Source of the DNA: Lacinutrix sp. Hel_I_90
GTDB taxonomy: Bacteria > Bacteroidota > Bacteroidia > Flavobacteriales > Flavobacteriaceae
Assembly: GCF_000934685.1 (NCBI RefSeq)
Contig: NZ_JYNQ01000001.1
Span: forward strand, 2,902,501-2,966,500
Direction of reading: 5' to 3'
DNA length: 64,000 bases
Part shown: positions 1-64,000 of the stretch, piece by piece
Position numbering within the stretch: position 1 is the first letter of the stretch
Layout: each line of letters begins with the position of its first letter
The notes under the pieces: generated by a model
What the model was told of the DNA's origin: nothing
The model's database searches: none
The model's input: only the letters and a program-made list of their open reading frames with translations
Position numbers and translations under genes: made by a program

Positions 1-298
1 CTGACTGTTCATGTATCGCACTAAAAACACCGCATGAGTTACCGTCAAACATGTATTCGCCTTTGGTATATCCAATTTTGTTTATCGTATCTCTAGCAAT
101 CTTTTGTACATCTAAATAAGTATTAGACTTTACTTCACCTGCAAGTACGACTTGGCCGGTAGTTACTAAAGTTTCACAAGCAACTTTCGAGTCCTTGTCG
201 AATGCTAAAAAGTTATCGATTAAGGCATCACTAATTTGATCTGCTACTTTGTCTGGATGACCTTCAGACACACTTTCTGATGTAAATAAATACGCCAT
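1..298 (-). CDS. metK: S-adenosylmethionine synthetase (N-terminal part; gene runs off the window)
   Basis: This is the 5' end of the enzyme that makes S-adenosylmethionine from methionine and ATP in the cytoplasm. The translated start reads [20 protein letters not shown], the MetK N-terminus; its GHPDK motif carries the ATP/metal-binding His. About 99 residues are present and the rest lies left of base 1. The ATG at 298 is the only start that gives this canonical beginning. No stop or frameshift is seen. Upstream lie a SAM-II-type riboswitch and a TAnnTTTG -7 box, so the gene probably responds to its own product. It fits functionally with the methionine genes at 37-48 kb. Confidence 0.97.
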
Positions 299-349
299 AT
301 TTTTTTATTAAGTTTTCTTGTGATTTGACGAGAGCGTCCAAGGAAGTTT

Positions 350-450
350 ACACTGCCTTTAGCATTTAATTTCAAACTTGATTTGGAATCTATTGCATCC
401 GTAATTTATCAGTTTGAAGAGGTTGCAATCAGTCAAATCCGTCCTCTTTA
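350..450 (-). promoter_or_regulatory. SAM-II-type (long-loop) riboswitch upstream of metK
   Basis: The minus-strand leader of metK has the layout of a SAM-II pseudoknot. The P1 stem is AAGAGG (448-443) pairing with CCTCTT (422-417). The P1 loop reads GATTTGACTGATTGCAA, very close to the GATTTaACcgtATTGCAA core of the metA SAM-II aptamer that I recall. The 3' strand AAATGCTAAAGGCAGT ends in CAGT (355-352), which is complementary to ACTG (433-430) in the loop and gives the pseudoknot. The spacer between P1 and the 3' strand is about 50 nt, as in the SAM-II-long-loops variant described in Bacteroidetes. The match is by eye; a covariance-model search would settle it. Confidence 0.8.
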
Positions 451-462
451 ATTTTCGAAATA

Positions 463-470
463 CAAAAGTA
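463..470 (-). promoter_or_regulatory. -7 box of the metK promoter
   Basis: The minus strand reads TACTTTTG here, an exact match to the Bacteroidota sigma-ABfr -7 consensus TAnnTTTG. Transcription would start near 456, a few bases before the riboswitch P1 stem. The -33 TTG is not clear, although T-rich sequence lies at the expected distance. The rest of the 394-base gap between metK and ppc is AT-rich, and I saw no other defined element in it. Confidence 0.6.
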
Positions 471-691
471 ACAAAATAATGGAGTTTAAAAAGTTTGAGT
501 CAGTTAAAAATCGTTAAAATCCAGAGAAGGGCATTTTTATAAATTCATATAAACCAAAAAAAGACGCTTATATTCAAATATTCTTAATTAGAAAACCAAT
601 TAAGGATATTTTTAATAAAATCTCTTTAGAGACTGTTATAAGTAAGCTGTTCTTTAGTAACTTTATCTATCGGTTAAACTAAAAAGAAATT

Positions 692-3271
692 ATGCCATTA
701 CAGCCAAAATTAACGCGTTTTAATCAAAATGTTTTGTCAAAATATCAAATTTATAATGGTATTTTCATGACCCTGCCTTTTGATACTATTTCAAAAACTG
801 GTGTGCTTTTGCCGCTATTTCATGAAACTTGTAAAAAAGGTTTTGAGAACGGAGATAACCCTACGGCAATTGTAGCTAGTTTCTTTAAGAAATACCAAGC
901 GAGACGTGGTGATGAAAGTCAAATTAATTTATTATTCCGCTTTATTCAATATATTGAACGTCAAGTAGTTTTGTTTGATGCTATTGAAGATGCTGCTTTT
1001 CCGATTGTAAATAATATGGATGGTATTGGTACACTGCGTAGTTTAAAAGAAAGCGCGTCTGCCGAAGGGAAATTAGATAAATTGCGTGAGTATTTAGAAG
1101 AATTTAAAGTCCGAATCGTACTTACCGCACATCCTACGCAATTCTATCCTGGTGCCGTTTTAGGCATTATCACCGATTTAACAGAAGCGTTAAAGGATAA
1201 CGATTTACTTCGAATAAATGATTTGTTGGCGCAACTGGGAAAAACACCATTTTTTAAGCACGAAAAACCAACGCCTTATGATGAAGCGGTAAGTTTAATA
1301 TGGTACTTAGAAAATGTGTTTTATCAATCCTTCGGAAAGATTTACGATTACATTCAGCAAAATATTTTTGAGGGGAAGTCTATTGCTAACGATATTATAA
1401 ATGTGGGGTTCTGGCCAGGTGGAGATAGAGATGGAAATCCCTTTGTGACACCAGAAATCACCCTGAAAGTGGCAGCTAGATTGCGAGAAACGATTATAAA
1501 AAACTACTATAGAGATATTAGAAAGTTAAGTCGAAAATTAACGTTTCAAGGTGTGGAGGAGCGCGTAGTTTTTCTTGAAAAAGAACTTTACAAGATTGTG
1601 CTTCATGAGAGCTCAGACTTAAGCCTAGAGTCTTTTGCTCAGGAATTAAAGTCGATAAAAGAACTCATTATAGAGAAGCACCAATCGCTTTATGTTTCAG
1701 AAATAACAAGCATAATTAATAAAATACATCTTTTTGGATTTCATTTTTCTACACTCGATATTCGTCAAGATAGCAGGGCGCATGCTAAAGTGTTTACAGA
1801 CATGGTAAATGTTATGATTGAGAGCGGAAGCACTATTTTCCCAAAAAATTATAACGCCCTTTCAGAGCAGGAGCAGGTACAGCTGCTTTCAAAAGTAAAA
1901 GGAAAAGTAGATTTGTCGTTAATTAAAGATGAAGAAACACTCAAGGCTTTACGTACTATGGAGGCTATAAAAACCATTCAGCAGTCTAATGGTGAGCGTG
2001 CAGCAAACCGGTACATCATTAGTAACAATCAAACCACATTGAATGTCATGCAGTTGTTTGCCATGTTAAAATTAGTGGCATTTCAAGACGATTTAACAGT
2101 AGATATTGGGCCACTTTTTGAAACAATAAAAGATCTAGAAGTATCGCATAAAGTTATGGAAGACTTGTATACAAATCCACAATACGCAGCGCATTTAAAG
2201 AAACGGGGAAACAAACAAACCATCATGCTTGGTTTTAGCGATGGCACAAAAGATGGGGGGTATTTAATGGCGAATTGGGCGATTTATAAAGCAAAAGAGC
2301 GTCTTACGGCAATCTCAAGAAAATATGATATCACTGTTATTTTCTTTGATGGTCGTGGCGGACCACCAGCAAGAGGTGGTGGAAAAACGCATAATTTCTA
2401 TGCCTCGCTTGGTCCAACAATTGAAGACAAAGAAGTGCAGCTAACCATTCAAGGACAAACCATTAGCTCCAACTTTGGGACATTGGATTCTTCACAATAT
2501 AACTTAGAGCAATTGATTAGTTCAGGTATTCATAATAGCTTAAGTGATTCCGATTTACGTATGATTCCAGAAAACAGAGTGGTTATGGATAATTTGGCTA
2601 AGTTGAGTTATGAAGCCTATGTAGACTTTAAAAATCATCCAAAATTTATTCCGTATTTAGAACATATGAGTACTTTAAAATATTACGCAAAAACTAATAT
2701 TGGTAGTCGCCCTTCGAAAAGAGGAAAGGCTGAAGGTTTGGTTTTTGAAGATTTAAGAGCGATTCCGTTTGTAGGGTCTTGGAGTCAATTAAAACAAAAT
2801 GTTCCTGGGTTTTTTGGTGTGGGTACGGCGTTGAAGTATTATGAAGATGTGGGAGAGTTTGAAAAAGTAAAGCAGTTATTTAAAACCTCAAGTTTTTTTA
2901 AGACGCTAATAGAGAATAGTATGATGTCTCTCTCTAAGTCCTTTTTTGATTTAACGAAATACATGAGTGAAGATGAAGAATATGGCGCGTTTTGGAATGT
3001 GATTTATTCAGAATATAATACGACTAAGCGTCTCATTTTAAAGCTAACAGATTATCAAGAGTTGATGGAAGAGGAGCCTACAGGAAAGGCGTCTATTAGT
3101 GTTCGTGAGTCTATTGTGTTGCCTTTATTAACCATTCAGCAATTTGCATTAAAGCAGATTCAGGAATTAGAAAAAGCTGAGGTGCGTGATGCAGCCCGTA
3201 TTGCTGTGTTTGAGAAGCTGGTCACACGCTCTTTGTTTGGTAATATTAATGCGAGCCGTAATTCGGCATAA
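692..3271 (+). CDS. ppc: phosphoenolpyruvate carboxylase
   Basis: This 859-residue cytoplasmic enzyme adds bicarbonate to phosphoenolpyruvate to give oxaloacetate, the anaplerotic source of aspartate. The catalytic motif LTAHPTQ is at residues 144-150 with His147. GFWPGGDRDGNP is at 239-250. The second catalytic motif FFDGRGGPPARGGG is near 551-564, and SRPSKR with the Mg/PEP-binding region follows. The protein ends in TRSLFGNINASRNSA, a Bacteroidota-style C-terminus in place of the usual NTG end. Length is normal for bacterial Ppc. It appears monocistronic, with a hairpin terminator 84 bases after the stop. In this neighbourhood it would feed the aspartate family (threonine, methionine, isoleucine). 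Confidence 0.97.
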   Translation: MPLQPKLTRFNQNVLSKYQIYNGIFMTLPFDTISKTGVLLPLFHETCKKGFENGDNPTAIVASFFKKYQARRGDESQINLLFRFIQYIERQVVLFDAIEDAAFPIVNNMDGIGTLRSLKESASAEGKLDKLREYLEEFKVRIVLTAHPTQFYPGAVLGIITDLTEALKDNDLLRINDLLAQLGKTPFFKHEKPTPYDEAVSLIWYLENVFYQSFGKIYDYIQQNIFEGKSIANDIINVGFWPGGDRDGNPFVTPEITLKVAARLRETIIKNYYRDIRKLSRKLTFQGVEERVVFLEKELYKIVLHESSDLSLESFAQELKSIKELIIEKHQSLYVSEITSIINKIHLFGFHFSTLDIRQDSRAHAKVFTDMVNVMIESGSTIFPKNYNALSEQEQVQLLSKVKGKVDLSLIKDEETLKALRTMEAIKTIQQSNGERAANRYIISNNQTTLNVMQLFAMLKLVAFQDDLTVDIGPLFETIKDLEVSHKVMEDLYTNPQYAAHLKKRGNKQTIMLGFSDGTKDGGYLMANWAIYKAKERLTAISRKYDITVIFFDGRGGPPARGGGKTHNFYASLGPTIEDKEVQLTIQGQTISSNFGTLDSSQYNLEQLISSGIHNSLSDSDLRMIPENRVVMDNLAKLSYEAYVDFKNHPKFIPYLEHMSTLKYYAKTNIGSRPSKRGKAEGLVFEDLRAIPFVGSWSQLKQNVPGFFGVGTALKYYEDVGEFEKVKQLFKTSSFFKTLIENSMMSLSKSFFDLTKYMSEDEEYGAFWNVIYSEYNTTKRLILKLTDYQELMEEEPTGKASISVRESIVLPLLTIQQFALKQIQELEKAEVRDAARIAVFEKLVTRSLFGNINASRNSA

Positions 3272-3354
3272 CTTTAGTGTTTTTGTGAGAAGGTTATGAG
3301 GCAGTACTTCTTGAATCATAACTATTTCTTGTTTAAAATATGGTCATCATAAAA

Positions 3355-3387
3355 AAACCTCGAAGCTTATTTAATACTTCGAGGTTT
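3355..3387. terminator. bidirectional terminator between ppc and amt
   Basis: AAACCTCGAAG (3355-3365) is the perfect inverse of CTTCGAGGTTT (3377-3387), with an 11-base loop. On the minus strand the stem is followed by a run of T residues, so it is a good intrinsic terminator for the porin-glnB-amt transcript. On the plus strand the T tract is short (TTTCTG), so it is weaker for ppc. Confidence 0.8.
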
Positions 3388-3409
3388 CTGCTAACTAAAC
3401 AACATGTTC

Positions 3410-4645
3410 TTAACGTTCATTCAATCTAAAGTCTGGATAGGCATCCATTCCATGTTCATGAGCATCAAGGCCTTCTAATTCTTCTTTTTCACTAACGCGA
3501 ATACCTACTGTTTTCTTAAGTATGAATAATATAATAAAAGAGGTGGTAATACAGAATACGGCATAAGCGCCTACGCCAGTTAATTGGTGTAAAAATTGAG
3601 TTGTACCAGCCATTTTTCCAAAAAGACCTACAGCTAAGGTTCCCCAAATACCACAAATTAAATGTACGGCTATGGCTCCTACAGGATCATCTAAACGCAA
3701 TTTATCAATTAAGGCTACAGCGGCTACAATAATACCACCAGCAATAAGGCCTATTAGAATAGCATCTGTTGGTGACATTTGATCCGCACCAGCAGTAATG
3801 CCAACAAGGCCGCCTAAAATACCATTTAAAAACATGGTTAAATCATAATTTTTATGCGCTAAAGTTGAGATAATAAATGCGCTAACACCACCGGCGGCAG
3901 CGGCTAAAGAAGTTGTTACTAGGGTTAGCGACGTTAATGCTGGGTCTGCAGATAATACAGAGCCACCATTAAAGCCAAACCAACCTAGCCATAAAATGAG
4001 AACACCCGCGGTGGCTAAGGGAATATTATGTCCTAAAATAGCAAACGATTTACCTTCTTTGAATTTTCCAATACGCGAGCCAAGTAACCATACGGCCACT
4101 AAAGCCGCCCAGCCACCTACAGAATGTACTAGCGTAGATCCGGCAAAATCGTAAAACCCTAATTGGTCTAACCAACCTGCGCCCCATTTCCAAGAACCTG
4201 CAATTGGGTATACCACGCCAACATAAATAATAGTAAAAATCATGAACGGTCCTATTTTTACACGTTCAGCTACTGCTCCAGAAACAATAGTAGCTGCTGT
4301 AGCGGCAAACATGCCTTGGAATAAGAAGTCTGTCCAATAGGTGTAGCCTTCATTATAAGCCAAGTCTAATCCACCTTCTGCGGCTTGCGGCGAGTCTAAT
4401 CCAAAACCTGCGAACCCAAATATTCCAGACGAACCTTCGGCAAAACCAGGGTACATTAAATTAAAGCCTACCAGACAATAGAGTAGTAAACCAACGCAAA
4501 TGATAAATGTGTTTTTAAATAAAATATTTATTGTATTCTTTTGTCTTGTTAGACCAATTTCTAGGAAAGAGAATCCTAAGTGCATAAAGAAAACAAGTGC
4601 TGTACAGATCATCATCCATACATTATTTATAGTTAATAATTCCAT
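3410..4645 (-). CDS. amt: ammonium transporter (Amt/MEP/Rh family)
   Basis: This 411-residue inner-membrane channel moves ammonium into the cell. It has about eleven hydrophobic segments and the two conserved pore histidines: His174 in STLVHSVGG and His328 in VGAIAVHLICG. Other family motifs are WFGFNGGSVL (around 222-231) and the LDDPVGA stretch before the second pore His. The N-terminus starts directly with the first membrane helix and has no separate signal peptide. It is the last gene of a three-gene minus-strand unit, 22 bases after glnB. PII proteins of the GlnK type block this channel when nitrogen is plentiful, which explains the pairing. Confidence 0.96.
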   Translation of the reverse strand: MELLTINNVWMMICTALVFFMHLGFSFLEIGLTRQKNTINILFKNTFIICVGLLLYCLVGFNLMYPGFAEGSSGIFGFAGFGLDSPQAAEGGLDLAYNEGYTYWTDFLFQGMFAATAATIVSGAVAERVKIGPFMIFTIIYVGVVYPIAGSWKWGAGWLDQLGFYDFAGSTLVHSVGGWAALVAVWLLGSRIGKFKEGKSFAILGHNIPLATAGVLILWLGWFGFNGGSVLSADPALTSLTLVTTSLAAAAGGVSAFIISTLAHKNYDLTMFLNGILGGLVGITAGADQMSPTDAILIGLIAGGIIVAAVALIDKLRLDDPVGAIAVHLICGIWGTLAVGLFGKMAGTTQFLHQLTGVGAYAVFCITTSFIILFILKKTVGIRVSEKEELEGLDAHEHGMDAYPDFRLNER

Positions 4646-4667
4646 AATAATTTATTAATGAGTTAGT

Positions 4668-5006
4668 TTATTTTAAAGTTTCTCCGCCCTTTTCGCCAGT
4701 TCTAATTCTGTAGACTTCTTTAATGTCAGATACAAAAATTTTACCATCGCCAACGTCTCCTGTTTTAGCAGATTCCATAATGGTTTTTATAACAATGTCT
4801 TCAAAATCATCATTTACAATAATTGATAAATAGCGACGCTCGATATCGCTGGTGCTGTATGAGACTCCTCTATATACATGTCCTGTTTTTTCGTTGCCAA
4901 GACCAGTAACATCCCAGTAAGAGAAAAAGTTTATGCCTACTTCATGTAGTGCTGTTTTTACTATAGAAAATTTAGATTTTCTAATAATTGCTTCTACTTT
5001 TTTCAT
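4668..5006 (-). CDS. glnB: nitrogen regulatory protein PII
   Basis: This 112-residue protein belongs to the PII signalling family, which reads 2-oxoglutarate, ATP/ADP and often a uridylyl tag and then controls Amt and nitrogen enzymes. It starts MKKVEAIIRKSKF as PII proteins do. The ATP-site signature GDGKIFV and the C-terminal RTGE are present. The T-loop runs from about 36 to 55 (GLGNEKTGHVYRGVSY); Tyr50 aligns with the uridylylated Tyr51 of Escherichia coli PII. The loop sequence otherwise differs from the enterobacterial GRQKGHTELYRGAEY, so modification cannot be assumed. Its position beside amt suggests a GlnK-like role. Confidence 0.93.
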   Translation of the reverse strand: MKKVEAIIRKSKFSIVKTALHEVGINFFSYWDVTGLGNEKTGHVYRGVSYSTSDIERRYLSIIVNDDFEDIVIKTIMESAKTGDVGDGKIFVSDIKEVYRIRTGEKGGETLK

Positions 5007-5035
5007 AAAAAACGTGTTTAGTAATTTGTTGTTAG

Positions 5036-6022
5036 TTAAAATTTATAGATCGCTGCCATTACAAACGAGGCCAAGCTTTTTGTAGGCATTAAATCGGTGT
5101 CTATAAAAATGTCTTCTGAACCATTGTCTAAGCGTAATTCTGGTTTAATAATTAAATCTTCAACACTATAACTTCCTGTTAGAGTGATTGCTAAAACGCT
5201 GGGGTCATCGCTCACTAAATCGCTTTGTGTCGCAAAATATTCGCCACGTAAGCCTATAGCAAAAGCGTTATTTAAAGTGTATTGTGGGTAAAGTGCCGCG
5301 CCATAAAAACCGTCACCTTCATTATCTGTATAAGCAGCATTAATTCCAATAAAGAAATCTTCTGTAGCATCAAAGCCACCAGTATAATCCACTTCGTAAC
5401 CTAAGCCAGCTTTATCGTATAAAAGATTTAAATACTGACCTGAATAACCCATTTGTGCACCAACCGCATAGCTTCCGTCTGGATTGAATTCTGTGACATC
5501 CGTTTGGTTAAAAACACCTAACATTAAGCTAAGGTCTTCTGATAATGAAAAATCAGCTTTAACGCCCGTATGCGAAAAAGGCCCATTAGAAAACAGGTAA
5601 GAGGTGCTGTAGTTAAAATTCCCTACAGGAGAGATGACTTCGTAGCCTAAAAACGTATTGAATTTACCAAAGGTTATCTTTGTAGATTCACTCACATTCC
5701 AAAAAGCATAGAGTTGATTCAATACAGTCGCACTGGCTGCTTCTCCTCGGGGACCAAAGACTAGATCTGCAACAGCGCCTACCTTACCCTTTTCGTAGGA
5801 AGCAATGAGATTTCCCATGCCTAGAGAAAACCCAGCGGTGTCGGCAAAAGACGTTCCGGGTGCAATTTGATTGGTGTCATTTGGGGCAGTAATATTGGCT
5901 CTATAATAGACGTCCACACTGCCTTCAAAACTAAATTTTTTCTCTGTAGGTTCTGGTGCTGTTTCTTGAGCAAATAAACTGGTTGACAAGAATAAAATTA
6001 GAATGTAATTTAATGGTTTCAT
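5036..6022 (-). CDS. outer-membrane beta-barrel porin-like protein
   Basis: This is a 328-residue exported protein. The start at 6022 is chosen because it begins MKPLNYILILFLSTSLFAQ, a classical signal peptide with cleavage after FAQ; a start 33 bases upstream would bury the signal. The mature part is rich in Tyr, Gly, Asn and alternating hydrophobic residues and ends in Phe (AAIYKF), as outer-membrane barrels do. Phrases such as KVGAVADLVFGPRGEAAS and FLGYEVISPVGNFNYSTSYLFSNGPFSHTG recall the porin-2/OmpL-like family seen next to amt in Bacteroidota. It is the first gene of the unit, 29 bases before glnB, so it probably lets ammonium or a small N source cross the outer membrane. That role is inference. 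Confidence 0.75.
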   Translation of the reverse strand: MKPLNYILILFLSTSLFAQETAPEPTEKKFSFEGSVDVYYRANITAPNDTNQIAPGTSFADTAGFSLGMGNLIASYEKGKVGAVADLVFGPRGEAASATVLNQLYAFWNVSESTKITFGKFNTFLGYEVISPVGNFNYSTSYLFSNGPFSHTGVKADFSLSEDLSLMLGVFNQTDVTEFNPDGSYAVGAQMGYSGQYLNLLYDKAGLGYEVDYTGGFDATEDFFIGINAAYTDNEGDGFYGAALYPQYTLNNAFAIGLRGEYFATQSDLVSDDPSVLAITLTGSYSVEDLIIKPELRLDNGSEDIFIDTDLMPTKSLASFVMAAIYKF

Positions 6023-6052
6023 ATAAAGCTGGTTTTTTATTGATTTGCAAAT

Positions 6053-6060
6053 CAAAACTA
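6053..6060 (-). promoter_or_regulatory. -7 box of the porin-glnB-amt promoter
   Basis: The minus strand reads TAGTTTTG, an exact TAnnTTTG match, 30 bases before the porin ATG. Predicted transcription start is about 6046. A TTG lies 15 bases upstream of the box, shorter than the usual 19-21, so the promoter may need an activator. Confidence 0.5.
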
Positions 6061-6077
6061 TGCAAAAAGTATTTACA

Positions 6078-6096
6078 ACCCATAAAATTATAGGGT
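6078..6096. promoter_or_regulatory. candidate operator, proximal copy (ACCC-N11-GGGT)
   Basis: ACCC (6078-6081) and GGGT (6093-6096) form an inverted repeat. On the minus strand it lies in the wider sequence TTATACCCTATAATTTTATG. Its centre is about 41 bases upstream of the predicted start at 6046, where class II activators bind. The protein that binds it is unknown. Confidence 0.5.
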
Positions 6097-6129
6097 ATAA
6101 AACTCATTTTTACGATTATGAGATTTTTA

Positions 6130-6148
6130 ACCCTAAAAAAAATAGGGT
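6130..6148. promoter_or_regulatory. candidate operator, distal copy (ACCC-N11-GGGT)
   Basis: ACCC (6130-6133) and GGGT (6145-6148) repeat the same geometry as the proximal site; the inner bases also pair (ACCCTA/TAGGGT). The minus strand shares TTATACCCTAT with the proximal copy. Centre-to-centre distance is 52 bases, five helical turns, placing it near -93. It could equally serve the divergent gltB. Confidence 0.5.
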
Positions 6149-6210
6149 ATAATATTTTAAACGTATAAATGTTAAGATTTTCATAATGCTTAAATTGAAA
6201 TATTCTTAGT

Positions 6211-6259
6211 TAAATTTGATTTTCAATAAATTTTATGAACCTATTTGCTGTTATTTTTG
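6211..6259 (+). promoter_or_regulatory. possible gltBD promoter region
   Basis: Two exact TAnnTTTG boxes lie in this stretch: TAAATTTG (6211-6218) and TATTTTTG (6252-6259). Neither has a well-spaced TTG upstream, so I cannot choose between them. The remaining 440-base porin/gltB gap contains the two ACCC palindromes and a long AT-rich 5' leader with no other clear element. Confidence 0.35.
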
Positions 6260-6462
6260 AATTAAATTCAGGTATTTAAGACTTGCAGTTTAAATGGGGG
6301 TTAGAAATTTGTCAATTTAATAAAGATTAAATTGAAGGATTGTTGTTTATAAGGCTTGAAATTTTTGATTTCGGAATAATGAATCTTATATTTTTTTGTT
6401 CAATTTCTTCATTATACATTAGTGATAATCTGACAAGAAATAATCTCTTAAATTTCAACATT

Positions 6463-9400
6463 ATGCTTAAAAAACAAGGCTTGTATTTACCAGAATTTGA
6501 ACACGATAATTGTGGTGCAGGATTTATATGCAGTCTAAAAGGAAATAAGTCTAATAATATCATTCATAAAGCACTCGAAATTTTAGAAAAGTTAGAGCAT
6601 CGTGGTGCGGTAAGTAGCGACGGCAAAACAGGGGATGGCGCAGGTATTTTAATAGATATTCCGCATGAGTTTTTTGTAAAAAACTGTGATTTTAATTTAC
6701 CTCAATTTGGAGCGTATGCTGTTAGTAATGTGTTTTTGCCAAAGCGGGAGAATCAACGGAAGTATTGCATCGAAAAATTTGAGTCTTATATCGTAGGTCA
6801 GGGGTTAGAAATTTTGGGTTGGAGAAATGTGCCAGTAGATTCCTTGGTTATTGGTGAAATTGCAGCAGAAACAGAACCGTTTATAAAACAACTATTTATT
6901 GGTAAGTCTGATAAAGAACAAACAGATTTCACCTTCAATTTAAAATTATTTACGGCTAGAAAACAAGCTGAACATCACATATATAATTCAAAACTATCTG
7001 AAAGCGCTCGCTTTTACGTGCCTAGTTTATCTACAAAAATCATCATTTTTAAAGGGCTTTTGATTCCTGAAGATATTAAACTGTATTATACAGACTTACA
7101 AGATCCTTCTTTAGTAACCCGATTGGCTTTGGTGCATCAGCGTTTTTCAACCAATACTTTTCCAACTTGGGATTTAGCACAACCCTTTAGATACATGTGT
7201 CATAATGGAGAAATTAATACACTCCGCGGAAATGTGTCACGCACGCTTTCACGTCAGGAGTTAATGGAGAGTGACTGGTTTGGTGAAGACATAAAAAGTA
7301 TTTTTCCAGTTATATTGCCAGGAAAATCAGATTCTGCTCAAATGGATATGGTGGTCGAGTTGTTATTAATGACTGGGCGATCGCTCCCAGAAGTGATGAT
7401 GATTTTGGTGCCTGAAGCTTGGGAAAAAAACCCAGATATGTCTGAAGCTAAACGTGCATTCTACGAGTATAATTCGTGTATTATGGAGCCATGGGATGGT
7501 CCGGCTTCAATTCCTTTTACAGACGGCAATTATATAGGTGCCGTTTTGGACCGAAATGGATTACGCCCATCAAGATACTCGGTTACGAAAGATGGTTTTG
7601 TTATTATGTCTTCAGAAACAGGAGTTATAGAAATTGATCCCAAAAACATTGAAAAACACGGCCGATTAGAACCTGGAAAGATGTTTTTAGTAGACATGAA
7701 TCAGGGTCGAATTATTAATGATGAGGAAATTAAAGAGGCTATTGTGTCTAAACAGCCTTATAAAGAATGGTTAGATAAAAACTTGGTGCATCTTCGTGAT
7801 ATTCCAGCAAAAAAAGGAGAGATTAAGCATAAAGAAGACGATTTACTAACGCGTCAAGTGGTATTTGGCTATACCGAAGAAGATTTACGTGTCCTTATTC
7901 AGCCTATGGCGCAATTGGGAAAAGAACCTATCGGATCGATGGGTAATGATACGCCAATTGCGATTTTGTCAGAGCGGCCGCAGCTCATTTATAATTATTT
8001 CAAGCAATTATTTGCGCAAGTGACTAATCCGCCTCTAGACGGTATTCGTGAACAATTAATTACAGATATTAGTTTGACTTTAGGAAGTGATACGAACCTA
8101 TTTAAAATAAACGAAGACCAGTGTAGGAAATTGAAAATTCAAAATCCTGTGATTTCAAAACACGATTTAGATAAGATAAAAAATTACAAATCTAATCCAG
8201 ACTTCGTCGTAACCACAATTCCTATTTTATATGAAGTCGATAAGGGGTTAAACGAATTAGAAAGTGCACTTGAGCATTTAGTAAAGCAAGCGTCTAAAGC
8301 TATAGATGAAGGTGGAAATATTATCATTTTGTCCGATCGAGGGGTGAGTAAAAACCTTGCGCCAATTCCAGCGCTCTTAGCCTGTTCGTATGTGAATCAC
8401 GAGTTATACAAAATAGGCAAGCGTGCTAAAGTTAGTTTGATTATCGAGTCTGCAGAGCCACGTGAAGTACATCATTTTGCATTACTGTTTGGTTATGGTG
8501 CTAGTGCCATTAATCCCTATATCGTAAACGAAATTGTTTATGATCAAGTACAGGCTAAAGATATTGAAGACTTAAGTTATTTAACGGCTATTAAAAATTA
8601 CAACAAAGCTGTTGGCATGGGAATCCTTAAAGTGATGAACAAAATCGGAATTTCTACATTAAATTCTTACAGAGGTTCGCAGTTGTTCGAATGTATTGGA
8701 TTAAACACAAAAGTTGTTAATGATTATTTCCCAAATACAGTGACCAGAATTCAAGGTATTGGTTTGCGTGAAATCGAAAAAGAAATCTATAAACGCCATA
8801 AAAGAGCCTATAAAACAGAAGTGGTGGAAGCTGATTTAAGTTTAGATTTTGGCGGACAATACAAATGGAGGCGAGATGGAGAAAAACACTTATTTAATCC
8901 CTTAAGCATTTCAAAATTGCAAGAATCTGTTAGGAGTAATAAACACAGTTCATATAAAGAATATTCCAATTTAATAAACGAACAGACCAAACAATTAATG
9001 ACCATTCGTGGCTTGTTTGAGTTTACCAATTTTGATCCAATTCCTATAGAAGAAGTTGAGCCTTGGACGGCAATCGTAAAGCGTTTTAAAACAGGCGCCA
9101 TGTCTTATGGGTCTATTAGTAAAGAGGCGCACGAGAATTTAGCAATTGCGATGAATCGTATTGGAGGAAAGAGTAACTCTGGTGAAGGCGGTGAGGATGA
9201 AGAACGTTTTTATAAGGATCCAAATGGCGATTGGAAAAACTCGGCAATCAAACAAGTAGCCTCAGGGCGATTTGGTGTTACGTCAAATTATTTGACGAAT
9301 GCTTCTGAGATTCAAATAAAAATGGCGCAAGGTGCTAAACCTGGTGAAGGTGGTCAGTTACCTGGTCCTAAAGTAAATCCAGATATCGCAAAAACCAGAA

Positions 9401-10968
9401 ATTCCACACCTTATGTTGGTTTAATTTCGCCACCACCACATCACGATATTTATTCTATTGAAGATTTATCACAATTGATATACGATTTAAAATCAGCAAA
9501 TAGAGCTGCTAGAATTAATGTGAAGCTCGTTTCCGAAGTAGGCATTGGTACAGTAGCTGCTGGTGTTGCTAAAGCAAAAGGCGATGTTATTTTAATTTCT
9601 GGTCACGATGGTGGTACAGGAGCTTCACCACTAACCTCTTTAAAACATGCAGGTTTGCCGTGGGAGTTGGGGTTGGCGGAAGCACAGCAAACGTTGGTTA
9701 TGAATAATTTAAGAAACCGTGTGGTTTTGGAGTGTGACGGACAACTAAAAACGGGGCGTGATGTTGCCATCGCCTGTCTATTAGGTGCTGAGGAATTTGG
9801 TTTTGCCACAGCGCCATTAGTCGCTTCGGGTTGTATTATGATGCGGGTGTGTCACCTAAATACCTGTCCCGTAGGTATTGCCACCCAAAACCCAGAACTG
9901 CGTAAAAAATTCAATGGAAAACCCGAGCATGTGGTTAACTTCATGTATTTCGTAGCACAAGAATTAAGAGAAATAATGGCACAACTTGGATTTAGAACGG
10001 TTAATGAAATGGTTGGTCAGGCACAAAAATTAAACCGAAATAAAACGATTGATTTCTATAAGTCTAACGGTTTAGATTTATCTCCAATTTTACATAAAGT
10101 TGCCGTTTCAGAAGGCACCAAATTATACAATACGGAAAAGCAGGATCACAATTTAGAAAAAGCCTTAGATTTTAAAATCATCAAACAAGCACATCCCGCT
10201 TTATTCCGCAAGGAGAGAACAGTGATTGATGCTAAAATCAATAATATGGATCGTGCATTTGGTGCGATTATTAGTAACGAGATTTCTAAAATTTATGGCG
10301 CTCAAGGTTTGCCTGATAATACTTTAAAAATCAACTTCACAGGTTCTGCAGGGCAAAGTTTTGCTGCATTTGCGACAAAAGGTCTGAATCTCGTGATTAA
10401 TGGGAATGCAAATGATTACTTAGGAAAAGGCTTGTCTGGAGCTAAAGTAGCAGTAAAAGTACCAGATGAAGCTACCATTGTTCCAGAAGATAATGTCATT
10501 ATCGGGAATGTAGCCTTGTATGGTGCAACGTCTGGAGAGGCGTATATAAACGGAAAGGCGGGTGAGCGGTTTTGTGTAAGAAACTCTGGTGCATTAGCTG
10601 TGGTTGAGGGTATTGGAGATCACGGTTGTGAGTACATGACCGGAGGAATTGCGGTCATTTTAGGCGAAGTAGGACGTAATTTTGGAGCAGGAATGAGTGG
10701 TGGTGTTGCCTACGTGTACGATACAAAAAATACGTTTGAGAAGCATTGTAATAAGGAGGGATTAAACTTAGATCCAGTTACCGAAACCAAAGATGTTTTA
10801 GAATTAAAAGCATTAGTTGAAAACCATTACAATGCAACCTTAAGTTCTCAGGCACAGCGTATTTTAGAAAATTGGGAAAAAGAATTGCCAAAATTCATCA
10901 AGGTTTTGCCTGAAGAATACAAGCAAGCCTTAAAGCGATTAGAAGAGGAACAAAATATTAAAGCCTAA
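6463..10968 (+). CDS. gltB: glutamate synthase large subunit
   Basis: This 1501-residue subunit takes the amide of glutamine and forms two glutamates from 2-oxoglutarate (the GOGAT step). The start at 6463 gives [20 protein letters not shown], so Cys17 becomes the N-terminal nucleophile of the class II glutaminase after propeptide removal. An open frame continues about 40 codons upstream but adds an unrelated hydrophobic stretch. Order of domains: glutaminase (17 to about 400), central domain (about 430-720), FMN/2-oxoglutarate barrel (about 800-1190) with 3Fe-4S ligands Cys1124, Cys1130 and Cys1135, then the GXGXG helix domain to the end. gltD follows after 4 bases. It sits divergent to the amt unit, so ammonium uptake and assimilation share one control region. 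Confidence 0.97.
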
Positions 10969-10972
10969 GACG

Positions 10973-12439
10973 ATGGGAAAGATAACAGGATTTTTAGAAA
11001 TTGAAAGACAGGTTGAAGCTTATGATACCGTTGAAAACCGACTGAAAAACTACAAGGAATTTACAATTCCAATGAAAGAAAAAGCACTTAAAGATCAAGG
11101 TGCAAGATGTATGGATTGTGGTGTTCCGTTTTGCCAAAGCGGCTGTCCGCTCGGCAACCTCATTCCTGATTTTAACGATCATGTTTATAAAGGACGTTGG
11201 AAAGAAGCGGCAAAAGTATTGCATGCAACTAATAATTTTCCAGAATTTACTGGACGTTTGTGCCCAGCCCCTTGTGAAGAATCTTGTGTCTTAGGTATTA
11301 ACGAAGATCCAGTAGCGATAGAGAACATCGAAAAAAACATAGTTGAAACGGCTTTTAAAGAAGGTTGGATTATTGCGAAACCACCAAAAGTAAGAACGGG
11401 AAAAAAAGTCGCGGTTGTAGGTTCTGGACCTTCGGGATTAGCGGCGGCACAGCAGTTAAATCGCGCAGGACATTTAGTAACTGTTTTTGAAAGAGATGCT
11501 AAAGTTGGTGGATTATTACGCTATGGTATTCCAGATTTTAAACTTGAAAAAGAGATTATAGCGCGAAGAGTAAGGGTCCTGGTAGAAGAGGGAATTGAAT
11601 TTAAAACCGACGCTCATGTTGGTAAAAATACAAGCGTTGAAACTTTAAAAAGTGACTTTGATGCTATCGCCTTGTGCGGCGGAGCAACGGTTAGAAGAGG
11701 TATTCCTATAAAAGGGGCGCATTTAAAAGGCGTAGTACAAGCTATGGATTTTTTAAAGCAAAACAACCAGCGTGTAGATGGCATTACTGGTTTTAAAGAA
11801 GACATTTTAGCAACAGACAAAAACGTGATTGTCATTGGTGGGGGAGATACAGGTTCAGATTGTATAGGAACTTCAAATCGTCAAGGCGCAAAATCGGTTA
11901 CCAATTTCGAGATTTTAAGCAAGCCTTCTAAAGGGCGACCAGCACATCAGCCTTGGCCTTATTGGCCGATGAGGTTAAGAACGAGCTCGTCGCATAAAGA
12001 AGGTGTAGAACGTTTTTTTAGTATTTCTACTAAAGAGTTTTTGGGCAATAAAAATGGAGATTTAATAGGCTTAAAAACAGTTGAGGTAGAATGGATTTTT
12101 AAAAAAGGAGAACGGCCAGAATTAAAAGAAGTTCCAGGTACAGAAAAAATGTGGGACTGCGATTTAGTGCTTTTAGCACTAGGTTTTACAGGTTCAGAAA
12201 AAACCTTAGCTGAACAATTTGGGATCGAAATGGATTTTAGAACCAATATTAAAGCAACCGAAAAAGACTATGCTACAAATGTGCCTGGTATTTTTACTGC
12301 TGGAGATATGCGTCGCGGCCAATCCTTAATTGTTTGGGCAATTTCAGAAGGACGTCAAGCAGCACATCATGTCGATAAATATTTAATGGGCCATTCTAAT
12401 TTACCACTAAAAGGAGAAGGTGACCTGCCGAGAGTGTAG
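10973..12439 (+). CDS. gltD: glutamate synthase small subunit
   Basis: This 488-residue subunit passes electrons from NADPH through FAD and iron-sulfur clusters to GltB. Cys46, Cys49, Cys54 and Cys58 (CMDCGVPFCQSGC) and Cys97, Cys101 and Cys105 (CPAPCEESC) are the low-potential cluster ligands. The FAD-binding fold GSGPSGLAAA is at 150-159. The NADPH fold VIVIGGGDTGSDC is near 285-297. The C-terminal FTAGDMRRGQSLIVWAISEG closes the second FAD contact. It is translated 4 bases behind gltB and followed by a strong hairpin, so gltBD is a two-gene operon. Confidence 0.97.
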   Translation: MGKITGFLEIERQVEAYDTVENRLKNYKEFTIPMKEKALKDQGARCMDCGVPFCQSGCPLGNLIPDFNDHVYKGRWKEAAKVLHATNNFPEFTGRLCPAPCEESCVLGINEDPVAIENIEKNIVETAFKEGWIIAKPPKVRTGKKVAVVGSGPSGLAAAQQLNRAGHLVTVFERDAKVGGLLRYGIPDFKLEKEIIARRVRVLVEEGIEFKTDAHVGKNTSVETLKSDFDAIALCGGATVRRGIPIKGAHLKGVVQAMDFLKQNNQRVDGITGFKEDILATDKNVIVIGGGDTGSDCIGTSNRQGAKSVTNFEILSKPSKGRPAHQPWPYWPMRLRTSSSHKEGVERFFSISTKEFLGNKNGDLIGLKTVEVEWIFKKGERPELKEVPGTEKMWDCDLVLLALGFTGSEKTLAEQFGIEMDFRTNIKATEKDYATNVPGIFTAGDMRRGQSLIVWAISEGRQAAHHVDKYLMGHSNLPLKGEGDLPRV

Positions 12440-12465
12440 CGTTTTATGAGTATTGATACATAGCG

Positions 12466-12520
12466 AAATCCACTAATTTACCTTTCTAAAAATGAAAGAC
12501 TAATTAGTGGATTTTAATTT
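12466..12520 (+). terminator. terminator of gltBD
   Basis: AAATCCACTAATT (12466-12478) is the exact inverse of AATTAGTGGATTT (12502-12514); TTAATTTT follows. The loop contains a second small inverted repeat, CTTTC/GAAAG. It is placed 27 bases after the gltD stop. Confidence 0.8.
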
Positions 12521-12702
12521 TAAAGGTCATTTTATTCAAAAAAGAAGGGGTCTTGACTGTACCATTAAATTAAATATAATTAATTGAAAATCAGTAAATT
12601 AAATAGTTAACACGCGCTTTGAGTTTAAGAGTGTGTAAGGTGTTAAAACAATAAAAGGCTATAAAACTTTTAATTTCGAAGAACAAAGCAGAAAATTCAT
12701 AA

Positions 12703-14379
12703 ATGGAATTAAATAAGTACAGTAAAACAGTTACTCAAGATCCTACGCAACCAGCTGCACAAGCTATGTTACATGCGATTGGATTAACAAAAGCAGATTT
12801 TTACAAGCCAATCATAGGTATTGCAAGTACAGGTTACGAAGGAAACCCATGTAATATGCACCTAAATGACTTAGCGAAATTAACTAAAGAGGGCACTAAA
12901 AATGAAGATATTGTCGGACTAATTTTTAATACTATTGGCGTAAGCGATGGTATTTCTATGGGGACTCCAGGCATGCGTTACTCATTACCATCTCGTGATA
13001 TTATTGCAGATTCAATGGAAACAGTAGTTCAGGCCATGAGTTATGATGGTTTAATTACGGTGGTGGGTTGTGATAAAAATATGCCCGGTGCTTTAATCGC
13101 AATGATACGTTTAAACCGTCCTTCAATTTTGGTCTATGGCGGGACTATCGATTCTGGCTGTCATAATGGTAAAAAATTAGATGTTGTATCTGCATTTGAA
13201 GCTTGGGGAAGTAAAGTTGCTGGCACCATGTCCGAAAATGAATATCAAAACATCGTTGAAAAAGCCTGTCCGGGAGCTGGCGCTTGTGGTGGTATGTATA
13301 CTGCAAATACAATGGCTTCTGCAATCGAAGCCTTGGGCATGACCTTGCCTTTTAATTCTTCAAATCCAGCACTAAGTGATGCAAAAAAGAAAGAGTCTGT
13401 AAAAGCAGGTGAAGCGATGCGATTGCTTCTCGAAAAAGATATTAAACCTTCAGATGTTATTACTCGAAAATCACTAGAAAATGCCATACGGTTGGTGACT
13501 ATTTTAGGAGGTTCTACCAATGCAGTATTGCATTTTTTAGCAATTGCCAGAGCAGCAGATATCGATTTTACACTCAAAGATTTTCAAAAAATAAGTGATA
13601 CCACGCCATTTTTAGCCGATTTAAAACCTAGTGGGAAATACCTTATGGAAGATGTGCATGCCGTAGGAGGGATTCCTGCTGTATTAAAATATTTACTAAA
13701 GAAAGGATTGATTCATGGCGATTGTTTAACAGTCACAGGGAAGACCATTGCTGAAAATTTATTGGATGTTCCCGATTTAACGGAAGGTCAAGACGTTATC
13801 AAACCTATCGAAAATCCAATTAAAATTTCTGGACACCTACGTATGTTATATGGCAACTTGGCGGAAGACGGAAGTGTTGCTAAAATCACAGGAAAAGAAG
13901 GTTTAAAATTTTCAGGGAAAGCAAAAGTGTTTGAGGGAGAATATGATGCAAATGATGGCATTAGAGATGGAAAAGTAGAAAAGGGAGATGTTATTGTTAT
14001 TCGCTACGAAGGTCCAAAAGGAGGTCCTGGCATGCCAGAAATGTTAAAGCCAACGGCAGCTATTATGGGGGCGGGTTTAGGTAAAGAGGTTGCTTTAATA
14101 ACAGATGGACGGTTTTCTGGTGGGACACATGGGTTTGTTGTTGGGCATATCACACCAGAAGCACAGGAAGGTGGTGCTATTGCTTTAGTTAAAAATGGAG
14201 ATATCATCACTATTGATGCCGAAACAAATTCTATTATTCTAGAGGTTTCAGAAGCAGAATTAAAGAAAAGAAAAGCGCAATGGACAGCACCAGCGTTAAA
14301 ATTTAAACGGGGTGTCTTATACAAATATGCTAAAACCGTTTCATCGGCTTCTAAAGGCTGCGTGACCGATGAATTCTAA
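12703..14379 (+). CDS. ilvD: dihydroxy-acid dehydratase
   Basis: This 558-residue iron-sulfur enzyme dehydrates the dihydroxy acids of the valine and isoleucine pathways to the 2-oxo acids. Cluster ligands are Cys123 (GCDKNMPG) and Cys189/Cys195 ([18 protein letters not shown]). The C-terminal [19 protein letters not shown] carries the conserved serine proposed as catalytic base. It opens the ilvD-B-N-C-A operon. The 180 bases upstream, after the gltBD terminator, contain no leader peptide and no exact TAnnTTTG box that I can find, so its promoter is unresolved. The next gene starts 70 bases later. Confidence 0.96.
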
Positions 14380-14449
14380 ACAAAAGAAAATGAGTGCTAG
14401 TATAAGTGAAAGCATCTCAGAATAAAATATAATCCTAACAAGATTAAAT

Positions 14450-16183
14450 ATGAATACAGAAACAGTGAAAATAAATTCTTCAGATACAAAAAAGACAATC
14501 CGAATCACTGGTAGTGAGGCAGTCGTAAGATGTTTAATGGCTGAAGGAGTTGATATTCTTTATGGTTATCCAGGAGGCGCAATCATGCCAGTTTATGATG
14601 AATTATATAAATTTCAAGATCACATTCATCACGTCTTGGTGCGTCATGAACAAGGAGCAACACACGCCGCACAAGGCTATGCTAGAATTTCTGGCAAAGT
14701 TGGCGTGGCCATGGCGACTTCTGGTCCTGGAGCAACCAATTTAATTACAGGCATTGCAGATGCGCAAATTGATTCTACACCAATGGTTTGCATTACAGGT
14801 CAAGTGGCCTCAAATTTATTAGGAAGTGATGCCTTTCAGGAAACAGATATCGTAGGTATTTCTACACCAGTAACGAAGTGGAATTGCCAGGTAACTAAAG
14901 CCTCTCAAATTCCTGAAGCTATTGCAAAAGCCTTTTATATTGCTAAAAGTGGAAGACCAGGCCCGGTATTAGTAGATATTACTAAAGATGCTCAGTTTGA
15001 GGAATTTGATTTTGCTTATGAAAAATGCAAAGGCGTACGCAGTTATATTCCAGTGCCTGAAACAGATCCAGAATCATTAATACAAGCGGCAAAATTAATT
15101 AACGAAGCCAAACAACCATTAGTTGTTTGGGGACAAGGCGTGATTTTAGCTGAAGCTGAAGCCGAATTTAAAGCGGTGATAGAAAAAGCAGGGATACCCG
15201 CTGCATGGACCATTTTAGGTGCTTCGGCCATTGCGACTAGCCATCCCTTAAATGTGGGTATGGTAGGAATGCACGGTAATTATGCACCAAATATGTTAAC
15301 GAATCAATGTGATGTTTTAATAGCAATAGGCATGCGTTTTGACGATCGTGTTACGGGAAGTTTAAACACCTATGCTAAGCAAGCAAAAATTATACATTTT
15401 GAAATTGATCCGGCAGAGGTCGACAAAAATGTAAAAACGGATGTGGCTGTTTTAGGAAATGCTAAAGAAAGTTTAGCAGCTATGCTTCCTTTATTAAATA
15501 AAAATTCACACGCCGATTGGCATCAAAAATTCAAAGATTTATTAAAAATTGAAGTAGAGAAAGTCATTAACGATGACTTGTACCCAACCAAGGAAGGCTT
15601 GACTATGGGAGAGGTTTTAAAAGAAATAAACAAACAGAGTAAGGGACAAGCAGCCATAGTGAGTGATGTGGGGCAACATCAAATGATTGCATGCCGTTAT
15701 GCAGAGTTTAATCAAACCAAAAGCAACATTACTTCTGGTGGTTTAGGGACTATGGGTTTTGCTTTACCAGCGGCAATTGGTGCAAAAATGGCAGCTCCAG
15801 ACCGAGAGGTTGTCGCTATTATTGGTGATGGAGGTTACCAGATGACCATTCAGGAATTGGGAACTATTTTTCAGACTAAAGTACCCGTTAAAATTGTGGT
15901 TTTAAACAATGATTTCTTAGGCATGGTGCGCCAATGGCAACAGCTTTTTTTTGATAAACGCTATGCATCTACTGAAATCCAAAATCCAGATTTTGTAGCC
16001 ATTGCAAAGGGTTATGCTATTGAAGCAAAAAAAGTATCTAAAAGAGAAGATTTGGCGGATGCTGTTAAGGAAATGATGGAATCGAAAGCGGCGTATTTCT
16101 TAGAGGTTAAAGTAGAAAAAGAAGCTAATGTATTCCCTATGATTCCTTCGGGAGCAAGTGTTTCAGATATTAGGTTAGAATAA
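14450..16183 (+). CDS. ilvB: acetolactate synthase large (catalytic) subunit
   Basis: This 577-residue thiamine-diphosphate enzyme makes 2-acetolactate from pyruvate, or acetohydroxybutyrate from pyruvate plus 2-oxobutyrate. The substrate-side motif YGYPGGAIMPVYDEL is at 38-52 and the catalytic Glu67 lies in RHEQGATHAAQGYAR. The ThDP motif begins GDGGYQMTIQELG near residue 459 and ends in NND. FAD/oxidase-fold signatures are conserved. Length is normal. It is followed by the regulatory subunit ilvN, with an 88-base gap that holds a degenerate palindromic repeat. Confidence 0.96.
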   Translation: MNTETVKINSSDTKKTIRITGSEAVVRCLMAEGVDILYGYPGGAIMPVYDELYKFQDHIHHVLVRHEQGATHAAQGYARISGKVGVAMATSGPGATNLITGIADAQIDSTPMVCITGQVASNLLGSDAFQETDIVGISTPVTKWNCQVTKASQIPEAIAKAFYIAKSGRPGPVLVDITKDAQFEEFDFAYEKCKGVRSYIPVPETDPESLIQAAKLINEAKQPLVVWGQGVILAEAEAEFKAVIEKAGIPAAWTILGASAIATSHPLNVGMVGMHGNYAPNMLTNQCDVLIAIGMRFDDRVTGSLNTYAKQAKIIHFEIDPAEVDKNVKTDVAVLGNAKESLAAMLPLLNKNSHADWHQKFKDLLKIEVEKVINDDLYPTKEGLTMGEVLKEINKQSKGQAAIVSDVGQHQMIACRYAEFNQTKSNITSGGLGTMGFALPAAIGAKMAAPDREVVAIIGDGGYQMTIQELGTIFQTKVPVKIVVLNNDFLGMVRQWQQLFFDKRYASTEIQNPDFVAIAKGYAIEAKKVSKREDLADAVKEMMESKAAYFLEVKVEKEANVFPMIPSGASVSDIRLE

Positions 16184-16271
16184 CGCCTGCAAGGTGTTAC
16201 CTGCTAAAAGACCTTCTGGTAAGGTTGACAAAAGAGAAAGGAAAAAAGTAAAGGCTAAAAGATTAATAAAA

Positions 16272-16802
16272 ATGAGTCAGGAAGAACAACAATATACCAT
16301 TTCAGTGTATACAGAAAATAATATCGGATTACTCAATCGTATTTCGGCTATTTTTCAGCGTAGACATATTAATATAGAGAGTATTAATTCTTCGGTTTCA
16401 GAAATAGAAGGGGTGTCAAGATTTACTATCGTTGTCAATCTTTCCGAAGAACACATGAAAAAAATCATTGGGCAGATAGAAAAGCAAGTGGAGGTTATAA
16501 AAGCCTACTATCATACCGATGAAGAAACCATTTATCAGGAATCTTGCATATTTAAAATTAAATCTGAACTACTATTCAACGAGCCTCAGATTCAAAATAT
16601 AATTAAAGACAGCAATGCAAGAATAGTTACAGTAAACAAAAATTTTTTCGTGCTTGAAAAGTCAGGAAGACGAGAAGAAATTGAATTGTTATATAGAGAA
16701 TTAAAACCTTTTGGAATCCTTCAGTTTACAAGATCTGGGCGTATTTCAGTTACAAAGGAACCCATGGAAATTTCAAAAATGCTGGAAGCATTTAACTACT
16801 AA
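16272..16802 (+). CDS. ilvN: acetolactate synthase small (regulatory) subunit
   Basis: This 176-residue subunit binds valine and feeds back on IlvB. The ACT domain occupies about residues 5-75 ([19 protein letters not shown]). The C-terminal domain follows. I chose ATG 16272 because it gives [13 protein letters not shown], directly before the ACT fold. The open frame runs back to 16194, but those 26 codons are Lys/Arg-rich and are read from a repeat-like palindrome after ilvB. The gene ends 11 bases before ilvC. Confidence 0.93.
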
Positions 16803-16813
16803 ATACATCAAAA

Positions 16814-18319
16814 ATGGCAAATTACTTTAACACATTACCATTAAGAAATCAATTAGAACAATTAGGAAAATGTCGTTTTATGGACGCTTCAGAATTTGAA
16901 GAGGGCGTAAAGGCATTAAAAGATAAAAAAATCGTTATTGTAGGTTGTGGTGCACAAGGTTTAAACCAAGGATTAAACATGAGAGATTCTGGATTAAATA
17001 TTTCTTATGCGCTACGCCAAAAAGCAATAGAGGAGAAAAGAGCGTCTTATATAAATGCAACAGATAATGATTTTAATGTTGGGACTTACGAAGACTTAAT
17101 TCCAGCAGCAGATTTGGTTTTAAATTTAACGCCAGATAAACAACATACAGATGTTGTTAAAACAGTCATGCCTTTAATGAAAAAAGGCGCAACCTTGTCT
17201 TACTCACACGGCTTTAATATTGTTGAAGAAGGGGCGCAAATACGTAAAGACATTACCGTAATTATGGTAGCGCCTAAATGTCCTGGTACTGAAGTGCGCG
17301 AAGAATACAAACGTGGTTTTGGAGTGCCTACATTAATTGCGGTACATCCTGAAAATGATCCGGAAAATAAAGGTTGGACACAAGCTAAGGCTTATGCAGT
17401 AGCCACTGGCGGCCATAAGGCAGGTGTTTTAGAATCGTCTTTTATTGCGGAGGTGAAAAGTGATTTAATGGGAGAGCAAACCATTTTGTGTGGTTTATTG
17501 CAGACTGGAGCGATTTTGTCTTTCGATAAAATGGTGGCAGAGGGTATTGAATCAGGTTATGCCGCAAAACTAATTCAGTTTGGTTGGGAAACAATAACCG
17601 AAGCGTTAAAGCATGGGGGAATCACGAATATGATGGATCGATTATCTAATCCGGCAAAAATAAAAGCATTTGAATTGTCTGAAGCATTAAAAGGTATCAT
17701 GAGACCCTTGTTTGAAAAGCATATGGACGATATTATTTCTGGTCATTTCTCAAAAACAATGATGGAAGATTGGGCTAATGATGATGAAAACTTATTAAAA
17801 TGGAGAGCGGCAACTGGCGAAACTGCTTTTGAAAAAACACCTTTAACAACCAAACACATTTCGGAACAAGAATATTTTGATCATGGGGTATTGTTAGTTG
17901 CTTTTGTTAAATCTGGAGTAGAATTAGCGTTCGAAACCATGGTAAGTGCTGGAATTATAGAAGATTCTGCCTATTATGAATCTCTTCACGAATTACCCTT
18001 AATAGCAAATACCATTGCCAGAAAGAAATTGTTTGAAATGAACAGAGTTATTTCTGACACCGCAGAATACGGTTGTTATTTATTCGATCATGCCTGTAAA
18101 CCCTTATTAAACAATTTTATGAAAACGGTGAAAACAGATGTTATTGGTAAGCCCTTTTCAAGTTCAAATGCTGTGGACAATATAGCGTTAATTGCAGTGA
18201 ATGATGCGATTAGAAATCACCCCATTGAAGCCGTAGGAAAACGCTTAAGAGCTGCAATGACAGCAATGAAAATTATAAGATCAGAAGCGGTAAAGACTGA
18301 AGATTCAGTGCTCGCATAA
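16814..18319 (+). CDS. ilvC: ketol-acid reductoisomerase, class II (long form)
   Basis: This 501-residue NADPH and Mg-dependent enzyme isomerises and reduces the acetohydroxy acids made by IlvBN. The Rossmann motif [19 protein letters not shown] is near residues 42-60. The length shows it is the long class II form with a duplicated knotted domain, as in Escherichia coli, and not the 330-residue class I form. The substrate-site stretch [20 protein letters not shown] is intact. It lies fourth in the ilv operon. A run of repeats separates it from ilvA. Confidence 0.96.
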
Positions 18320-18328
18320 CTATTAAGT

Positions 18329-18435
18329 GAGCGTCACGTCACGTCGAGTGATTCCGCGCAAGAGGATTGTATCTAGAAGTCAATAAAAAACAACACTATA
18401 AAAAGTCAGGATGAGATTCCTGCCGACACAGGAAT
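18329..18435. repeat. dispersed flavobacterial repeats between ilvC and ilvA
   Basis: The gap holds a GTCACGTCGAGTGATTCCGC-type segment (about 18335-18387) and then a perfect small hairpin, ATTCCTG (18416-18422) with CAGGAAT (18429-18435). The hairpin ends 2 bases before the ilvA ATG. Relatives of ATTCC-GGAAT occur at 27937, 31677, 32462 and 47529. Confidence 0.6.
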
Positions 18436-18437
18436 TC

Positions 18438-19700
18438 ATGGAAGTTCAAACCACATATTTCCCAACACAAGAAGCCATTGAAGCTGCCGCCAAAAAATTA
18501 AAAGGGGTCGCTTCAATTACTCCTTTGACTAAAAACCTTCAGTATTCGAAAGCCTTTGATTGTAATGTGTTCTTTAAACGCGAAGATTTACAAGTGGTAC
18601 GTTCTTACAAAATTCGCGGCGCATACAATAAAATGGCCTCACTAACAGCAACCGAAATAGAAAACGGAATTGTATGCTCAAGTGCTGGAAATCACGCGCA
18701 AGGGGTGGCGCTATCTTGTAAATTATTAAAAATACAAGGCACTATTTATATGCCTGCGCCAACACCTAATCAAAAGATAGAGCAGGTGAAAATGTTTGGA
18801 GAAGACTATATAAATATCATTTTAGAAGGAGATACTTACGATGACTCGTATCACGTGGCTATGATAGAATGCGAACGATTAAACAAAACGTTTATTCATC
18901 CTTTTAATGACAAAAAAGTGATTGAAGGGCAGGCAACCGTTGGCTTAGAAATATTAAATCAAACCAATTTACCAATTGATTACCTATTTGTTGCTGTTGG
19001 TGGCGGAGGTCTATCCTCTGGGTTGTCTACTATTTTCAAAAATAGATCACCCCATACCAAGGTTATTGGTGTTGAGCCAGAAGGTGCGCCTTCGATGACC
19101 ACTTCAATTCGCAATAATAAAAACACCGAATTAAAATACATTGAGAAATTTGTAGACGGTGCGGCAGTGCAGCGTGTTGGCGATTTAAATTTCGCGATTT
19201 GTAAAGAGTATTTAGCCGATATGATTACGGTACCTGAAGGTAAAGTGTGTCAGACTATTTTAGATTTATATAATAAAGATGCTATTGTTGTGGAGCCTGC
19301 AGGCGCTTTAAGTATTGCGGCATTAGATTTTTATGCTGAAGAAATAAAAGGTAAAAACGTGGTGTGTATTGTTAGTGGAAGTAATAATGACATTACCAGA
19401 ACGGCCGAAATAAAAGAACGCGCATTGCTTTATGCGAATTTAAAACACTATTTTATTATAAAATTTCCACAACGTGCTGGCGCTTTACGTGAATTTGTAG
19501 TTGATATTTTAGGACCAACAGATGATATTACGCACTTTGAATATACCAAAAAAGTCAATCGCGAAAATGATGTTGCAGTTGTTGGTTTAGAATTAAAATC
19601 GCCGGCACATTTAGAACCATTAATTACTAAAATGAAGCTTAATAATTTTTATGGCGATTACCTGAATGATAAGCCTGAGTTGTTTCAGTTTTTAATCTAA
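18438..19700 (+). CDS. ilvA: threonine dehydratase (biosynthetic)
   Basis: This 420-residue PLP enzyme deaminates threonine to 2-oxobutyrate, the entry to isoleucine. Lys58 in VRSYKIRGAYNK is the PLP lysine. SSAGNHAQGVA is the phosphate/carboxylate loop and GGGGLSSG the PLP phosphate cup. A single ACT-like regulatory domain spans about 330-420, so this is the shorter form. I chose ATG 18438 (MEVQTTYFPT); an upstream in-frame ATG at 18411 is made of a dispersed repeat. It ends the ilv operon; no strong terminator is visible downstream. Confidence 0.94.
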   Translation: MEVQTTYFPTQEAIEAAAKKLKGVASITPLTKNLQYSKAFDCNVFFKREDLQVVRSYKIRGAYNKMASLTATEIENGIVCSSAGNHAQGVALSCKLLKIQGTIYMPAPTPNQKIEQVKMFGEDYINIILEGDTYDDSYHVAMIECERLNKTFIHPFNDKKVIEGQATVGLEILNQTNLPIDYLFVAVGGGGLSSGLSTIFKNRSPHTKVIGVEPEGAPSMTTSIRNNKNTELKYIEKFVDGAAVQRVGDLNFAICKEYLADMITVPEGKVCQTILDLYNKDAIVVEPAGALSIAALDFYAEEIKGKNVVCIVSGSNNDITRTAEIKERALLYANLKHYFIIKFPQRAGALREFVVDILGPTDDITHFEYTKKVNRENDVAVVGLELKSPAHLEPLITKMKLNNFYGDYLNDKPELFQFLI

Positions 19701-19868
19701 TCTGCTTAATAGCAAGAGAACCATTCCAAAGGTTTTTATTCACAGATAAAGCCAGTGTTATAATGTGTTATTCTGAATTTCAGCACTTTACACTATTAAT
19801 TTGATAAAAATAATTAAATAAGTCTAATTTATAAACCGCTGTATCAAATTAATTTTTACTTTTAACCT

Positions 19869-19940
19869 ATGTTAAGTCAAAACAATAAAAAGAGAATAGA
19901 AAGACCCATAAGTTTGCCAGCGCGCAGACGACGTCGCTAA
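19869..19940 (+). CDS. candidate arginine leader peptide (23 codons, ends in five Arg)
   Basis: ATG at 19869 opens a 23-codon frame whose last five sense codons are CGC AGA CGA CGT CGC, followed by TAA at 19938. The peptide begins MLSQNNKK, carries two more Arg residues at positions 9 and 12 and ends ARRRRR. It lies 235 bases upstream of the first gene of the arginine operon on the same strand. This is the classic layout of a ribosome-stalling leader peptide. It is too short for similarity-based calling and I know of no named counterpart. The GC-rich Arg run stands out in an otherwise AT-rich gap. Confidence 0.65.
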   Translation: MLSQNNKKRIERPISLPARRRRR

Positions 19941-20175
19941 TGCTTATAACTTCAAGCCATTTAGTTAACTTCTATTTTTATATTTAACATTGAATCTTTC
20001 ACAACACATAGTATACTTCCAGAATTTAGTTATTAGATATAATAACAAAAGTTACTTGCGTCCACTTTTCCGTCGCCGCCCGTAGGGTGTACTTCTATTT
20101 ATAGAACTTAGGTGCGTCCGGTTCTGCTTTTCAAAACTATAAATTATCACATTCTTTAATTCAAAATCAATTACA
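19941..20175 (+). promoter_or_regulatory. leader region between the Arg mini-ORF and the arginine operon
   Basis: The 475-base ilvA/arg gap holds the Arg mini-ORF and this untranslated stretch. A GC-rich patch at 20056-20120 contains GCGTCC twice and CCGTCGCCGCCCG. Two mutually exclusive hairpins are possible: TTCTAT (20093-20098) with ATAGAA (20101-20106), or AGAACT (20103-20108) with GGTTCT (20120-20125), the latter followed by GCTTTTC. The patch CCGTCGCC can also pair in part with GACGACG of the Arg codons. These are weak individually; there is no long T tract. A clear promoter was not found; TTAATTTG at 19796 is one mismatch from the -7 consensus. Confidence 0.4.
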
Positions 20176-20799
20176 ATGGAAATTGTTATTGCTAATAAAT
20201 CGCATAGTATTTACGCAGCTATTATTTGTGAAACTATTGCAGAAGCTGCCCAGGTTAGGGGTACTGGTATTGCAAAGCGCAAACCAGAATATATCATTAC
20301 TAAAATGGAAAATGGCAATGCTGTTATCGCTTTAGAAGGAGATGCATTTGCCGGTTTTTGTTACATAGAAGCCTGGAGTCATGGTAAATTCGTTGCCAAT
20401 TCTGGTTTAATTGTTCATCCAGATTATAGAAATCTAGGACTGGCAAAACAGATAAAAGCAAAAGTTTTTGAGCATTCTCGAGCTAAATTTCCCGAGGCCA
20501 AGATATTCAGTATTACAACAGGTTTAGCCGTCATGAAAATGAATAGTGAATTGGGGTATAAGCCAGTCACCTTTTCAGAATTGACAACAGATCAAACCTT
20601 TTGGAATGGTTGTCAAACCTGTAAAAACTATGATGTATTACAGCGTACCGAGCAAAAAATGTGCCTGTGCACAGGAATGCTTTACGACCCAAATAAAATC
20701 GAAAAATCTAAAACACATAATCATGATTACGATAAGAAAGTGTGGACAAGATTAAGAAATATAAAACAATCTATGTTTTTAAAAAAAGAAAAAAAATGA
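20176..20799 (+). CDS. GNAT acyltransferase, probable N-acylglutamate synthase
   Basis: This 207-residue protein has a GNAT fold: the acyl-CoA loop region reads NSGLIVHPDYRNLGLAKQIK (about 78-97), with the R/Q-x-x-G-x-A pattern reduced to RNLGLA. It opens the arginine operon and overlaps argG by ATGA, so the natural role is to acylate glutamate, the first committed step. Bacteroides is known to use succinylated intermediates, and a GNAT there has been assigned as N-succinylglutamate synthase; that the acyl group is succinyl here is inference. Unusual is a C-terminal extension with CQTC and CLC, a possible metal site. No classical argA or argJ is in the window. Confidence 0.75.
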   Translation: MEIVIANKSHSIYAAIICETIAEAAQVRGTGIAKRKPEYIITKMENGNAVIALEGDAFAGFCYIEAWSHGKFVANSGLIVHPDYRNLGLAKQIKAKVFEHSRAKFPEAKIFSITTGLAVMKMNSELGYKPVTFSELTTDQTFWNGCQTCKNYDVLQRTEQKMCLCTGMLYDPNKIEKSKTHNHDYDKKVWTRLRNIKQSMFLKKEKK

Positions 20800-21983
20800 G
20801 CAAGACATTAGTTTTAGCATATAGTGGCGGGTTAGATACCTCATATTGTGCAGTTAGTTTATCAAAAGCAGGGTACGAAGTACATGCTCTAAGCGTCAAT
20901 ACCGGCGGGTTTAGTTCGGAGGAACTAAAAAGCATAGCATCTAACGCTTATAAAATGGGTGTAACAACTTATAAAAACAGAGATGCTGTTGCTTCATATT
21001 ATAACAAAGTGATAAAGTATTTGATTTTTGGTAATGTGCTTAAAAATAACAGTTATCCTTTATCTGTGAGCGCAGAGCGCATTATTCAAGCCATTGAAAT
21101 TATTGAATATGCAAAAAGTATCCAAGCAGATTGTATTGCACATGGAAGCACAGGTGCAGGAAATGACCAGGTTCGTTTTGATATGATTTTTCAAACCTTG
21201 GCTCCAGACATTGAAATCATCACACCTATTAGAGATAACAAATTATCAAGACAGGAAGAAATCGATTATTTAAAAGCAAATAATATCGATATGTCCTGGG
21301 ATAAAGCAAAATACTCTTTCAATAAAGGCCTTTGGGGAACCAGTGTTGGTGGAGAAGAGACCTTGACTTCAGAAAAACCACTACCAGAAGCCGCATATCC
21401 TTCGCAATTAACAAAGAATAAGCAAGAGAAAGTAAAACTAAGGTTTAAGAAAGGAGAATTTGTTGCTTTTAATGGTATAGAACAGACTCCAGAAAAAAAT
21501 ATCGAATTATTAAATGCGATTGCCTCTGCTTATGCTATTGGTAGAGATATTCACGTAGGAGACACTATTGTAGGAATTAAAGGGCGTGTTGGTTTTGAAG
21601 CTGCTGCAGCTTTAATAACGATAAAAGCACATCATTTATTAGAAAAACACACGCTTACCAAATGGCAATTACAACACAAAGAATATTTGTCTAGTTTTTA
21701 TGGCATGCATTTGCACGAAGGTCAATATTTAGATCCCGTGATGCGAAATATTGAGGCTTTTTTACAAAGTAGTCAGGAGCAGGTTTCTGGAACAGTTATA
21801 GTCACATTAAAACCGTATCATTTTTCTTTAGATGGCATTGTATCAGACCACGATTTAATGAATGCAAAATTTGGAAGTTATGGAGAAATGAACAAAGGCT
21901 GGACCGCAGATGAAGCTAAAGGATTCATTAAAATTGTAGGCAATCAGAATATGATTTATCACCAAGTAAATTCAGAATTATGA
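20796..21983 (+). CDS. argG: argininosuccinate synthase
   Basis: This 395-residue ATP pyrophosphatase joins citrulline and aspartate. MSKTLVLAYSGGLDTS at the N-terminus contains the PP-loop SGGLDTS. HGSTGAGNDQVRFD is the citrulline/aspartate region. The start at 20796 overlaps the stop of the GNAT gene as ATGA, suggesting coupled translation; the open frame extends further back only through the other gene. The gene also overlaps argC by ATGA. Sequence is of the short ArgG type common in Bacteroidota. Confidence 0.95.
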   Translation: MSKTLVLAYSGGLDTSYCAVSLSKAGYEVHALSVNTGGFSSEELKSIASNAYKMGVTTYKNRDAVASYYNKVIKYLIFGNVLKNNSYPLSVSAERIIQAIEIIEYAKSIQADCIAHGSTGAGNDQVRFDMIFQTLAPDIEIITPIRDNKLSRQEEIDYLKANNIDMSWDKAKYSFNKGLWGTSVGGEETLTSEKPLPEAAYPSQLTKNKQEKVKLRFKKGEFVAFNGIEQTPEKNIELLNAIASAYAIGRDIHVGDTIVGIKGRVGFEAAAALITIKAHHLLEKHTLTKWQLQHKEYLSSFYGMHLHEGQYLDPVMRNIEAFLQSSQEQVSGTVIVTLKPYHFSLDGIVSDHDLMNAKFGSYGEMNKGWTADEAKGFIKIVGNQNMIYHQVNSEL

Positions 21984-22960
21984 AACTAGAAGTTGGTATT
22001 ATTGGAGGCGCAGGCTATACTGCTGGTGAATTAATTAGGCTGTTGTTGAATCATAAAAAAACCACTATCAATTTTGTGTTTAGTACCTCTAATGCTGGAA
22101 ATAAAATAAGTAAAGTACATCAGGATTTGTTGGGCGCTACAGATTTAGAATTTACCGGTAAAATCAATCCTGAAATAGAGGTGTTGTTTCTGTGTTTAGG
22201 GCATGGGAATTCTACGGCCTTTTTAGAGCAATATACGTTTGAAGCAAAAACAAAAATCATTGATTTGAGTCATGATTTTAGACTAGATAAAACGAAAGTA
22301 TTTAACAGAAAAACCTTTGTTTACGGATTACCAGAATTACAAAAAGAAGCGATTTCAAAAGCCAAATACATTGCTAATCCCGGTTGTTTTGCAACCGCCA
22401 TTCAGTTAGCGATTCTGCCCTTAGCAAATTCCGGGTTATTATCTAATGACCTCCATGTTAATGCAGTAACTGGAGCTACGGGTGCAGGAACAGCATTGTC
22501 TGAAACCACTCATTTTGCATGGCGCGATAATAATTTTTCTTCTTACAAAGTGTTTAACCATCAACATTTAGATGAGATCTATCAATCTGTAAAAGCATTG
22601 CAAAATGATTTCTCTTCTGAGATCAATTTCATTCCCAATCGAGGTGATTTTTCAAGAGGTATTTTCGCATCCGTTTATACAAAATTTGACGGTAGTCTAG
22701 AAGAAGCAAAAACAGTCTATAAAAACTATTATAAAGCGGCCGCTTTTACGTTTGTTTCAGATGACGTTATTCATTTAAAGCAAGTGGTAAACACGAATAA
22801 ATGCATTCTTTATTTACAGAAGCACAATAACAAATTAATCATCACAAGTATTATCGATAATTTATTAAAAGGCGCTTCAGGTCAAGCGGTTCAAAACATG
22901 AACTTAATGTTTGGATTTGAAGAAACCGAAGGGTTACAGCTTAAAGCAAATTATTTTTAA
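21980..22960 (+). CDS. argC: N-acyl-gamma-glutamyl-phosphate reductase
   Basis: This 326-residue NADPH enzyme reduces acylglutamyl phosphate to the semialdehyde. Its Rossmann start is VGIIGGAGYTAGELIRLL. The catalytic Cys136 is in NPGCFATAIQLAILPL, and the substrate loop reads TGATGAGTALSETTHF. The start overlaps argG by four bases. Whether the acyl group is acetyl or succinyl cannot be read from this protein alone, but the operon's ArgF' points to succinyl. Confidence 0.94.
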   Translation: MKLEVGIIGGAGYTAGELIRLLLNHKKTTINFVFSTSNAGNKISKVHQDLLGATDLEFTGKINPEIEVLFLCLGHGNSTAFLEQYTFEAKTKIIDLSHDFRLDKTKVFNRKTFVYGLPELQKEAISKAKYIANPGCFATAIQLAILPLANSGLLSNDLHVNAVTGATGAGTALSETTHFAWRDNNFSSYKVFNHQHLDEIYQSVKALQNDFSSEINFIPNRGDFSRGIFASVYTKFDGSLEEAKTVYKNYYKAAAFTFVSDDVIHLKQVVNTNKCILYLQKHNNKLIITSIIDNLLKGASGQAVQNMNLMFGFEETEGLQLKANYF

Positions 22961-23001
22961 CTAATACTCAGGCCTGACAAGTCTAGAATAAAAAAGAACA
23001 A

Positions 23002-23802
23002 ATGAAAATAGCTATTATAGGAACAGGGAACTTAGGTAAATCCATAGCGAAAGGATTAATTACCAACAATTCGATTACAACGTTGGTGCTAACCAAAAGA
23101 AATTTAGAATCCATTGCAGAATTTGAGGGTTATAAAAATGTAATATTAACTACAGATAACTTAGAGGCTGTTCAAAAATCAGATATTTTGATTTTCGCAG
23201 TGCAACCTGCCCATTTTGAATTGGTTTTAAAGGCTATTGCGCCTCATTTAAATGAAAACCATATTATTATTTCAACCATCACAGGATTTACAATTCCTAA
23301 AATTGAAGCGCTTGTAGGAGCCCATCGGTTTATCATTAGAGCCATGCCAAATACGGCGATTGCGGTTGGAAAATCCATGACCTGTTTGTGTAGTAATCTA
23401 CAAGGCGCTAAACGAATAAAAGTAGCCGAAGCGATTTTTAATAGGCTCGGCCACACGTTGGCTATCCCAGAATCTCAAATGCAAGCAGCGACAGTGGTTT
23501 GTGCCAGCGGAATTGCCTTTTGGATGCGACTTATTCGTGCCACCACACAAGCCGCAATTCAATTGGGATTCGATGCTAAAGAAGCGCAGGAATTAGCCAT
23601 GTATACTAGTGAAGGAGCTGCACATTTATTGATAGCAAATGGCAATCATCCAGAACAGGAAATAGATAGAGTAACAACGCCAAAAGGCTGTACTATTGAA
23701 GGTTTAAACGAAATGGAACATAAAGGACTCAGCTCTTCTTTAATTCAAGGCATGGTGGCGTCTTTCAATAAAATTAGTACCATTAAAAAGGAACAAATTT
23801 AA
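23002..23802 (+). CDS. proC: pyrroline-5-carboxylate reductase
   Basis: This 266-residue enzyme makes proline from pyrroline-5-carboxylate using NAD(P)H. The N-terminal MKIAIIGTGNLGKSIAKG is the dinucleotide fold. The C-terminal block VTTPKGCTIEGLNEMEHKGL is the ProC signature (usual form VtSPGGTTiagl). It sits between argC and argD, 41 bases after argC, so proline synthesis is transcribed with arginine synthesis. proA and proB are not in the window. Confidence 0.93.
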   Translation: MKIAIIGTGNLGKSIAKGLITNNSITTLVLTKRNLESIAEFEGYKNVILTTDNLEAVQKSDILIFAVQPAHFELVLKAIAPHLNENHIIISTITGFTIPKIEALVGAHRFIIRAMPNTAIAVGKSMTCLCSNLQGAKRIKVAEAIFNRLGHTLAIPESQMQAATVVCASGIAFWMRLIRATTQAAIQLGFDAKEAQELAMYTSEGAAHLLIANGNHPEQEIDRVTTPKGCTIEGLNEMEHKGLSSSLIQGMVASFNKISTIKKEQI

Positions 23803-23855
23803 CCGAGTTAAACGATTTTCTATATCCTGAAAGATCTGATTTTACATTTAAAACA

Positions 23856-23882
23856 CCTACAAGGCTTTTGAGACCTTGCAGG
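23856..23882. repeat. dispersed palindrome before argD
   Basis: CCTACAAGG (23856-23864) and CCTTGCAGG (23874-23882) form an inverted repeat with one mismatch and a 9-base loop. It belongs to the same 'aaggtttt...aaaacctt' class as 25039-25054 and 47437-47462. Confidence 0.6.
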
Positions 23883-23897
23883 ATTAAAAATTAAAAT

Positions 23898-25058
23898 ATG
23901 AGTTTATTTAATGTTTATCCACTGTTTGATATCACACCCATAAGTGCAAAAGATGTTTATGTGTATGATGAAAACAATACTGAATACTTAGATTTATACG
24001 GCGGTCATGCCGTAATTTCTATCGGGCATTCACACCCAAAATATGTTACTGCTATTTCTAATCAAGTGTCTAAAATAGGCTTTTATAGTAATGCCATTCA
24101 AAATCCGTTACAGGTCGCATTAGCAGACAGGATAGAAGCCGTTTCCGGTTGTAAAGACTACCAGTTGTTTTTATGCAGTTCTGGGGCAGAAGCGAATGAA
24201 AATGCTTTGAAATTGGCATCTTTTCACAATGGAAAGCATAAAGTGCTCGCCTTTAAAAATGCATTTCACGGGAGAACTTCAGCAGCAGTAGCGGCTACTG
24301 ATAACGCTAAAATTGTGGCGCCAATCAATGCTCAGCAAACGGTAGATTTTGTAGCCTTAGGAGATTTAATTTCAGTTGAAAGCATCTTAAAAGAAAACAA
24401 AACCTGTGCAGTGATTATTGAATGCATTCAAGGTGTTGGCGGATTAGACGAAAGCACAACCGATTTTTATCAAGGTTTAGAAAAACTTTGCAAACAGTAC
24501 AAGACCATTTTAATTGCAGATGAGGTACAATCTGGCTTTGGTAGAACAGGCGATTTTTTTGCCTTTCAAAAACATAACTTGTCACCAGATATTATTTCCA
24601 TAGCAAAAGGTATGGGTAATGGCTTCCCCGTTGGAGGGATTTTAATTCATCCTGCAATCGAAGCGTCTTTTGGTTTGCTAGGCACCACTTTTGGTGGAAA
24701 TCATTTGGCTTGTATTGCCTCATTAGCTGTTTTAGAAGTTTTGGAGGAAGAGAATCTGATGCAAAATGCTAAAGAAATGTCTGCCTATTTTATTGAAAAA
24801 GCGAAAGGATTACCCAATTTAAAACGTGTTAAAGGACGTGGGTTGATGTTGGGATTGGAATTTGATTTTCCTATTGCTCAATTACGAAAAACACTCATTA
24901 ATACGCATCACATATTTACCGGAAATGCTAAAAATCCTAATTTAATTAGAATTCTTCCGCCATTAACCATTAAAAAAAGCCACCTAGATGTGTTTTTTGA
25001 AGCATTAGAGAAAGAACTTGCCATTTTTACTAGTCTAGAAGGTTTTAAAACCTTGTAA
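23898..25058 (+). CDS. argD: N-acylornithine aminotransferase
   Basis: This 386-residue class III PLP aminotransferase converts N-acylglutamate semialdehyde to N-acylornithine with glutamate as donor. Lys237 in SIAKGMGNGFPVGG binds PLP. LIADEVQSGFGRTG carries the PLP-ring aspartate, and SSGAEANENALKLA is the phosphate loop. Length is normal. The final residues EGFKTL are encoded by a perfect 16-base palindrome (25039-25054) of the local repeat family, so the tail is repeat-derived. argF' follows after 39 bases. Confidence 0.94.
   Translation: MSLFNVYPLFDITPISAKDVYVYDENNTEYLDLYGGHAVISIGHSHPKYVTAISNQVSKIGFYSNAIQNPLQVALADRIEAVSGCKDYQLFLCSSGAEANENALKLASFHNGKHKVLAFKNAFHGRTSAAVAATDNAKIVAPINAQQTVDFVALGDLISVESILKENKTCAVIIECIQGVGGLDESTTDFYQGLEKLCKQYKTILIADEVQSGFGRTGDFFAFQKHNLSPDIISIAKGMGNGFPVGGILIHPAIEASFGLLGTTFGGNHLACIASLAVLEVLEEENLMQNAKEMSAYFIEKAKGLPNLKRVKGRGLMLGLEFDFPIAQLRKTLINTHHIFTGNAKNPNLIRILPPLTIKKSHLDVFFEALEKELAIFTSLEGFKTL
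25039..25054. repeat. palindrome inside the 3' end of argD
   Basis: AAGGTTTTAAAACCTT is a perfect 16-base palindrome that codes for the last residues of ArgD. The same core occurs at 47437-47462 in intergenic DNA. Confidence 0.6.
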
Positions 25059-25097
25059 GTTTTCAAATAAAGAACGCCGAATAAAATTTAATTTTCC

Positions 25098-26033
25098 ATG
25101 AAAAAATACACTGAAATAAAAGACCTATCGAACGTTACAGAAACTATTAAAGAAGCCATTTTATTAAAAATGAATCCTTTTGAATACTCAGACTTAGGAA
25201 AAAATAAAACCTTAGTGATGCTATTCTTTAATGCCAGTTTACGTACACGGCTAAGTACAGAAAAAGCGGCGAAAAATTTAGGAATGGCGGTTATGGTACT
25301 AAACGTTAATGAGGCGTGGCAACTAGAGTTTGGAGATGGAACGATTATGAATGGGAATACCTCGGAACATATTAAAGAAGCAGCGCAGGTGATTTCGCAA
25401 TATGCAGACATTATTGCTGTAAGAGCATTTCCAGGGTTGACGGATAAGCAAAAAGATGAATCTGAAGTAGTCTTAAATAGTTTCGTGAAATACGCAACAG
25501 TACCCATTGTAAATATGGAAAGTGCTACAGCGCATCCTTTACAGGCTTTGGCGGATGCTATTACGATTTCAGAATTAACAGAAAAAAAGAGGGCTAAAGT
25601 CGTGCTGTCCTGGGCGCCACACCCAAAAGCATTGCCGCAAGCCGTTGCCAACTCTTTTGTAGAAATGATGCAACATCTGGAAGTCGATTTGACGATTACG
25701 CATCCAAAAGGGTATGCGCTAAATCCTGAAATCACAAAAGAAGTAAGCATTAATTATAATCAGGAAGACGCTTTAAAAGGAGCTGATTTTGTTTATGTTA
25801 AAAATTGGAGTAGTTATAATAACTACGGAAAAATTTTAAGTCAGGATCCAAATTGGATGATGACTCAGGCCAAATTAGGTCAGGCGAAATTCATGCATTG
25901 CTTGCCAGTAAGACGAAATGTAGTCGTTGAAGATGCAGTCTTGGATAGTAAGAATTCTGTAGTAATTGAGCAAGCGAATAACCGAACGTTTGCAGCGCAG
26001 ATGGTACTGAAACAAATTTTAGAGGGTTTATAA
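25098..26033 (+). CDS. argF': N-succinyl(acetyl)-L-ornithine carbamoyltransferase
   Basis: This 311-residue transcarbamylase carbamoylates N-acylornithine to N-acylcitrulline, so the pathway never passes through free ornithine. The carbamoyl-phosphate motif is FFNASLRTRLS (43-53) and the ornithine-side motif is MHCLPVRRN. The Bacteroides fragilis SOTCase is its closest relative that I recall. At the specificity position (Glu92 of Xanthomonas AOTCase, Pro90 of SOTCase) this protein has Ser89 in GNTSEHIKEA. Lack of Glu argues for succinylornithine as substrate. Expected length and no gaps. argB follows after 58 bases. Confidence 0.9.
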   Translation: MKKYTEIKDLSNVTETIKEAILLKMNPFEYSDLGKNKTLVMLFFNASLRTRLSTEKAAKNLGMAVMVLNVNEAWQLEFGDGTIMNGNTSEHIKEAAQVISQYADIIAVRAFPGLTDKQKDESEVVLNSFVKYATVPIVNMESATAHPLQALADAITISELTEKKRAKVVLSWAPHPKALPQAVANSFVEMMQHLEVDLTITHPKGYALNPEITKEVSINYNQEDALKGADFVYVKNWSSYNNYGKILSQDPNWMMTQAKLGQAKFMHCLPVRRNVVVEDAVLDSKNSVVIEQANNRTFAAQMVLKQILEGL

Positions 26034-26091
26034 ACGAGTATTGGAGCCTTAATAGGTTTTAAAAAGCTTTTAAGGCTATAAGAACAGAACA

Positions 26092-26868
26092 ATGACAACA
26101 CTAAAAGTTATAAAAATAGGCGGCAATATCATCGATGATGACAATGCTTTAAATCAATTTCTAAAGGGTTTTGCAAGCTTAAAAGCACCCAAAATTCTGG
26201 TTCATGGTGGTGGGAAACTGGCAACAAAACTGGCAGAACAAATGGGGGTTGAAGTGAATGTCATTGAAGGCAGACGCATTACAAATCAAGCAACTTTAGA
26301 TATTATTACAATGGTATATGCTGGTAAAATCAATAAAAATATAGTCGCTAAATTACAAGCATATCATTGCAATGCTATGGGTTTTACTGGAGCAGATGGC
26401 AACACGATTGTTTCAGAAAAAAGAGCCGTTAACACCATTGATTATGGTTTTGCCGGAGATGTAAAAAAAGTGAATACAGCATTATTAGAAGTACTTCTTA
26501 AAACGAATACAACACCTGTTTTTTGTGCGATTACACATGACGGGAATGGGCAGCTATTAAATACGAATGCAGATACCATTGCTTCAGAATTAGCGATAGG
26601 TTTTGCGTCAAAATATAAAACAGAATTGTATTACTGTTTCGAGAAAAACGGGGTTTTATTGGATGTAAATAATGATGATTCTGTGATTGAAAATATAGAT
26701 GTTAAAACCTATCAAAATTTAATAGATACTGATAGTATTTCAGAGGGCATGTTGCCAAAATTAAACAATTGTTTTCATGCTATTAAACACAAAGTCAACA
26801 AAGTTTGTATTGGTAAAACAGACATGCTTTTTAATACGCAAATAAAATACACAACCATTCAAAAATGA
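26092..26868 (+). CDS. argB: N-acylglutamate kinase
   Basis: This 258-residue amino-acid kinase phosphorylates N-acylglutamate. The N-terminal LKVIKIGGNIIDD and VHGGGKLATKLAEQ motifs bind the nucleotide phosphates. The C-terminal region near EGMLPKLNNCFHAI is the usual kinase end. It is the short form without the N-terminal helix of arginine-inhibited hexameric kinases, so allosteric control by arginine is not expected on sequence grounds. It overlaps the downstream deacylase by ATGA. Confidence 0.93.
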   Translation: MTTLKVIKIGGNIIDDDNALNQFLKGFASLKAPKILVHGGGKLATKLAEQMGVEVNVIEGRRITNQATLDIITMVYAGKINKNIVAKLQAYHCNAMGFTGADGNTIVSEKRAVNTIDYGFAGDVKKVNTALLEVLLKTNTTPVFCAITHDGNGQLLNTNADTIASELAIGFASKYKTELYYCFEKNGVLLDVNNDDSVIENIDVKTYQNLIDTDSISEGMLPKLNNCFHAIKHKVNKVCIGKTDMLFNTQIKYTTIQK

Positions 26869-27926
26869 TAGAAAGACTAACCACACAAGCGATTAATTTA
26901 TTAAAACAGCTTATAGAAACGCCGTCTTTTTCTTCGGAAGAAGCTGAAACAGCTACGCTTATTGAACACTGGTTTCAGGAGCATGATATTCCGTGTCAAA
27001 GAACAGTTAATAATGTTTGGGCTACCAATAAATATTTTGAGGCATCAAAACCAACGCTGCTTCTAAACTCACATCACGACACCGTAAAACCAAATAATGG
27101 GTATACTAAAGCACCTTTTAAAGCGCTTATTGAAGACGGGAAACTTTATGGTTTAGGAAGCAACGACGCTGGTGGTTGCTTGGTGTCACTAATGGCTACA
27201 TTTACACATTTCTATTCACGTAAAAATTTGAAGTTCAATTTAGTTATTGTGGCTTCAGCAGAAGAAGAGAGTAGTGGTGATTATGGATTGAATAGTATGT
27301 TGTCCCTCCTTCCAAAAATTGATGTGGCTATCGTTGGAGAGCCCACATTAATGCATTTAGCAATCGCTGAAAAAGGTTTAGTGGTTTTGGATGCTGAAGT
27401 AAAAGGCACGCCAAGTCATGCAGCACATCCCAATACGGACAATGCCATTTATAATACCATTACTGTTTTGCAATGGTTTAAAGACTATGTCTTTGAAAAA
27501 ACATCTCAAACCTTAGGTGAGGTTAAACTCACTGTTACTCAAATTAATGCGGGTAAGCAACATAATGCAGTGCCTTCAGAAGTGAAACTAGTGATTGATG
27601 TGCGTGTGAATGATAGGTATACCAATCAAGAGATTGTAAATATTCTTCAAAAAGAAGCGCCTTGTCATAGTATAATACCAAGAAGTTTGAAACTGAACGC
27701 ATCGTCTATTCCTATAGCGCATCCCTTAGTAGTTGCTGGAATGGAAATGGGGCGAAGTACTTACGGTTCACCAACCTTATCAGATCAGGCCTGTTTGAGT
27801 TGTCCGTCTTTAAAATTAGGACCAGGCGACAGCACGCGTTCACATTCGGCAGATGAATTTATTTATATCCATGAGATTGAAGAAGGTATAAAAATATATG
27901 TTGAATTGTTAGAAAAAGTATTGTAA
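26865..27926 (+). CDS. argE: M20-family deacylase, probable N-acylcitrulline deacylase
   Basis: This 353-residue metallohydrolase removes the acyl group late in the pathway. Zinc-binding signatures are SHHDTV (His70/Asp72 region), GSNDAGG, SAEEESSG with the catalytic Glu, GEPT and the C-terminal SHSADEFI. In an operon with ArgF' the substrate should be N-acylcitrulline, which gives citrulline for ArgG. The family also contains DapE and acetylornithine deacetylases, so family alone would not decide; context does. It overlaps argB by four bases, and argH follows after a repeat-filled gap of 96 bases. Confidence 0.88.
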   Translation: MIERLTTQAINLLKQLIETPSFSSEEAETATLIEHWFQEHDIPCQRTVNNVWATNKYFEASKPTLLLNSHHDTVKPNNGYTKAPFKALIEDGKLYGLGSNDAGGCLVSLMATFTHFYSRKNLKFNLVIVASAEEESSGDYGLNSMLSLLPKIDVAIVGEPTLMHLAIAEKGLVVLDAEVKGTPSHAAHPNTDNAIYNTITVLQWFKDYVFEKTSQTLGEVKLTVTQINAGKQHNAVPSEVKLVIDVRVNDRYTNQEIVNILQKEAPCHSIIPRSLKLNASSIPIAHPLVVAGMEMGRSTYGSPTLSDQACLSCPSLKLGPGDSTRSHSADEFIYIHEIEEGIKIYVELLEKVL

Positions 27927-27936
27927 ACGTTTAGTC

Positions 27937-28003
27937 ATTCCTGCGAAAGTAGGAATCCATAAAAACAAGTAAGATTTAAAAGAGATTCCCGCCTTCACGG
28001 GAA
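27937..28003. repeat. pair of inverted dispersed repeats between argE and argH
   Basis: Two hairpins lie here: ATTCCT/AGGAAT (27937-27942 with 27951-27956) and TTCCCG/CGGGAA (27986-27991 with 27998-28003). The first is a forward and the second a reverse copy of the same TCATTCC-GCGAA-GGAATC-type repeat. Confidence 0.65.
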
Positions 28004-28022
28004 AAACAAAAAAAAGAAAAAG

Positions 28023-29297
28023 ATGAAACTTTGGGACAAAGGTATTAGTATCGATAAAAAAATAGAACAATTTACTGTGGGTAACGATAGGGAAATCGAT
28101 TTACATATTGCAAAATACGATGTGCAAGCCTCATTAGCGCATGCTAAAATGTTGCATAAAATAGGAATATTAACCAAAGAAGAAGTGTTGCAATTAGAAA
28201 AAGGCTTGGAGGTCTTGGGAAAGCAAATTATAGCGCGTACGTTTAAAATCGAGGCTCAATTTGAAGATGTACATTCAAAGATTGAATTCGAACTGACTAA
28301 AGCCTTGGGAGAAGTGGGTAAAAAAATTCATACTGCACGCTCGAGAAACGATCAGGTTTTAGTGGCGCTTCAATTATTTTACAAAGACAGTTTAAGGGAG
28401 ATTCAGAACAAAACAAAGACGTTTTTTGAGACCCTTTTAGATTTAGCCGAAACGCATAAAGGGAGCTTGCTTCCTGGATACACACATTTACAAGTCGCGA
28501 TGCCCTCGTCTTTTGGATTGTGGTTTTCCGCTTATGCCGAAGTATTAATTGACGATGTCTATTTACTAGACGCAGCATTAAAAACGGTAGATCAAAACCC
28601 CTTAGGTTCAGCTGCGGGGTATGGTAGCTCATTTCCTATTGATAGAGCATTCACTACTCAGGAATTGGGCTTTTCAACCTTAAAATATAATGTGGTGGCG
28701 GCGCAAATGAGTCGTGGAAAAAGCGAGCGAACGATTGCTTTAGCTTTAGGGAGTTTATGTAATACACTGGCGCGTTTTGCCATGGATATTTGTTTGTATA
28801 ACAGTCAGAATTTTGGATTTATTTCTTTCCCAGATCAATTGACGACAGGCAGTAGTATCATGCCACATAAAAAGAATCCCGATGTTTTTGAATTGATTCG
28901 TGGCAAGGCAAATAAAATTCAAGCGCTTCACACAGAAATGGTTTTGATAACCAATAACCTGCCCAGTGGTTATCATAGAGATTATCAATTATTAAAAGAA
29001 AACATGATTGCTGCGATTGAAGATGTCAAAGACCTTTTAGAGATTTTTAATTACGCCATACAGCAAGTGGAAGTCAATGACATTGATTTACACGATGCCA
29101 AATATCAATATCTGTTTACTGTGGATAATATTAATACATTGGTAGCGCAAGGGATGTCTTTTAGAGAAGCGTATCAAAAAATTGGAAGCGAGGTCCAAAA
29201 AGGAACGTACACACCAGATACCTCAAAGCAACACACCCATGTTGGTAGTATTGGTAATTTGTGTTTGGAGGAGATAAGAGCCAAGTTTCCTCTTTAG
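28023..29297 (+). CDS. argH: argininosuccinate lyase
   Basis: This 424-residue enzyme splits argininosuccinate into arginine and fumarate, the last step. The superfamily signature GSSIMPHKKNPDV (around 279-291) carries the mobile catalytic serine loop. HTARSRNDQV and TAEVQ-like PGYTHLQVAMPSSFG motifs are intact. It completes the operon, so every step from glutamate to arginine is encoded between 20.2 and 29.3 kb except carbamoyl-phosphate synthesis. Confidence 0.95.
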   Translation: MKLWDKGISIDKKIEQFTVGNDREIDLHIAKYDVQASLAHAKMLHKIGILTKEEVLQLEKGLEVLGKQIIARTFKIEAQFEDVHSKIEFELTKALGEVGKKIHTARSRNDQVLVALQLFYKDSLREIQNKTKTFFETLLDLAETHKGSLLPGYTHLQVAMPSSFGLWFSAYAEVLIDDVYLLDAALKTVDQNPLGSAAGYGSSFPIDRAFTTQELGFSTLKYNVVAAQMSRGKSERTIALALGSLCNTLARFAMDICLYNSQNFGFISFPDQLTTGSSIMPHKKNPDVFELIRGKANKIQALHTEMVLITNNLPSGYHRDYQLLKENMIAAIEDVKDLLEIFNYAIQQVEVNDIDLHDAKYQYLFTVDNINTLVAQGMSFREAYQKIGSEVQKGTYTPDTSKQHTHVGSIGNLCLEEIRAKFPL

Positions 29298-29416
29298 TTT
29301 AATTGGAATTGACATTTTGTGATTTTCAGTGTTCATGTTAGGGGGTTTGTAACAAAACAGCAACGGCGTCGTCTTAATAACATAGAGTACAACCATTTTA
29401 AAAAACCAAGCTATTT

Positions 29417-30391
29417 ATGAAAAACCAAGTTATCGTATTTCTCATATCAATATTAACCTTTTCAACTGGTCTAGCGCAAGATTCAAATCTTCTTATCAAG
29501 AAAAAACTAATATCCAATTTTTCAGAAACGCCTATTTATTCAAGATTAACAGAAAATATTGGAGGTGCAGTTCAGTGGAAAGAACAGCTTAAATATATAG
29601 ATAGTATAGAAGTTTATAGCATCACTTATTTAAGTGATGGTCTCAAAGTAAATGGATTATTGGTGAAACCAAAGAAAGAAGGAAATTACCCATGTGTAAT
29701 ATATAATAGGGGAGGAAACCGGGATTTTGGTGCTCTTAAAATCGCTCATGGCATACTCACCTTGGGACAAATTGCGAAAGAAGGTTATGTTGTTATTGCC
29801 AGTCAGTACAGAGGTAATGGAGGCAGTGAAGGTCAAGAGGAGTTTGGTGGTAAAGATGTAAACGATGTTGTCATTTTAACAGAGGTGCTTAAGGAAATAG
29901 ACGGTGCAGACACCAATAATATTGGAATGTATGGCTGGAGTCGAGGAGGGATGATGACCTATATAGCACTCACTAAAACCAATAAAATTAAAGCAGCTGT
30001 TGTTGGCGGCGGTCTTTCTGACTTGACAGTTATAGATCGCCCGAAAATGGAAAGCGGTGTATACGCAGAATTAATTCCCAATTACAAAGAAAATAAAATT
30101 GTTGAATTAGAAAAAAGATCTGCGATAAAATGGGTTGATCAATTCCCGAAAAACACCCCAATTTTAGTGCTTCATGGTAATGCTGATTGGAGAGTGAAGT
30201 CCACCAATTCTTTGAAATTGGCTTTTGAGTTTGAGAAATATAGAATTCCCTATCGGCTAACAATTTTTGACGGGGGAGATCATGGAATTACTGAATATAA
30301 AGAAGAGGTGAATGAAGATGTGATTAGCTGGTTTGATAGATTTTTGAAGGCAGATGCAGTTTTACCAAATATGGAATATCACGGAAAGTAA
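29417..30391 (+). CDS. secreted alpha/beta hydrolase of the prolyl oligopeptidase (S9) type
   Basis: This is a 324-residue protein with a signal peptide (MKNQVIVFLISILTFSTGLA, cut near AQ). The mature part is a hydrolase fold: the nucleophile Ser175 is in YGWSRGG, the Asp lies in LVLHGNADWRV and the His in GGDHGIT, matching the S9 catalytic triad. It lacks the beta-propeller of full prolyl oligopeptidases, so it may be a small peptidase or esterase. Substrate is unknown. It stands alone between argH and leuB and ends near a strong bidirectional terminator. It has no evident link to amino-acid synthesis. Confidence 0.8.
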   Translation: MKNQVIVFLISILTFSTGLAQDSNLLIKKKLISNFSETPIYSRLTENIGGAVQWKEQLKYIDSIEVYSITYLSDGLKVNGLLVKPKKEGNYPCVIYNRGGNRDFGALKIAHGILTLGQIAKEGYVVIASQYRGNGGSEGQEEFGGKDVNDVVILTEVLKEIDGADTNNIGMYGWSRGGMMTYIALTKTNKIKAAVVGGGLSDLTVIDRPKMESGVYAELIPNYKENKIVELEKRSAIKWVDQFPKNTPILVLHGNADWRVKSTNSLKLAFEFEKYRIPYRLTIFDGGDHGITEYKEEVNEDVISWFDRFLKADAVLPNMEYHGK

Positions 30392-30493
30392 ATAAAAACC
30401 GAAAGCATGTGAGTTTGAAATACTATTTATGTGTTAAAATGATACCCTTATCGTTCAAATAGGGGCACTACATGAAGACCCAATAACGTTAAT

Positions 30494-30524
30494 AAAAAGC
30501 ACCTCGCCTAGAGGTGCTTTTTTT
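30494..30524. terminator. bidirectional terminator between the hydrolase and leuB
   Basis: AAAAAGCACCTC (30494-30505), loop GCCTA, then GAGGTGCTTTTTTT. The stem is flanked by A and T tracts on both sides, so it can stop transcripts from both strands (the hydrolase on plus, leuACDB on minus). Confidence 0.9.
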
Positions 30525-30540
30525 ATACAATAGACTAGTA

Positions 30541-31659
30541 TCAAATAATTGTAGATTGTCCTAAATGAATATTACTAAAATTAATACTCGTATCATTTGG
30601 GTTACTAATAAAATCAGCAATAAAATCACCGACTTTTGAGGTTGTTACATTGTCATAAATGCTGTTTAAATCGGGAGTGGTAATATTTAATTTTAACGAT
30701 TTTTCCACACCAGTTCTTATCATTTCTGCTTCATCATGCAATTCAAAATGTTCTAATAACATGGCAGCACTTAATATAGAAGCGATAGGATTAGCTATGC
30801 CTTTTCCTGTTGCTTGCGGGTAAGACCCATGAATAGGTTCAAATAGCGCATATTTGTCTCCAACCGATGCCGAGGCCAATAGGCCAATCGAGCCACCAAT
30901 CACACTCGCTTCGTCACTAATAACATCACCAAATAAGTTTTCAGTTAATATAACATCAAACTGTCTTGGGTTTAAAATCATTTGCATGGCTGCGTTATCT
31001 ACAAATAAAAAGTCGAGTGCAACATCTGGATACTCACTTTTTAACTCAGTAACCACTTTACGCCACAAACGCGACGTTTCTAGTACGTTTGCTTTGTCTA
31101 CTAAAGTGACTTTATGGCGTCGTGTTTGCGCTGCTTTAAAAGCCAAGTGAGCTATACGCTCTATTTCGTAACGCGAATATTCGCATAAATCGGAAGCCGT
31201 ATTGCCATCATCGCTTAACTTCTTTTCACCAAAATAAATACCTCCTGTTAACTCCCTATAAATACTAATATCTGTATCGGCAATAATCTCTGCTTTTAGC
31301 GGCGATTTATCTAAAAGCGTATCGTAAGCCCTTACAGGTCTTATGTTTGCAAATAGGCCTAATTCTTTTCGTAATTTCAACAAACCTTGTTCAGGTCGTA
31401 CCAAAGCACTTGGATTATTGTCATATTTTGGGTCGCCAATGGCACCAAACAAAATGGCATCACTCGATTTACATAAATCTAATGTAGCATCTGGTAACGG
31501 ATTATTATGTGCGTCAATAGCAACCGCGCCAACTAACGCCTCTTTAAATAAAAAAGCGTGGTCAAATTCTAAAGCAATCGCTTTTAATACTTTTATGGCC
31601 TGGTCAGTGACTTCTGGACCAATGCCATCTCCTGATAAAACAGCTATATTTAATTTCAT
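30541..31659 (-). CDS. leuB: 3-isopropylmalate dehydrogenase
   Basis: This 372-residue NAD-dependent enzyme oxidises and decarboxylates 3-isopropylmalate, the third step of leucine synthesis. The start MKLNIAVLSGDGIGPEVTDQAI is typical. The Arg-rich substrate site (ELTGGIYFGE, YSRYEIERIAHLAF) and the metal site (DNAAMQMILNPRQFDVILTENLFGDVISDEASVIGGSIG) are present. It is the last gene of leuA-leuC-leuD-leuB on the minus strand, 205 bases after leuD, with repeats in the gap. Confidence 0.95.
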   Translation of the reverse strand: MKLNIAVLSGDGIGPEVTDQAIKVLKAIALEFDHAFLFKEALVGAVAIDAHNNPLPDATLDLCKSSDAILFGAIGDPKYDNNPSALVRPEQGLLKLRKELGLFANIRPVRAYDTLLDKSPLKAEIIADTDISIYRELTGGIYFGEKKLSDDGNTASDLCEYSRYEIERIAHLAFKAAQTRRHKVTLVDKANVLETSRLWRKVVTELKSEYPDVALDFLFVDNAAMQMILNPRQFDVILTENLFGDVISDEASVIGGSIGLLASASVGDKYALFEPIHGSYPQATGKGIANPIASILSAAMLLEHFELHDEAEMIRTGVEKSLKLNITTPDLNSIYDNVTTSKVGDFIADFISNPNDTSINFSNIHLGQSTII

Positions 31660-31676
31660 AGGTAATCTCTTTTGTC

Positions 31677-31785
31677 ATTCCCACGACAGTGGGAATCTTT
31701 TTTAGTTTATATTTTAATTCTTTTTTGTATGACCTTTTACGCTTGTCTGTCAGGTTTTTAATCCCGAAGTTTCTGAAATAGGATC
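31677..31785. repeat. dispersed repeats between leuD and leuB
   Basis: A perfect 8-base hairpin, ATTCCCAC (31677-31684) with GTGGGAAT (31689-31696), is followed by T residues on the plus strand. Further on, AATCCCGAAGTTT (31760-31772) recurs exactly at 34060-34072 between leuC and leuA. Confidence 0.6.
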
Positions 31786-31864
31786 ACGTAAAGTGGTGCT
31801 TTTCACAGGCGCTCTTTTCAAGGCACTGCAATCTTGATGTTCCAGACTTAATCTTTCCTGCAGA

Positions 31865-32455
31865 CTAATAACTCCGTTTTTTTTCAAAAGCAGTAATGCT
31901 GTCTTTTTTACTTAATAAATAGTCAATATCATCATACCCATTGATCATACAGGTTTTCTTGTAAGCATCAATATCGAAGGTTTCTTTAAAAGAAGTGCCC
32001 TTAACAGAAAGGGTCTGTGCTTCCAAATTCACCTCTAAAATAGTGTCTGGTTTTTCTGTTACTTCGGCTAATAATACCTTCAAGAACTCTGGTGACACCT
32101 GAACAGGCAACAAGCCATTATTTAGGGCATTGCCTTTAAAAATATCTGCAAAAAAACTAGACACAATCACTTTAAAGCCAAAATCACTCAAAGCCCAAGC
32201 CGCATGTTCTCTACTAGAACCGCAACCAAAATTATCGCCAGCGACTAAAATACGGCCTGAGTATTTCGGGTTATTTAAAGTAAAATTTTCGTTTTCAGAG
32301 CCATCCTTATCATAACGCCAATCTCTAAAAAGGTTATCGCCAAAACCTTTTCGATCTGTTGCTTTTAAAAAGCGCGCAGGGATAATTTGATCTGTATCGA
32401 TGTTTTCAATGGCTAATGGGATAGCTCTTGATTGTAATGTTGTAAATTTTTCCAT
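31865..32455 (-). CDS. leuD: 3-isopropylmalate dehydratase small subunit
   Basis: This 196-residue subunit completes the isomerase with LeuC, converting 2- to 3-isopropylmalate. The family motifs [15 protein letters not shown] and [18 protein letters not shown] are both present; the latter is the swivel-domain substrate loop. Length is normal. It follows leuC on the minus strand; the 189-base gap carries tandem repeats. Confidence 0.95.
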
Positions 32456-32461
32456 TCTTTG

Positions 32462-32637
32462 TTCCCGTCACAGTGGGAATCTGTTTGATTATACTTCAAT
32501 TTTTAAATATACTTCGACTGCGCTCAATACAGGCGAGCTCAGTGTGACATTCACTTCGACAAGCTTAGTGTGACATTCACTTCGACAAGCTCAGTGTGAC
32601 ATTTATTCGTTTTTATCATGCCTGCGAAAGTGGGAAT
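32462..32637. repeat. cluster of tandem and inverted repeats between leuC and leuD
   Basis: An inverted TTCCC/GGGAA unit (32462-32479) is followed by three related direct repeats. Unit ACTTCGACAAGCTTAGTGTG with CACATTC-like tail is 26 bases long and occurs at 32553-32578 and 32579-32604. A longer first copy at 32511-32552 has extra TGCGCTCAATACAGGCG. A half hairpin CCTGCGAAAGTGGGAATCC ends the cluster near 32637. Confidence 0.7.
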
Positions 32638-32644
32638 CCGCATC

Positions 32645-34027
32645 TTAATTTAATTGTTTCATGATATCTACAATCCTGCCTTCAACTGCAGTAGCAGCAG
32701 CCACCAACGGACTCGCTAAAATAGTACGAGACCCTTGACCTTGACGTCCTTCAAAATTTCTATTAGATGTTGACACGCAATATTCTCCTTGCGGAATTTT
32801 ATCATCATTCATCGCTAAACAAGCACTACACCCTGGTTGGCGTAATTCAAAACCAGCGGCATCAAAAATGTCTTTCAACCCCTCTTCAATAATTTGAGCT
32901 TCCACTTGTTTGCTTCCTGGTACTAACCAAGCCGTTACGTTGTTAGCTTTTTGTTTGCCTTTAACGTAGTTGGCAGCGACTCTAAAATCTTCGATTCTTG
33001 AATTAGTACAACTGCCTATAAACACAAAATTAATAGGTTTGTCAATTAAAGATTCTCCTTTCTTGAAATCCATATACGCTAAAGATTTTTCAAAAGAGGC
33101 ATCATTTAAAGTCGGAATATTTTCAGTTATTTTTATACCCATCCCTGGATTGGTGCCATACGTTACCATAGGTTCGATAGCTTCAGCATCAAAGCTGTAT
33201 TCCTGATCAAAAGTCGCACCTTCATCAGTTGGCAAGGTTTTCCAATAGGCTACTTTTTTATCGAAAGCAGCACCTTTAGGAGCGAATTTTCGATCTTTTA
33301 CATACTCATAAGTAGTTTTATCTGGTGCTATCATGCCACCACGTGCTCCCATTTCAATACTCATATTACAAACGGTCATTCTGCCTTCCATCGACATGTT
33401 TTCAAACACCTCTCCGGCATATTCGCAGAAATAGCCTGTACCTGCATTGGTACCTAATTTTGCTATAATATAAAGAATGACATCTTTAGGTAAAACCCCG
33501 TTCTTTAATTTACCATTAACCGATACTCTCAAACTTTTCGGTTTTGATAATAATAAACATTGGCTGGCAAAAACTTGAGCGACTTGACTCGTTCCAATAC
33601 CAAAAGCAATGCTGCCAAAAGCCCCGTGTGTTGAGGTGTGTGAGTCACCACAAACAATAGTCATCCCTGGTTGGGTGATGCCTAATTCAGGAGCCATAAC
33701 GTGAACGATGCCATTGTATTTATGACCTAATTCGTATAAGGTAATATTATTTTTTTTGCAGTTTTCAGAAAGTTGCCTCAGTTGGTTTCTGGACAGCGCA
33801 TCTTTAACTGGTAAATGTTGATCTTGTGTAGGCGTATTGTGGTCTGCAGTAGCCACAATTTGATTAGGACGAAAGACAGGAATGTGACGTTGTTCTAATT
33901 CATTAAAAGCTTGCGGACTTGTCACCTCGTGAATTAAGTGCTTATCTATATAAAGCACTTGCGGACCATTATCAATAGTATCTACTACGTGCGCATCCCA
34001 AACTTTATCAAAAAGTGTTTTTTTCAA
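32645..34027 (-). CDS. leuC: 3-isopropylmalate dehydratase large subunit
   Basis: This 460-residue aconitase-family subunit carries the 4Fe-4S cluster. Cluster cysteines are in [12 protein letters not shown] and in the C-terminal [33 protein letters not shown] is the active-site region. It works with LeuD encoded just downstream. It follows leuA by 105 bases, which again contain a dispersed repeat. Confidence 0.96.
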
Positions 34028-34059
34028 TTTGTTTATTTTTTTTTATTGCTCTCGAGCCC

Positions 34060-34090
34060 AATCCCGAAGTTTACGGAAGAGTGCGGGAAT
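34060..34090. repeat. dispersed repeat between leuA and leuC
   Basis: AATCCCG at 34060 and CGGGAAT at 34084-34090 form an imperfect inverted repeat. The left arm AATCCCGAAGTTT is shared exactly with 31760-31772. Confidence 0.5.
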
Positions 34091-34132
34091 CTTATATTTT
34101 TCTCTTGAATTTCAGAGGAGTAATCTTAGTTT

Positions 34133-35308
34133 TTATGCAGAAATAATTTCTCTGTAAACCGTACTCGTCTCAATAATTTGATGAATATCATTATCGTTAA
34201 TTTCCTTTTTCTTATCAGCAAAATAAAGGAAATTCGCGTAGACATCATCTAATTGCAATTTGGTTAATTCATAACCTACATTTTTTGCACGGTAGGCTAA
34301 AGCAGCTCTTCCGCTTCGCGCCGTTAATACTATTGCAGAGTCTGTAACGCCTACATCTTTTGGATTTATGATTTCATATGTGTCACGATTTTTAATCATA
34401 CCATCTTGATGAATTCCAGAACTATGAGCAAACGCGTTTGCACCAACAATAGCTTTATTTGGCTGTGTATAAATGGCCATACTTTCACTCACTAATTGGC
34501 TTAAGCCATAAAGCATTTGGGTATTTATATTCGTTTCTAAATCCAAATAAGGGTGTTGCTTTAGTACCATAACCACTTCTTCTAAAGCCGTATTACCGGC
34601 ACGTTCACCAATACCATTAATCGTACATTCAATTTGTCGGGCACCATTAATAACACCTTCAATAGAATTAGCGGTGGCCAAACCTAAATCGTTATGGCAA
34701 TGACAGGATAAAATCGCTTTCTCTATACCTTTCACGTTTTCCATGAGGTACTTCATTTTTGCACCGTATTCACTGGGTAAGCAATAACCAGTAGTGTCTG
34801 GAATATTTAAAACCGTAGCACCAGCTTTTATAGCGGCTTCGCATACGCGAGCAAGATATTCATTGTCTGTACGTCCAGCATCTTCGGCATAAAATTCTAC
34901 GTCCTCGACAAAAGATTTTGCATAAGCCACAGCATCATAAGCACGTTTGATGATGTCTTCTTTATTCGATTTGAATTTGAATTTAATATGTGAGTCTGAA
35001 GTGCCAATTCCAGTATGTATTCTAGGTTTTTTTGCAAATCGAAGGGCTTCCGCAGCAACTTTTATGTCATTTTTCACGGCACGTGTTAGTCCGCAAACGG
35101 TAGCATGTTTCATTATTTTAGCAATGGCTTCTACCGATTTAAAATCTCCTGGACTAGAGACGGGGAAACCCGCTTCTATTACATCTACACCCAACAGATC
35201 AAGTTGTTTTGCGATGACGACTTTTTGCTCTGTATTTAATTTACAACCAGGAACCTGTTCACCATCACGAAGGGTTGTATCAAATATTTGGATGTGTTCT
35301 TTCGACAT
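34133..35308 (-). CDS. leuA: 2-isopropylmalate synthase
   Basis: This 391-residue enzyme condenses acetyl-CoA with 2-oxoisovalerate, the first step of leucine synthesis. ATG 35308 gives [21 protein letters not shown] with the divalent-metal and substrate motif [21 protein letters not shown] holds the metal-binding histidines. An open frame extends 30 codons upstream from a TTG, but that part is Lys/Asn-rich and not family-like. The protein ends near residue 391 and so lacks the roughly 120-residue C-terminal leucine-binding domain of long LeuA, so leucine feedback inhibition is not expected by that route. It starts the leuACDB operon. Confidence 0.93.
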
Positions 35309-35455
35309 TTTGTAAAAATTATTTTTGTATTGTAGTACTAAGTTATACTTTGGTTGAAAGTTTAGAAGCGCTCGTTTTTTGTTTCTTACGATGTTCAACT
35401 AAATAAAGTGGATCAAAACACTTGATAATCAGATATATAACCTCATTTTCGATTG

Positions 35456-37006
35456 ATGACTAGAGATCAAAAAGATAATTTGTTTTTATTGGTTAAGTCC
35501 TTGACTAAATCTGAAAAGCGACAATTTAAATTGTACGTGGGACGATTGGATGTCAATGCCGACTCCAAATTTCTAAGCGTTTTTAATGTTTTAGATAAAA
35601 TGAGTGTGTATGATGAGGCCGCTATTTTAAAGACCACCAATGTTAAAAAGCAGCAATTAGCAAATGTAAAAGCACATTTGTATAAGCAGATTTTAATTAG
35701 CTTGAAATTAAATCCATCACATCAAAACGTGCGTTCTCAAATTAGAGAACAACTGGATTTTGCTTCTATTTTATATCATAAAGGGCTCTATAAACAAAGC
35801 TTAAAAATTCTTGATAAAGCAAAAGAGATTGCCATTATTAACGAAGAAAAAAACCTCGCCTACGAAATTGTAGAACTGGAAAAAGTTATCGAATCACAAT
35901 ACATTACCAGAAGTATTAGTACGCGTGCAGATGAGTTGACCACACAAGCCAAAGCATTAAGTGAAGCCAATGTGATAACCAGTAAGTTGTCAAACTTATC
36001 GCTACAATTGTATAGTATTTTTTTAAGAACAGGTTATGTAAGAAGTGAGGAAGAAAGTAAATGGATAAGTGACTATTTTGAAGATAAGCTTCCTAAGTAC
36101 GACATTCAGAAATTAGGATTTAGAGAAAAATTATGGCTTTACAAAGCGCATTTGTGGTATAGTTTTTTGATGCAGGATTTTTTGAACTGTTATAAATATG
36201 CCTTAAAATGGGTGAGCTTATTTTATGATAACCCAAATATGATTCAGTTGAATCCTGTGTTCTTTTTAAAGGGAAATAACTATTTATTAGAAGCGTTATT
36301 TTTTCTAAAAAACAGAACTAAATTTGAAGAATTTCTAAATAAATTTGAAACTATTGTTGCAAATAAAACCTTTCCAAAAGATGAAAATGTAGAGTCTTTA
36401 GCGTTTTTGTATATTAATTTGAATAAAATTAATATACATTTTATTGATGGCTCCTTTGAAGACGGCTTGTCTTTAATCCCGAAGATCGAATCTAATTTAA
36501 TTCAGTATAAAAACCGAATAGACGAGCATCATGAAATGACCTTTTATTATAAATTTGCCAGTTTACATTTTGGTGCTGGAAATAATAAAAAGGCCATCAC
36601 GTATTTAGATAAAATCATCTCAAATAAAACCTTGACCATTAGAGAAGATTTATTGTGTTTTTCTCGCGTATTAAATTTAGTGGCGCATTATGAAGCCAGT
36701 TTAGATTTTCATTTAGAAACTTTATTAAAAAGCACCTATACTTTTTTAATTAAAATGAATGACCTTCATGAAGTTCAAAAAGAAATGATAAAGTTCATTA
36801 GAGGATTACAAGATATTTATCCCCAGGATCTTAAAAAAGCATTCATAGAACTGCATAAAAAATTAAAAGTCTATGAAGACCATCCGTTTGAGGGACGTGC
36901 ATTTTTATATTTAGACGTTATTTCATGGTTGGAAAGTAAGATTGACAATAAGCCTGTTAATCAAGTAATTAGAGAGAAGTATTTGGCCGAGTTTGCTAGT
37001 CGGTAA
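35456..37006 (+). CDS. hypothetical protein, all-helical (TPR-like)
   Basis: This 516-residue cytoplasmic protein is unrecognised. It has no signal peptide or membrane segment. It is rich in Lys, Leu, Phe and Tyr. Segments such as LDFASILYHKGLYKQSLKILDKAKEIA and FASLHFGAGNNKKAITYLDKII look like tetratricopeptide helices. The N-terminal block RDQKDNLFLLVKSLTKSEKRQFKLYV suggests a short conserved domain. ATG 35456 is preferred over a TTG one codon earlier. It is divergent from leuA and lies just upstream of the SAM-I riboswitch, but nothing ties its function to either. Confidence 0.7.
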   Translation: MTRDQKDNLFLLVKSLTKSEKRQFKLYVGRLDVNADSKFLSVFNVLDKMSVYDEAAILKTTNVKKQQLANVKAHLYKQILISLKLNPSHQNVRSQIREQLDFASILYHKGLYKQSLKILDKAKEIAIINEEKNLAYEIVELEKVIESQYITRSISTRADELTTQAKALSEANVITSKLSNLSLQLYSIFLRTGYVRSEEESKWISDYFEDKLPKYDIQKLGFREKLWLYKAHLWYSFLMQDFLNCYKYALKWVSLFYDNPNMIQLNPVFFLKGNNYLLEALFFLKNRTKFEEFLNKFETIVANKTFPKDENVESLAFLYINLNKINIHFIDGSFEDGLSLIPKIESNLIQYKNRIDEHHEMTFYYKFASLHFGAGNNKKAITYLDKIISNKTLTIREDLLCFSRVLNLVAHYEASLDFHLETLLKSTYTFLIKMNDLHEVQKEMIKFIRGLQDIYPQDLKKAFIELHKKLKVYEDHPFEGRAFLYLDVISWLESKIDNKPVNQVIREKYLAEFASR

Positions 37007-37038
37007 TTATTTATTTTGAAAAGTTTATCAAAAAATAT

Positions 37039-37070
37039 TTGGATAATAACTTTTTGTGATGCAATATTTG
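37039..37070 (+). promoter_or_regulatory. probable promoter of the metY transcript
   Basis: TTG at 37039-37041, 21 bases, then AATATTTG at 37063-37070 (one mismatch to TAnnTTTG). Transcription would begin near 37077, about 25 bases before the SAM-I aptamer. Confidence 0.45.
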
Positions 37071-37100
37071 CACTCACAAAGTTCAATTATTTATTGAAAT

Positions 37101-37262
37101 GTTATCAAGAAAGGCCGAGGGATTAGACCCATTGAAGCCTTAGCAACCCTTTAAATTTATTAAAGAAGGTGCTAAATTCTACTTAAAGACGCGATTCATT
37201 TATCGCCGAATTGGATAGATAACCAAAACGTAATCACTCCTCTGTGGTTATTATTTTCTTTT
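37101..37262 (+). promoter_or_regulatory. SAM-I (S-box) riboswitch with terminator platform
   Basis: The aptamer runs from GTTATC (37101-37106) to GATAAC (37218-37223), which pair as P1. Inside are the S-box blocks AGGCCGAGGGATTAGACCC, TTGAAGCCTTAGCAACCC and AAGGTGCTAAATTC. The platform is also readable. GTAATCAC (37230-37237) pairs with GTGGTTAT (37244-37251), followed by TATTTTCTTTTT, forming a terminator. ATAACCA (37219-37225), part of the 3' P1 strand, can instead pair with TGGTTAT (37245-37251) as antiterminator. SAM binding stabilises P1, frees the terminator and stops transcription of metY and probably the genes behind it. Confidence 0.93.
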
Positions 37263-37361
37263 TAACATTTTTCTATTAAATACGTCAGTGATGACGCATT
37301 TGACTTTTGTTTTAATCGTGCTTTCACTAGCACCCATTTATTAACTCAAAAAATTAGAAAG

Positions 37362-38654
37362 ATGAGTACACAAAAATTCGCAACTAAAGCGTTGCACGCA
37401 GGACACGACACAACTAAAAATGGAGGCACCAGAGCAGTGCCAATTTATCAATCTACAGCTTATGTTTTTGATGATTCCGATGATGCAGCAGGACGTTTTA
37501 ACCTCTCGATTCCAGGCTTTATTTACACCAGATTAAACAATCCTACAAACGCTGTTTTAGAACAGCGTATTGCCACTTTAGAAGGGGGTATTGCAGCAGT
37601 GGCAACGGCCTCTGGTACGGCAGCAATTTCAACAACATTGCTCACGCTTTTAAAAGCGGGTGATCATATTGTAGCGTCTAGTAGTTTGTATGGCGGGACG
37701 TACAATTTATTAAGTGTCACCCTGCCTAGACATGGAATTACAACCACGTTTGTAGATCCATCAGATCCAGAAAATTTTAGTAAAGCAGCCCAAGAAAATA
37801 CACGCGCTATTTTTGTGGAGTCTTTAGGGAATCCTAAATTAGATGTATTAGATATTGAAGCCATTGCTAAACAAGCTAAAGCGCACAAAGTGCCTTTTAT
37901 TGTTGATAATACAGTGGCGACGCCCTACTTATTAAACCCTATTGCGTATGGTGCAGACATTGTTATTCATTCTTTAACAAAATACATTAACGGAAACGGG
38001 ACCTCGCTTGGCGGTATTATCGTTGATGCTGGAACTTTTGATTGGACTAATGGTAAATTCCCGGAATTCACAGAGCCATCTGCAGGGTATCATGGTTTGG
38101 TATACAGTGAAGCTATTGGCCCAGCGGCATTTATTGCAAAAATAAGAATTGAAGGGCTGCGTGATTATGGTGGTGCATTGAGCCCCTTTAATGCGTTTCA
38201 AATCATTCAAGGTTTAGAAACTTTAGAACTGCGTATCTTAAAACATAGTAGTAATGCATTAGCGCTGGCTAAATGGTTACAAGAACAGCCAGAAGTCACC
38301 TGGGTAAATTATCCAGGTTTAGAAGACAGTAAATACAAGAAATTGGCAGATCGATATTTGCCAAATGGTCAAAGTGGTATTGTTACTTTTGGAGTAGCGG
38401 GTGGCTACGAATCGGCTAAAACCATTGCAGACACCACAAAATTGTTTTCATTATTAGCGAATATAGGCGATACCAAATCATTAATCATTCATCCAGCAAG
38501 TACAACACATCAACAATTAAGCGATGAAGCACAGGAGAGTACTGGTGTTACTAAAGATTTAATTCGTTTGTCTGTAGGTATTGAAAATATCGAAGATTTA
38601 AAAGCAGATTTAAAAGAAGCCTTTGAAGTCGTTAAAAAGACCGTTTTAGCTTAA
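37362..38654 (+). CDS. metY: O-acetylhomoserine sulfhydrylase
   Basis: This 430-residue PLP enzyme of the Cys/Met metabolism family joins O-acetylhomoserine and sulfide to homocysteine. It begins KFATKALHAGHDTTKNGGTRAVPIYQSTAYVF as MetY proteins do. HSLTKYINGNGTSLGG carries the PLP lysine. The length, with the extra loop around 215-245, is the long MetY form, not the 380-390 residue MetB/MetZ form. It is the first gene after the SAM-I riboswitch, so it is expected to be off when SAM is abundant. Confidence 0.93.
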   Translation: MSTQKFATKALHAGHDTTKNGGTRAVPIYQSTAYVFDDSDDAAGRFNLSIPGFIYTRLNNPTNAVLEQRIATLEGGIAAVATASGTAAISTTLLTLLKAGDHIVASSSLYGGTYNLLSVTLPRHGITTTFVDPSDPENFSKAAQENTRAIFVESLGNPKLDVLDIEAIAKQAKAHKVPFIVDNTVATPYLLNPIAYGADIVIHSLTKYINGNGTSLGGIIVDAGTFDWTNGKFPEFTEPSAGYHGLVYSEAIGPAAFIAKIRIEGLRDYGGALSPFNAFQIIQGLETLELRILKHSSNALALAKWLQEQPEVTWVNYPGLEDSKYKKLADRYLPNGQSGIVTFGVAGGYESAKTIADTTKLFSLLANIGDTKSLIIHPASTTHQQLSDEAQESTGVTKDLIRLSVGIENIEDLKADLKEAFEVVKKTVLA

Positions 38655-38735
38655 AAATAATTTTAGTTATTTAATTGAAACAGCTCCGCATCTTATAGCA
38701 ATAAATGATGCGGAGTGAATTTCTAATATATTAAA

Positions 38736-41700
38736 ATGAAAGACTTACAATACTTAAGCATTATAAATTACGTAAACCATGGAGGGAAGGCGGCAAACTT
38801 GAAACTGTCTTATCAAATCTTTGGCCAAGCATTAAATACAGCGCCAGTCGTGTTAGTAAATCATGCCCTTACAGGAAACAGTAATGTTACAGGAGACAAT
38901 GGATGGTGGAAAGAAATCGTTGGCGATGCTAAGGTTATAGACACTAATAAATATACTGTTGTAGCATTTAATATTCCAGGAAATGGATACGACGGTACCA
39001 GTATTGAAAATTATAAAGACTTTGTGGCAAGAGATATAGCAAAACTGTTTTTAATTGGTTTAGAAAAACTAAGAATAGAAAAGTTATTCGCTATAATTGG
39101 TGGCTCATTAGGAGGAGGTATCGCATGGGAAATGGCTGTTTTAAAGCCAGATTTAGCTGAGCATTTAATTCCTGTAGCAACCGACTGGAAATCGACTGAT
39201 TGGTTGATGGCAAATTGCCAGATTCAAGAGCAGTTTTTAGTGAATTCTAGCAATCCTGTGCATGATGCACGTATGCATGCCATGCTATGTTATCGTACGC
39301 CAGAATCATTTAAGGAACGTTTTCAGCGCTCAAAAAATGAAGAATTAGAGTTGTTTAATGTTGAGAGCTGGTTGCTGCATCATGGTAATAAATTACAGGA
39401 GCGTTTTCAGTTGTCTGCCTATAAATTAATGAATCAGTTATTGCGAACGATTGATGTTACTAAAGGGAAAGAGAATGTCGCAAACATTCTTGATACTATT
39501 AAGTCTAAGATTACCATTGTTGCGGTAGATTCTGATTTGTTTTTTACAGCTGAAGAAAACAGAGAAACTCAAAAGCAATTAGCACTAACACATCCAAATG
39601 TAACTTATAATGAAATTAATTCCATACATGGTCATGATGCGTTTTTAATAGAATTTGAACAACTCGAAACTATTATTAAAGGCGTTTTTAAGCCTAATAC
39701 TGAAGAAAAAAGAATGAAAATATTGAAGTTTGGAGGGAAATCTCTGGCTAACGGAGAAGGCTTAAGTCGTGTTATTTCTATTATAGAAAGTAAAGTGGAA
39801 GCTGAAGAGAAAATTGTAGTCGTGGTTTCTGCAAGAGGAAACACAACAAATGAACTCGAAGAAATCTTAGAAAAAGCAGTTAAAAATGAAAGTTACCAAG
39901 AGCAGTTAGCGACTTTTAAAAACTATCAAAACGCATTAAATAGTGCTGACTTTTCAGAAGAATTTTCAAGACTGGATAGTCTTTTTGAAGGGGTGAATTT
40001 ATTGGGAGATTACAGTCAAAAAATTAAAGACGAAGTCTTGGCGCAAGGCGAATTAATGTCGGCAAAACTCATTTCATATTTGCTAAAAGAAAAACATATT
40101 AACGCAAAAACAGCAGATGCCAGAACGCTAATAAAGACCGATAATACTTATGGAAATGCAAAACCAATCGATGCTTTATCTAAAAAGAACGTTATCGCGT
40201 ATTTTAAACAAAATAATGGTACAACTGTAAATATTGTGACAGGTTTTATTGCCTCAAATAATGAGAATAGAACAACAACTTTAGGAAGAAATGGAAGTAA
40301 TTATACAGCCTCTTTATTAGCCAACTATCTAGACGCCGAAGAATTACAAAATTATACGCATGTTAATGGTATTTATACAGCAAACCCAGAATTGGTGGCA
40401 GATGCGAAGAAAATAGAGGAACTCTCATTTACTGAAGCTAATGAACTAGCTAACTTTGGAACGACCATTTTACATGCAAAGACCATCATCCCGTTAATTG
40501 AAAAGAATATTCCTTTGCGTATTTTAAACACTTTTAATCTAGAAGATAAAGGAACCGTTATTACTTCAAAATCCAGTAAAAAGGGTATTCGTTCATTGTC
40601 CGTTTTAGACCATATGGCTTTGGTAAATATCGAAGGGCGTGGATTGTTAGGTAAAGTTGGCGTAGATGCAAGGATTTTTAAAGCACTAAGTCAAGAGAGC
40701 ATTAGTGTTAGTATTATTTCTCAAGGCTCTTCAGAGCGCGGTATAGGTCTGGTAATTAATGCTGAAAAGGCAAGTAAAGCAGTCATCGCTTTAGAACGTG
40801 AATTTGAAAACGATTTTTATTCTCAAGACATTAATAAAATTAGTGTTGTTGATAATGTTGCTGTTATATCTATCATTGGACAAGATTTAAGCGCCTTTCA
40901 TAAACCCTTTAATGCGCTCATTAAAAATCAAATAATCCCAATACTATTTAATAACACCATTACAGGTGAAAATGTGAGCGTTGTGGTTAAAAAATCACAA
41001 TTACATAAGGCTCTAAATGTTATTCACGGTGAAATTTTCGGAATTTCAAAAAAGATAAACCTTGCCATTTTTGGTCACGGTTTGGTGGGGAGTGCACTCA
41101 TTGACCAAATTATTGCATCAGCTAAAGATATTGAAAAGCGGAAAGGTGTAAAGCTAAATATTTTCGTAATTGCTAATTCTAAAAAGGCACTATTCAAAAG
41201 AAACGGTGTCGATAAAAATTGGAAAGCAACACTTTCAAAAGAAGGAAAAGACTATACTATAAAAGATGTTTTCGATTTTGCAGAAACACAGCATTTAGAG
41301 AATTTAATTGCCATTGATAATACAGCGAGTATTGATTTTGTGTCCAATTACATCAAGTTGGTAGCATCAGGTTTTGATCTAGTGTCGTCTAATAAAATTG
41401 CAAATACTATCGCTTTAGAATTCTATGCTACTTTACGTGAGGCCTTAGCGAAACATCAAAAAACCTATTTGTATGAAACCAACGTTGGTGCAGGTTTGCC
41501 ATTAATTGATACGATTAAATTATTGCATTTGTCAGGCGAAAATATTGTAAGAATTAGAGGTGTTTTTTCGGGTTCTTTAAGTTATTTGTTCAATCGGTTT
41601 TCTTCTGAGGCCCTACCATTTTCAAGCCTATTAGAAGAGGCTTTAAACAAGGGGTATACAGAACCAAATCCTAGGGAAGATCTAAGTGGGAATGATGTCG

Positions 41701-42131
41701 CTAGAAAATTATTAATTCTGGCTCGTGAGTTAGATTTACACAATGAATTAAGCGATGTCAACATTGAAAATCTCATTCCAGAACAGCTAAGAGAAATAGA
41801 TACGGCTAATTTTCTAAAACGATTTGATGAGATGGACGCCGTGTTTCAAAAGAAAAAAGAAGCTCAAGAAGGAGATCATGTGTTAAGGTATATTGGTGAT
41901 TTACATGGTGATTTAGCCAACGAAAATGGTGCTAAGTTGGACGTGAAATTAGTCTCTGTGCCTAAACAATCACCTTTAGGCGCATTAAAAGGAGCCGATT
42001 CTATTTTTGAAATTTATACGGAAAGCTATGGCGAAAATCCGATTGTTATTCAAGGCGCAGGTGCAGGTGCATCTGTTACAGCCAGAGGCGTATTTGGTGA
42101 TATATTGAGGTTAACAGAAAAAAACAACTAG
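38736..42131 (+). CDS. fused homoserine O-acyltransferase (MetX-like) - aspartokinase - homoserine dehydrogenase
   Basis: One 1131-residue frame covers three enzymes. Residues 1 to about 322 are an alpha/beta-hydrolase of the MetX type: nucleophile Ser124 in GGSLGG, Asp265 in AVDSDLFF, His300 in HGHDAFL. Residues 327 to about 620 are aspartokinase, starting MKILKFGGKSLANGEG (usual motif KFGGTS, here Lys for Thr) with GRNGSNYTASLLA further on. Two ACT domains follow (about 625-770; IEGRGLLGKVG, VAVISIIG). Residues 775-1131 are homoserine dehydrogenase (IFGHGLVGSALID, TNVGAGLPLIDTI, GYTEPNPREDLSGNDVARK). The reading frame is continuous with no stop. It would take aspartate most of the way to acylhomoserine. 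Met327 could be a second start. It lies between metY and metZ. Confidence 0.9.
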   Translation: MKDLQYLSIINYVNHGGKAANLKLSYQIFGQALNTAPVVLVNHALTGNSNVTGDNGWWKEIVGDAKVIDTNKYTVVAFNIPGNGYDGTSIENYKDFVARDIAKLFLIGLEKLRIEKLFAIIGGSLGGGIAWEMAVLKPDLAEHLIPVATDWKSTDWLMANCQIQEQFLVNSSNPVHDARMHAMLCYRTPESFKERFQRSKNEELELFNVESWLLHHGNKLQERFQLSAYKLMNQLLRTIDVTKGKENVANILDTIKSKITIVAVDSDLFFTAEENRETQKQLALTHPNVTYNEINSIHGHDAFLIEFEQLETIIKGVFKPNTEEKRMKILKFGGKSLANGEGLSRVISIIESKVEAEEKIVVVVSARGNTTNELEEILEKAVKNESYQEQLATFKNYQNALNSADFSEEFSRLDSLFEGVNLLGDYSQKIKDEVLAQGELMSAKLISYLLKEKHINAKTADARTLIKTDNTYGNAKPIDALSKKNVIAYFKQNNGTTVNIVTGFIASNNENRTTTLGRNGSNYTASLLANYLDAEELQNYTHVNGIYTANPELVADAKKIEELSFTEANELANFGTTILHAKTIIPLIEKNIPLRILNTFNLEDKGTVITSKSSKKGIRSLSVLDHMALVNIEGRGLLGKVGVDARIFKALSQESISVSIISQGSSERGIGLVINAEKASKAVIALEREFENDFYSQDINKISVVDNVAVISIIGQDLSAFHKPFNALIKNQIIPILFNNTITGENVSVVVKKSQLHKALNVIHGEIFGISKKINLAIFGHGLVGSALIDQIIASAKDIEKRKGVKLNIFVIANSKKALFKRNGVDKNWKATLSKEGKDYTIKDVFDFAETQHLENLIAIDNTASIDFVSNYIKLVASGFDLVSSNKIANTIALEFYATLREALAKHQKTYLYETNVGAGLPLIDTIKLLHLSGENIVRIRGVFSGSLSYLFNRFSSEALPFSSLLEEALNKGYTEPNPREDLSGNDVARKLLILARELDLHNELSDVNIENLIPEQLREIDTANFLKRFDEMDAVFQKKKEAQEGDHVLRYIGDLHGDLANENGAKLDVKLVSVPKQSPLGALKGADSIFEIYTESYGENPIVIQGAGAGASVTARGVFGDILRLTEKNN

Positions 42132-42138
42132 TTTTAAA

Positions 42139-43317
42139 ATGAGCAGTAAACATATAGAAACAGAAGCGATACGAATACAAACTGAGCGGTCTCAGTTTTT
42201 AGAACACTCCACACCATTATATCTTACCTCAAGTTATCTTTTTGAAGATGCTGAAGATATGCGTGCTTCCTTTGCCGATGAAAAGCAGCGTAATATTTAT
42301 AGCAGGTATTCTAATCCAAATAGCACAGAATTTATAGATAAAATCTGTAAAATGGAAGGTGCAGAAGGTGGTTATGCTTTTGCAAGTGGTATGTCTGCGG
42401 TCTTTTCTACATTTGCGGCTTTACTTAATGCAGGCGATCATATTGTGTCTTCACGGAGTATTTTTGGTTCTACACAAACCCTATGTAAAAATATTTTACC
42501 AAAATGGAACATCTCCACTAGTTATTTTAAAATTACTGAAATAGACCTAATAGAAAGTCTCATTCAGCCCAACACGAAATTCATTTATGCCGAAAGCCCT
42601 ACAAATCCAACCGTTGATATTTTAGATTTAGAACGATTGGGTCAAATCGCGAAAAAACACCAGCTGCTTTTAATAATAGACAATTGTTTTGCGACACCCT
42701 ATCTTCAACAACCCATGGCATTTGGAGCAGATTTAGTCATCCATTCTGCAACAAAATTAATCGATGGACAAGGTCGCGTACTAGGTGGTGTCACTGTAGG
42801 AAAAGCAGATTTGATTAAACAAATCTATTTGTTTTCCAGAAATACGGGCCCAGCATTATCTCCTTTTAATGCCTGGGTGTTATCTAAAAGTTTAGAAACC
42901 TTAGCGGTAAGAGTGGATAGACATTGTGAAAATGCGCTAAACGTCGCTGAGTTTTTAGAAAGTCAACCTAACGTTAAATTCGTAAAGTACCCTTTTTTAA
43001 AATCACACCCACAATACGCATTGGCAAAAAAGCAAATGAAAGCAGGAGGTAATGTTGTCGCTTTCGAAATTGAAGGCGGTATAGAGGCGGGCCGCAATTT
43101 TTTAAATGCGATCAAACTATTATCGTTGTCGGCAAACTTAGGCGATACCAGAACAATTGTGACGCATCCAGCCTCTACAACACATGCAAAAGTATCTGAA
43201 GAGGAAAGAGCCGATGCTGGTATTACTCCTGGTTTGGTACGCATTTCTGTTGGATTGGAGCATATAGAAGATATTATTAATGATATAAACCAAGCACTAA
43301 ATAATGGCAAGTATTAA
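42139..43317 (+). CDS. metZ: trans-sulfuration-family enzyme, probable O-succinylhomoserine sulfhydrylase
   Basis: This 392-residue PLP enzyme is a second homocysteine-forming candidate. HSATKLIDGQGRVLGG holds the PLP lysine, and the DGQGR/LGG form is typical of MetZ, unlike the NGNGTSLGG of the neighbouring MetY. YSRYSNPNSTEFIDKICKMEGAEG is the usual substrate loop. Cystathionine gamma-synthase (MetB) is the main alternative. It starts 8 bases after the fusion gene and overlaps metH part 1 by 14 bases, so it is in the same transcript. Confidence 0.85.
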   Translation: MSSKHIETEAIRIQTERSQFLEHSTPLYLTSSYLFEDAEDMRASFADEKQRNIYSRYSNPNSTEFIDKICKMEGAEGGYAFASGMSAVFSTFAALLNAGDHIVSSRSIFGSTQTLCKNILPKWNISTSYFKITEIDLIESLIQPNTKFIYAESPTNPTVDILDLERLGQIAKKHQLLLIIDNCFATPYLQQPMAFGADLVIHSATKLIDGQGRVLGGVTVGKADLIKQIYLFSRNTGPALSPFNAWVLSKSLETLAVRVDRHCENALNVAEFLESQPNVKFVKYPFLKSHPQYALAKKQMKAGGNVVAFEIEGGIEAGRNFLNAIKLLSLSANLGDTRTIVTHPASTTHAKVSEEERADAGITPGLVRISVGLEHIEDIINDINQALNNGKY

Positions 43318-44305
43318 AGATGAAATACAAAAAAGAATTCTCGTGCTAGATGGGGCTATGGGTACCATGCTTCAGCAGTACAATTTTTCTGAAGCCGATT
43401 TTCGTGGTGAACGTTTTAAAGCATATCCTTCATCCTTAAAAGGTAATAACGACTTATTGTCGCTTACACAGCCTAGCGCGATAGCCGACATACATCGTAA
43501 GTATTTTGAAGCAGGAGCAGATATCGTAGAAACGAATACCTTTTCAGGAACAACGATTGCGATGGCAGACTATAACATGGAAGATCTGGTGTACGAACTC
43601 AATTATGAATCGGCTAAAATAGCAAAGCAAGTTGCTCAGGAATTTACGAATAAAGAACCTAATAAACCACGTTTTGTAGCGGGGAGTATTGGGCCAACGA
43701 ACAGAACGGCAAGTTTATCGCCAGATGTTAATAGGCCAGAATATCGTGCCATAACTTTTGAGGCATTAAGGAAAGCCTACAAACAACAAGTAGAGGCATT
43801 AATTGATGGCGGAGTAGATGTGTTGCTAGTAGAAACAATTTTCGATACGCTAAATGCAAAAGCAGCATTATTTGCAATAGAAGAAGTTAAAGAAGAACGC
43901 GATTTAAACATTCCAATTATGATTTCTGGAACGATTACAGACGCTTCGGGACGGACATTATCAGGCCAAACGGTGGAAGCCTTTTTAACGTCAATTTCCC
44001 ATATCGAATTATTGAGTGTTGGTTTTAATTGTGCGCTTGGCGCGCAGCAATTACAACCGTATTTAAAACGCTTGGCACACGAAACAAAATTTTACACTTC
44101 GGCACATCCTAATGCAGGCTTACCAAATGCTTTTGGTGAATACGATGAGTCGCCAAAAGAAATGCAAGGCTATATAGAAGCTTATCTTAAAGACGATTTA
44201 ATAAATATTATTGGAGGCTGTTGCGGTACAAGTCCTGAGCATATTAAAGCCATTGCTGAAGTAGTAAAAAAATATAAACCAAGACAATTAGTTGTTAGTT
44301 ATTAG
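43304..44305 (+). CDS. metH: methionine synthase part 1: homocysteine-binding domain
   Basis: This 333-residue protein is the zinc-binding homocysteine methyltransferase barrel of MetH on its own. It opens LVLDGAMGTMLQQYNFSEADFRGERF; zinc cysteines lie in SVGFNCALGA and IIGGCCGTSPEHI. In Escherichia coli this is the first third of one 1227-residue protein; here the gene stops after the domain. The last codons and stop (VVSY) are written in the left arm of an inverted repeat (44291-44314) that flanks the next gene. It must act with part 2 (44660-47416). Confidence 0.93.
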   Translation: MASIKDEIQKRILVLDGAMGTMLQQYNFSEADFRGERFKAYPSSLKGNNDLLSLTQPSAIADIHRKYFEAGADIVETNTFSGTTIAMADYNMEDLVYELNYESAKIAKQVAQEFTNKEPNKPRFVAGSIGPTNRTASLSPDVNRPEYRAITFEALRKAYKQQVEALIDGGVDVLLVETIFDTLNAKAALFAIEEVKEERDLNIPIMISGTITDASGRTLSGQTVEAFLTSISHIELLSVGFNCALGAQQLQPYLKRLAHETKFYTSAHPNAGLPNAFGEYDESPKEMQGYIEAYLKDDLINIIGGCCGTSPEHIKAIAEVVKKYKPRQLVVSY

Positions 44306-44704
44306 TTTTCGGTTAATAGAGAAGAAAATAAACATGAATTATACAGCATTAGAGGTTTGGAAATTTTCAAGAGATTTAGTTAAGTTGGTTTACTTATTGA
44401 CAAAATCGTTTCCTAACGATGAAATTTACGGATTAACAAATCAGATGAGACGAAGTGCGGTTTCCGTGCCTTCAAACATTGCAGAAGGCGTTGGTAGACA
44501 TTCCAATAAAGAAACGATTCATTTTCTGTATATCGCTAAGGGCTTTTTAAATGAAGTAGAAACACAACTATATTTATCTTTTGACATTGGATACATTTCT
44601 GAAAAACTTACTTCAAATAAAAAACTATTAAATGGTTTTATCAATTATTATAAAAAATTATGATGACTAAAAAAACCAACAACCAACAACCAATAACTAA
44701 CGAC
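44291..44704. repeat. 414-base inverted-repeat element carrying a four-helix-bundle gene inside the metH locus
   Basis: The 24-base arm at 44291-44314 (starts GTTGTTAGTTATTAG) is the inverse of 44681-44704 (ends CCAATAACTAACGAC) at 20 of 24 positions. Between the arms lies one gene, 44334-44663. The left arm codes for the end of metH part 1 and the right arm for the beginning of metH part 2. A related, gene-less element lies at 50871-51008. I see no transposase and no obvious target duplication. Confidence 0.65.
44334..44663 (+). CDS. four-helix-bundle protein (23S rRNA intervening-sequence protein family)
   Basis: This 109-residue protein has the pattern of the S23/IVP family: [36 protein letters not shown] and [16 protein letters not shown]. 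Relatives are found inside 23S rRNA intervening sequences, as free genes in Bacteroidota and as Avd in diversity-generating retroelements. Their function as free genes is unknown. Start ATG 44334 gives MNYTALEVW; an upstream in-frame ATG would read out of the repeat. It overlaps metH part 2 by 4 bases (ATGA-type) and is flanked by inverted repeats. Confidence 0.9.
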
Positions 44705-47416
44705 CAGGAAAGATATTTAACCTTATCTGGACTGGAACCTTTGATAGTTACTCCAGAAAGTAATTTTATAAATGTTGGAGAACGCACCAATGTAACAGGT
44801 TCTCGAAAATTTCTGCGACTTATCAAAGAAGAAAAATACGAAGAAGCATTAGCTGTTGCGAGAGATCAGGTTGAAGGTGGTGCACAAATTATCGATGTGA
44901 ATATGGATGAAGGGATGCTTGATGGTGTTTACGCCATGACTACCTTTTTAAATCTTATTGCGTCTGAGCCAGATATTGCTAGAGTTCCTATTATGATTGA
45001 CAGCTCAAAATGGGAAATTATTGAAGCGGGATTGCAAGTCGTGCAAGGTAAATGCGTTGTAAATTCTATAAGTTTAAAAGAAGGGGAAACCGAATTTAAG
45101 CGTCAGGCGAAATTAGTAAGACGCTATGGGGCAGCTGTAATTGTTATGGCTTTTGATGAAGATGGGCAAGCCGATACGTATCAAAGGCGCATAGATATTT
45201 GTAAACGTTCCTACTATATTTTGGTAAATGAAGTGAAATTTAAACCACAGGATATCATCTTCGATCCTAATATTTTTCCTGTGGCTACAGGTATGGACGA
45301 GCATCGAAAAAATGCTTTAGATTTCTTTAAGGCTACAAAATGGATCCGAGAAAATTTACCTTATGCTAATGTCTCTGGCGGTGTGAGTAATGTGTCTTTT
45401 TCTTTCCGGGGTAATGATACGGTACGTGAAGCAATGCATTCTGCCTTTTTATACCATGCTATTAAAAATGGCATGAATATAGGGATCGTTAATCCTACGA
45501 TGTTGGAAATTTATGATGAAATCAATCCTGAATTATTAAGGCTAGTTGAAGATGTTCTATTCGATAAACATGATGAAGCAACAGAACGTCTAATAACTTA
45601 TGCTGAAACGGTAAAGGGTCATGTAAAAGAAGAACAGGTTACCATTCAAGAATGGCGAAGTACACCTTTGCAAGTACGCATTACCCATAGTTTAGTTAAA
45701 GGGATTGATGCGTTTATCCTTGAAGATGTTGAAGAAGCCAGGCAAGAAGCAAACAGACCTATTGAAGTAATTGAGGGGCATTTAATGATTGGGATGAATG
45801 TGGTTGGCGATTTGTTTGGTAGTGGGAAAATGTTTTTACCACAAGTAGTAAAATCGGCTAGAGTCATGAAAAAAGCCGTTGCTTATTTACAACCCTTTAT
45901 TGAAGCAGAAAAAGATGGCAAACAGGAATTCGCAGGAAAGATTTTAATGGCCACCGTAAAAGGTGATGTACATGATATTGGTAAAAATATTGTGAGTGTT
46001 GTTTTAGGCTGTAATAACTACGAGATTGTCGATTTAGGCGTGATGGTACCACCAGAAAAAATTATTGAAGTCGCAAAACGGGAGCAGGTAGATGTAATTG
46101 GATTAAGCGGATTAATCACCCCATCTCTGGATGAAATGGTGTATGTCTCTAAAGAAATGGAAAAGCAAAACTTTAATATTCCATTAATTATTGGTGGCGC
46201 AACCACCTCAAAAGCGCATACTTCTGTTAAGATTGCGCCGCATTATAATAATACTGTGGTGCATATTCATGATGCCTCTCGAGCAGTGACTGTTGTTGGT
46301 AATTTATTAAAAAAAGATAATCAGATTTTTAAAGAAGGCATCCGTGAAGAGTATGATAAATTTCGGGAGCAATTTTTAAATAGAACCAAACAAAAGGAAT
46401 ACATCACTATTGAACAAGCCAGAAATAGAAAGTATAAAATAGATTGGGAGTCTTCAGAAATTGTAAAGCCTAAAGCATTAGGCATCCAAAACATTCAGGA
46501 CTTTGATATTTCAAAATTAGAAGCCTATATCGATTGGTCTCCGTTTTTTAGGAGTTGGGATTTACATGGGAAATATCCAGAAATTCTAACGGATACTATT
46601 GTGGGTGAGCAAGCCACTGAGTTATTTGCTGATGCACAAGTCTTGTTGAAACGTGTTTTTAATGACAAATTATTGAAAGCCAAAGCCATTTTTGGGCTGT
46701 TTCCTGCAAATACTGTAAATGAGGATGATATTGAAGTGACAACTAGAGGTCAGGCTGAGCTTTTTGAAGCCTCTAAAAAAGAGTTGGGTAATATGCCTAC
46801 AGAAAATATAACCTTCCTTACACTTCGTCAACAACTTAAAAAAAGGGAAGGCATTCCAAACCATGCTTTAGCCGATTTCATTGCGCCGAAAGACACAGGG
46901 ATTCAAGATTATATAGGTGCGTTTTGTGTCTCTACTGGTTTTGGAACCGCAGCATTAGCAGCACAATTCGAGGCGGATAATGACGATTATAATGCCATTA
47001 TGATTAAAGCTTTAGCAGACAGATTAGCCGAAGCTTTTGCCGAATATTTACATAAAGAAGTAAGGACTAAATATTGGGGATATGCTGAAAACGAAACGCT
47101 TTCAAACCAAGATCTAATAAAAGAAAGTTATAAAGGTATTCGTCCAGCTCCGGGATATCCTGCCTGCCCCGATCATTTAGAGAAACAAACCATCTGGAAG
47201 CTACTGGATGTTGAAGAACAAATAGGTGTGAAATTAACCGAAAGCATAGCGATGTGGCCAGCCGCAAGTGTAAGTGGTTATTATTTTGGAAACAAAGAAG
47301 CGAAGTACTTTGGATTAGGGAAAATCACTGAAGATCAATTAAAGGATTACGCCAAAAGAAGAAAGATACCAGAAGAAGAAGCGCGAAAATGGTTGAATCC
47401 AAATTTAGCAGATTAA
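44660..47416 (+). CDS. metH: methionine synthase part 2: folate-, cobalamin- and SAM-activation domains
   Basis: This 918-residue protein carries the remainder of cobalamin-dependent MetH. The pterin domain starts near [16 protein letters not shown] (about 33-48). The cobalamin-binding motif GDVHDIG, with the His that ligates cobalt, is near 434-440. The activation domain has [15 protein letters not shown] near 832. Parts 1 and 2 together equal the length of a complete MetH, split at the homocysteine/folate domain boundary. The first ~17 residues ([15 protein letters not shown]) are low-complexity and come from the right repeat arm; family-like sequence begins at [10 protein letters not shown]. 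No later Met offers an alternative start. Confidence 0.95.
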
Positions 47417-47436
47417 CTTTTATAAGTGCAAACAGA

Positions 47437-47462
47437 CCTCACAGGTTTTAAAACCAGTGAGG
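47437..47462. repeat. dispersed palindrome after metH
   Basis: CCTCACAGGTTTT is followed directly by AAAACCAGTGAGG, a 26-base inverted repeat with one mismatch per arm and no loop. It is 21 bases after the metH stop and could also help end transcription, though no T tract follows. Confidence 0.65.
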
Positions 47463-47528
47463 CCTCTAAAAGCACGAAAAAACAAAAAAGGGATCATATA
47501 ATAACAACCAAACAACAATAAATAAAAG

Positions 47529-47544
47529 TCCTGCTTACGCAGGA
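47529..47544. repeat. small hairpin just before metF
   Basis: TCCTGC (47529-47534), loop TTAC, GCAGGA (47539-47544). It ends 6 bases before the metF ATG. A similar hairpin stands 2 bases before ilvA. Confidence 0.55.
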
Positions 47545-47550
47545 AGTGCT

Positions 47551-48504
47551 ATGAAAATAACAGAACACATACAAAAAGCCAAGGGTAAAACATTGTTTTC
47601 GTTTGAAATCATTCCACCTAAAAAAGGAAAAAACATAGAGGAGTTATATGGTAATATCAATCCTTTAATGGAATTTAATCCGCCATTTATAGATGTCACG
47701 ACTTCCAGAGAAGAATATGTATATATCGAAAAAGAGGGCTTATTAGACCGGAAAATAACCAGAATGCGCCCGGGAACGGTTGGCATTTGTGCAGCCATAA
47801 AACATAAATACGATGTTGATACCGTTCCGCATGTTTTATGTGGTGGGTTTTCAAAGGAGGAAACAGAATACCTGTTAGTGGATTGTCATTATTTAGGCAT
47901 TGAAAATGTAATGGCTTTAAGAGGGGATGCCATGAGTCATCAAAAATATTTTGAAGCCGCACAAGGCGGACATCAATTTGCAAAAGAATTGGTTGTTCAA
48001 ATTCAAAATTTAAATAGAGGAAAATATTTGCATGACGTTATTGAAGCAGATGATAAATCTGATTTTTGTATTGGCGTTGCGGGGTATCCAGAGAAACATA
48101 TCGAAGCACCTTCTTTACAAACCGATTTAAAACGATTAAAAGAAAAGGTAGATGCAGGTGCGGACTATGTGGTGACTCAAATGTTTTTTGATAATGCAAA
48201 GTATTTTGAATTTGTAGACGCTGCAAAAGCTATTGGAATAGACGTGCCTATTATTCCAGGCATTAAACCCATAGCAATTAAACGGCATTTACAAGTATTA
48301 CCACAGGTTTTTAAAATAGATTTACCTGAAGATTTAATTAAAGCTGTAGAAGCGTGTAAAAATAATAGTGAGATAAGACAGGTTGGTATTGAATGGGCGA
48401 TACAACAATCGAAAGCGCTTAAGCAAGCAAATGTTCCTGTGTTACATTATTACTCTATGGGAAAAAGTGATAATATAAAGAATATCGCCAGTCAAGTGTT
48501 TTAA
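47551..48504 (+). CDS. metF: 5,10-methylenetetrahydrofolate reductase
   Basis: This 317-residue flavoenzyme makes 5-methyltetrahydrofolate, the methyl donor for MetH. Landmarks are FSFEIIPPKKGK (catalytic Glu), DVTTSREEY, VMALRGD and DYVVTQMFFDNAKYF. It lies 134 bases after metH part 2, with a palindrome and a small hairpin between, so it may be transcribed with the methionine block. The Rrf2 gene starts 24 bases later. Confidence 0.95.
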   Translation: MKITEHIQKAKGKTLFSFEIIPPKKGKNIEELYGNINPLMEFNPPFIDVTTSREEYVYIEKEGLLDRKITRMRPGTVGICAAIKHKYDVDTVPHVLCGGFSKEETEYLLVDCHYLGIENVMALRGDAMSHQKYFEAAQGGHQFAKELVVQIQNLNRGKYLHDVIEADDKSDFCIGVAGYPEKHIEAPSLQTDLKRLKEKVDAGADYVVTQMFFDNAKYFEFVDAAKAIGIDVPIIPGIKPIAIKRHLQVLPQVFKIDLPEDLIKAVEACKNNSEIRQVGIEWAIQQSKALKQANVPVLHYYSMGKSDNIKNIASQVF

Positions 48505-48528
48505 TTGGAAAATAATTACATTTGTGTA

Positions 48529-48939
48529 ATGCTTTCAAAGAAAACAAAATACGGGATTAAAGCTTTAACTTATTTAGCTAGACAAGATAGAAATATACCT
48601 GTACAGATTGCTACGATATCAGAAAGTGAAAACATTTCACTCAAGTTTTTGGAAAGTATCTTATTAACACTGCGTAAAAATGGTTTTTTGGGTTCGAAAA
48701 AAGGAAAGGGTGGTGGTTATTATTTATTAAAAGACCCGAAAGAAATTTCAATGACTGCTGTAATGCGCGCTTTAGAAGGTCCAATAGCAATGGTGCCTTG
48801 CGTCAGTTTGAATTTTTATGAAAAATGCGATGATTGCCCAGATGAAGACGCTTGTGCCGTACATAAAATCATGCTAAAGGTAAGAGATAGTACTTTAGAA
48901 ATTTTTAGAAATACAGCCCTAGCAGATTTGGCAAACTAA
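48529..48939 (+). CDS. Rrf2-family transcriptional regulator (possible cysteine/sulfur regulator)
   Basis: This 136-residue winged-helix protein starts MLSKKTKYGIKALTYLARQD and has the Rrf2 recognition region ISLKFLESILLTLRKNGFL followed by GKGGGYYLL. Cysteines in PCVSLNFYEKCDDCPDEDAC could bind a cluster or act as redox sensors. It stands directly before the sulfate assimilation genes, where CymR-type Rrf2 regulators control cysteine synthesis in other phyla; the role here is inference. A -7 box TACATTTG (48517-48524) is immediately before the ATG, which would give a nearly leaderless mRNA. A frame reaching back to a TTG at 48505 runs through that box and is rejected. Confidence 0.87.
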   Translation: MLSKKTKYGIKALTYLARQDRNIPVQIATISESENISLKFLESILLTLRKNGFLGSKKGKGGGYYLLKDPKEISMTAVMRALEGPIAMVPCVSLNFYEKCDDCPDEDACAVHKIMLKVRDSTLEIFRNTALADLAN

Positions 48940-48980
48940 CACATTCGCAATTTAAACCCCTTATTTTTTAATTATTATGT

Positions 48981-49011
48981 TTGATTTATAACAATATAAT
49001 CTTTACGTTTG
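48981..49011 (+). promoter_or_regulatory. promoter of the sulfate assimilation operon
   Basis: TTG (48981-48983), 20 bases, TACGTTTG (49004-49011): an exact match to the Bacteroidota consensus. Predicted start is near 49018. Confidence 0.8.
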
Positions 49012-49017
49012 CATAAT

Positions 49018-49038
49018 AGTCTACTAAGTCTATAGGGT
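49018..49038 (+). promoter_or_regulatory. candidate operator at the start site of the sulfate operon
   Basis: AGTCTA occurs at 49018-49023 and again at 49027-49032 (9-base period), followed by TAGGGT. The repeat overlaps the predicted transcription start, as expected for a repressor site. The adjacent Rrf2 protein is the obvious candidate binder. Confidence 0.4.
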
Positions 49039-49056
49039 AAAAGTTATTTATTAATT

Positions 49057-49338
49057 ATGTTAGATGTTATCTATAAGAAAGCGTACACAGATACGGATAA
49101 GAAACAAGGGGCTCCTTATGAAAAAGTAGCTTGTGCTTCTAAAGAAAACGTGAAAAGAAGCTTGCTTAAAACAATTAGCTGGAGAGTTATTGGAACATTA
49201 GATACTGTTTTGGTGTCTTATTTAGTAACCGGCACTATCGCAATGGCTTTGTCTATTGGGAGTTTCGAATTTGTATCTAAAATGATCTTGTACTTTTTTC
49301 ATGAACGTGCTTGGAATAATATAAAATGGGGAAAATAA
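49057..49338 (+). CDS. DUF2061 small membrane protein
   Basis: This 93-residue protein has a DUF2061 core: SLLKTISWRVIGTLDTVLVSYLVTG, then FVSKMILYFFHERAWNNIKWG. Two membrane segments are likely (about 43-61 and 63-82). The function of the family is unknown. It is the first gene after the operon promoter and ends one base before cysH, so it is made with the sulfate enzymes. A role in sulfate uptake or membrane anchoring would be speculation. Confidence 0.85.
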   Translation: MLDVIYKKAYTDTDKKQGAPYEKVACASKENVKRSLLKTISWRVIGTLDTVLVSYLVTGTIAMALSIGSFEFVSKMILYFFHERAWNNIKWGK

Positions 49339-49339
49339 A

Positions 49340-49954
49340 ATGGAATTGAATTTAATAGAAATAAACAAACAATTAAAAACTAAATCACCTTCGGAGATTG
49401 TGAAATGGGCACTTGGCGTTTCAGTAAAACCGGTAATAACCACTAATTTCAGGCCTTATGAATCGGCTATTTTACACGTGGTTACAAAAGAGAAAAGTGA
49501 TATAAATGTGATTTGGTGTGATACGGGTTATAATACAATAAAGACCTATAAGCATGCCGAAGCATTAATTACGCTGCTTAATCTTAACATCCAGTTATAC
49601 GTTCCGAAGCAAACAGCAGCCCATCGCGATGTCGTTTTAGGGCTGCCAGATGTTAATGATCCTAATCATAAACTGTTTACAGAGCAAGTTAAATTGGAGC
49701 CCTTTAAACGGGCTATGGCAGCGCATCAGCCAGACTTATGGTTTACTAATTTACGTCAAGGGCAAACGGCTTTTAGAAACAGCATTGATATCGTTTCAAA
49801 AGGAGCAGATGGCATTTTAAAAGTTAGTCCGTTTTATTATCATTCAGATGAAAAATTAGATACCTATTTGGAAGAACACAAACTTCCAAATGAGTTTAAC
49901 TATTTCGATCCAACCAAACAATTAGAAAATAGAGAGTGTGGCTTACACGCTTAA
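49340..49954 (+). CDS. cysH: phosphoadenylyl-sulfate (PAPS) reductase family protein
   Basis: This 204-residue enzyme reduces activated sulfate to sulfite with a thiol donor. The C-terminal ECGLHA contains the catalytic Cys. VIWCDTGYNTIKTY and WFTNLRQGQTAFRN are the nucleotide-binding regions. The paired CC and CxxC motifs that bind 4Fe-4S in APS reductases are absent, so by family rules it should use PAPS. No adenylylsulfate kinase (cysC) is in the window. It starts one base after the DUF2061 stop. Confidence 0.9.
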   Translation: MELNLIEINKQLKTKSPSEIVKWALGVSVKPVITTNFRPYESAILHVVTKEKSDINVIWCDTGYNTIKTYKHAEALITLLNLNIQLYVPKQTAAHRDVVLGLPDVNDPNHKLFTEQVKLEPFKRAMAAHQPDLWFTNLRQGQTAFRNSIDIVSKGADGILKVSPFYYHSDEKLDTYLEEHKLPNEFNYFDPTKQLENRECGLHA

Positions 49955-49964
49955 ATTATTAGAT

Positions 49965-50867
49965 ATGAAGAACACATCACAAGTAAACCCTTTGGAAAAT
50001 GAGGCTATTTATATTTTTAGAGAAGTGGCAGCGCAATTTGAAAAGCCTGTGCTATTATTTTCAGGAGGAAAAGATTCGATAACCTTGGTGCGATTGGCCC
50101 AGAAAGCCTTCTATCCAGCGAAAATTCCATTTCCACTCATGCATATAGATACCGGTCATAACTTTCCTGAAACCATAGCGTTTAGAGACCGCTTGGTTAA
50201 TGAATTAGGCTTAGAACTTATTGTTAGACATGTTCAGGACGCTATAGATGAAGGAAAAGTAAGAGAAGAGTCTGGGAAATATGCTAGTCGGAATGTATTG
50301 CAAACCACAACGCTTTTAGATGCTATTGAAGAATTCAAGTTTGATGCCTGTATTGGTGGTGCAAGACGTGATGAAGAAAAAGCAAGAGCTAAAGAACGTA
50401 TCTTTTCTGTACGTGATGATTTCGGGCAATGGGATGAGAAAAACCAGAGACCAGAATTGTTCGATATGTTAAATGGGAATATAGAATTAGGGCAAAATGT
50501 ACGGGTGTTTCCTATTTCAAATTGGACAGAATTAGATGTGTGGTCATACATACAAAGAGAACAAATTGAAATTCCTTCCATTTATTTCGCACATACTAGA
50601 GCCACTTTTTTACGTGACGGACTAATATGGTCAGCCGAAGATGCTGTAGTTTATAGAGAAGAAGATGAGGTCGTAGAAGAAAGATTAGTTCGTTTTAGAA
50701 CCGTTGGTGATATGAGTTGTACGGCAGCTGTGTTGTCTGGAGCAACAACAATTTCTAAAGTTGTTGAAGAGATTAGAGCATCTTCAATTTCAGAACGCGG
50801 TGCGCGAATAGACGATAAACGTTCTGAAGCCGCCATGGAAAAACGCAAGCAACAAGGGTATTTCTAA
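49965..50867 (+). CDS. cysD: sulfate adenylyltransferase small (catalytic) subunit
   Basis: This 300-residue subunit makes adenylyl sulfate from sulfate and ATP. The PP-loop SGGKDS is at 33-38 (LLFSGGKDSITLVRLA). GGARRDEEKARAKERIFSVRD and WTELDVWSYI are family blocks, and the end KKRKQQGYF-like MEKRKQQGYF is typical. ATG 49965 gives MKNTSQVNPLENEAIYI; an earlier GTG at 49938 would overlap cysH and adds nothing conserved. The GTPase partner cysN follows after a 147-base repeat element. Confidence 0.94.
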   Translation: MKNTSQVNPLENEAIYIFREVAAQFEKPVLLFSGGKDSITLVRLAQKAFYPAKIPFPLMHIDTGHNFPETIAFRDRLVNELGLELIVRHVQDAIDEGKVREESGKYASRNVLQTTTLLDAIEEFKFDACIGGARRDEEKARAKERIFSVRDDFGQWDEKNQRPELFDMLNGNIELGQNVRVFPISNWTELDVWSYIQREQIEIPSIYFAHTRATFLRDGLIWSAEDAVVYREEDEVVEERLVRFRTVGDMSCTAAVLSGATTISKVVEEIRASSISERGARIDDKRSEAAMEKRKQQGYF

Positions 50868-50870
50868 AAT

Positions 50871-51008
50871 GGTTAATAGTTGTTAGTTACTGGTTTTTGG
50901 TAAAAACAGCGTCATAAGATATTTCAAAAAAATAATAAAATTTAAGTTGTTGTGTGTTTTAGGGTTCTCGAAGAGAACCAACAACCAACACACCAGCAAC
51001 CAATAATA
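50871..51008. repeat. gene-less inverted-repeat element between cysD and cysN
   Basis: The left end (TTAATAGTTGTTAGTTACTG, 50873 on) and the right end (CCAACACACCAGCAACCAAT, about 50985-51004) are imperfect inverted copies. Inside is a sharp hairpin GGTTCTC (50963-50969), GAA, GAGAACC (50973-50979). The ends resemble those of the element at 44291-44704. It fills nearly the whole cysD/cysN gap without a coding region. Confidence 0.6.
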
Positions 51009-51014
51009 ATAAAG

Positions 51015-52262
51015 ATGGAAGTTTTAAAAATAGCAACAGCAGGAAGTGTAGATGATGGTAAGAGTACATTAATAGGAAGACTTTTGTACGATACAAAATC
51101 ACTCACTACAGATAAGTTAGAAGCCATAGAAAAAAAGAGTAAGCAATTAGGCTATGACTATTTGGATTTCTCATTGGCAACAGATGGTTTGGTAGCAGAA
51201 CGGGAGCAAGGTATTACTATAGACGTGGCTCATATTTATTTTTCTACAGCCAATAAAAGTTACATTATCGCAGATACACCTGGCCATGTCGAATATACCA
51301 GAAATATGGTCACTGGCGCATCAACCTCTCAAGCAGCTATTATCTTAATAGATGCCAGAAAAGGGGTGATTGAGCAAACCAATCGTCATTTTTTTATCAA
51401 TAATTTATTGCGTATCAAAACAGTTATTGTAGCGATCAACAAAATGGATTTGGTTGCTTTTTCTGAAGAACGCTACAATACTATTAAATCTGATTTTGAG
51501 ACGTTAATGGGTAAAAGAGATTATCAAGATCAAAAGATTTCTTTTGTTCCTGTTAGTGCCTTAAAAGGTGATAATGTCGTTAATAAGTCAGAAAAAATGC
51601 CTTGGTATACAGGTAAAACCTTATTAGAAAACTTAGAAAGTATAGCGGTGCAAGACATCTATAATGTGGGAGCGCCAAGATTTCCAGTGCAATATGTTAT
51701 TCGTCCTAAAACAGAAGATTTTCATGATTTTAGAGGCTATGCTGGAAAAGTATATGGCGGCGAATTAAGTGTTGGTGATGAGGTTGTAGTGCTACCTTCA
51801 CAAACAAAATCTAAAATCAAAGCAATTTATTTCCACGATGAGAACGTGGAAACCGCTTCGAGACGTTCTTCGGTTTTAATAACGCTGGAAGATGATGTCA
51901 ATATTAGTCGGGGTGATATGATTGTTAAGGCAAACGATTTACCAACCATAGACAAACAATTCACAGCCATTATATCCTGGATGGATGACCAAAAATTAAC
52001 AGCATCAAGTCGCTATATTGTGCAACACGGCGTTAATAAAGTGCTAGCAAAAGTCGCGTGTATTCACAATAAAATAAATCCAGATTACTCTGGAACAGAG
52101 GATACTGTTGATGCTTTAGGGATGAATGACATTGCAACGGTGTCTTTCAAATTGAACAAACCTATTTTTTACGATGCGTTTAAGAATCATAGAACCAACG
52201 GGTCTTTTATTCTCATCGATTCACAATCTAATAATACGGTTGGCGCAGGATTCATTCAATAA
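51015..52262 (+). CDS. cysN: sulfate adenylyltransferase large (GTPase) subunit
   Basis: This 415-residue GTPase drives sulfate activation by CysD. P-loop GSVDDGKST is at 10-18; DTPGHVEYTRNMVTGAS is the G3 region and NKMDLV the G4 motif. Elongation-factor-like beta domains follow. It ends without a fused APS kinase domain, unlike the NodQ/CysNC type. ATG 51015 (MEVLKIATAG) is used; an upstream frame that includes NQQPTHQQP is read from the repeat element. Confidence 0.94.
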   Translation: MEVLKIATAGSVDDGKSTLIGRLLYDTKSLTTDKLEAIEKKSKQLGYDYLDFSLATDGLVAEREQGITIDVAHIYFSTANKSYIIADTPGHVEYTRNMVTGASTSQAAIILIDARKGVIEQTNRHFFINNLLRIKTVIVAINKMDLVAFSEERYNTIKSDFETLMGKRDYQDQKISFVPVSALKGDNVVNKSEKMPWYTGKTLLENLESIAVQDIYNVGAPRFPVQYVIRPKTEDFHDFRGYAGKVYGGELSVGDEVVVLPSQTKSKIKAIYFHDENVETASRRSSVLITLEDDVNISRGDMIVKANDLPTIDKQFTAIISWMDDQKLTASSRYIVQHGVNKVLAKVACIHNKINPDYSGTEDTVDALGMNDIATVSFKLNKPIFYDAFKNHRTNGSFILIDSQSNNTVGAGFIQ

Positions 52263-52308
52263 AATTAATCAATAAAAGCCTTTCTTTTTTGAGGAGGTAA
52301 CCAAGGTT

Positions 52309-54405
52309 ATGCAAAGTTTTAGAACAGAAATTGAAAATCCTGTAGTAGAAAAGGATATCATAGAATTAGCTAATAAAATCGAACTTTTTCACAAAGGACA
52401 AATCGACGAAGAGAAGTTTCGCAGTTTACGATTGGCAAGAGGTGTCTACGGGCAACGCCAGGAAGGGGTACAAATGATTCGTATTAAACTGCCTTACGGG
52501 AAGGTGTCAAGTCATCAATTACGTCGTATCGCTGAGGTTTCAGACGAGTATTCTAGAAGTCGGTTACATATTACAACACGCCAGGACATTCAAATTCATT
52601 ATGTCGATTTAAATCGTACACCTGAACTTTGGGCAGAACTAGAGCGCGACCAAGTAACCTTAAGAGAAGCTTGTGGTAATACGGTAAGAAATGTGACCGC
52701 AAGTGAAACTTCAGGTATTGATGTTCATGAAATTTTCGATGTATCGCCTTATGCAGATGCGGTGTTTAAGTTCTTTTTACGAAATCCTATTTGTCAGGAA
52801 ATGGGACGGAAATTTAAAGTGTCATTTTCGAATACAGCTCAAGATACAGGATTGTCTTATATGCATGATTTGGGTTTTATTGCCAAAATTGAAAATGGTG
52901 TAAAAGGTTTTAAAGTAATGCTGGGTGGCGGATTAGGATCACAACCAAGACATGCTGATGTGTTTTATTCATTTTTAGCTTCAGATAAAATAATTCCATT
53001 AATGGAAGGTGTTTTAAGAGTGTTTGATCGTTATGGTGAACGTAAAAGCAGAGCGAAAGCAAGAATGAAATTCTTAATTAAAGACTTTGGATTAGAAACT
53101 TTTAAAAATTTAGTTGAGGCTGAACAAAAGGCGATAGCATTTAAAACAGTGATTATAGATGAAGCAAAGTATTCCACTTCCATTCCTGTAACTATTGAAG
53201 CGCCGCAAGTAGACATTAAAAATCAAGAGGCTTTCAAGCTTTGGAAAGCTACAAATGTCATACCTCAAAAGCAAAAGGACTATTTCGCTATTGGCATTAA
53301 AGTGTTGTTGGGTGATTTTTACACAGATAAAGCACGTTTGCTGGCTGATTTAGTTGAAAAATATGCTGCAGGAGAAATAAGGTTAAGCTTAAGACAGAAT
53401 ATATTAATCCCTTTCGTGAAAACGGATTTGATTCCGTTTTTTTATCAGGAATTGGAAAAATTAGGTTTCGCTGAACCTGGATATAATAAAGCGGTAGACA
53501 TTACGGCCTGTCCAGGAACCGATACGTGTAATTTGGGCATAGCAAGTAGTACAGGCATTGCTGAAGAACTGGAACGCGTGATAAAAACCGAATACCCTCA
53601 CTATTTAGAAAACGAAGATTTAGTCATTAAAATAAGTGGTTGTATGAATGCCTGCGGACAGCATAATATGGCAAATATTGGTTTTCAAGGCATGTCTATT
53701 CGTACTAAAGATAAGTTGGTTGCGCCAGCTTTACAAGTCCTTTTAGGAGGTGGGAATAAGGGTAATGGGAGTGCTGCTTTCGCAGATAAAGTCGTGAAGG
53801 TTCCGAGCAGAAGAGGACCCGAGGCATTACGACGGGTTCTTAATGATTATGAAGCGAATGCAAAAGGGGAGCTTTTCGCAGCGTATTATCAAGAAAAAGG
53901 AGAAAAGTACTTTTACAACTTACTAACAGACTTGTCGCGGGTAGATACTCTTACACCAGAAGATTTTATTGACTGGGGAACACAGGAAGTCTACGTAAAG
54001 GCCATTGGAATTGGAGAATGTGCGGGTGTCGTTATCGATTTAATAGCGACTTTATTTTTAGAAAGTGACGAAAAGATTGAAGACGCTAAAGTTGCTTTTC
54101 AAAACAAAGTGTATTCTGGAGCTATTTACGAAGCCTATCGTTCTATGGTAAATTCAGCCAAAGCCATTTTGCTTTCAGAAGCGGTTAGCACCAATACGCA
54201 AGCAGGAATAATAAGTCAGTTTGATGAACTATTTGTTGAAACAAAAAAGATTGCATTAGGACATTCTTTTTCAGATTTAATTTACCAAATAAAAGAACAG
54301 GCACCAACTGAAGGCTTCGCCAAAAATTATATTGATGCAGCAGAAGCATTTTTAACAGTCGTGCGCGCGTATAGAGCAAAGCAAATGACCCAAAATGCAA
54401 AATAA
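52309..54405 (+). CDS. siroheme sulfite reductase with C-terminal HEPN-like extension
   Basis: This 698-residue protein is a ferredoxin-type sulfite/nitrite reductase. Siroheme/4Fe-4S ligands are Cys401 and Cys407 (CPGTDTC) and Cys445 and Cys449 (CMNAC). LHITTRQDIQIHYV and RLSLRQNILIP are the substrate-Arg regions of the two repeats. From about 575 on an extra all-helical domain appears (YSGAIYEAYRSMVNSAKAILL ...AFLTVVRAYRAK) that looks like a HEPN domain, absent from the classic enzyme. Position behind cysDN and before siroheme genes makes sulfite the likely substrate. A GGAGGTAA-like stretch 15 bases before the ATG is unusual in this phylum. Confidence 0.9.
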   Translation: MQSFRTEIENPVVEKDIIELANKIELFHKGQIDEEKFRSLRLARGVYGQRQEGVQMIRIKLPYGKVSSHQLRRIAEVSDEYSRSRLHITTRQDIQIHYVDLNRTPELWAELERDQVTLREACGNTVRNVTASETSGIDVHEIFDVSPYADAVFKFFLRNPICQEMGRKFKVSFSNTAQDTGLSYMHDLGFIAKIENGVKGFKVMLGGGLGSQPRHADVFYSFLASDKIIPLMEGVLRVFDRYGERKSRAKARMKFLIKDFGLETFKNLVEAEQKAIAFKTVIIDEAKYSTSIPVTIEAPQVDIKNQEAFKLWKATNVIPQKQKDYFAIGIKVLLGDFYTDKARLLADLVEKYAAGEIRLSLRQNILIPFVKTDLIPFFYQELEKLGFAEPGYNKAVDITACPGTDTCNLGIASSTGIAEELERVIKTEYPHYLENEDLVIKISGCMNACGQHNMANIGFQGMSIRTKDKLVAPALQVLLGGGNKGNGSAAFADKVVKVPSRRGPEALRRVLNDYEANAKGELFAAYYQEKGEKYFYNLLTDLSRVDTLTPEDFIDWGTQEVYVKAIGIGECAGVVIDLIATLFLESDEKIEDAKVAFQNKVYSGAIYEAYRSMVNSAKAILLSEAVSTNTQAGIISQFDELFVETKKIALGHSFSDLIYQIKEQAPTEGFAKNYIDAAEAFLTVVRAYRAKQMTQNAK

Positions 54406-54417
54406 AATAGTGAAGTT

Positions 54418-55185
54418 ATGATACAACCACAATTATCAGTCGTAGGCGCAGGACCAGGGGATCCAGATTTAATTACTTTAAAAGCAATTAAAGCAATAGC
54501 TTCTGCAAATGTTATTTTGTACGATGCTTTAGTTAATGAGGTATTGTTAGCGTATGCTTCACCACATGCAGAATTAATATTTGTGGGTAAACGAAAAGGA
54601 TGTTATGCCTACCAACAGGAGCAAATTAATGAACTCATTGTAAAGAGAGCCCTAAAATACGGTCATGTGGTACGTTTAAAAGGAGGCGATCCTTTTATTT
54701 TTGGACGAGGTGCAGAGGAATTAGAATATGTGCAACCGTTTGGCATTGCAACGCAGGTTGTGCCAGGAATATCATCATCGGCCGCTGTGCCAGCTTATCA
54801 GGGGATTCCTTTAACCAAGCGTGGCGCTTCAGAAAGTTTTTGGGTGATAACGGGCACTACTAAAGCGCATCAAATTTCAAGTGATATTGCATTAGCAGCA
54901 CAATCGACAGCTACTGTCGTTATTTTAATGGGCATGGGGAAATTATCGGAAATTGTTCAGGTTTTTTCTAAAGAGGGAAAAGCGGAAACCGCTATTGCAA
55001 TCATTCAAAATGGCACAAGAACCGATGAAAAAGTCGGCATAGGAACGATTAGAACCATTGAGCATATTGTAACCCAAAAACAACTGTCATCGCCAGCAAT
55101 AATCATTATCGGTGATGTAGTAAAGCAACGTGTCCTGCTTAATGCCATTAGTCATGAGGTGTTTACAAAACCTATTTCAGCCTAA
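54418..55185 (+). CDS. cobA: uroporphyrinogen-III C-methyltransferase
   Basis: This 255-residue SAM-dependent enzyme makes precorrin-2, the first step to siroheme. VGAGPGDPDLITLKA at the N-terminus and GGDPFIFGRGAEE are signature motifs, followed by VVPGISSSAAVPAYQGIPLT. It has only the methyltransferase half of CysG. It lies 12 bases after the sulfite reductase, whose cofactor it helps make. Confidence 0.95.
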   Translation: MIQPQLSVVGAGPGDPDLITLKAIKAIASANVILYDALVNEVLLAYASPHAELIFVGKRKGCYAYQQEQINELIVKRALKYGHVVRLKGGDPFIFGRGAEELEYVQPFGIATQVVPGISSSAAVPAYQGIPLTKRGASESFWVITGTTKAHQISSDIALAAQSTATVVILMGMGKLSEIVQVFSKEGKAETAIAIIQNGTRTDEKVGIGTIRTIEHIVTQKQLSSPAIIIIGDVVKQRVLLNAISHEVFTKPISA

Positions 55186-55190
55186 AACCA

Positions 55191-55769
55191 ATGGAAAGAA
55201 ATAATTTATATCCAGTGTTCTTAAAAGTCAGGAACCTTGAAGTTCTCATTATAGGCGGGGGCTTTGTCGCTGAAGAAAAGCTAACGTTTTTATTAAAATC
55301 AAGCCCAGATGCGAACGTGACCATGGTTTCACCGTTATTTCGAAAAGGAACGCTTGCAATTGCTGAAACAGGACACGTAAAAAGGATAGAAGACAGCTAC
55401 AATATTAAGTATTTAGAAGGGAAACATATGGTTGTTGCAACAACAGACAGTCCTGAAGTTAACATACAAGTATATCACGACTGTCGCGCACAAAGTAAAT
55501 TGGTTAATGTTGCAGATAATCCACCCTATTGTGATTTTTATATGGGAGGTATCGTAACAAAAGGGAATGTAAAGGTTGCCATTTCCACAAACGGCAAATC
55601 ACCAACAACAGCCAAAAGATTACGACAGTTTTTTGAAGATGTTATTCCAGAAAACATAGATTATTTGGTTAAAAATTTAAATGTTTACCGAAAAAAAATA
55701 AAAGGAAATTTTGAACAAAAAGTCGAAATTTTAAATGAATTCACTAAAGGTTTAGTAGAAAAAGTATAA
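55191..55769 (+). CDS. precorrin-2 dehydrogenase / sirohydrochlorin ferrochelatase
   Basis: This 192-residue protein corresponds to the CysG N-terminal half or yeast Met8: LEVLIIGGGFVAEEKL is the NAD fold and VNVADNPPYCDFYMGGIV with SPTTAKRLRQFFED are family motifs. It oxidises precorrin-2 and probably inserts iron to finish siroheme. The genes on both sides are 5 and 4 bases away, so translation is tightly packed. Confidence 0.9.
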   Translation: MERNNLYPVFLKVRNLEVLIIGGGFVAEEKLTFLLKSSPDANVTMVSPLFRKGTLAIAETGHVKRIEDSYNIKYLEGKHMVVATTDSPEVNIQVYHDCRAQSKLVNVADNPPYCDFYMGGIVTKGNVKVAISTNGKSPTTAKRLRQFFEDVIPENIDYLVKNLNVYRKKIKGNFEQKVEILNEFTKGLVEKV

Positions 55770-55773
55770 TACA

Positions 55774-56823
55774 ATGATAAAAACAGACATTCTAATAATT
55801 GGGGCAGGACCAACAGGGTTATTTACAGTATTCGAGGCAGGCTTATTAAAACTAAAGTGCCATTTAATTGATGCGCTACCTCAGGCGGGTGGTCAATGTT
55901 CGGAATTATATCCCAAAAAACCCATTTATGATATTCCTGGTTTTCCCGAAATTTTAGCAGGAGATTTAACCGCGAATCTTTTAGAGCAAGGGAAGCAGTT
56001 TCAACCGGGATTTACGCTTGGTGAACGTGCAGAAACCATAGATAAATTAGAAGATGGGAGTTTTATAGTAACAACCAATAAAGGTACAAAACACCACGCG
56101 CCTATTATAGCAATCGCCGGTGGATTAGGGAGTTTTGAACCTAGAAAGCCACAAGTATTGAATATTGAAAAGTATGAGGATAGAGGCGTTTCTTATTTTA
56201 TTAAAGACCCAGAAGTGTATCGTAATAAGAAAGTGGTGATTGCAGGTGGTGGAGATTCTGCATTAGACTGGAGTATTTTTTTAAGCGGTATTGCTTCCGA
56301 AGTTACATTAATTCATAGACGAAATGAATTTAGAGGCGCCTTAGATTCAGTAGAGAAAGTACAGGAGTTAAAACTACTGAGTAAAATAAATTTAATCACA
56401 CCTGCAGAAGTGACAGGATTATTAGGCGAGGCGCATTTAGAAGCCGTTAAGATAGAAAAAGAAGGTGTTGAACGCGTTTTAGAGGCTGATTATTTTATCC
56501 CACTTTTTGGTTTATCGCCTAAACTCGGACCGATTGGAAATTGGGGGTTAGACATTGAGAAAAATGCAATAAAAGTAAATACGGTAGATTACCAAACTAA
56601 CATTCCTGGCATCTTTGCGATTGGAGATGTTAATACTTATGAGGGTAAATTGAAACTTATTCTTTGTGGTTTTCATGAAGCGACATTAATGTGTCAATCT
56701 GCTTATAGACTATTAAATCCAGGCAAAAAGTTTGTTTTAAAATATACAACGGTAAGTGGTATTGATGGGTTTGATGGTTCACGAAAAGAGGCTGAAAAAG
56801 CAGTGGTGAAAGCCATCGTTTAA
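55774..56823 (+). CDS. ferredoxin/flavodoxin-NADP reductase (thioredoxin-reductase-like)
   Basis: This 349-residue flavoprotein has two dinucleotide folds, IIGAGPTGLFTVFEAG and VVIAGGGDSALDW, arranged as in thioredoxin reductase, but without the CxxC redox pair. That is the pattern of the YumC/Chlorobium-type ferredoxin-NADP reductase, with IFAIGDVNTYEGKLKLI at the end. Next to a ferredoxin-type sulfite reductase it probably supplies its electrons from NADPH; no ferredoxin gene is in the window. Confidence 0.88.
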   Translation: MIKTDILIIGAGPTGLFTVFEAGLLKLKCHLIDALPQAGGQCSELYPKKPIYDIPGFPEILAGDLTANLLEQGKQFQPGFTLGERAETIDKLEDGSFIVTTNKGTKHHAPIIAIAGGLGSFEPRKPQVLNIEKYEDRGVSYFIKDPEVYRNKKVVIAGGGDSALDWSIFLSGIASEVTLIHRRNEFRGALDSVEKVQELKLLSKINLITPAEVTGLLGEAHLEAVKIEKEGVERVLEADYFIPLFGLSPKLGPIGNWGLDIEKNAIKVNTVDYQTNIPGIFAIGDVNTYEGKLKLILCGFHEATLMCQSAYRLLNPGKKFVLKYTTVSGIDGFDGSRKEAEKAVVKAIV

Positions 56824-56853
56824 AATAAGATCTGTTAATAATACTGAATGACT

Positions 56854-56861
56854 TAAATTTG
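56854..56861 (+). promoter_or_regulatory. -7 box of the cysE-cysM promoter
   Basis: TAAATTTG is an exact TAnnTTTG match 63 bases before cysE. A weak -33 (TTA at 56835) lies 16 bases upstream. Confidence 0.5.
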
Positions 56862-56924
56862 TATAAAACGGGTTAAAATTGTAAGATTAATGAGTCGTTA
56901 ACTACTACTGTTAAAATATTTGGT

Positions 56925-57677
56925 ATGATTTCAGAAAATGAGACTGTTTTTAAAAGTTATAAGGTTTGCTTAAAGGGTACGGTTAAAGGCTTTACCAAAG
57001 GACTATTTTATTCGTTGTTTGATGCCGTGTACTACGAGAAAAATATAGTGTCAATAGAAGATGCTTTTTTAAGTATTTTTAAAAGACTGCACGATGATAA
57101 AGGTCAGGACATCTGGGATCTGTTTAAAAAGGAATTTCCTAATATTAGAAAGAAATTAGATTTAGATGCTTTAGCAATGGAGAAAAACGATCCTGCAACT
57201 AAGAGCTTGGAAGAAGTTTATCTAGCCAGTCCGGGGTTTCATGCCATTGCCATTTACAGGTTAAGTCATGAGCTTTATAAGTTGAATTGCTTCGTTATTT
57301 CGAGAATGATGAGTGAGTATATTCATGGGGTAACGGGCATCGATATTCATCCAGGCGCTACTATTGGAGATTCTTTTTTCATAGACCACGGAACAGGAAT
57401 CGTCATTGGTGAAACATCTATTATAAAGGATAGAGTAAAGATTTTTCAGGGGGTTACCTTAGGCGGTATTCAAGTCAAGAAAAGCATGTCTGCAACAAAA
57501 CGACATCCAACAATTGAAAACGATGTTATCATATATGCAAACGCGACTATTTTAGGAGGCGATATTGTTATTGGTGCTCATAGTATTATTGGTGCCAATG
57601 TTTGGATAACCCAGTCTGTTCCAGAAAATGCTCTGGTTACCTATCAATCTGAAATAAAAATAAGTGTTAGAAAATAA
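56925..57677 (+). CDS. cysE: serine O-acetyltransferase
   Basis: This 250-residue acetyl-CoA enzyme makes O-acetylserine. Residues 1-130 are helical; the C-terminal part is a hexapeptide-repeat left-handed helix with GIDIHPGATIGDSFFIDHGTG and the catalytic-loop FQGVTLGGIQVKK. The EpsC-like length (longer than 230) and sequence fit Bacteroidota forms. The stop TAA and the cysM ATG share a base (57677), so both are translated together. Confidence 0.93.
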   Translation: MISENETVFKSYKVCLKGTVKGFTKGLFYSLFDAVYYEKNIVSIEDAFLSIFKRLHDDKGQDIWDLFKKEFPNIRKKLDLDALAMEKNDPATKSLEEVYLASPGFHAIAIYRLSHELYKLNCFVISRMMSEYIHGVTGIDIHPGATIGDSFFIDHGTGIVIGETSIIKDRVKIFQGVTLGGIQVKKSMSATKRHPTIENDVIIYANATILGGDIVIGAHSIIGANVWITQSVPENALVTYQSEIKISVRK

Positions 57678-58567
57678 TGGAGTTAGGAAAAGGAATTTTA
57701 AGTCAAGTAGGTAATACACCTTTAATTGAATCGGTTAATTTGATTACTAAAAAAGGGGTACGGTTGTTTTTTAAATTGGAAGGCAATAACCCTGGCGGAA
57801 GCCTTAAAGATAGACCGGCTTATAATATGATTGCCGAAGCAGTAAAGCGAGGTGATATAAAAAAAGGGGGGCATTTAGTTGAAGCTACAAGTGGAAATAC
57901 AGGGATTGCATTGGCTTATGTTGCGCGTTTGTTTGGCTTAAAAATCTCTTTAATAATGCCTGAAAATTCTACCGAAGAGCGTGTGAAAACAATGCGAGCT
58001 TATGGAGCGGAAGTGGTTTTAACAGCTTCAAATGAAGGTATTGAAGGTTCCAGAGATCTGGCCTTTAAAATGAGAGATGAAAAAGGCTACCTCTTATTAA
58101 ACCAGTTTGAAAACGATGACAACTGGAAAGCCCATTATAAAACCACAGGGCCAGAAATTTGGAGAGATACAAAGGGAGCAGTCACTCATTTTGTTGCAGC
58201 CATGGGAACCACTGGTACAATAATGGGAACCTCTACTTTTTTAAAAGAAAAAAATAAGGCTATTAAAATTGTTGGTGCTCAGCCAGAAGAGGGCTCTAGT
58301 ATTCCAGGCATTAGAAAATGGTCACCAGAGTATGTGCCTAAAATTTTTAACTCTTCAAAGGTGGATCAAATTATAGAAGTTAGTGAAACCGAAGCTAAAA
58401 ACATGACGCGACGGCTGGCACTAGAAGAAGGTGTTTTTGCAGGTATGAGCAGTGGTGGTTGTATCGCATCAGCTTTAAAGCTCATTGAAACTATAGAAAA
58501 AGGGGTTGTAGTAGCCATCGTTTGTGACCGAGGAGATCGCTATTTATCTTCAAATTTATTTGAATAG
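57677..58567 (+). CDS. cysM: cysteine synthase B
   Basis: This 296-residue PLP enzyme makes cysteine from O-acetylserine and sulfide (or thiosulfate). Lys44 in GGSLKDRPAYN binds PLP; the CysK consensus is SVKDR, and SLKDRPA is the CysM form. EATSGNTGIALAY is the substrate loop. The C-terminal CDRGDRYLSS is the CysM ending. It closes the chain sulfate to cysteine encoded from 49.3 kb on. Confidence 0.93.
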   Translation: MELGKGILSQVGNTPLIESVNLITKKGVRLFFKLEGNNPGGSLKDRPAYNMIAEAVKRGDIKKGGHLVEATSGNTGIALAYVARLFGLKISLIMPENSTEERVKTMRAYGAEVVLTASNEGIEGSRDLAFKMRDEKGYLLLNQFENDDNWKAHYKTTGPEIWRDTKGAVTHFVAAMGTTGTIMGTSTFLKEKNKAIKIVGAQPEEGSSIPGIRKWSPEYVPKIFNSSKVDQIIEVSETEAKNMTRRLALEEGVFAGMSSGGCIASALKLIETIEKGVVVAIVCDRGDRYLSSNLFE

Positions 58568-58607
58568 TAATTCTGTTTTAAGCGGGCTATGCTTTGTTTA
58601 ATTTAGT

Positions 58608-58615
58608 TACTTTTG
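58608..58615 (+). promoter_or_regulatory. -7 box before the PagL-like gene
   Basis: TACTTTTG is an exact consensus match, 20 bases before the ATG at 58636. The TTG at 58594 is too close for a normal -33. Confidence 0.5.
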
Positions 58616-58635
58616 CAGCCAAATAAAGCGAATTA

Positions 58636-59730
58636 ATGAAGTGTTTTTTTTACTACTTAACCTTTTTGTGTTTCACGTGTATTAGTGCGCAAGAGGAAAA
58701 GAGCCCATTTACTATAGATGCCAACTATTTCTACGGCACAATCCTGGAACATAACCCAGATATCGCGCATTTAATTACAGAGCATCAAACAGGAGTTATT
58801 CTAAGTTTTAATCAGAAAACCTTTGGTAAGAATGCATGGGAGAGTAGGTTTAACTATCCAGATTATGGTGCGTCTTTTCTTTACCAGGACATGAAAAATG
58901 AATTTCTTGGCGAGAATTACGGATTATATGCCCATTTTAATTTTTATTTTCTCAACCGAAACTTAAAATTTAGAATCGCGCAAGGTATCGCCTATACTAC
59001 TAACCCATACGATAAAGTGAATAACTATAGAAATAACGCCTATGGTTCAGATTTGCTGAGTTCTACCTACTTACAGTTGAATTACGACAAGCAAAATATT
59101 TATAAGGGCTTTGGTTTGCAAGGCGGTGTTTCTATCATTCATTATTCTAATGCGAATTTTCGTGCACCTAATAATTCAACAAATACCTTTACGTTTAATA
59201 TAGGTGCAACCTACATGTTTGGTTACGATACACAGCCCGACTATATTGCTTCAACTGAAGAACGCTATTTTAAAGAAAAAATAAAATATAACCTTGCGTT
59301 TAGGACAGGTATTAATGAGAGTGATGTCAATAATTCTGGACAATATCCCTTCTATATTGTTTCAGCTTATGCAGATAAACGATTAAATAGAAAAACAGCA
59401 GTTCATGTAGGAACAGATATTTTCTTTTCTACCTTTTTAAAAGAATTGATTAAATACTATGCTGTAGCTTTTCCTGAAGATAATGTTTCGGGAAATGAAG
59501 ATTATAAACGAGTAGGTGTTTTTGTGGGGCACGAGTTATTTATTAATAAAATGTCTTTTATCACACAGCTAGGTTATTATGTATACTATCCCTATGATTT
59601 TGAAGGTCGTATCTATAATCGAATTGGCTTAAAACGTTATTTTGGAGATAAATATTTTGCTGCAATTACATTAAAATCCCATGCCGCGAAAGCAGAAGGT
59701 GTAGAGTTTGGAATTGGTGTCCGCTTATAA
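58636..59730 (+). CDS. outer-membrane lipid A deacylase (PagL)-like beta-barrel
   Basis: This 364-residue protein has a signal peptide (MKCFFYYLTFLCFTCISAQ). The mature part looks like a beta-barrel, with many Tyr/Phe and Asn. IIHYSNANF contains His169-Tyr-Ser171-Asn172, the H-x-S-N signature of PagL and acyloxyacyl hydrolases. The Glu of the PagL triad is not evident at +12; Asn183 lies there. PagL removes one acyl chain from lipid A, so this might remodel the outer membrane. It is longer than PagL (about 150 residues), as is usual in Bacteroidota relatives. Confidence 0.75.
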   Translation: MKCFFYYLTFLCFTCISAQEEKSPFTIDANYFYGTILEHNPDIAHLITEHQTGVILSFNQKTFGKNAWESRFNYPDYGASFLYQDMKNEFLGENYGLYAHFNFYFLNRNLKFRIAQGIAYTTNPYDKVNNYRNNAYGSDLLSSTYLQLNYDKQNIYKGFGLQGGVSIIHYSNANFRAPNNSTNTFTFNIGATYMFGYDTQPDYIASTEERYFKEKIKYNLAFRTGINESDVNNSGQYPFYIVSAYADKRLNRKTAVHVGTDIFFSTFLKELIKYYAVAFPEDNVSGNEDYKRVGVFVGHELFINKMSFITQLGYYVYYPYDFEGRIYNRIGLKRYFGDKYFAAITLKSHAAKAEGVEFGIGVRL

Positions 59731-59826
59731 TTAATCAATAAATAAGGCATAATAATTAGGTAGATATCAAATGATGTAATTATTGGCGATTCCATTTACA
59801 CTTTGAAAAAAAATAAACATGAACAG

Positions 59827-60570
59827 ATGAAAAAAATAATATACCTATTAAGTGTGATCATTCTGGTAAGCTGTAATAGTGAGAATGCGCCAGATTGTTT
59901 CCAAAATTCTGGAGATGTTATTACTAAAACTTTTGAAGTTCAGGAATTCACTAAAGTAACAGTGTTTGAGCGTATTGAATTGATAGTAAAAGAAGGACCG
60001 GTTCATGAAGTCATTGTCGAAACTGGAGAGTTTTTAATGGATGAAATTGACGTTAAAGTAGAAAATGGAAAATTGCTGTTAAATAATAATAACGGTTGCA
60101 ATTTAACCAGAGATTTTGGGATAACTAAGATTTATATTACGGCTCCAAATCTTACTGAAATCCGCAGTAGTACTGGGTTGCAAACGAGTAGTGACGGTGT
60201 TTTAACGTACCCGAGTCTCTTATTGATTTCAGAAGATTTTAGTGAAGCATATCATACAGATGGCTTGTTCCGCTTGCAAGTTAATTGCAATACTCTTAAG
60301 GTAATAGTAAATAATTTGTCTACTTCTAGTATTGAAGGGAGTGTGGAAAACTTAAATATCCAGTTTTTCTCTGGAGATGCCCGTTTTGAAGGCAGGAATT
60401 TAATCGCTCAAAATATAAATATCTATCACCGTGGGTCGAATGATATTACTATAAACCCTCAAGTATCTCTAACAGCTAATTTAGTGGGTACAGGAGATGT
60501 TATTGTGGTTAATACGCCACCAATAGTTGATGTACAAGAACAATATACCGGTCGCGTTATTTTTGAGTAA
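59827..60570 (+). CDS. DUF2807 (GIN-domain) lipoprotein
   Basis: This 247-residue protein begins MKKIIYLLSVIILVSCNS with a lipobox (LVSC), so Cys16 is lipidated. The remainder has beta-helix-like repeats (EVQEFTKVTVFERIELIVKEG, DVKVENGKLLLNNN) of the DUF2807 head-GIN family found in Bacteroidota envelope proteins. No enzymatic residues are apparent. ATG 59827 places the signal correctly; an in-frame TTG 24 bases upstream would not. It stands alone between the PagL-like gene and gldA. Confidence 0.85.
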   Translation: MKKIIYLLSVIILVSCNSENAPDCFQNSGDVITKTFEVQEFTKVTVFERIELIVKEGPVHEVIVETGEFLMDEIDVKVENGKLLLNNNNGCNLTRDFGITKIYITAPNLTEIRSSTGLQTSSDGVLTYPSLLLISEDFSEAYHTDGLFRLQVNCNTLKVIVNNLSTSSIEGSVENLNIQFFSGDARFEGRNLIAQNINIYHRGSNDITINPQVSLTANLVGTGDVIVVNTPPIVDVQEQYTGRVIFE

Positions 60571-60630
60571 TTGGTTTTTTTATTTCTGAGAAGGCAGAAA
60601 TTTCGTGGCGGTAAAATTTTACAAATTGAA

Positions 60631-61524
60631 TTAAACCGTTAAATCCCTAAATAGACTCTCTAAACTAGCATTTTTTTGATTTAGTTGCAAAATTTTCAAC
60701 GCATTATCATGAGTAAAATCAAACACGTGAGAACGCATGTCTTCTTGGGTAGAAAATGTAATTTCGTATACAAAATCATGCGTATTTTTCACACTTTCAA
60801 CATGAGGTAATTTTTGTAAAAAAGCATCTTCCACACGATAATCAAATTCCACAATAACAATTTGCGCTTGCCCTTCACGAAGTTCTTTCAATTTTTTATT
60901 TGCTACTATTTCGCCTTTATTAATAATAATCACACGATCACACATCGCTTCCACCTCTTGCATAATGTGTGTAGAAAGAAATACCGTTTTTTCTTTTCCT
61001 ATAGATTTAATGAGGTTTCTAATATCTACTAATTGATTTGGATCTAAACCAGTTGTAGGTTCATCAAGAATTAAAACATCAGGATTATGTAATAAAGCAT
61101 TGGCTAAACCAACACGTTGTCTGAAACCCTTAGAAAGCTGACCAATTTTTTTGTGAGACTCAGGAGTTAAACCAGTAAGTGTTATGACTTCTTCAATACG
61201 GGATTGACTCACCTTAAAGATATTGGCGTTAAACGCTAAATATTCGCGAACATATTGCTCAAGATATAACGGATTGTGTTCTGGTAAATACCCAACACTT
61301 TGCTGTACTTGCTTGGCTTCAGTATTTATAGAATAGTTATTTACTTTAGCTTCACCTGCTGTTGGGCTAATAAAAGTGGTTAAAATTTTCATCATTGTAG
61401 ATTTCCCAGCACCATTCGGACCCAAAAAACCGACAATCTCTGGTTTTTTAATTTCAAAAGAGATATTGTTTAAGGCTTTTTGTTCGCCGTAAGTCTTCGA
61501 TATGTTTTCAACTTTTATAGACAT
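60631..61524 (-). CDS. gldA: gliding-motility ABC transporter ATP-binding subunit
   Basis: This 297-residue ATPase is close to GldA of Flavobacterium johnsoniae. Walker A is GPNGAGKST, the ABC signature LSKGFRQRVGLANALLHNP and Walker B VLILDEPTTGLD. The C-terminal end QLNQKNASLESLFRDLTV matches the GldA tail. GldA works with GldF and GldG in the membrane; those genes are not in the window. ATG 61524 (MSIKVENISKTYG) is preferred over one 18 bases upstream. It places the organism among gliding-type flavobacteria, although gldA alone does not prove gliding. Confidence 0.92.
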   Translation of the reverse strand: MSIKVENISKTYGEQKALNNISFEIKKPEIVGFLGPNGAGKSTMMKILTTFISPTAGEAKVNNYSINTEAKQVQQSVGYLPEHNPLYLEQYVREYLAFNANIFKVSQSRIEEVITLTGLTPESHKKIGQLSKGFRQRVGLANALLHNPDVLILDEPTTGLDPNQLVDIRNLIKSIGKEKTVFLSTHIMQEVEAMCDRVIIINKGEIVANKKLKELREGQAQIVIVEFDYRVEDAFLQKLPHVESVKNTHDFVYEITFSTQEDMRSHVFDFTHDNALKILQLNQKNASLESLFRDLTV

Positions 61525-61539
61525 CTTTAATTCTTTCTT

Positions 61540-61547
61540 CAAAAATA
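61540..61547 (-). promoter_or_regulatory. possible -7 box before gldA
   Basis: The minus strand reads TATTTTTG, matching TAnnTTTG, 16 bases before the gldA ATG. No good -33 was seen. Confidence 0.35.
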
Positions 61548-61628
61548 ATCATTCTGCAATTTAAATAAAGGTTTGTAGACAAATCTTTAAATCTTCGAGT
61601 AAAACACTAAAAATTAGTCTTTAGTATT

Positions 61629-61657
61629 TTGTTATATCGAATTATTATTTACTTTAG
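61629..61657 (+). promoter_or_regulatory. probable promoter of the aromatic operon
   Basis: TTG (61629-61631), 18 bases, TACTTTAG (61650-61657), one mismatch to TAnnTTTG. The start would be near 61664, just before the leader ATG at 61672. Confidence 0.5.
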
Positions 61658-61671
61658 CAGTGTATTACATT

Positions 61672-61749
61672 ATGAAAATAGCAAACAACACATATTATAG
61701 CTGGTTTTATTTCTTTTTTAACAAAGAGAACGAGACGCTATATATGTAA
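61672..61749 (+). CDS. aromatic amino-acid leader peptide (25 codons)
   Basis: ATG 61672 to TAA 61747-61749 encodes 25 residues. Residues 8-16 read YYSWFYFFF: eight of nine are Tyr, Trp or Phe, with a further Tyr at position 24. It lies upstream of pheA, an aminotransferase and tyrA on the same strand. A strong terminator follows at 61774-61804 and an alternative pairing overlaps it. This is the signature of ribosome-mediated attenuation like the enterobacterial pheL/trpL systems, but with all three aromatic residues in one peptide. It is far too short for homology search. Confidence 0.88.
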   Translation: MKIANNTYYSWFYFFFNKENETLYM

Positions 61750-61781
61750 TTGTAAAAACATATATTTAAAACCAAGTCTCG
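61731..61781 (+). promoter_or_regulatory. antiterminator hairpin of the aromatic leader
   Basis: CGAGAC (61731-61736), inside the leader codons, pairs with GTCTCG (61776-61781). Nested inside, ATATATG (61740-61746) pairs with CATATAT (61759-61765). This structure uses the left arm of the terminator, so the two exclude each other. Confidence 0.75.
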
Positions 61782-61804
61782 ATAATTATATCGGGACTTT
61801 TTTT
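61774..61804 (+). terminator. attenuator of the aromatic operon
   Basis: AAGTCTCGATA (61774-61784), loop ATTA, TATCGGGACTT (61789-61799): 11 pairs with one G-U, running into seven T residues (61798-61804). It stands between the leader peptide and pheA. Confidence 0.9.
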
Positions 61805-61882
61805 ATTTCCAGAATTTAAACTTTTTAAAATTAAATTTTGCTAACTAATCCAATCGAAAGTTGGGTAAATAACAATAAAATT

Positions 61883-62710
61883 GTGATAAAATCAGTAGCT
61901 ATACAAGGCGTAAAAGGGTCGTTTCACCATATTGTGTCGCAAGACTATTTTGGAGAAAACATGCAGGTGAACGAATGTTTATCCTTTGACGATACTGTAG
62001 ACGCGCTTTTAAGTAGGAAAACAGAAGCCGCTATTATGGCCTTAGAGAACTCTATTGCAGGTTCAATTATCCCAAATTATGCGTTGATTGATAATAATAG
62101 CCTACACATTGTAGGGGAGTATTATTTAGACATTCAGCATCATTTAATGGCATTGCCAAATCAGGCTATTGAAGCGATAAAAGAAGTGCATTCACACCCT
62201 ATGGCTTTATTACAGTGTAAGACGTTTTTAAAAAACTATCCACACATTAAGTTAGTTGAAGCTAAAGATACCGCTGAAGTTGCTAAACGTATAAGTAAGC
62301 AAAAGATAAAAGGTATTGCTGCAATAGCTAGTAAATTGGCTTCTCAATTATTTGATTTAACCATTCTCGCGGAAAGCATTCAAACCATAAAGCATAATGA
62401 AACACGATTCGCAATCGTAAAAAGAAGTAATTCTGAAATTCCAAAAGAAGAAATTAACAAGGCGTCTGTAAAGTTTGAACTCGATCACAAGCGTGGAAGC
62501 CTGGCGACTATTTTGAATGTGATGAGTGACTGTAAGTTGAATTTAACCAAAATTCAATCACTTCCAAAAATAGAAACCCCATGGTTGTACGCTTTTTTTG
62601 TAGATGTTACTTTTGAGAACTATTCAGATTTTGAAAAAGCAAAATCCATTATGAAAATTATGGCTACACATTTTAAAATATTGGGGGAATATAAAAACGC
62701 AAAACACTAA
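61883..62710 (+). CDS. pheA: prephenate dehydratase
   Basis: This 275-residue enzyme converts prephenate to phenylpyruvate. The N-terminal VAIQGVKGSFHHIV and ALENSIAGSI motifs belong to the catalytic PDT domain; NETRFAIV is the conserved Thr-Arg-Phe site. An ACT regulatory domain spans about 195-275 (FELDHKRGSLATILNVMSD). No chorismate mutase domain is fused. GTG 61883 (VIKSVAIQG) is the best start; a frame to TTG 61838 adds 15 unlike residues. The stop shares a base with the next ATG (62710). Confidence 0.9.
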   Translation: MIKSVAIQGVKGSFHHIVSQDYFGENMQVNECLSFDDTVDALLSRKTEAAIMALENSIAGSIIPNYALIDNNSLHIVGEYYLDIQHHLMALPNQAIEAIKEVHSHPMALLQCKTFLKNYPHIKLVEAKDTAEVAKRISKQKIKGIAAIASKLASQLFDLTILAESIQTIKHNETRFAIVKRSNSEIPKEEINKASVKFELDHKRGSLATILNVMSDCKLNLTKIQSLPKIETPWLYAFFVDVTFENYSDFEKAKSIMKIMATHFKILGEYKNAKH

Positions 62711-63849
62711 TGGAGGTTTCAAAAAGATTACATAGCGTTGAAGAATACTACTTTTCTAAAAAGTTAAAGGAAGTGAATGTCCTAAAAGCCAGTGGTAAGC
62801 CAATTATTAATTTAGGTATTGGTAGTCCAGATTTACAACCGCCTGATAAAGTAGTAAAAGCCATTACGGATAGTTTTAAAGATGAGAATGCACATAAATA
62901 CCAAAGTTACCAAGGTTTACCAGAGTTACGTGAAGCGATTTCAGGTTTTTATCGTACACATTTTAATGTTTTCGTAAATAAGGATACCGAAGTGCTGCCA
63001 TTAATGGGAAGTAAAGAAGGTATCATGCATATTGCTATGGCCTTTTTAGATGAGGGCGATGAAGTTTTGATTCCTAATCCAGGATATCCAACCTATACTT
63101 CAGTAACAAAATTATTACATGCTAAACCTGTATTTTATAATTTGGAAGAAAATAACAACTGGTGTCCAGATATAGCGGCCTTAGAAAAATCAGATTTAAG
63201 TAAAGTAAAGCTAATGTGGTTAAGCTATCCGCATATGCCAACAGGAGCAAAGGCAACTAAGGAGACATTTAAAGCGCTTATTGCTTTTGCAAAACGACAC
63301 CATATTTTATTAGTTAATGACAATCCGTACAGTTTTATTTTAAATGAAGAGCCATTGAGTATTTTAAGCATTGACGGCGCTAAAGACGTGTGTTTAGAGC
63401 TTAATTCATTAAGTAAAACCTTTAATATGGCAGGGTGGCGTGTAGGTATGGTTTTAGGAAAAGCGGCGTTTATAAATGCTATTCTTAAAGTAAAAAGTAA
63501 TATGGATTCTGGAATGTTTTATGGTATACAAAAAGGAGCTATTGAAGCTTTAAACTGCTCGAAATTCTGGTTTGCTAGTCTAAATAGTGTGTATGAGGAA
63601 CGTCGCAAACTGGTTTGGGAATTAGCAACACGACTTAATTGTACTTTCGATAAAAACGCTGTAGGTTTATTCGTTTGGGCAAAGTTGCCACCATCTTTTG
63701 AATCGGAAGCCTTTATAGATAAATTACTACAAGAAAAGCACATTTTTATTACACCAGGAACCGTTTTTGGCTCACAAGGCGAAGGGTATGTGCGGTTTTC
63801 TCTATGCGCAGGAAACGAAGTTATTGAAGAAGCAATCTCGAGAGTATGA
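62710..63849 (+). CDS. class I/II aminotransferase, probable aromatic aminotransferase
   Basis: This 379-residue PLP enzyme has Lys236 in SLSKTFNMAGWRVG and the fold-type I motifs INLGIGSPDL and PNPGYPTY. It lies between pheA and tyrA, so transamination of phenylpyruvate and hydroxyphenylpyruvate is the expected task. Similarity to LL-diaminopimelate and aspartate aminotransferases means the name is by context. It overlaps pheA by 1 base and tyrA by ATGA. Confidence 0.85.
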   Translation: MEVSKRLHSVEEYYFSKKLKEVNVLKASGKPIINLGIGSPDLQPPDKVVKAITDSFKDENAHKYQSYQGLPELREAISGFYRTHFNVFVNKDTEVLPLMGSKEGIMHIAMAFLDEGDEVLIPNPGYPTYTSVTKLLHAKPVFYNLEENNNWCPDIAALEKSDLSKVKLMWLSYPHMPTGAKATKETFKALIAFAKRHHILLVNDNPYSFILNEEPLSILSIDGAKDVCLELNSLSKTFNMAGWRVGMVLGKAAFINAILKVKSNMDSGMFYGIQKGAIEALNCSKFWFASLNSVYEERRKLVWELATRLNCTFDKNAVGLFVWAKLPPSFESEAFIDKLLQEKHIFITPGTVFGSQGEGYVRFSLCAGNEVIEEAISRV

Positions 63850-64000
63850 TAAATAATATATACATAATAGGCGTTGGATTAATAGGCGGGAGCTTGGCTT
63901 TAGACATTAAAGCAAAAAGACCAGATGCGACTATTTTTGGGATAGATAATTCAGAAGAAAATCTAACGATGGCTTTAGAATTAGGTGTAATAGATATAAA
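63846..64000 (+). CDS. tyrA: prephenate dehydrogenase (5' part; runs off the window)
   Basis: The last 155 bases open a frame starting MINNIYIIGVGLIGGSLALD, the NAD-binding fold of TyrA. It overlaps the aminotransferase stop by ATGA. Only about 51 residues are visible. Prephenate dehydrogenase supplies the tyrosine branch beside PheA, which fits the three-way aromatic leader peptide upstream. The operon probably continues to the right. Confidence 0.88.
   Translation, partial: MINNIYIIGVGLIGGSLALDIKAKRPDATIFGIDNSEENLTMALELGVIDI

Follow-up and report, generated by a model that had tools for sequence, protein, structure and literature searches.

The window analysed here is the whole 64-kb stretch of DNA, and close to its end lies an aromatic amino acid operon preceded by a short leader region (Table 1). 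pheA is followed by a class I/II aminotransferase, by tyrA and, beyond the window end, by a gene for a fused DAHP synthase/chorismate mutase. With these four genes behind the leader, the operon combines the entry step of the pathway with the Phe/Tyr branch. This gene order is kept in 116 of 130 loci of the family, and DAHP synthase lies downstream in 123 of the 124 loci that carry a leader. pheA probably starts at GTG 61883 rather than at the first TTG of its ORF at 61838, because most alignments with homologues begin only at residues 13-19 of the longer ORF. The pheA locus with the nearest named PheA is that of Lacinutrix neustonica (90%; the comparison may omit the window's own genome).

Table 1. 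Features of the pheA leader region and operon; positions refer to the window unless a locus is named
Feature	Position	Strand	Details
Candidate promoter, Bacteroidetes type	61627-61657	+	TTTTG (61627-61631) and TACTTTAG (61650-61657)
Leader peptide ORF, MKIANNTYYSWFYFFFNKENETLYM	61672-61749	+	25 codons, stop TAA at 61747; similar leaders in the family
Regulatory codons TAT TAT AGC TGG TTT TAT TTC TTT TTT	61693-61719	+	from sequence and modelled antitermination
Antiterminator 5' arm (segment 2), CGAGAC	61731-61736	+	inside the leader ORF; pairs with 61776-61781 (GTCTCG)
Inner A/T stem	61740-61747 with 61758-61765	+	from folding; tightens the antiterminator in this genome
Intrinsic terminator	61774-61804	+	arms 61774-61784 and 61789-61799, T run 61798-61804; helix covaries
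pheA, prephenate dehydratase	61883-62710	+	PF00800, 7e-55; probable GTG start
Class I/II aminotransferase	62710-63849	+	PF00155, 1.7e-61
tyrA, prephenate dehydrogenase	63846-64000, continues past window end	+	PF02153 and NF006307, whole gene
DAHP synthase/chorismate mutase fusion	L131 3229-4329, next after tyrA, beyond the window		PF00793 and PF01817
Tandem pheA leaders, family f50	L188, L330-L335, L340-L342, L345, L349, L350, L352-L354, L356

Elements of the leader region

The leader is a short ORF with clustered codons for the end-product amino acids of its own operon, as expected of an attenuator. The earlier note on this DNA had described 25 codons with YYSWFYFFF at residues 8-16, eight of the nine being aromatic, together with an 11-pair terminator with seven T and two pairings that compete with it, and we find each of these elements at the coordinates it gave. 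Four of the 11 terminator pairs are G-C, and the first two residues of the T run lie within the stem. The 5' arm of the terminator is shared, its alternative partner being segment 2 within the ORF. Folded in isolation, antiterminator and terminator reach -11.9 and -12.7 kcal/mol, respectively. The inner pairing of ATATATG (61740-61746) with CATATAT (61759-61765) is visible by eye in two further Lacinutrix loci (L213, L214). Across the family, there is no support for an inner hairpin kept in the antiterminator loop, as 1169 of 3630 shuffled spacers fold equally well or better.

A protector (1:2) hairpin between the codon run and segment 2 is present in the minimum-energy fold of the window. Among ribosome-free folds of relatives, the protector helix exceeds 0.5 in only 25 of 121, so termination in the absence of leader translation would be weak in many of them. 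For many relatives, the folding model thus predicts that read-through rather than termination should be expected when the leader is not translated.

A candidate promoter precedes the leader. The accessible text of PMC9723704 gives the consensus TAnnTTTG, and the box in the window carries TTAG instead of TTTG. Within 60 nt of the leader ATG, the pattern TAnnTT[TA]G, which was widened post hoc after inspection of the sequences, occurs in 116 of 124 relatives and in 236 of 2480 base-shuffled stretches. The strict TAnnTTTG is found near the leader ATG in only 25 of 124 relatives (shuffled: 132 of 2480).

No NCBIfam family was matched by the leader peptide. A covariance-model search of the host genome returned the pheA attenuator as one clear copy with 121 bits, the next score being 35.5 (150 of 6718 candidates scored), and none of the further candidates was convincing as a second copy. 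Apart from the pheA leader, the same 64-kb window holds both a SAM riboswitch (37099-37225, plus strand) and a SAM-II riboswitch (396-452, minus strand). By eye, the gene after the SAM riboswitch (37362-38654) resembles an O-acetylhomoserine sulfhydrylase gene, and the gene after the SAM-II riboswitch (2-298, minus strand) resembles metK.

Conservation and covariation of the two helices

The suggestion that pheA upstream regions of relatives should contain aromatic runs and covarying stems is borne out by the family survey. A search of 149 genomes found PheA in 130, and all 130 loci were taken. In 124 of these loci, an ORF that starts with ATG and has five or more aromatics within nine residues lies no more than 450 nt upstream of pheA. 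With at least six aromatics in nine, the same search finds 123 of 130 loci compared to 33 of 1300 dinucleotide shuffles; the aromatic leader before pheA is not a product of chance. All 124 leader loci have, between the leader and the first structural gene, a terminator-like hairpin with a folding energy of -6 kcal/mol or lower, compared to 33 of 372 shuffled stretches. Sequence conservation is concentrated in the leader run, in segment 2 and in the terminator.

Of the six loci missed by the five-in-nine rule, three (L018, L084, L117) have the leader further upstream than 450 nt, and in two (L012, L128) contig ends leave just 134 and 379 nt to search. L099 is the only family locus that lacks a leader although no contig end truncates it; there is no aromatic leader within 1150 nt of pheA, and its pheA is found without aminotransferase, tyrA or DAHP synthase on the same strand in the 7 kb examined. 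In a named collection, which overlaps the family survey, 78 of 80 loci have the leader; the two exceptions are cut by a contig end (L219) or have the leader at -545 from pheA (L254, Gelidibacter).

In L018, with the leader at -652, a repeat array of near-identical units adjoins pheA, as judged by eye. In L117, an intact leader and terminator lie somewhat less than 1 kb away from pheA, and in the intervening DNA an ORF resembling a REP-type transposase and flanking repeats can be seen by eye. In L254 the leader is likewise displaced.

A survey of the class gave a PheA match in 52 of 198 genomes, two of which were left out. By the five-in-nine rule, an aromatic leader precedes pheA in 30 of the 44 loci examined outside the family, and the other 14 have no such leader within 450 nt. 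Another family of the class, f50, has two aromatic leaders in series before pheA in 17 of 30 loci, 12 loci with one leader and one locus with none (30 of 62 matching genomes examined). Every tandem module has a terminator of its own behind it. The antiterminator of the first module lies out of the usual register in L342 and L353, two of the 17 loci. Two aromatic leaders are likewise seen in L201 and L208, which belong to other families.

The duplex between segment 2 and the terminator 5' arm has a mean energy of -10.8 kcal/mol compared to -5.3 kcal/mol for shuffled segments, and in 111 of 124 loci no more than 5 of 100 shuffles match the locus's own antiterminator duplex. Terminator arms taken from other loci still pair fairly well, because the arms are similar across loci: their mean is -8.1 kcal/mol, and a median of 10% of them outperform the own arm. 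The following anchored counts cover 118 of the 124 loci, the other six having no listed core motif. Antiterminator pair 4 is T-A in 68, C-G in 48 and T-G in two of these loci, raw counts that ignore kinship. When segment 2 is chosen anew for each arm, 5.33 of 6 pairs are of Watson-Crick type with the own arm and 4.18 with a different foreign arm; in 113 of the 118 loci the own arm scores above the mean of the foreign arms, kinship again being uncorrected. This comparison supersedes an earlier control with dealt arms (5.32 vs 4.51 ± 0.06), which favours the own arm because segment 2 had been picked against it. Relatedness enters only one of the covariation counts, the parsimony count on the PheA tree, which gives at least 11 changes for pair 4.

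In the terminator helix, both sides change at 6 of 9 pairs (29 sequences), and none of 500 shuffles reaches a value as high. All 132 antiterminator cells of 22 near relatives are paired, with variation by wobble only, and in this close set (alignment A3) both helices vary by wobble only. The covariation therefore comes from the wider set. Alignment A4 was set aside for the antiterminator and replaced by the anchored counts, because MAFFT shifted segment 2 by one column in part of the rows. We conclude that both alternative helices covary.

Codon spacing and the proposed switch

The distance from the last aromatic codon to the first antiterminator pair is 10.4 ± 1.4 nt in 121 loci. In the same loci the antiterminator distance spreads by ± 5.9 nt when taken from the stop codon and by ± 3.4 nt when taken from the ATG. 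The stop codon ends at the earliest 5 nt before segment 2 and at the latest 28 nt past the start of that segment. For three of the 124 loci (L042, L080, L095) the script found no good antiterminator, only weak duplexes, and they were left out of this sample. Applied to E. coli controls, the script returns 8 nt for pheL and 14 nt for trpL; for hisL it gives a gap of 44 without resolution.

Toeprints place the leading edge of the ribosome 12 nt past the first base of the A-site codon, and this value was taken as model input. With this edge, a ribosome halted at the final aromatic codon would reach just up to segment 2. Modelled antitermination across the loci is 0.95 when the A site holds the last aromatic codon, 0.73 one codon later, 0.10 two codons later and 0.00 at the stop codon. 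For the window (L001), it is 0.98-0.99 with any aromatic codon of the run in the A site, 0.83 one codon later and 0.00 from two codons later. The stall model, an equilibrium fold of the exposed RNA, is more a restatement of the spacing than an independent test of it.

From the parts, their conservation, covariation and spacing and the gene order, we infer the following course from promoter to starvation response. Transcription would start just upstream of the leader, and a ribosome would translate the 25-codon ORF behind RNA polymerase. When charged Phe-, Tyr- or, in this genome, Trp-tRNA is short, the ribosome would stall within 61693-61719, and its leading edge would halt just before 61731. 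The free 61731-61736 could then pair with 61776-61781 as the latter emerges, the terminator would be blocked, and polymerase would read into the operon. With aromatic tRNAs charged, the ribosome would move on towards the stop at 61747 and cover 61731-61736; as segment 2 lies within the coding region, the translating ribosome itself would block it. The terminator helix at 61774-61799 would form and transcription would end near 61804. Sequence, covariation and geometry point to an antiterminator that excludes the terminator and that would be freed by a stalled ribosome.

Two explanations would do without this switch. The terminator could be constitutive and the peptide important for another reason, as a nascent chain that arrests by its aromatic run or as a functional micropeptide. 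Long aromatic runs are indeed conserved as peptide sequence, but Phe and Tyr are interchanged within the run, the final residues (NETL.., GTGLL, RTL) shift along with the RNA pairing, and it is the spacing from codons to hairpin that is held while the position of the stop varies. We regard such a role of the peptide as very unlikely. Still less probable, to a degree that we hardly consider it, is control by a metabolite riboswitch or a T-box with an incidental ORF. The 5' region of the window is structured (z -2.99 vs shuffles), as such an element would be, but the Rfam scan of the region gave no family at cut-off, with Phe_leader RF01859 at 15.4 bits (cut-off 55) and Trp_leader RF00513 at 16.3 bits (cut-off 41), and the focus of conservation described above is on the parts of an attenuator.

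Attenuation, the reading proposed in the earlier note, thus has strong support from conservation and covariation, from the spacing between codons and hairpin and from the gene content of the operon. The element in the window is very probably a ribosome-mediated transcription attenuator with mixed aromatic codons that controls pheA, the aminotransferase, tyrA and DAHP synthase/chorismate mutase. The same layout in many relatives suggests that a stalled ribosome switches these genes on when aromatic amino acids are scarce.

Amino acids that the switch may sense and relation to known systems

The earlier note had proposed one switch for the supply of Phe, Tyr and Trp. For Phe and Tyr this holds throughout: 85 of the 124 leader runs contain Phe, Tyr and Trp, 39 contain Phe and Tyr, and none is without Phe or Tyr. 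For Trp the proposal holds less well, and the switch might sense mainly Phe (and Tyr), with the Trp codon as a drifting bystander and Trp supply left to the trpE leader. The absence of Trp from 39 leaders agrees with this, as do its varying offsets in the run and the at least 22 changes in its presence on the PheA tree. Trp is also not enriched, since its share of the 1109 aromatic run codons (57% Phe, 35% Tyr and 8% Trp, with 86 Trp codons) is about that in the 43 ORFs of at least 200 aa in the window (53% Phe, 39% Tyr, 7.7% Trp). In 104 of the 124 leaders the run ends with a Phe codon, and in 19 with a Tyr codon. Furthermore, the host trpE has its own leader, MNTNLNHTWWWNSRKNNS, with a terminator upstream of the gene (L210 3009-2953, minus strand), and leaders with at least two Trp in five residues precede trpE in 49 of 50 family loci (30 of 30, then 19 of 20). 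This sample covers 50 of 54 matching genomes (L293-L321, L362-L381 and the host), and the choice of a 9-codon ORF as the leader of L375 is open to doubt. Against a bystander role stand the retention of the Trp codon in 85 leaders, with exactly one in 84 of them, and its placement, as a stall at any of the 85 modelled Trp codons would open the operon. The DAHP synthase of the operon feeds Trp synthesis as well. We consider sensing of mainly Phe (and Tyr) a serious possibility, at somewhat less than even odds. A Trp input is plausible in this genome, and it is not a fixed part of the system. The idea that the Trp codon is there because the operon has DAHP synthase has no discriminating power, since 123 of 124 leader loci have DAHP synthase with or without a Trp codon.

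The trp leaders appear to be built differently. A search of 30 flavobacterial trp leaders gave no classical left-arm antiterminator, the pairings averaging -4.6 kcal/mol at scattered positions. Instead, the terminator loop together with the first part of the 3' arm (TCACGA) has a complementary segment (TCGTGA) 17-22 nt past the last Trp codon. A loop complement of at least 6 nt is present in 29 of the 30 loci compared to 22 of 1500 shuffles. Among 19 more divergent loci, it reaches at least 6 nt in 8 and at least 5 nt in 12, and is 4 nt or absent in 7. Matching changes in L317, L380 and L381 support the pairing. By its complementarity, the segment is possibly a loop-sequestering antiterminator that would block hairpin nucleation at the loop. 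Taken together, we tentatively propose a two-tier circuit in Bacteroidia, to which we give slightly less than an even chance. In it, a pan-aromatic leader, with a codon mix that reflects how much Phe, Tyr and Trp the cell needs, would open the operon of the entry enzyme and the Phe/Tyr branch upon shortage of any of the three. A second leader, with Trp codons, would control the trp branch by an unusual antiterminator that holds the terminator loop and not the 5' arm. Some lineages would double the pan-aromatic module in series.

The earlier note knew of no description of such a system for Flavobacteriaceae, which is wrong in outline. For Flavobacterium psychrophilum, the accessible text of PMC9723704 (2021) reports clues that amino-acid operons are preceded by leader-peptide attenuators, along with a structured pheA 5' element without Rfam match that is present in other Flavobacteriaceae genera, so the core of the finding is already in print in outline. 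Earlier predictions may be contained in Lopatovskaya 2010. The accessible parts of PMC7366714, PMC4833913, PMC1183508, PMC8305728, PMC5613140 and PMC1262725 do not describe the pheA leader of the window. In the searched literature, with supplements and most subscription papers beyond its reach, we met with no account of a mixed aromatic code in leaders throughout the class Bacteroidia, of the spacing rule and class-wide spread, of tandem pheA leaders in one family or of complementarity between part of the trp leader and the loop of its terminator. Leader-peptide attenuation is textbook knowledge in Proteobacteria and little described for Bacteroidota in searchable papers. Flavobacterial mRNAs lack Shine-Dalgarno sequences according to the accessible text of PMC9723704, so how leader translation starts and couples to polymerase becomes a question there. 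More than 100 natural variants with a nearly fixed codon-to-hairpin distance offer a test set for this question, and equally for the possibility that a single leader responds to three amino acids. The element also offers a route to annotating missed small ORFs and the operon.

Among the closest known systems is the F. psychrophilum element, which shares gene and family with that of the window, as well as the structured 5' region, the missing Rfam match and the proposal of attenuation for amino-acid operons. The accessible text of PMC9723704 comes without peptide sequence, codon identity or antiterminator. Four other Flavobacterium genomes of the named set have the leader, in the form MxxNRFYFSNxFYFFFSRS and without Trp. 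The E. coli pheL-pheA system likewise has a leader peptide, a terminator and a competing antiterminator before pheA, with 8 nt from the last Phe codon to segment 2 by the same script. In pheL, however, Phe is the sole aromatic residue and segment 2 begins 2 nt past the stop codon, whereas the leader of the window mixes Phe, Tyr and Trp and contains segment 2 within its ORF. E. coli carries tyrA and aroF on the opposite strand, while the operon of the window also includes tyrA and DAHP synthase. The codons of the ilvGMEDA leader stand for several amino acids. One leader peptide there reads several products of one operon, as proposed for the window, though they are the branched-chain amino acids of enterobacteria and not the aromatic ones. 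Attenuation of ilvGMEDA is named in the accessible text of PMC1183508. For the tandem leaders of f50, the nearest parallel is the Salmonella mgtCBR leader region, which has two short ORFs in tandem attenuators according to the accessible text of PMC3641672. The genes are different, and the two modules of f50 are both leaders with aromatic codons and separate terminators.
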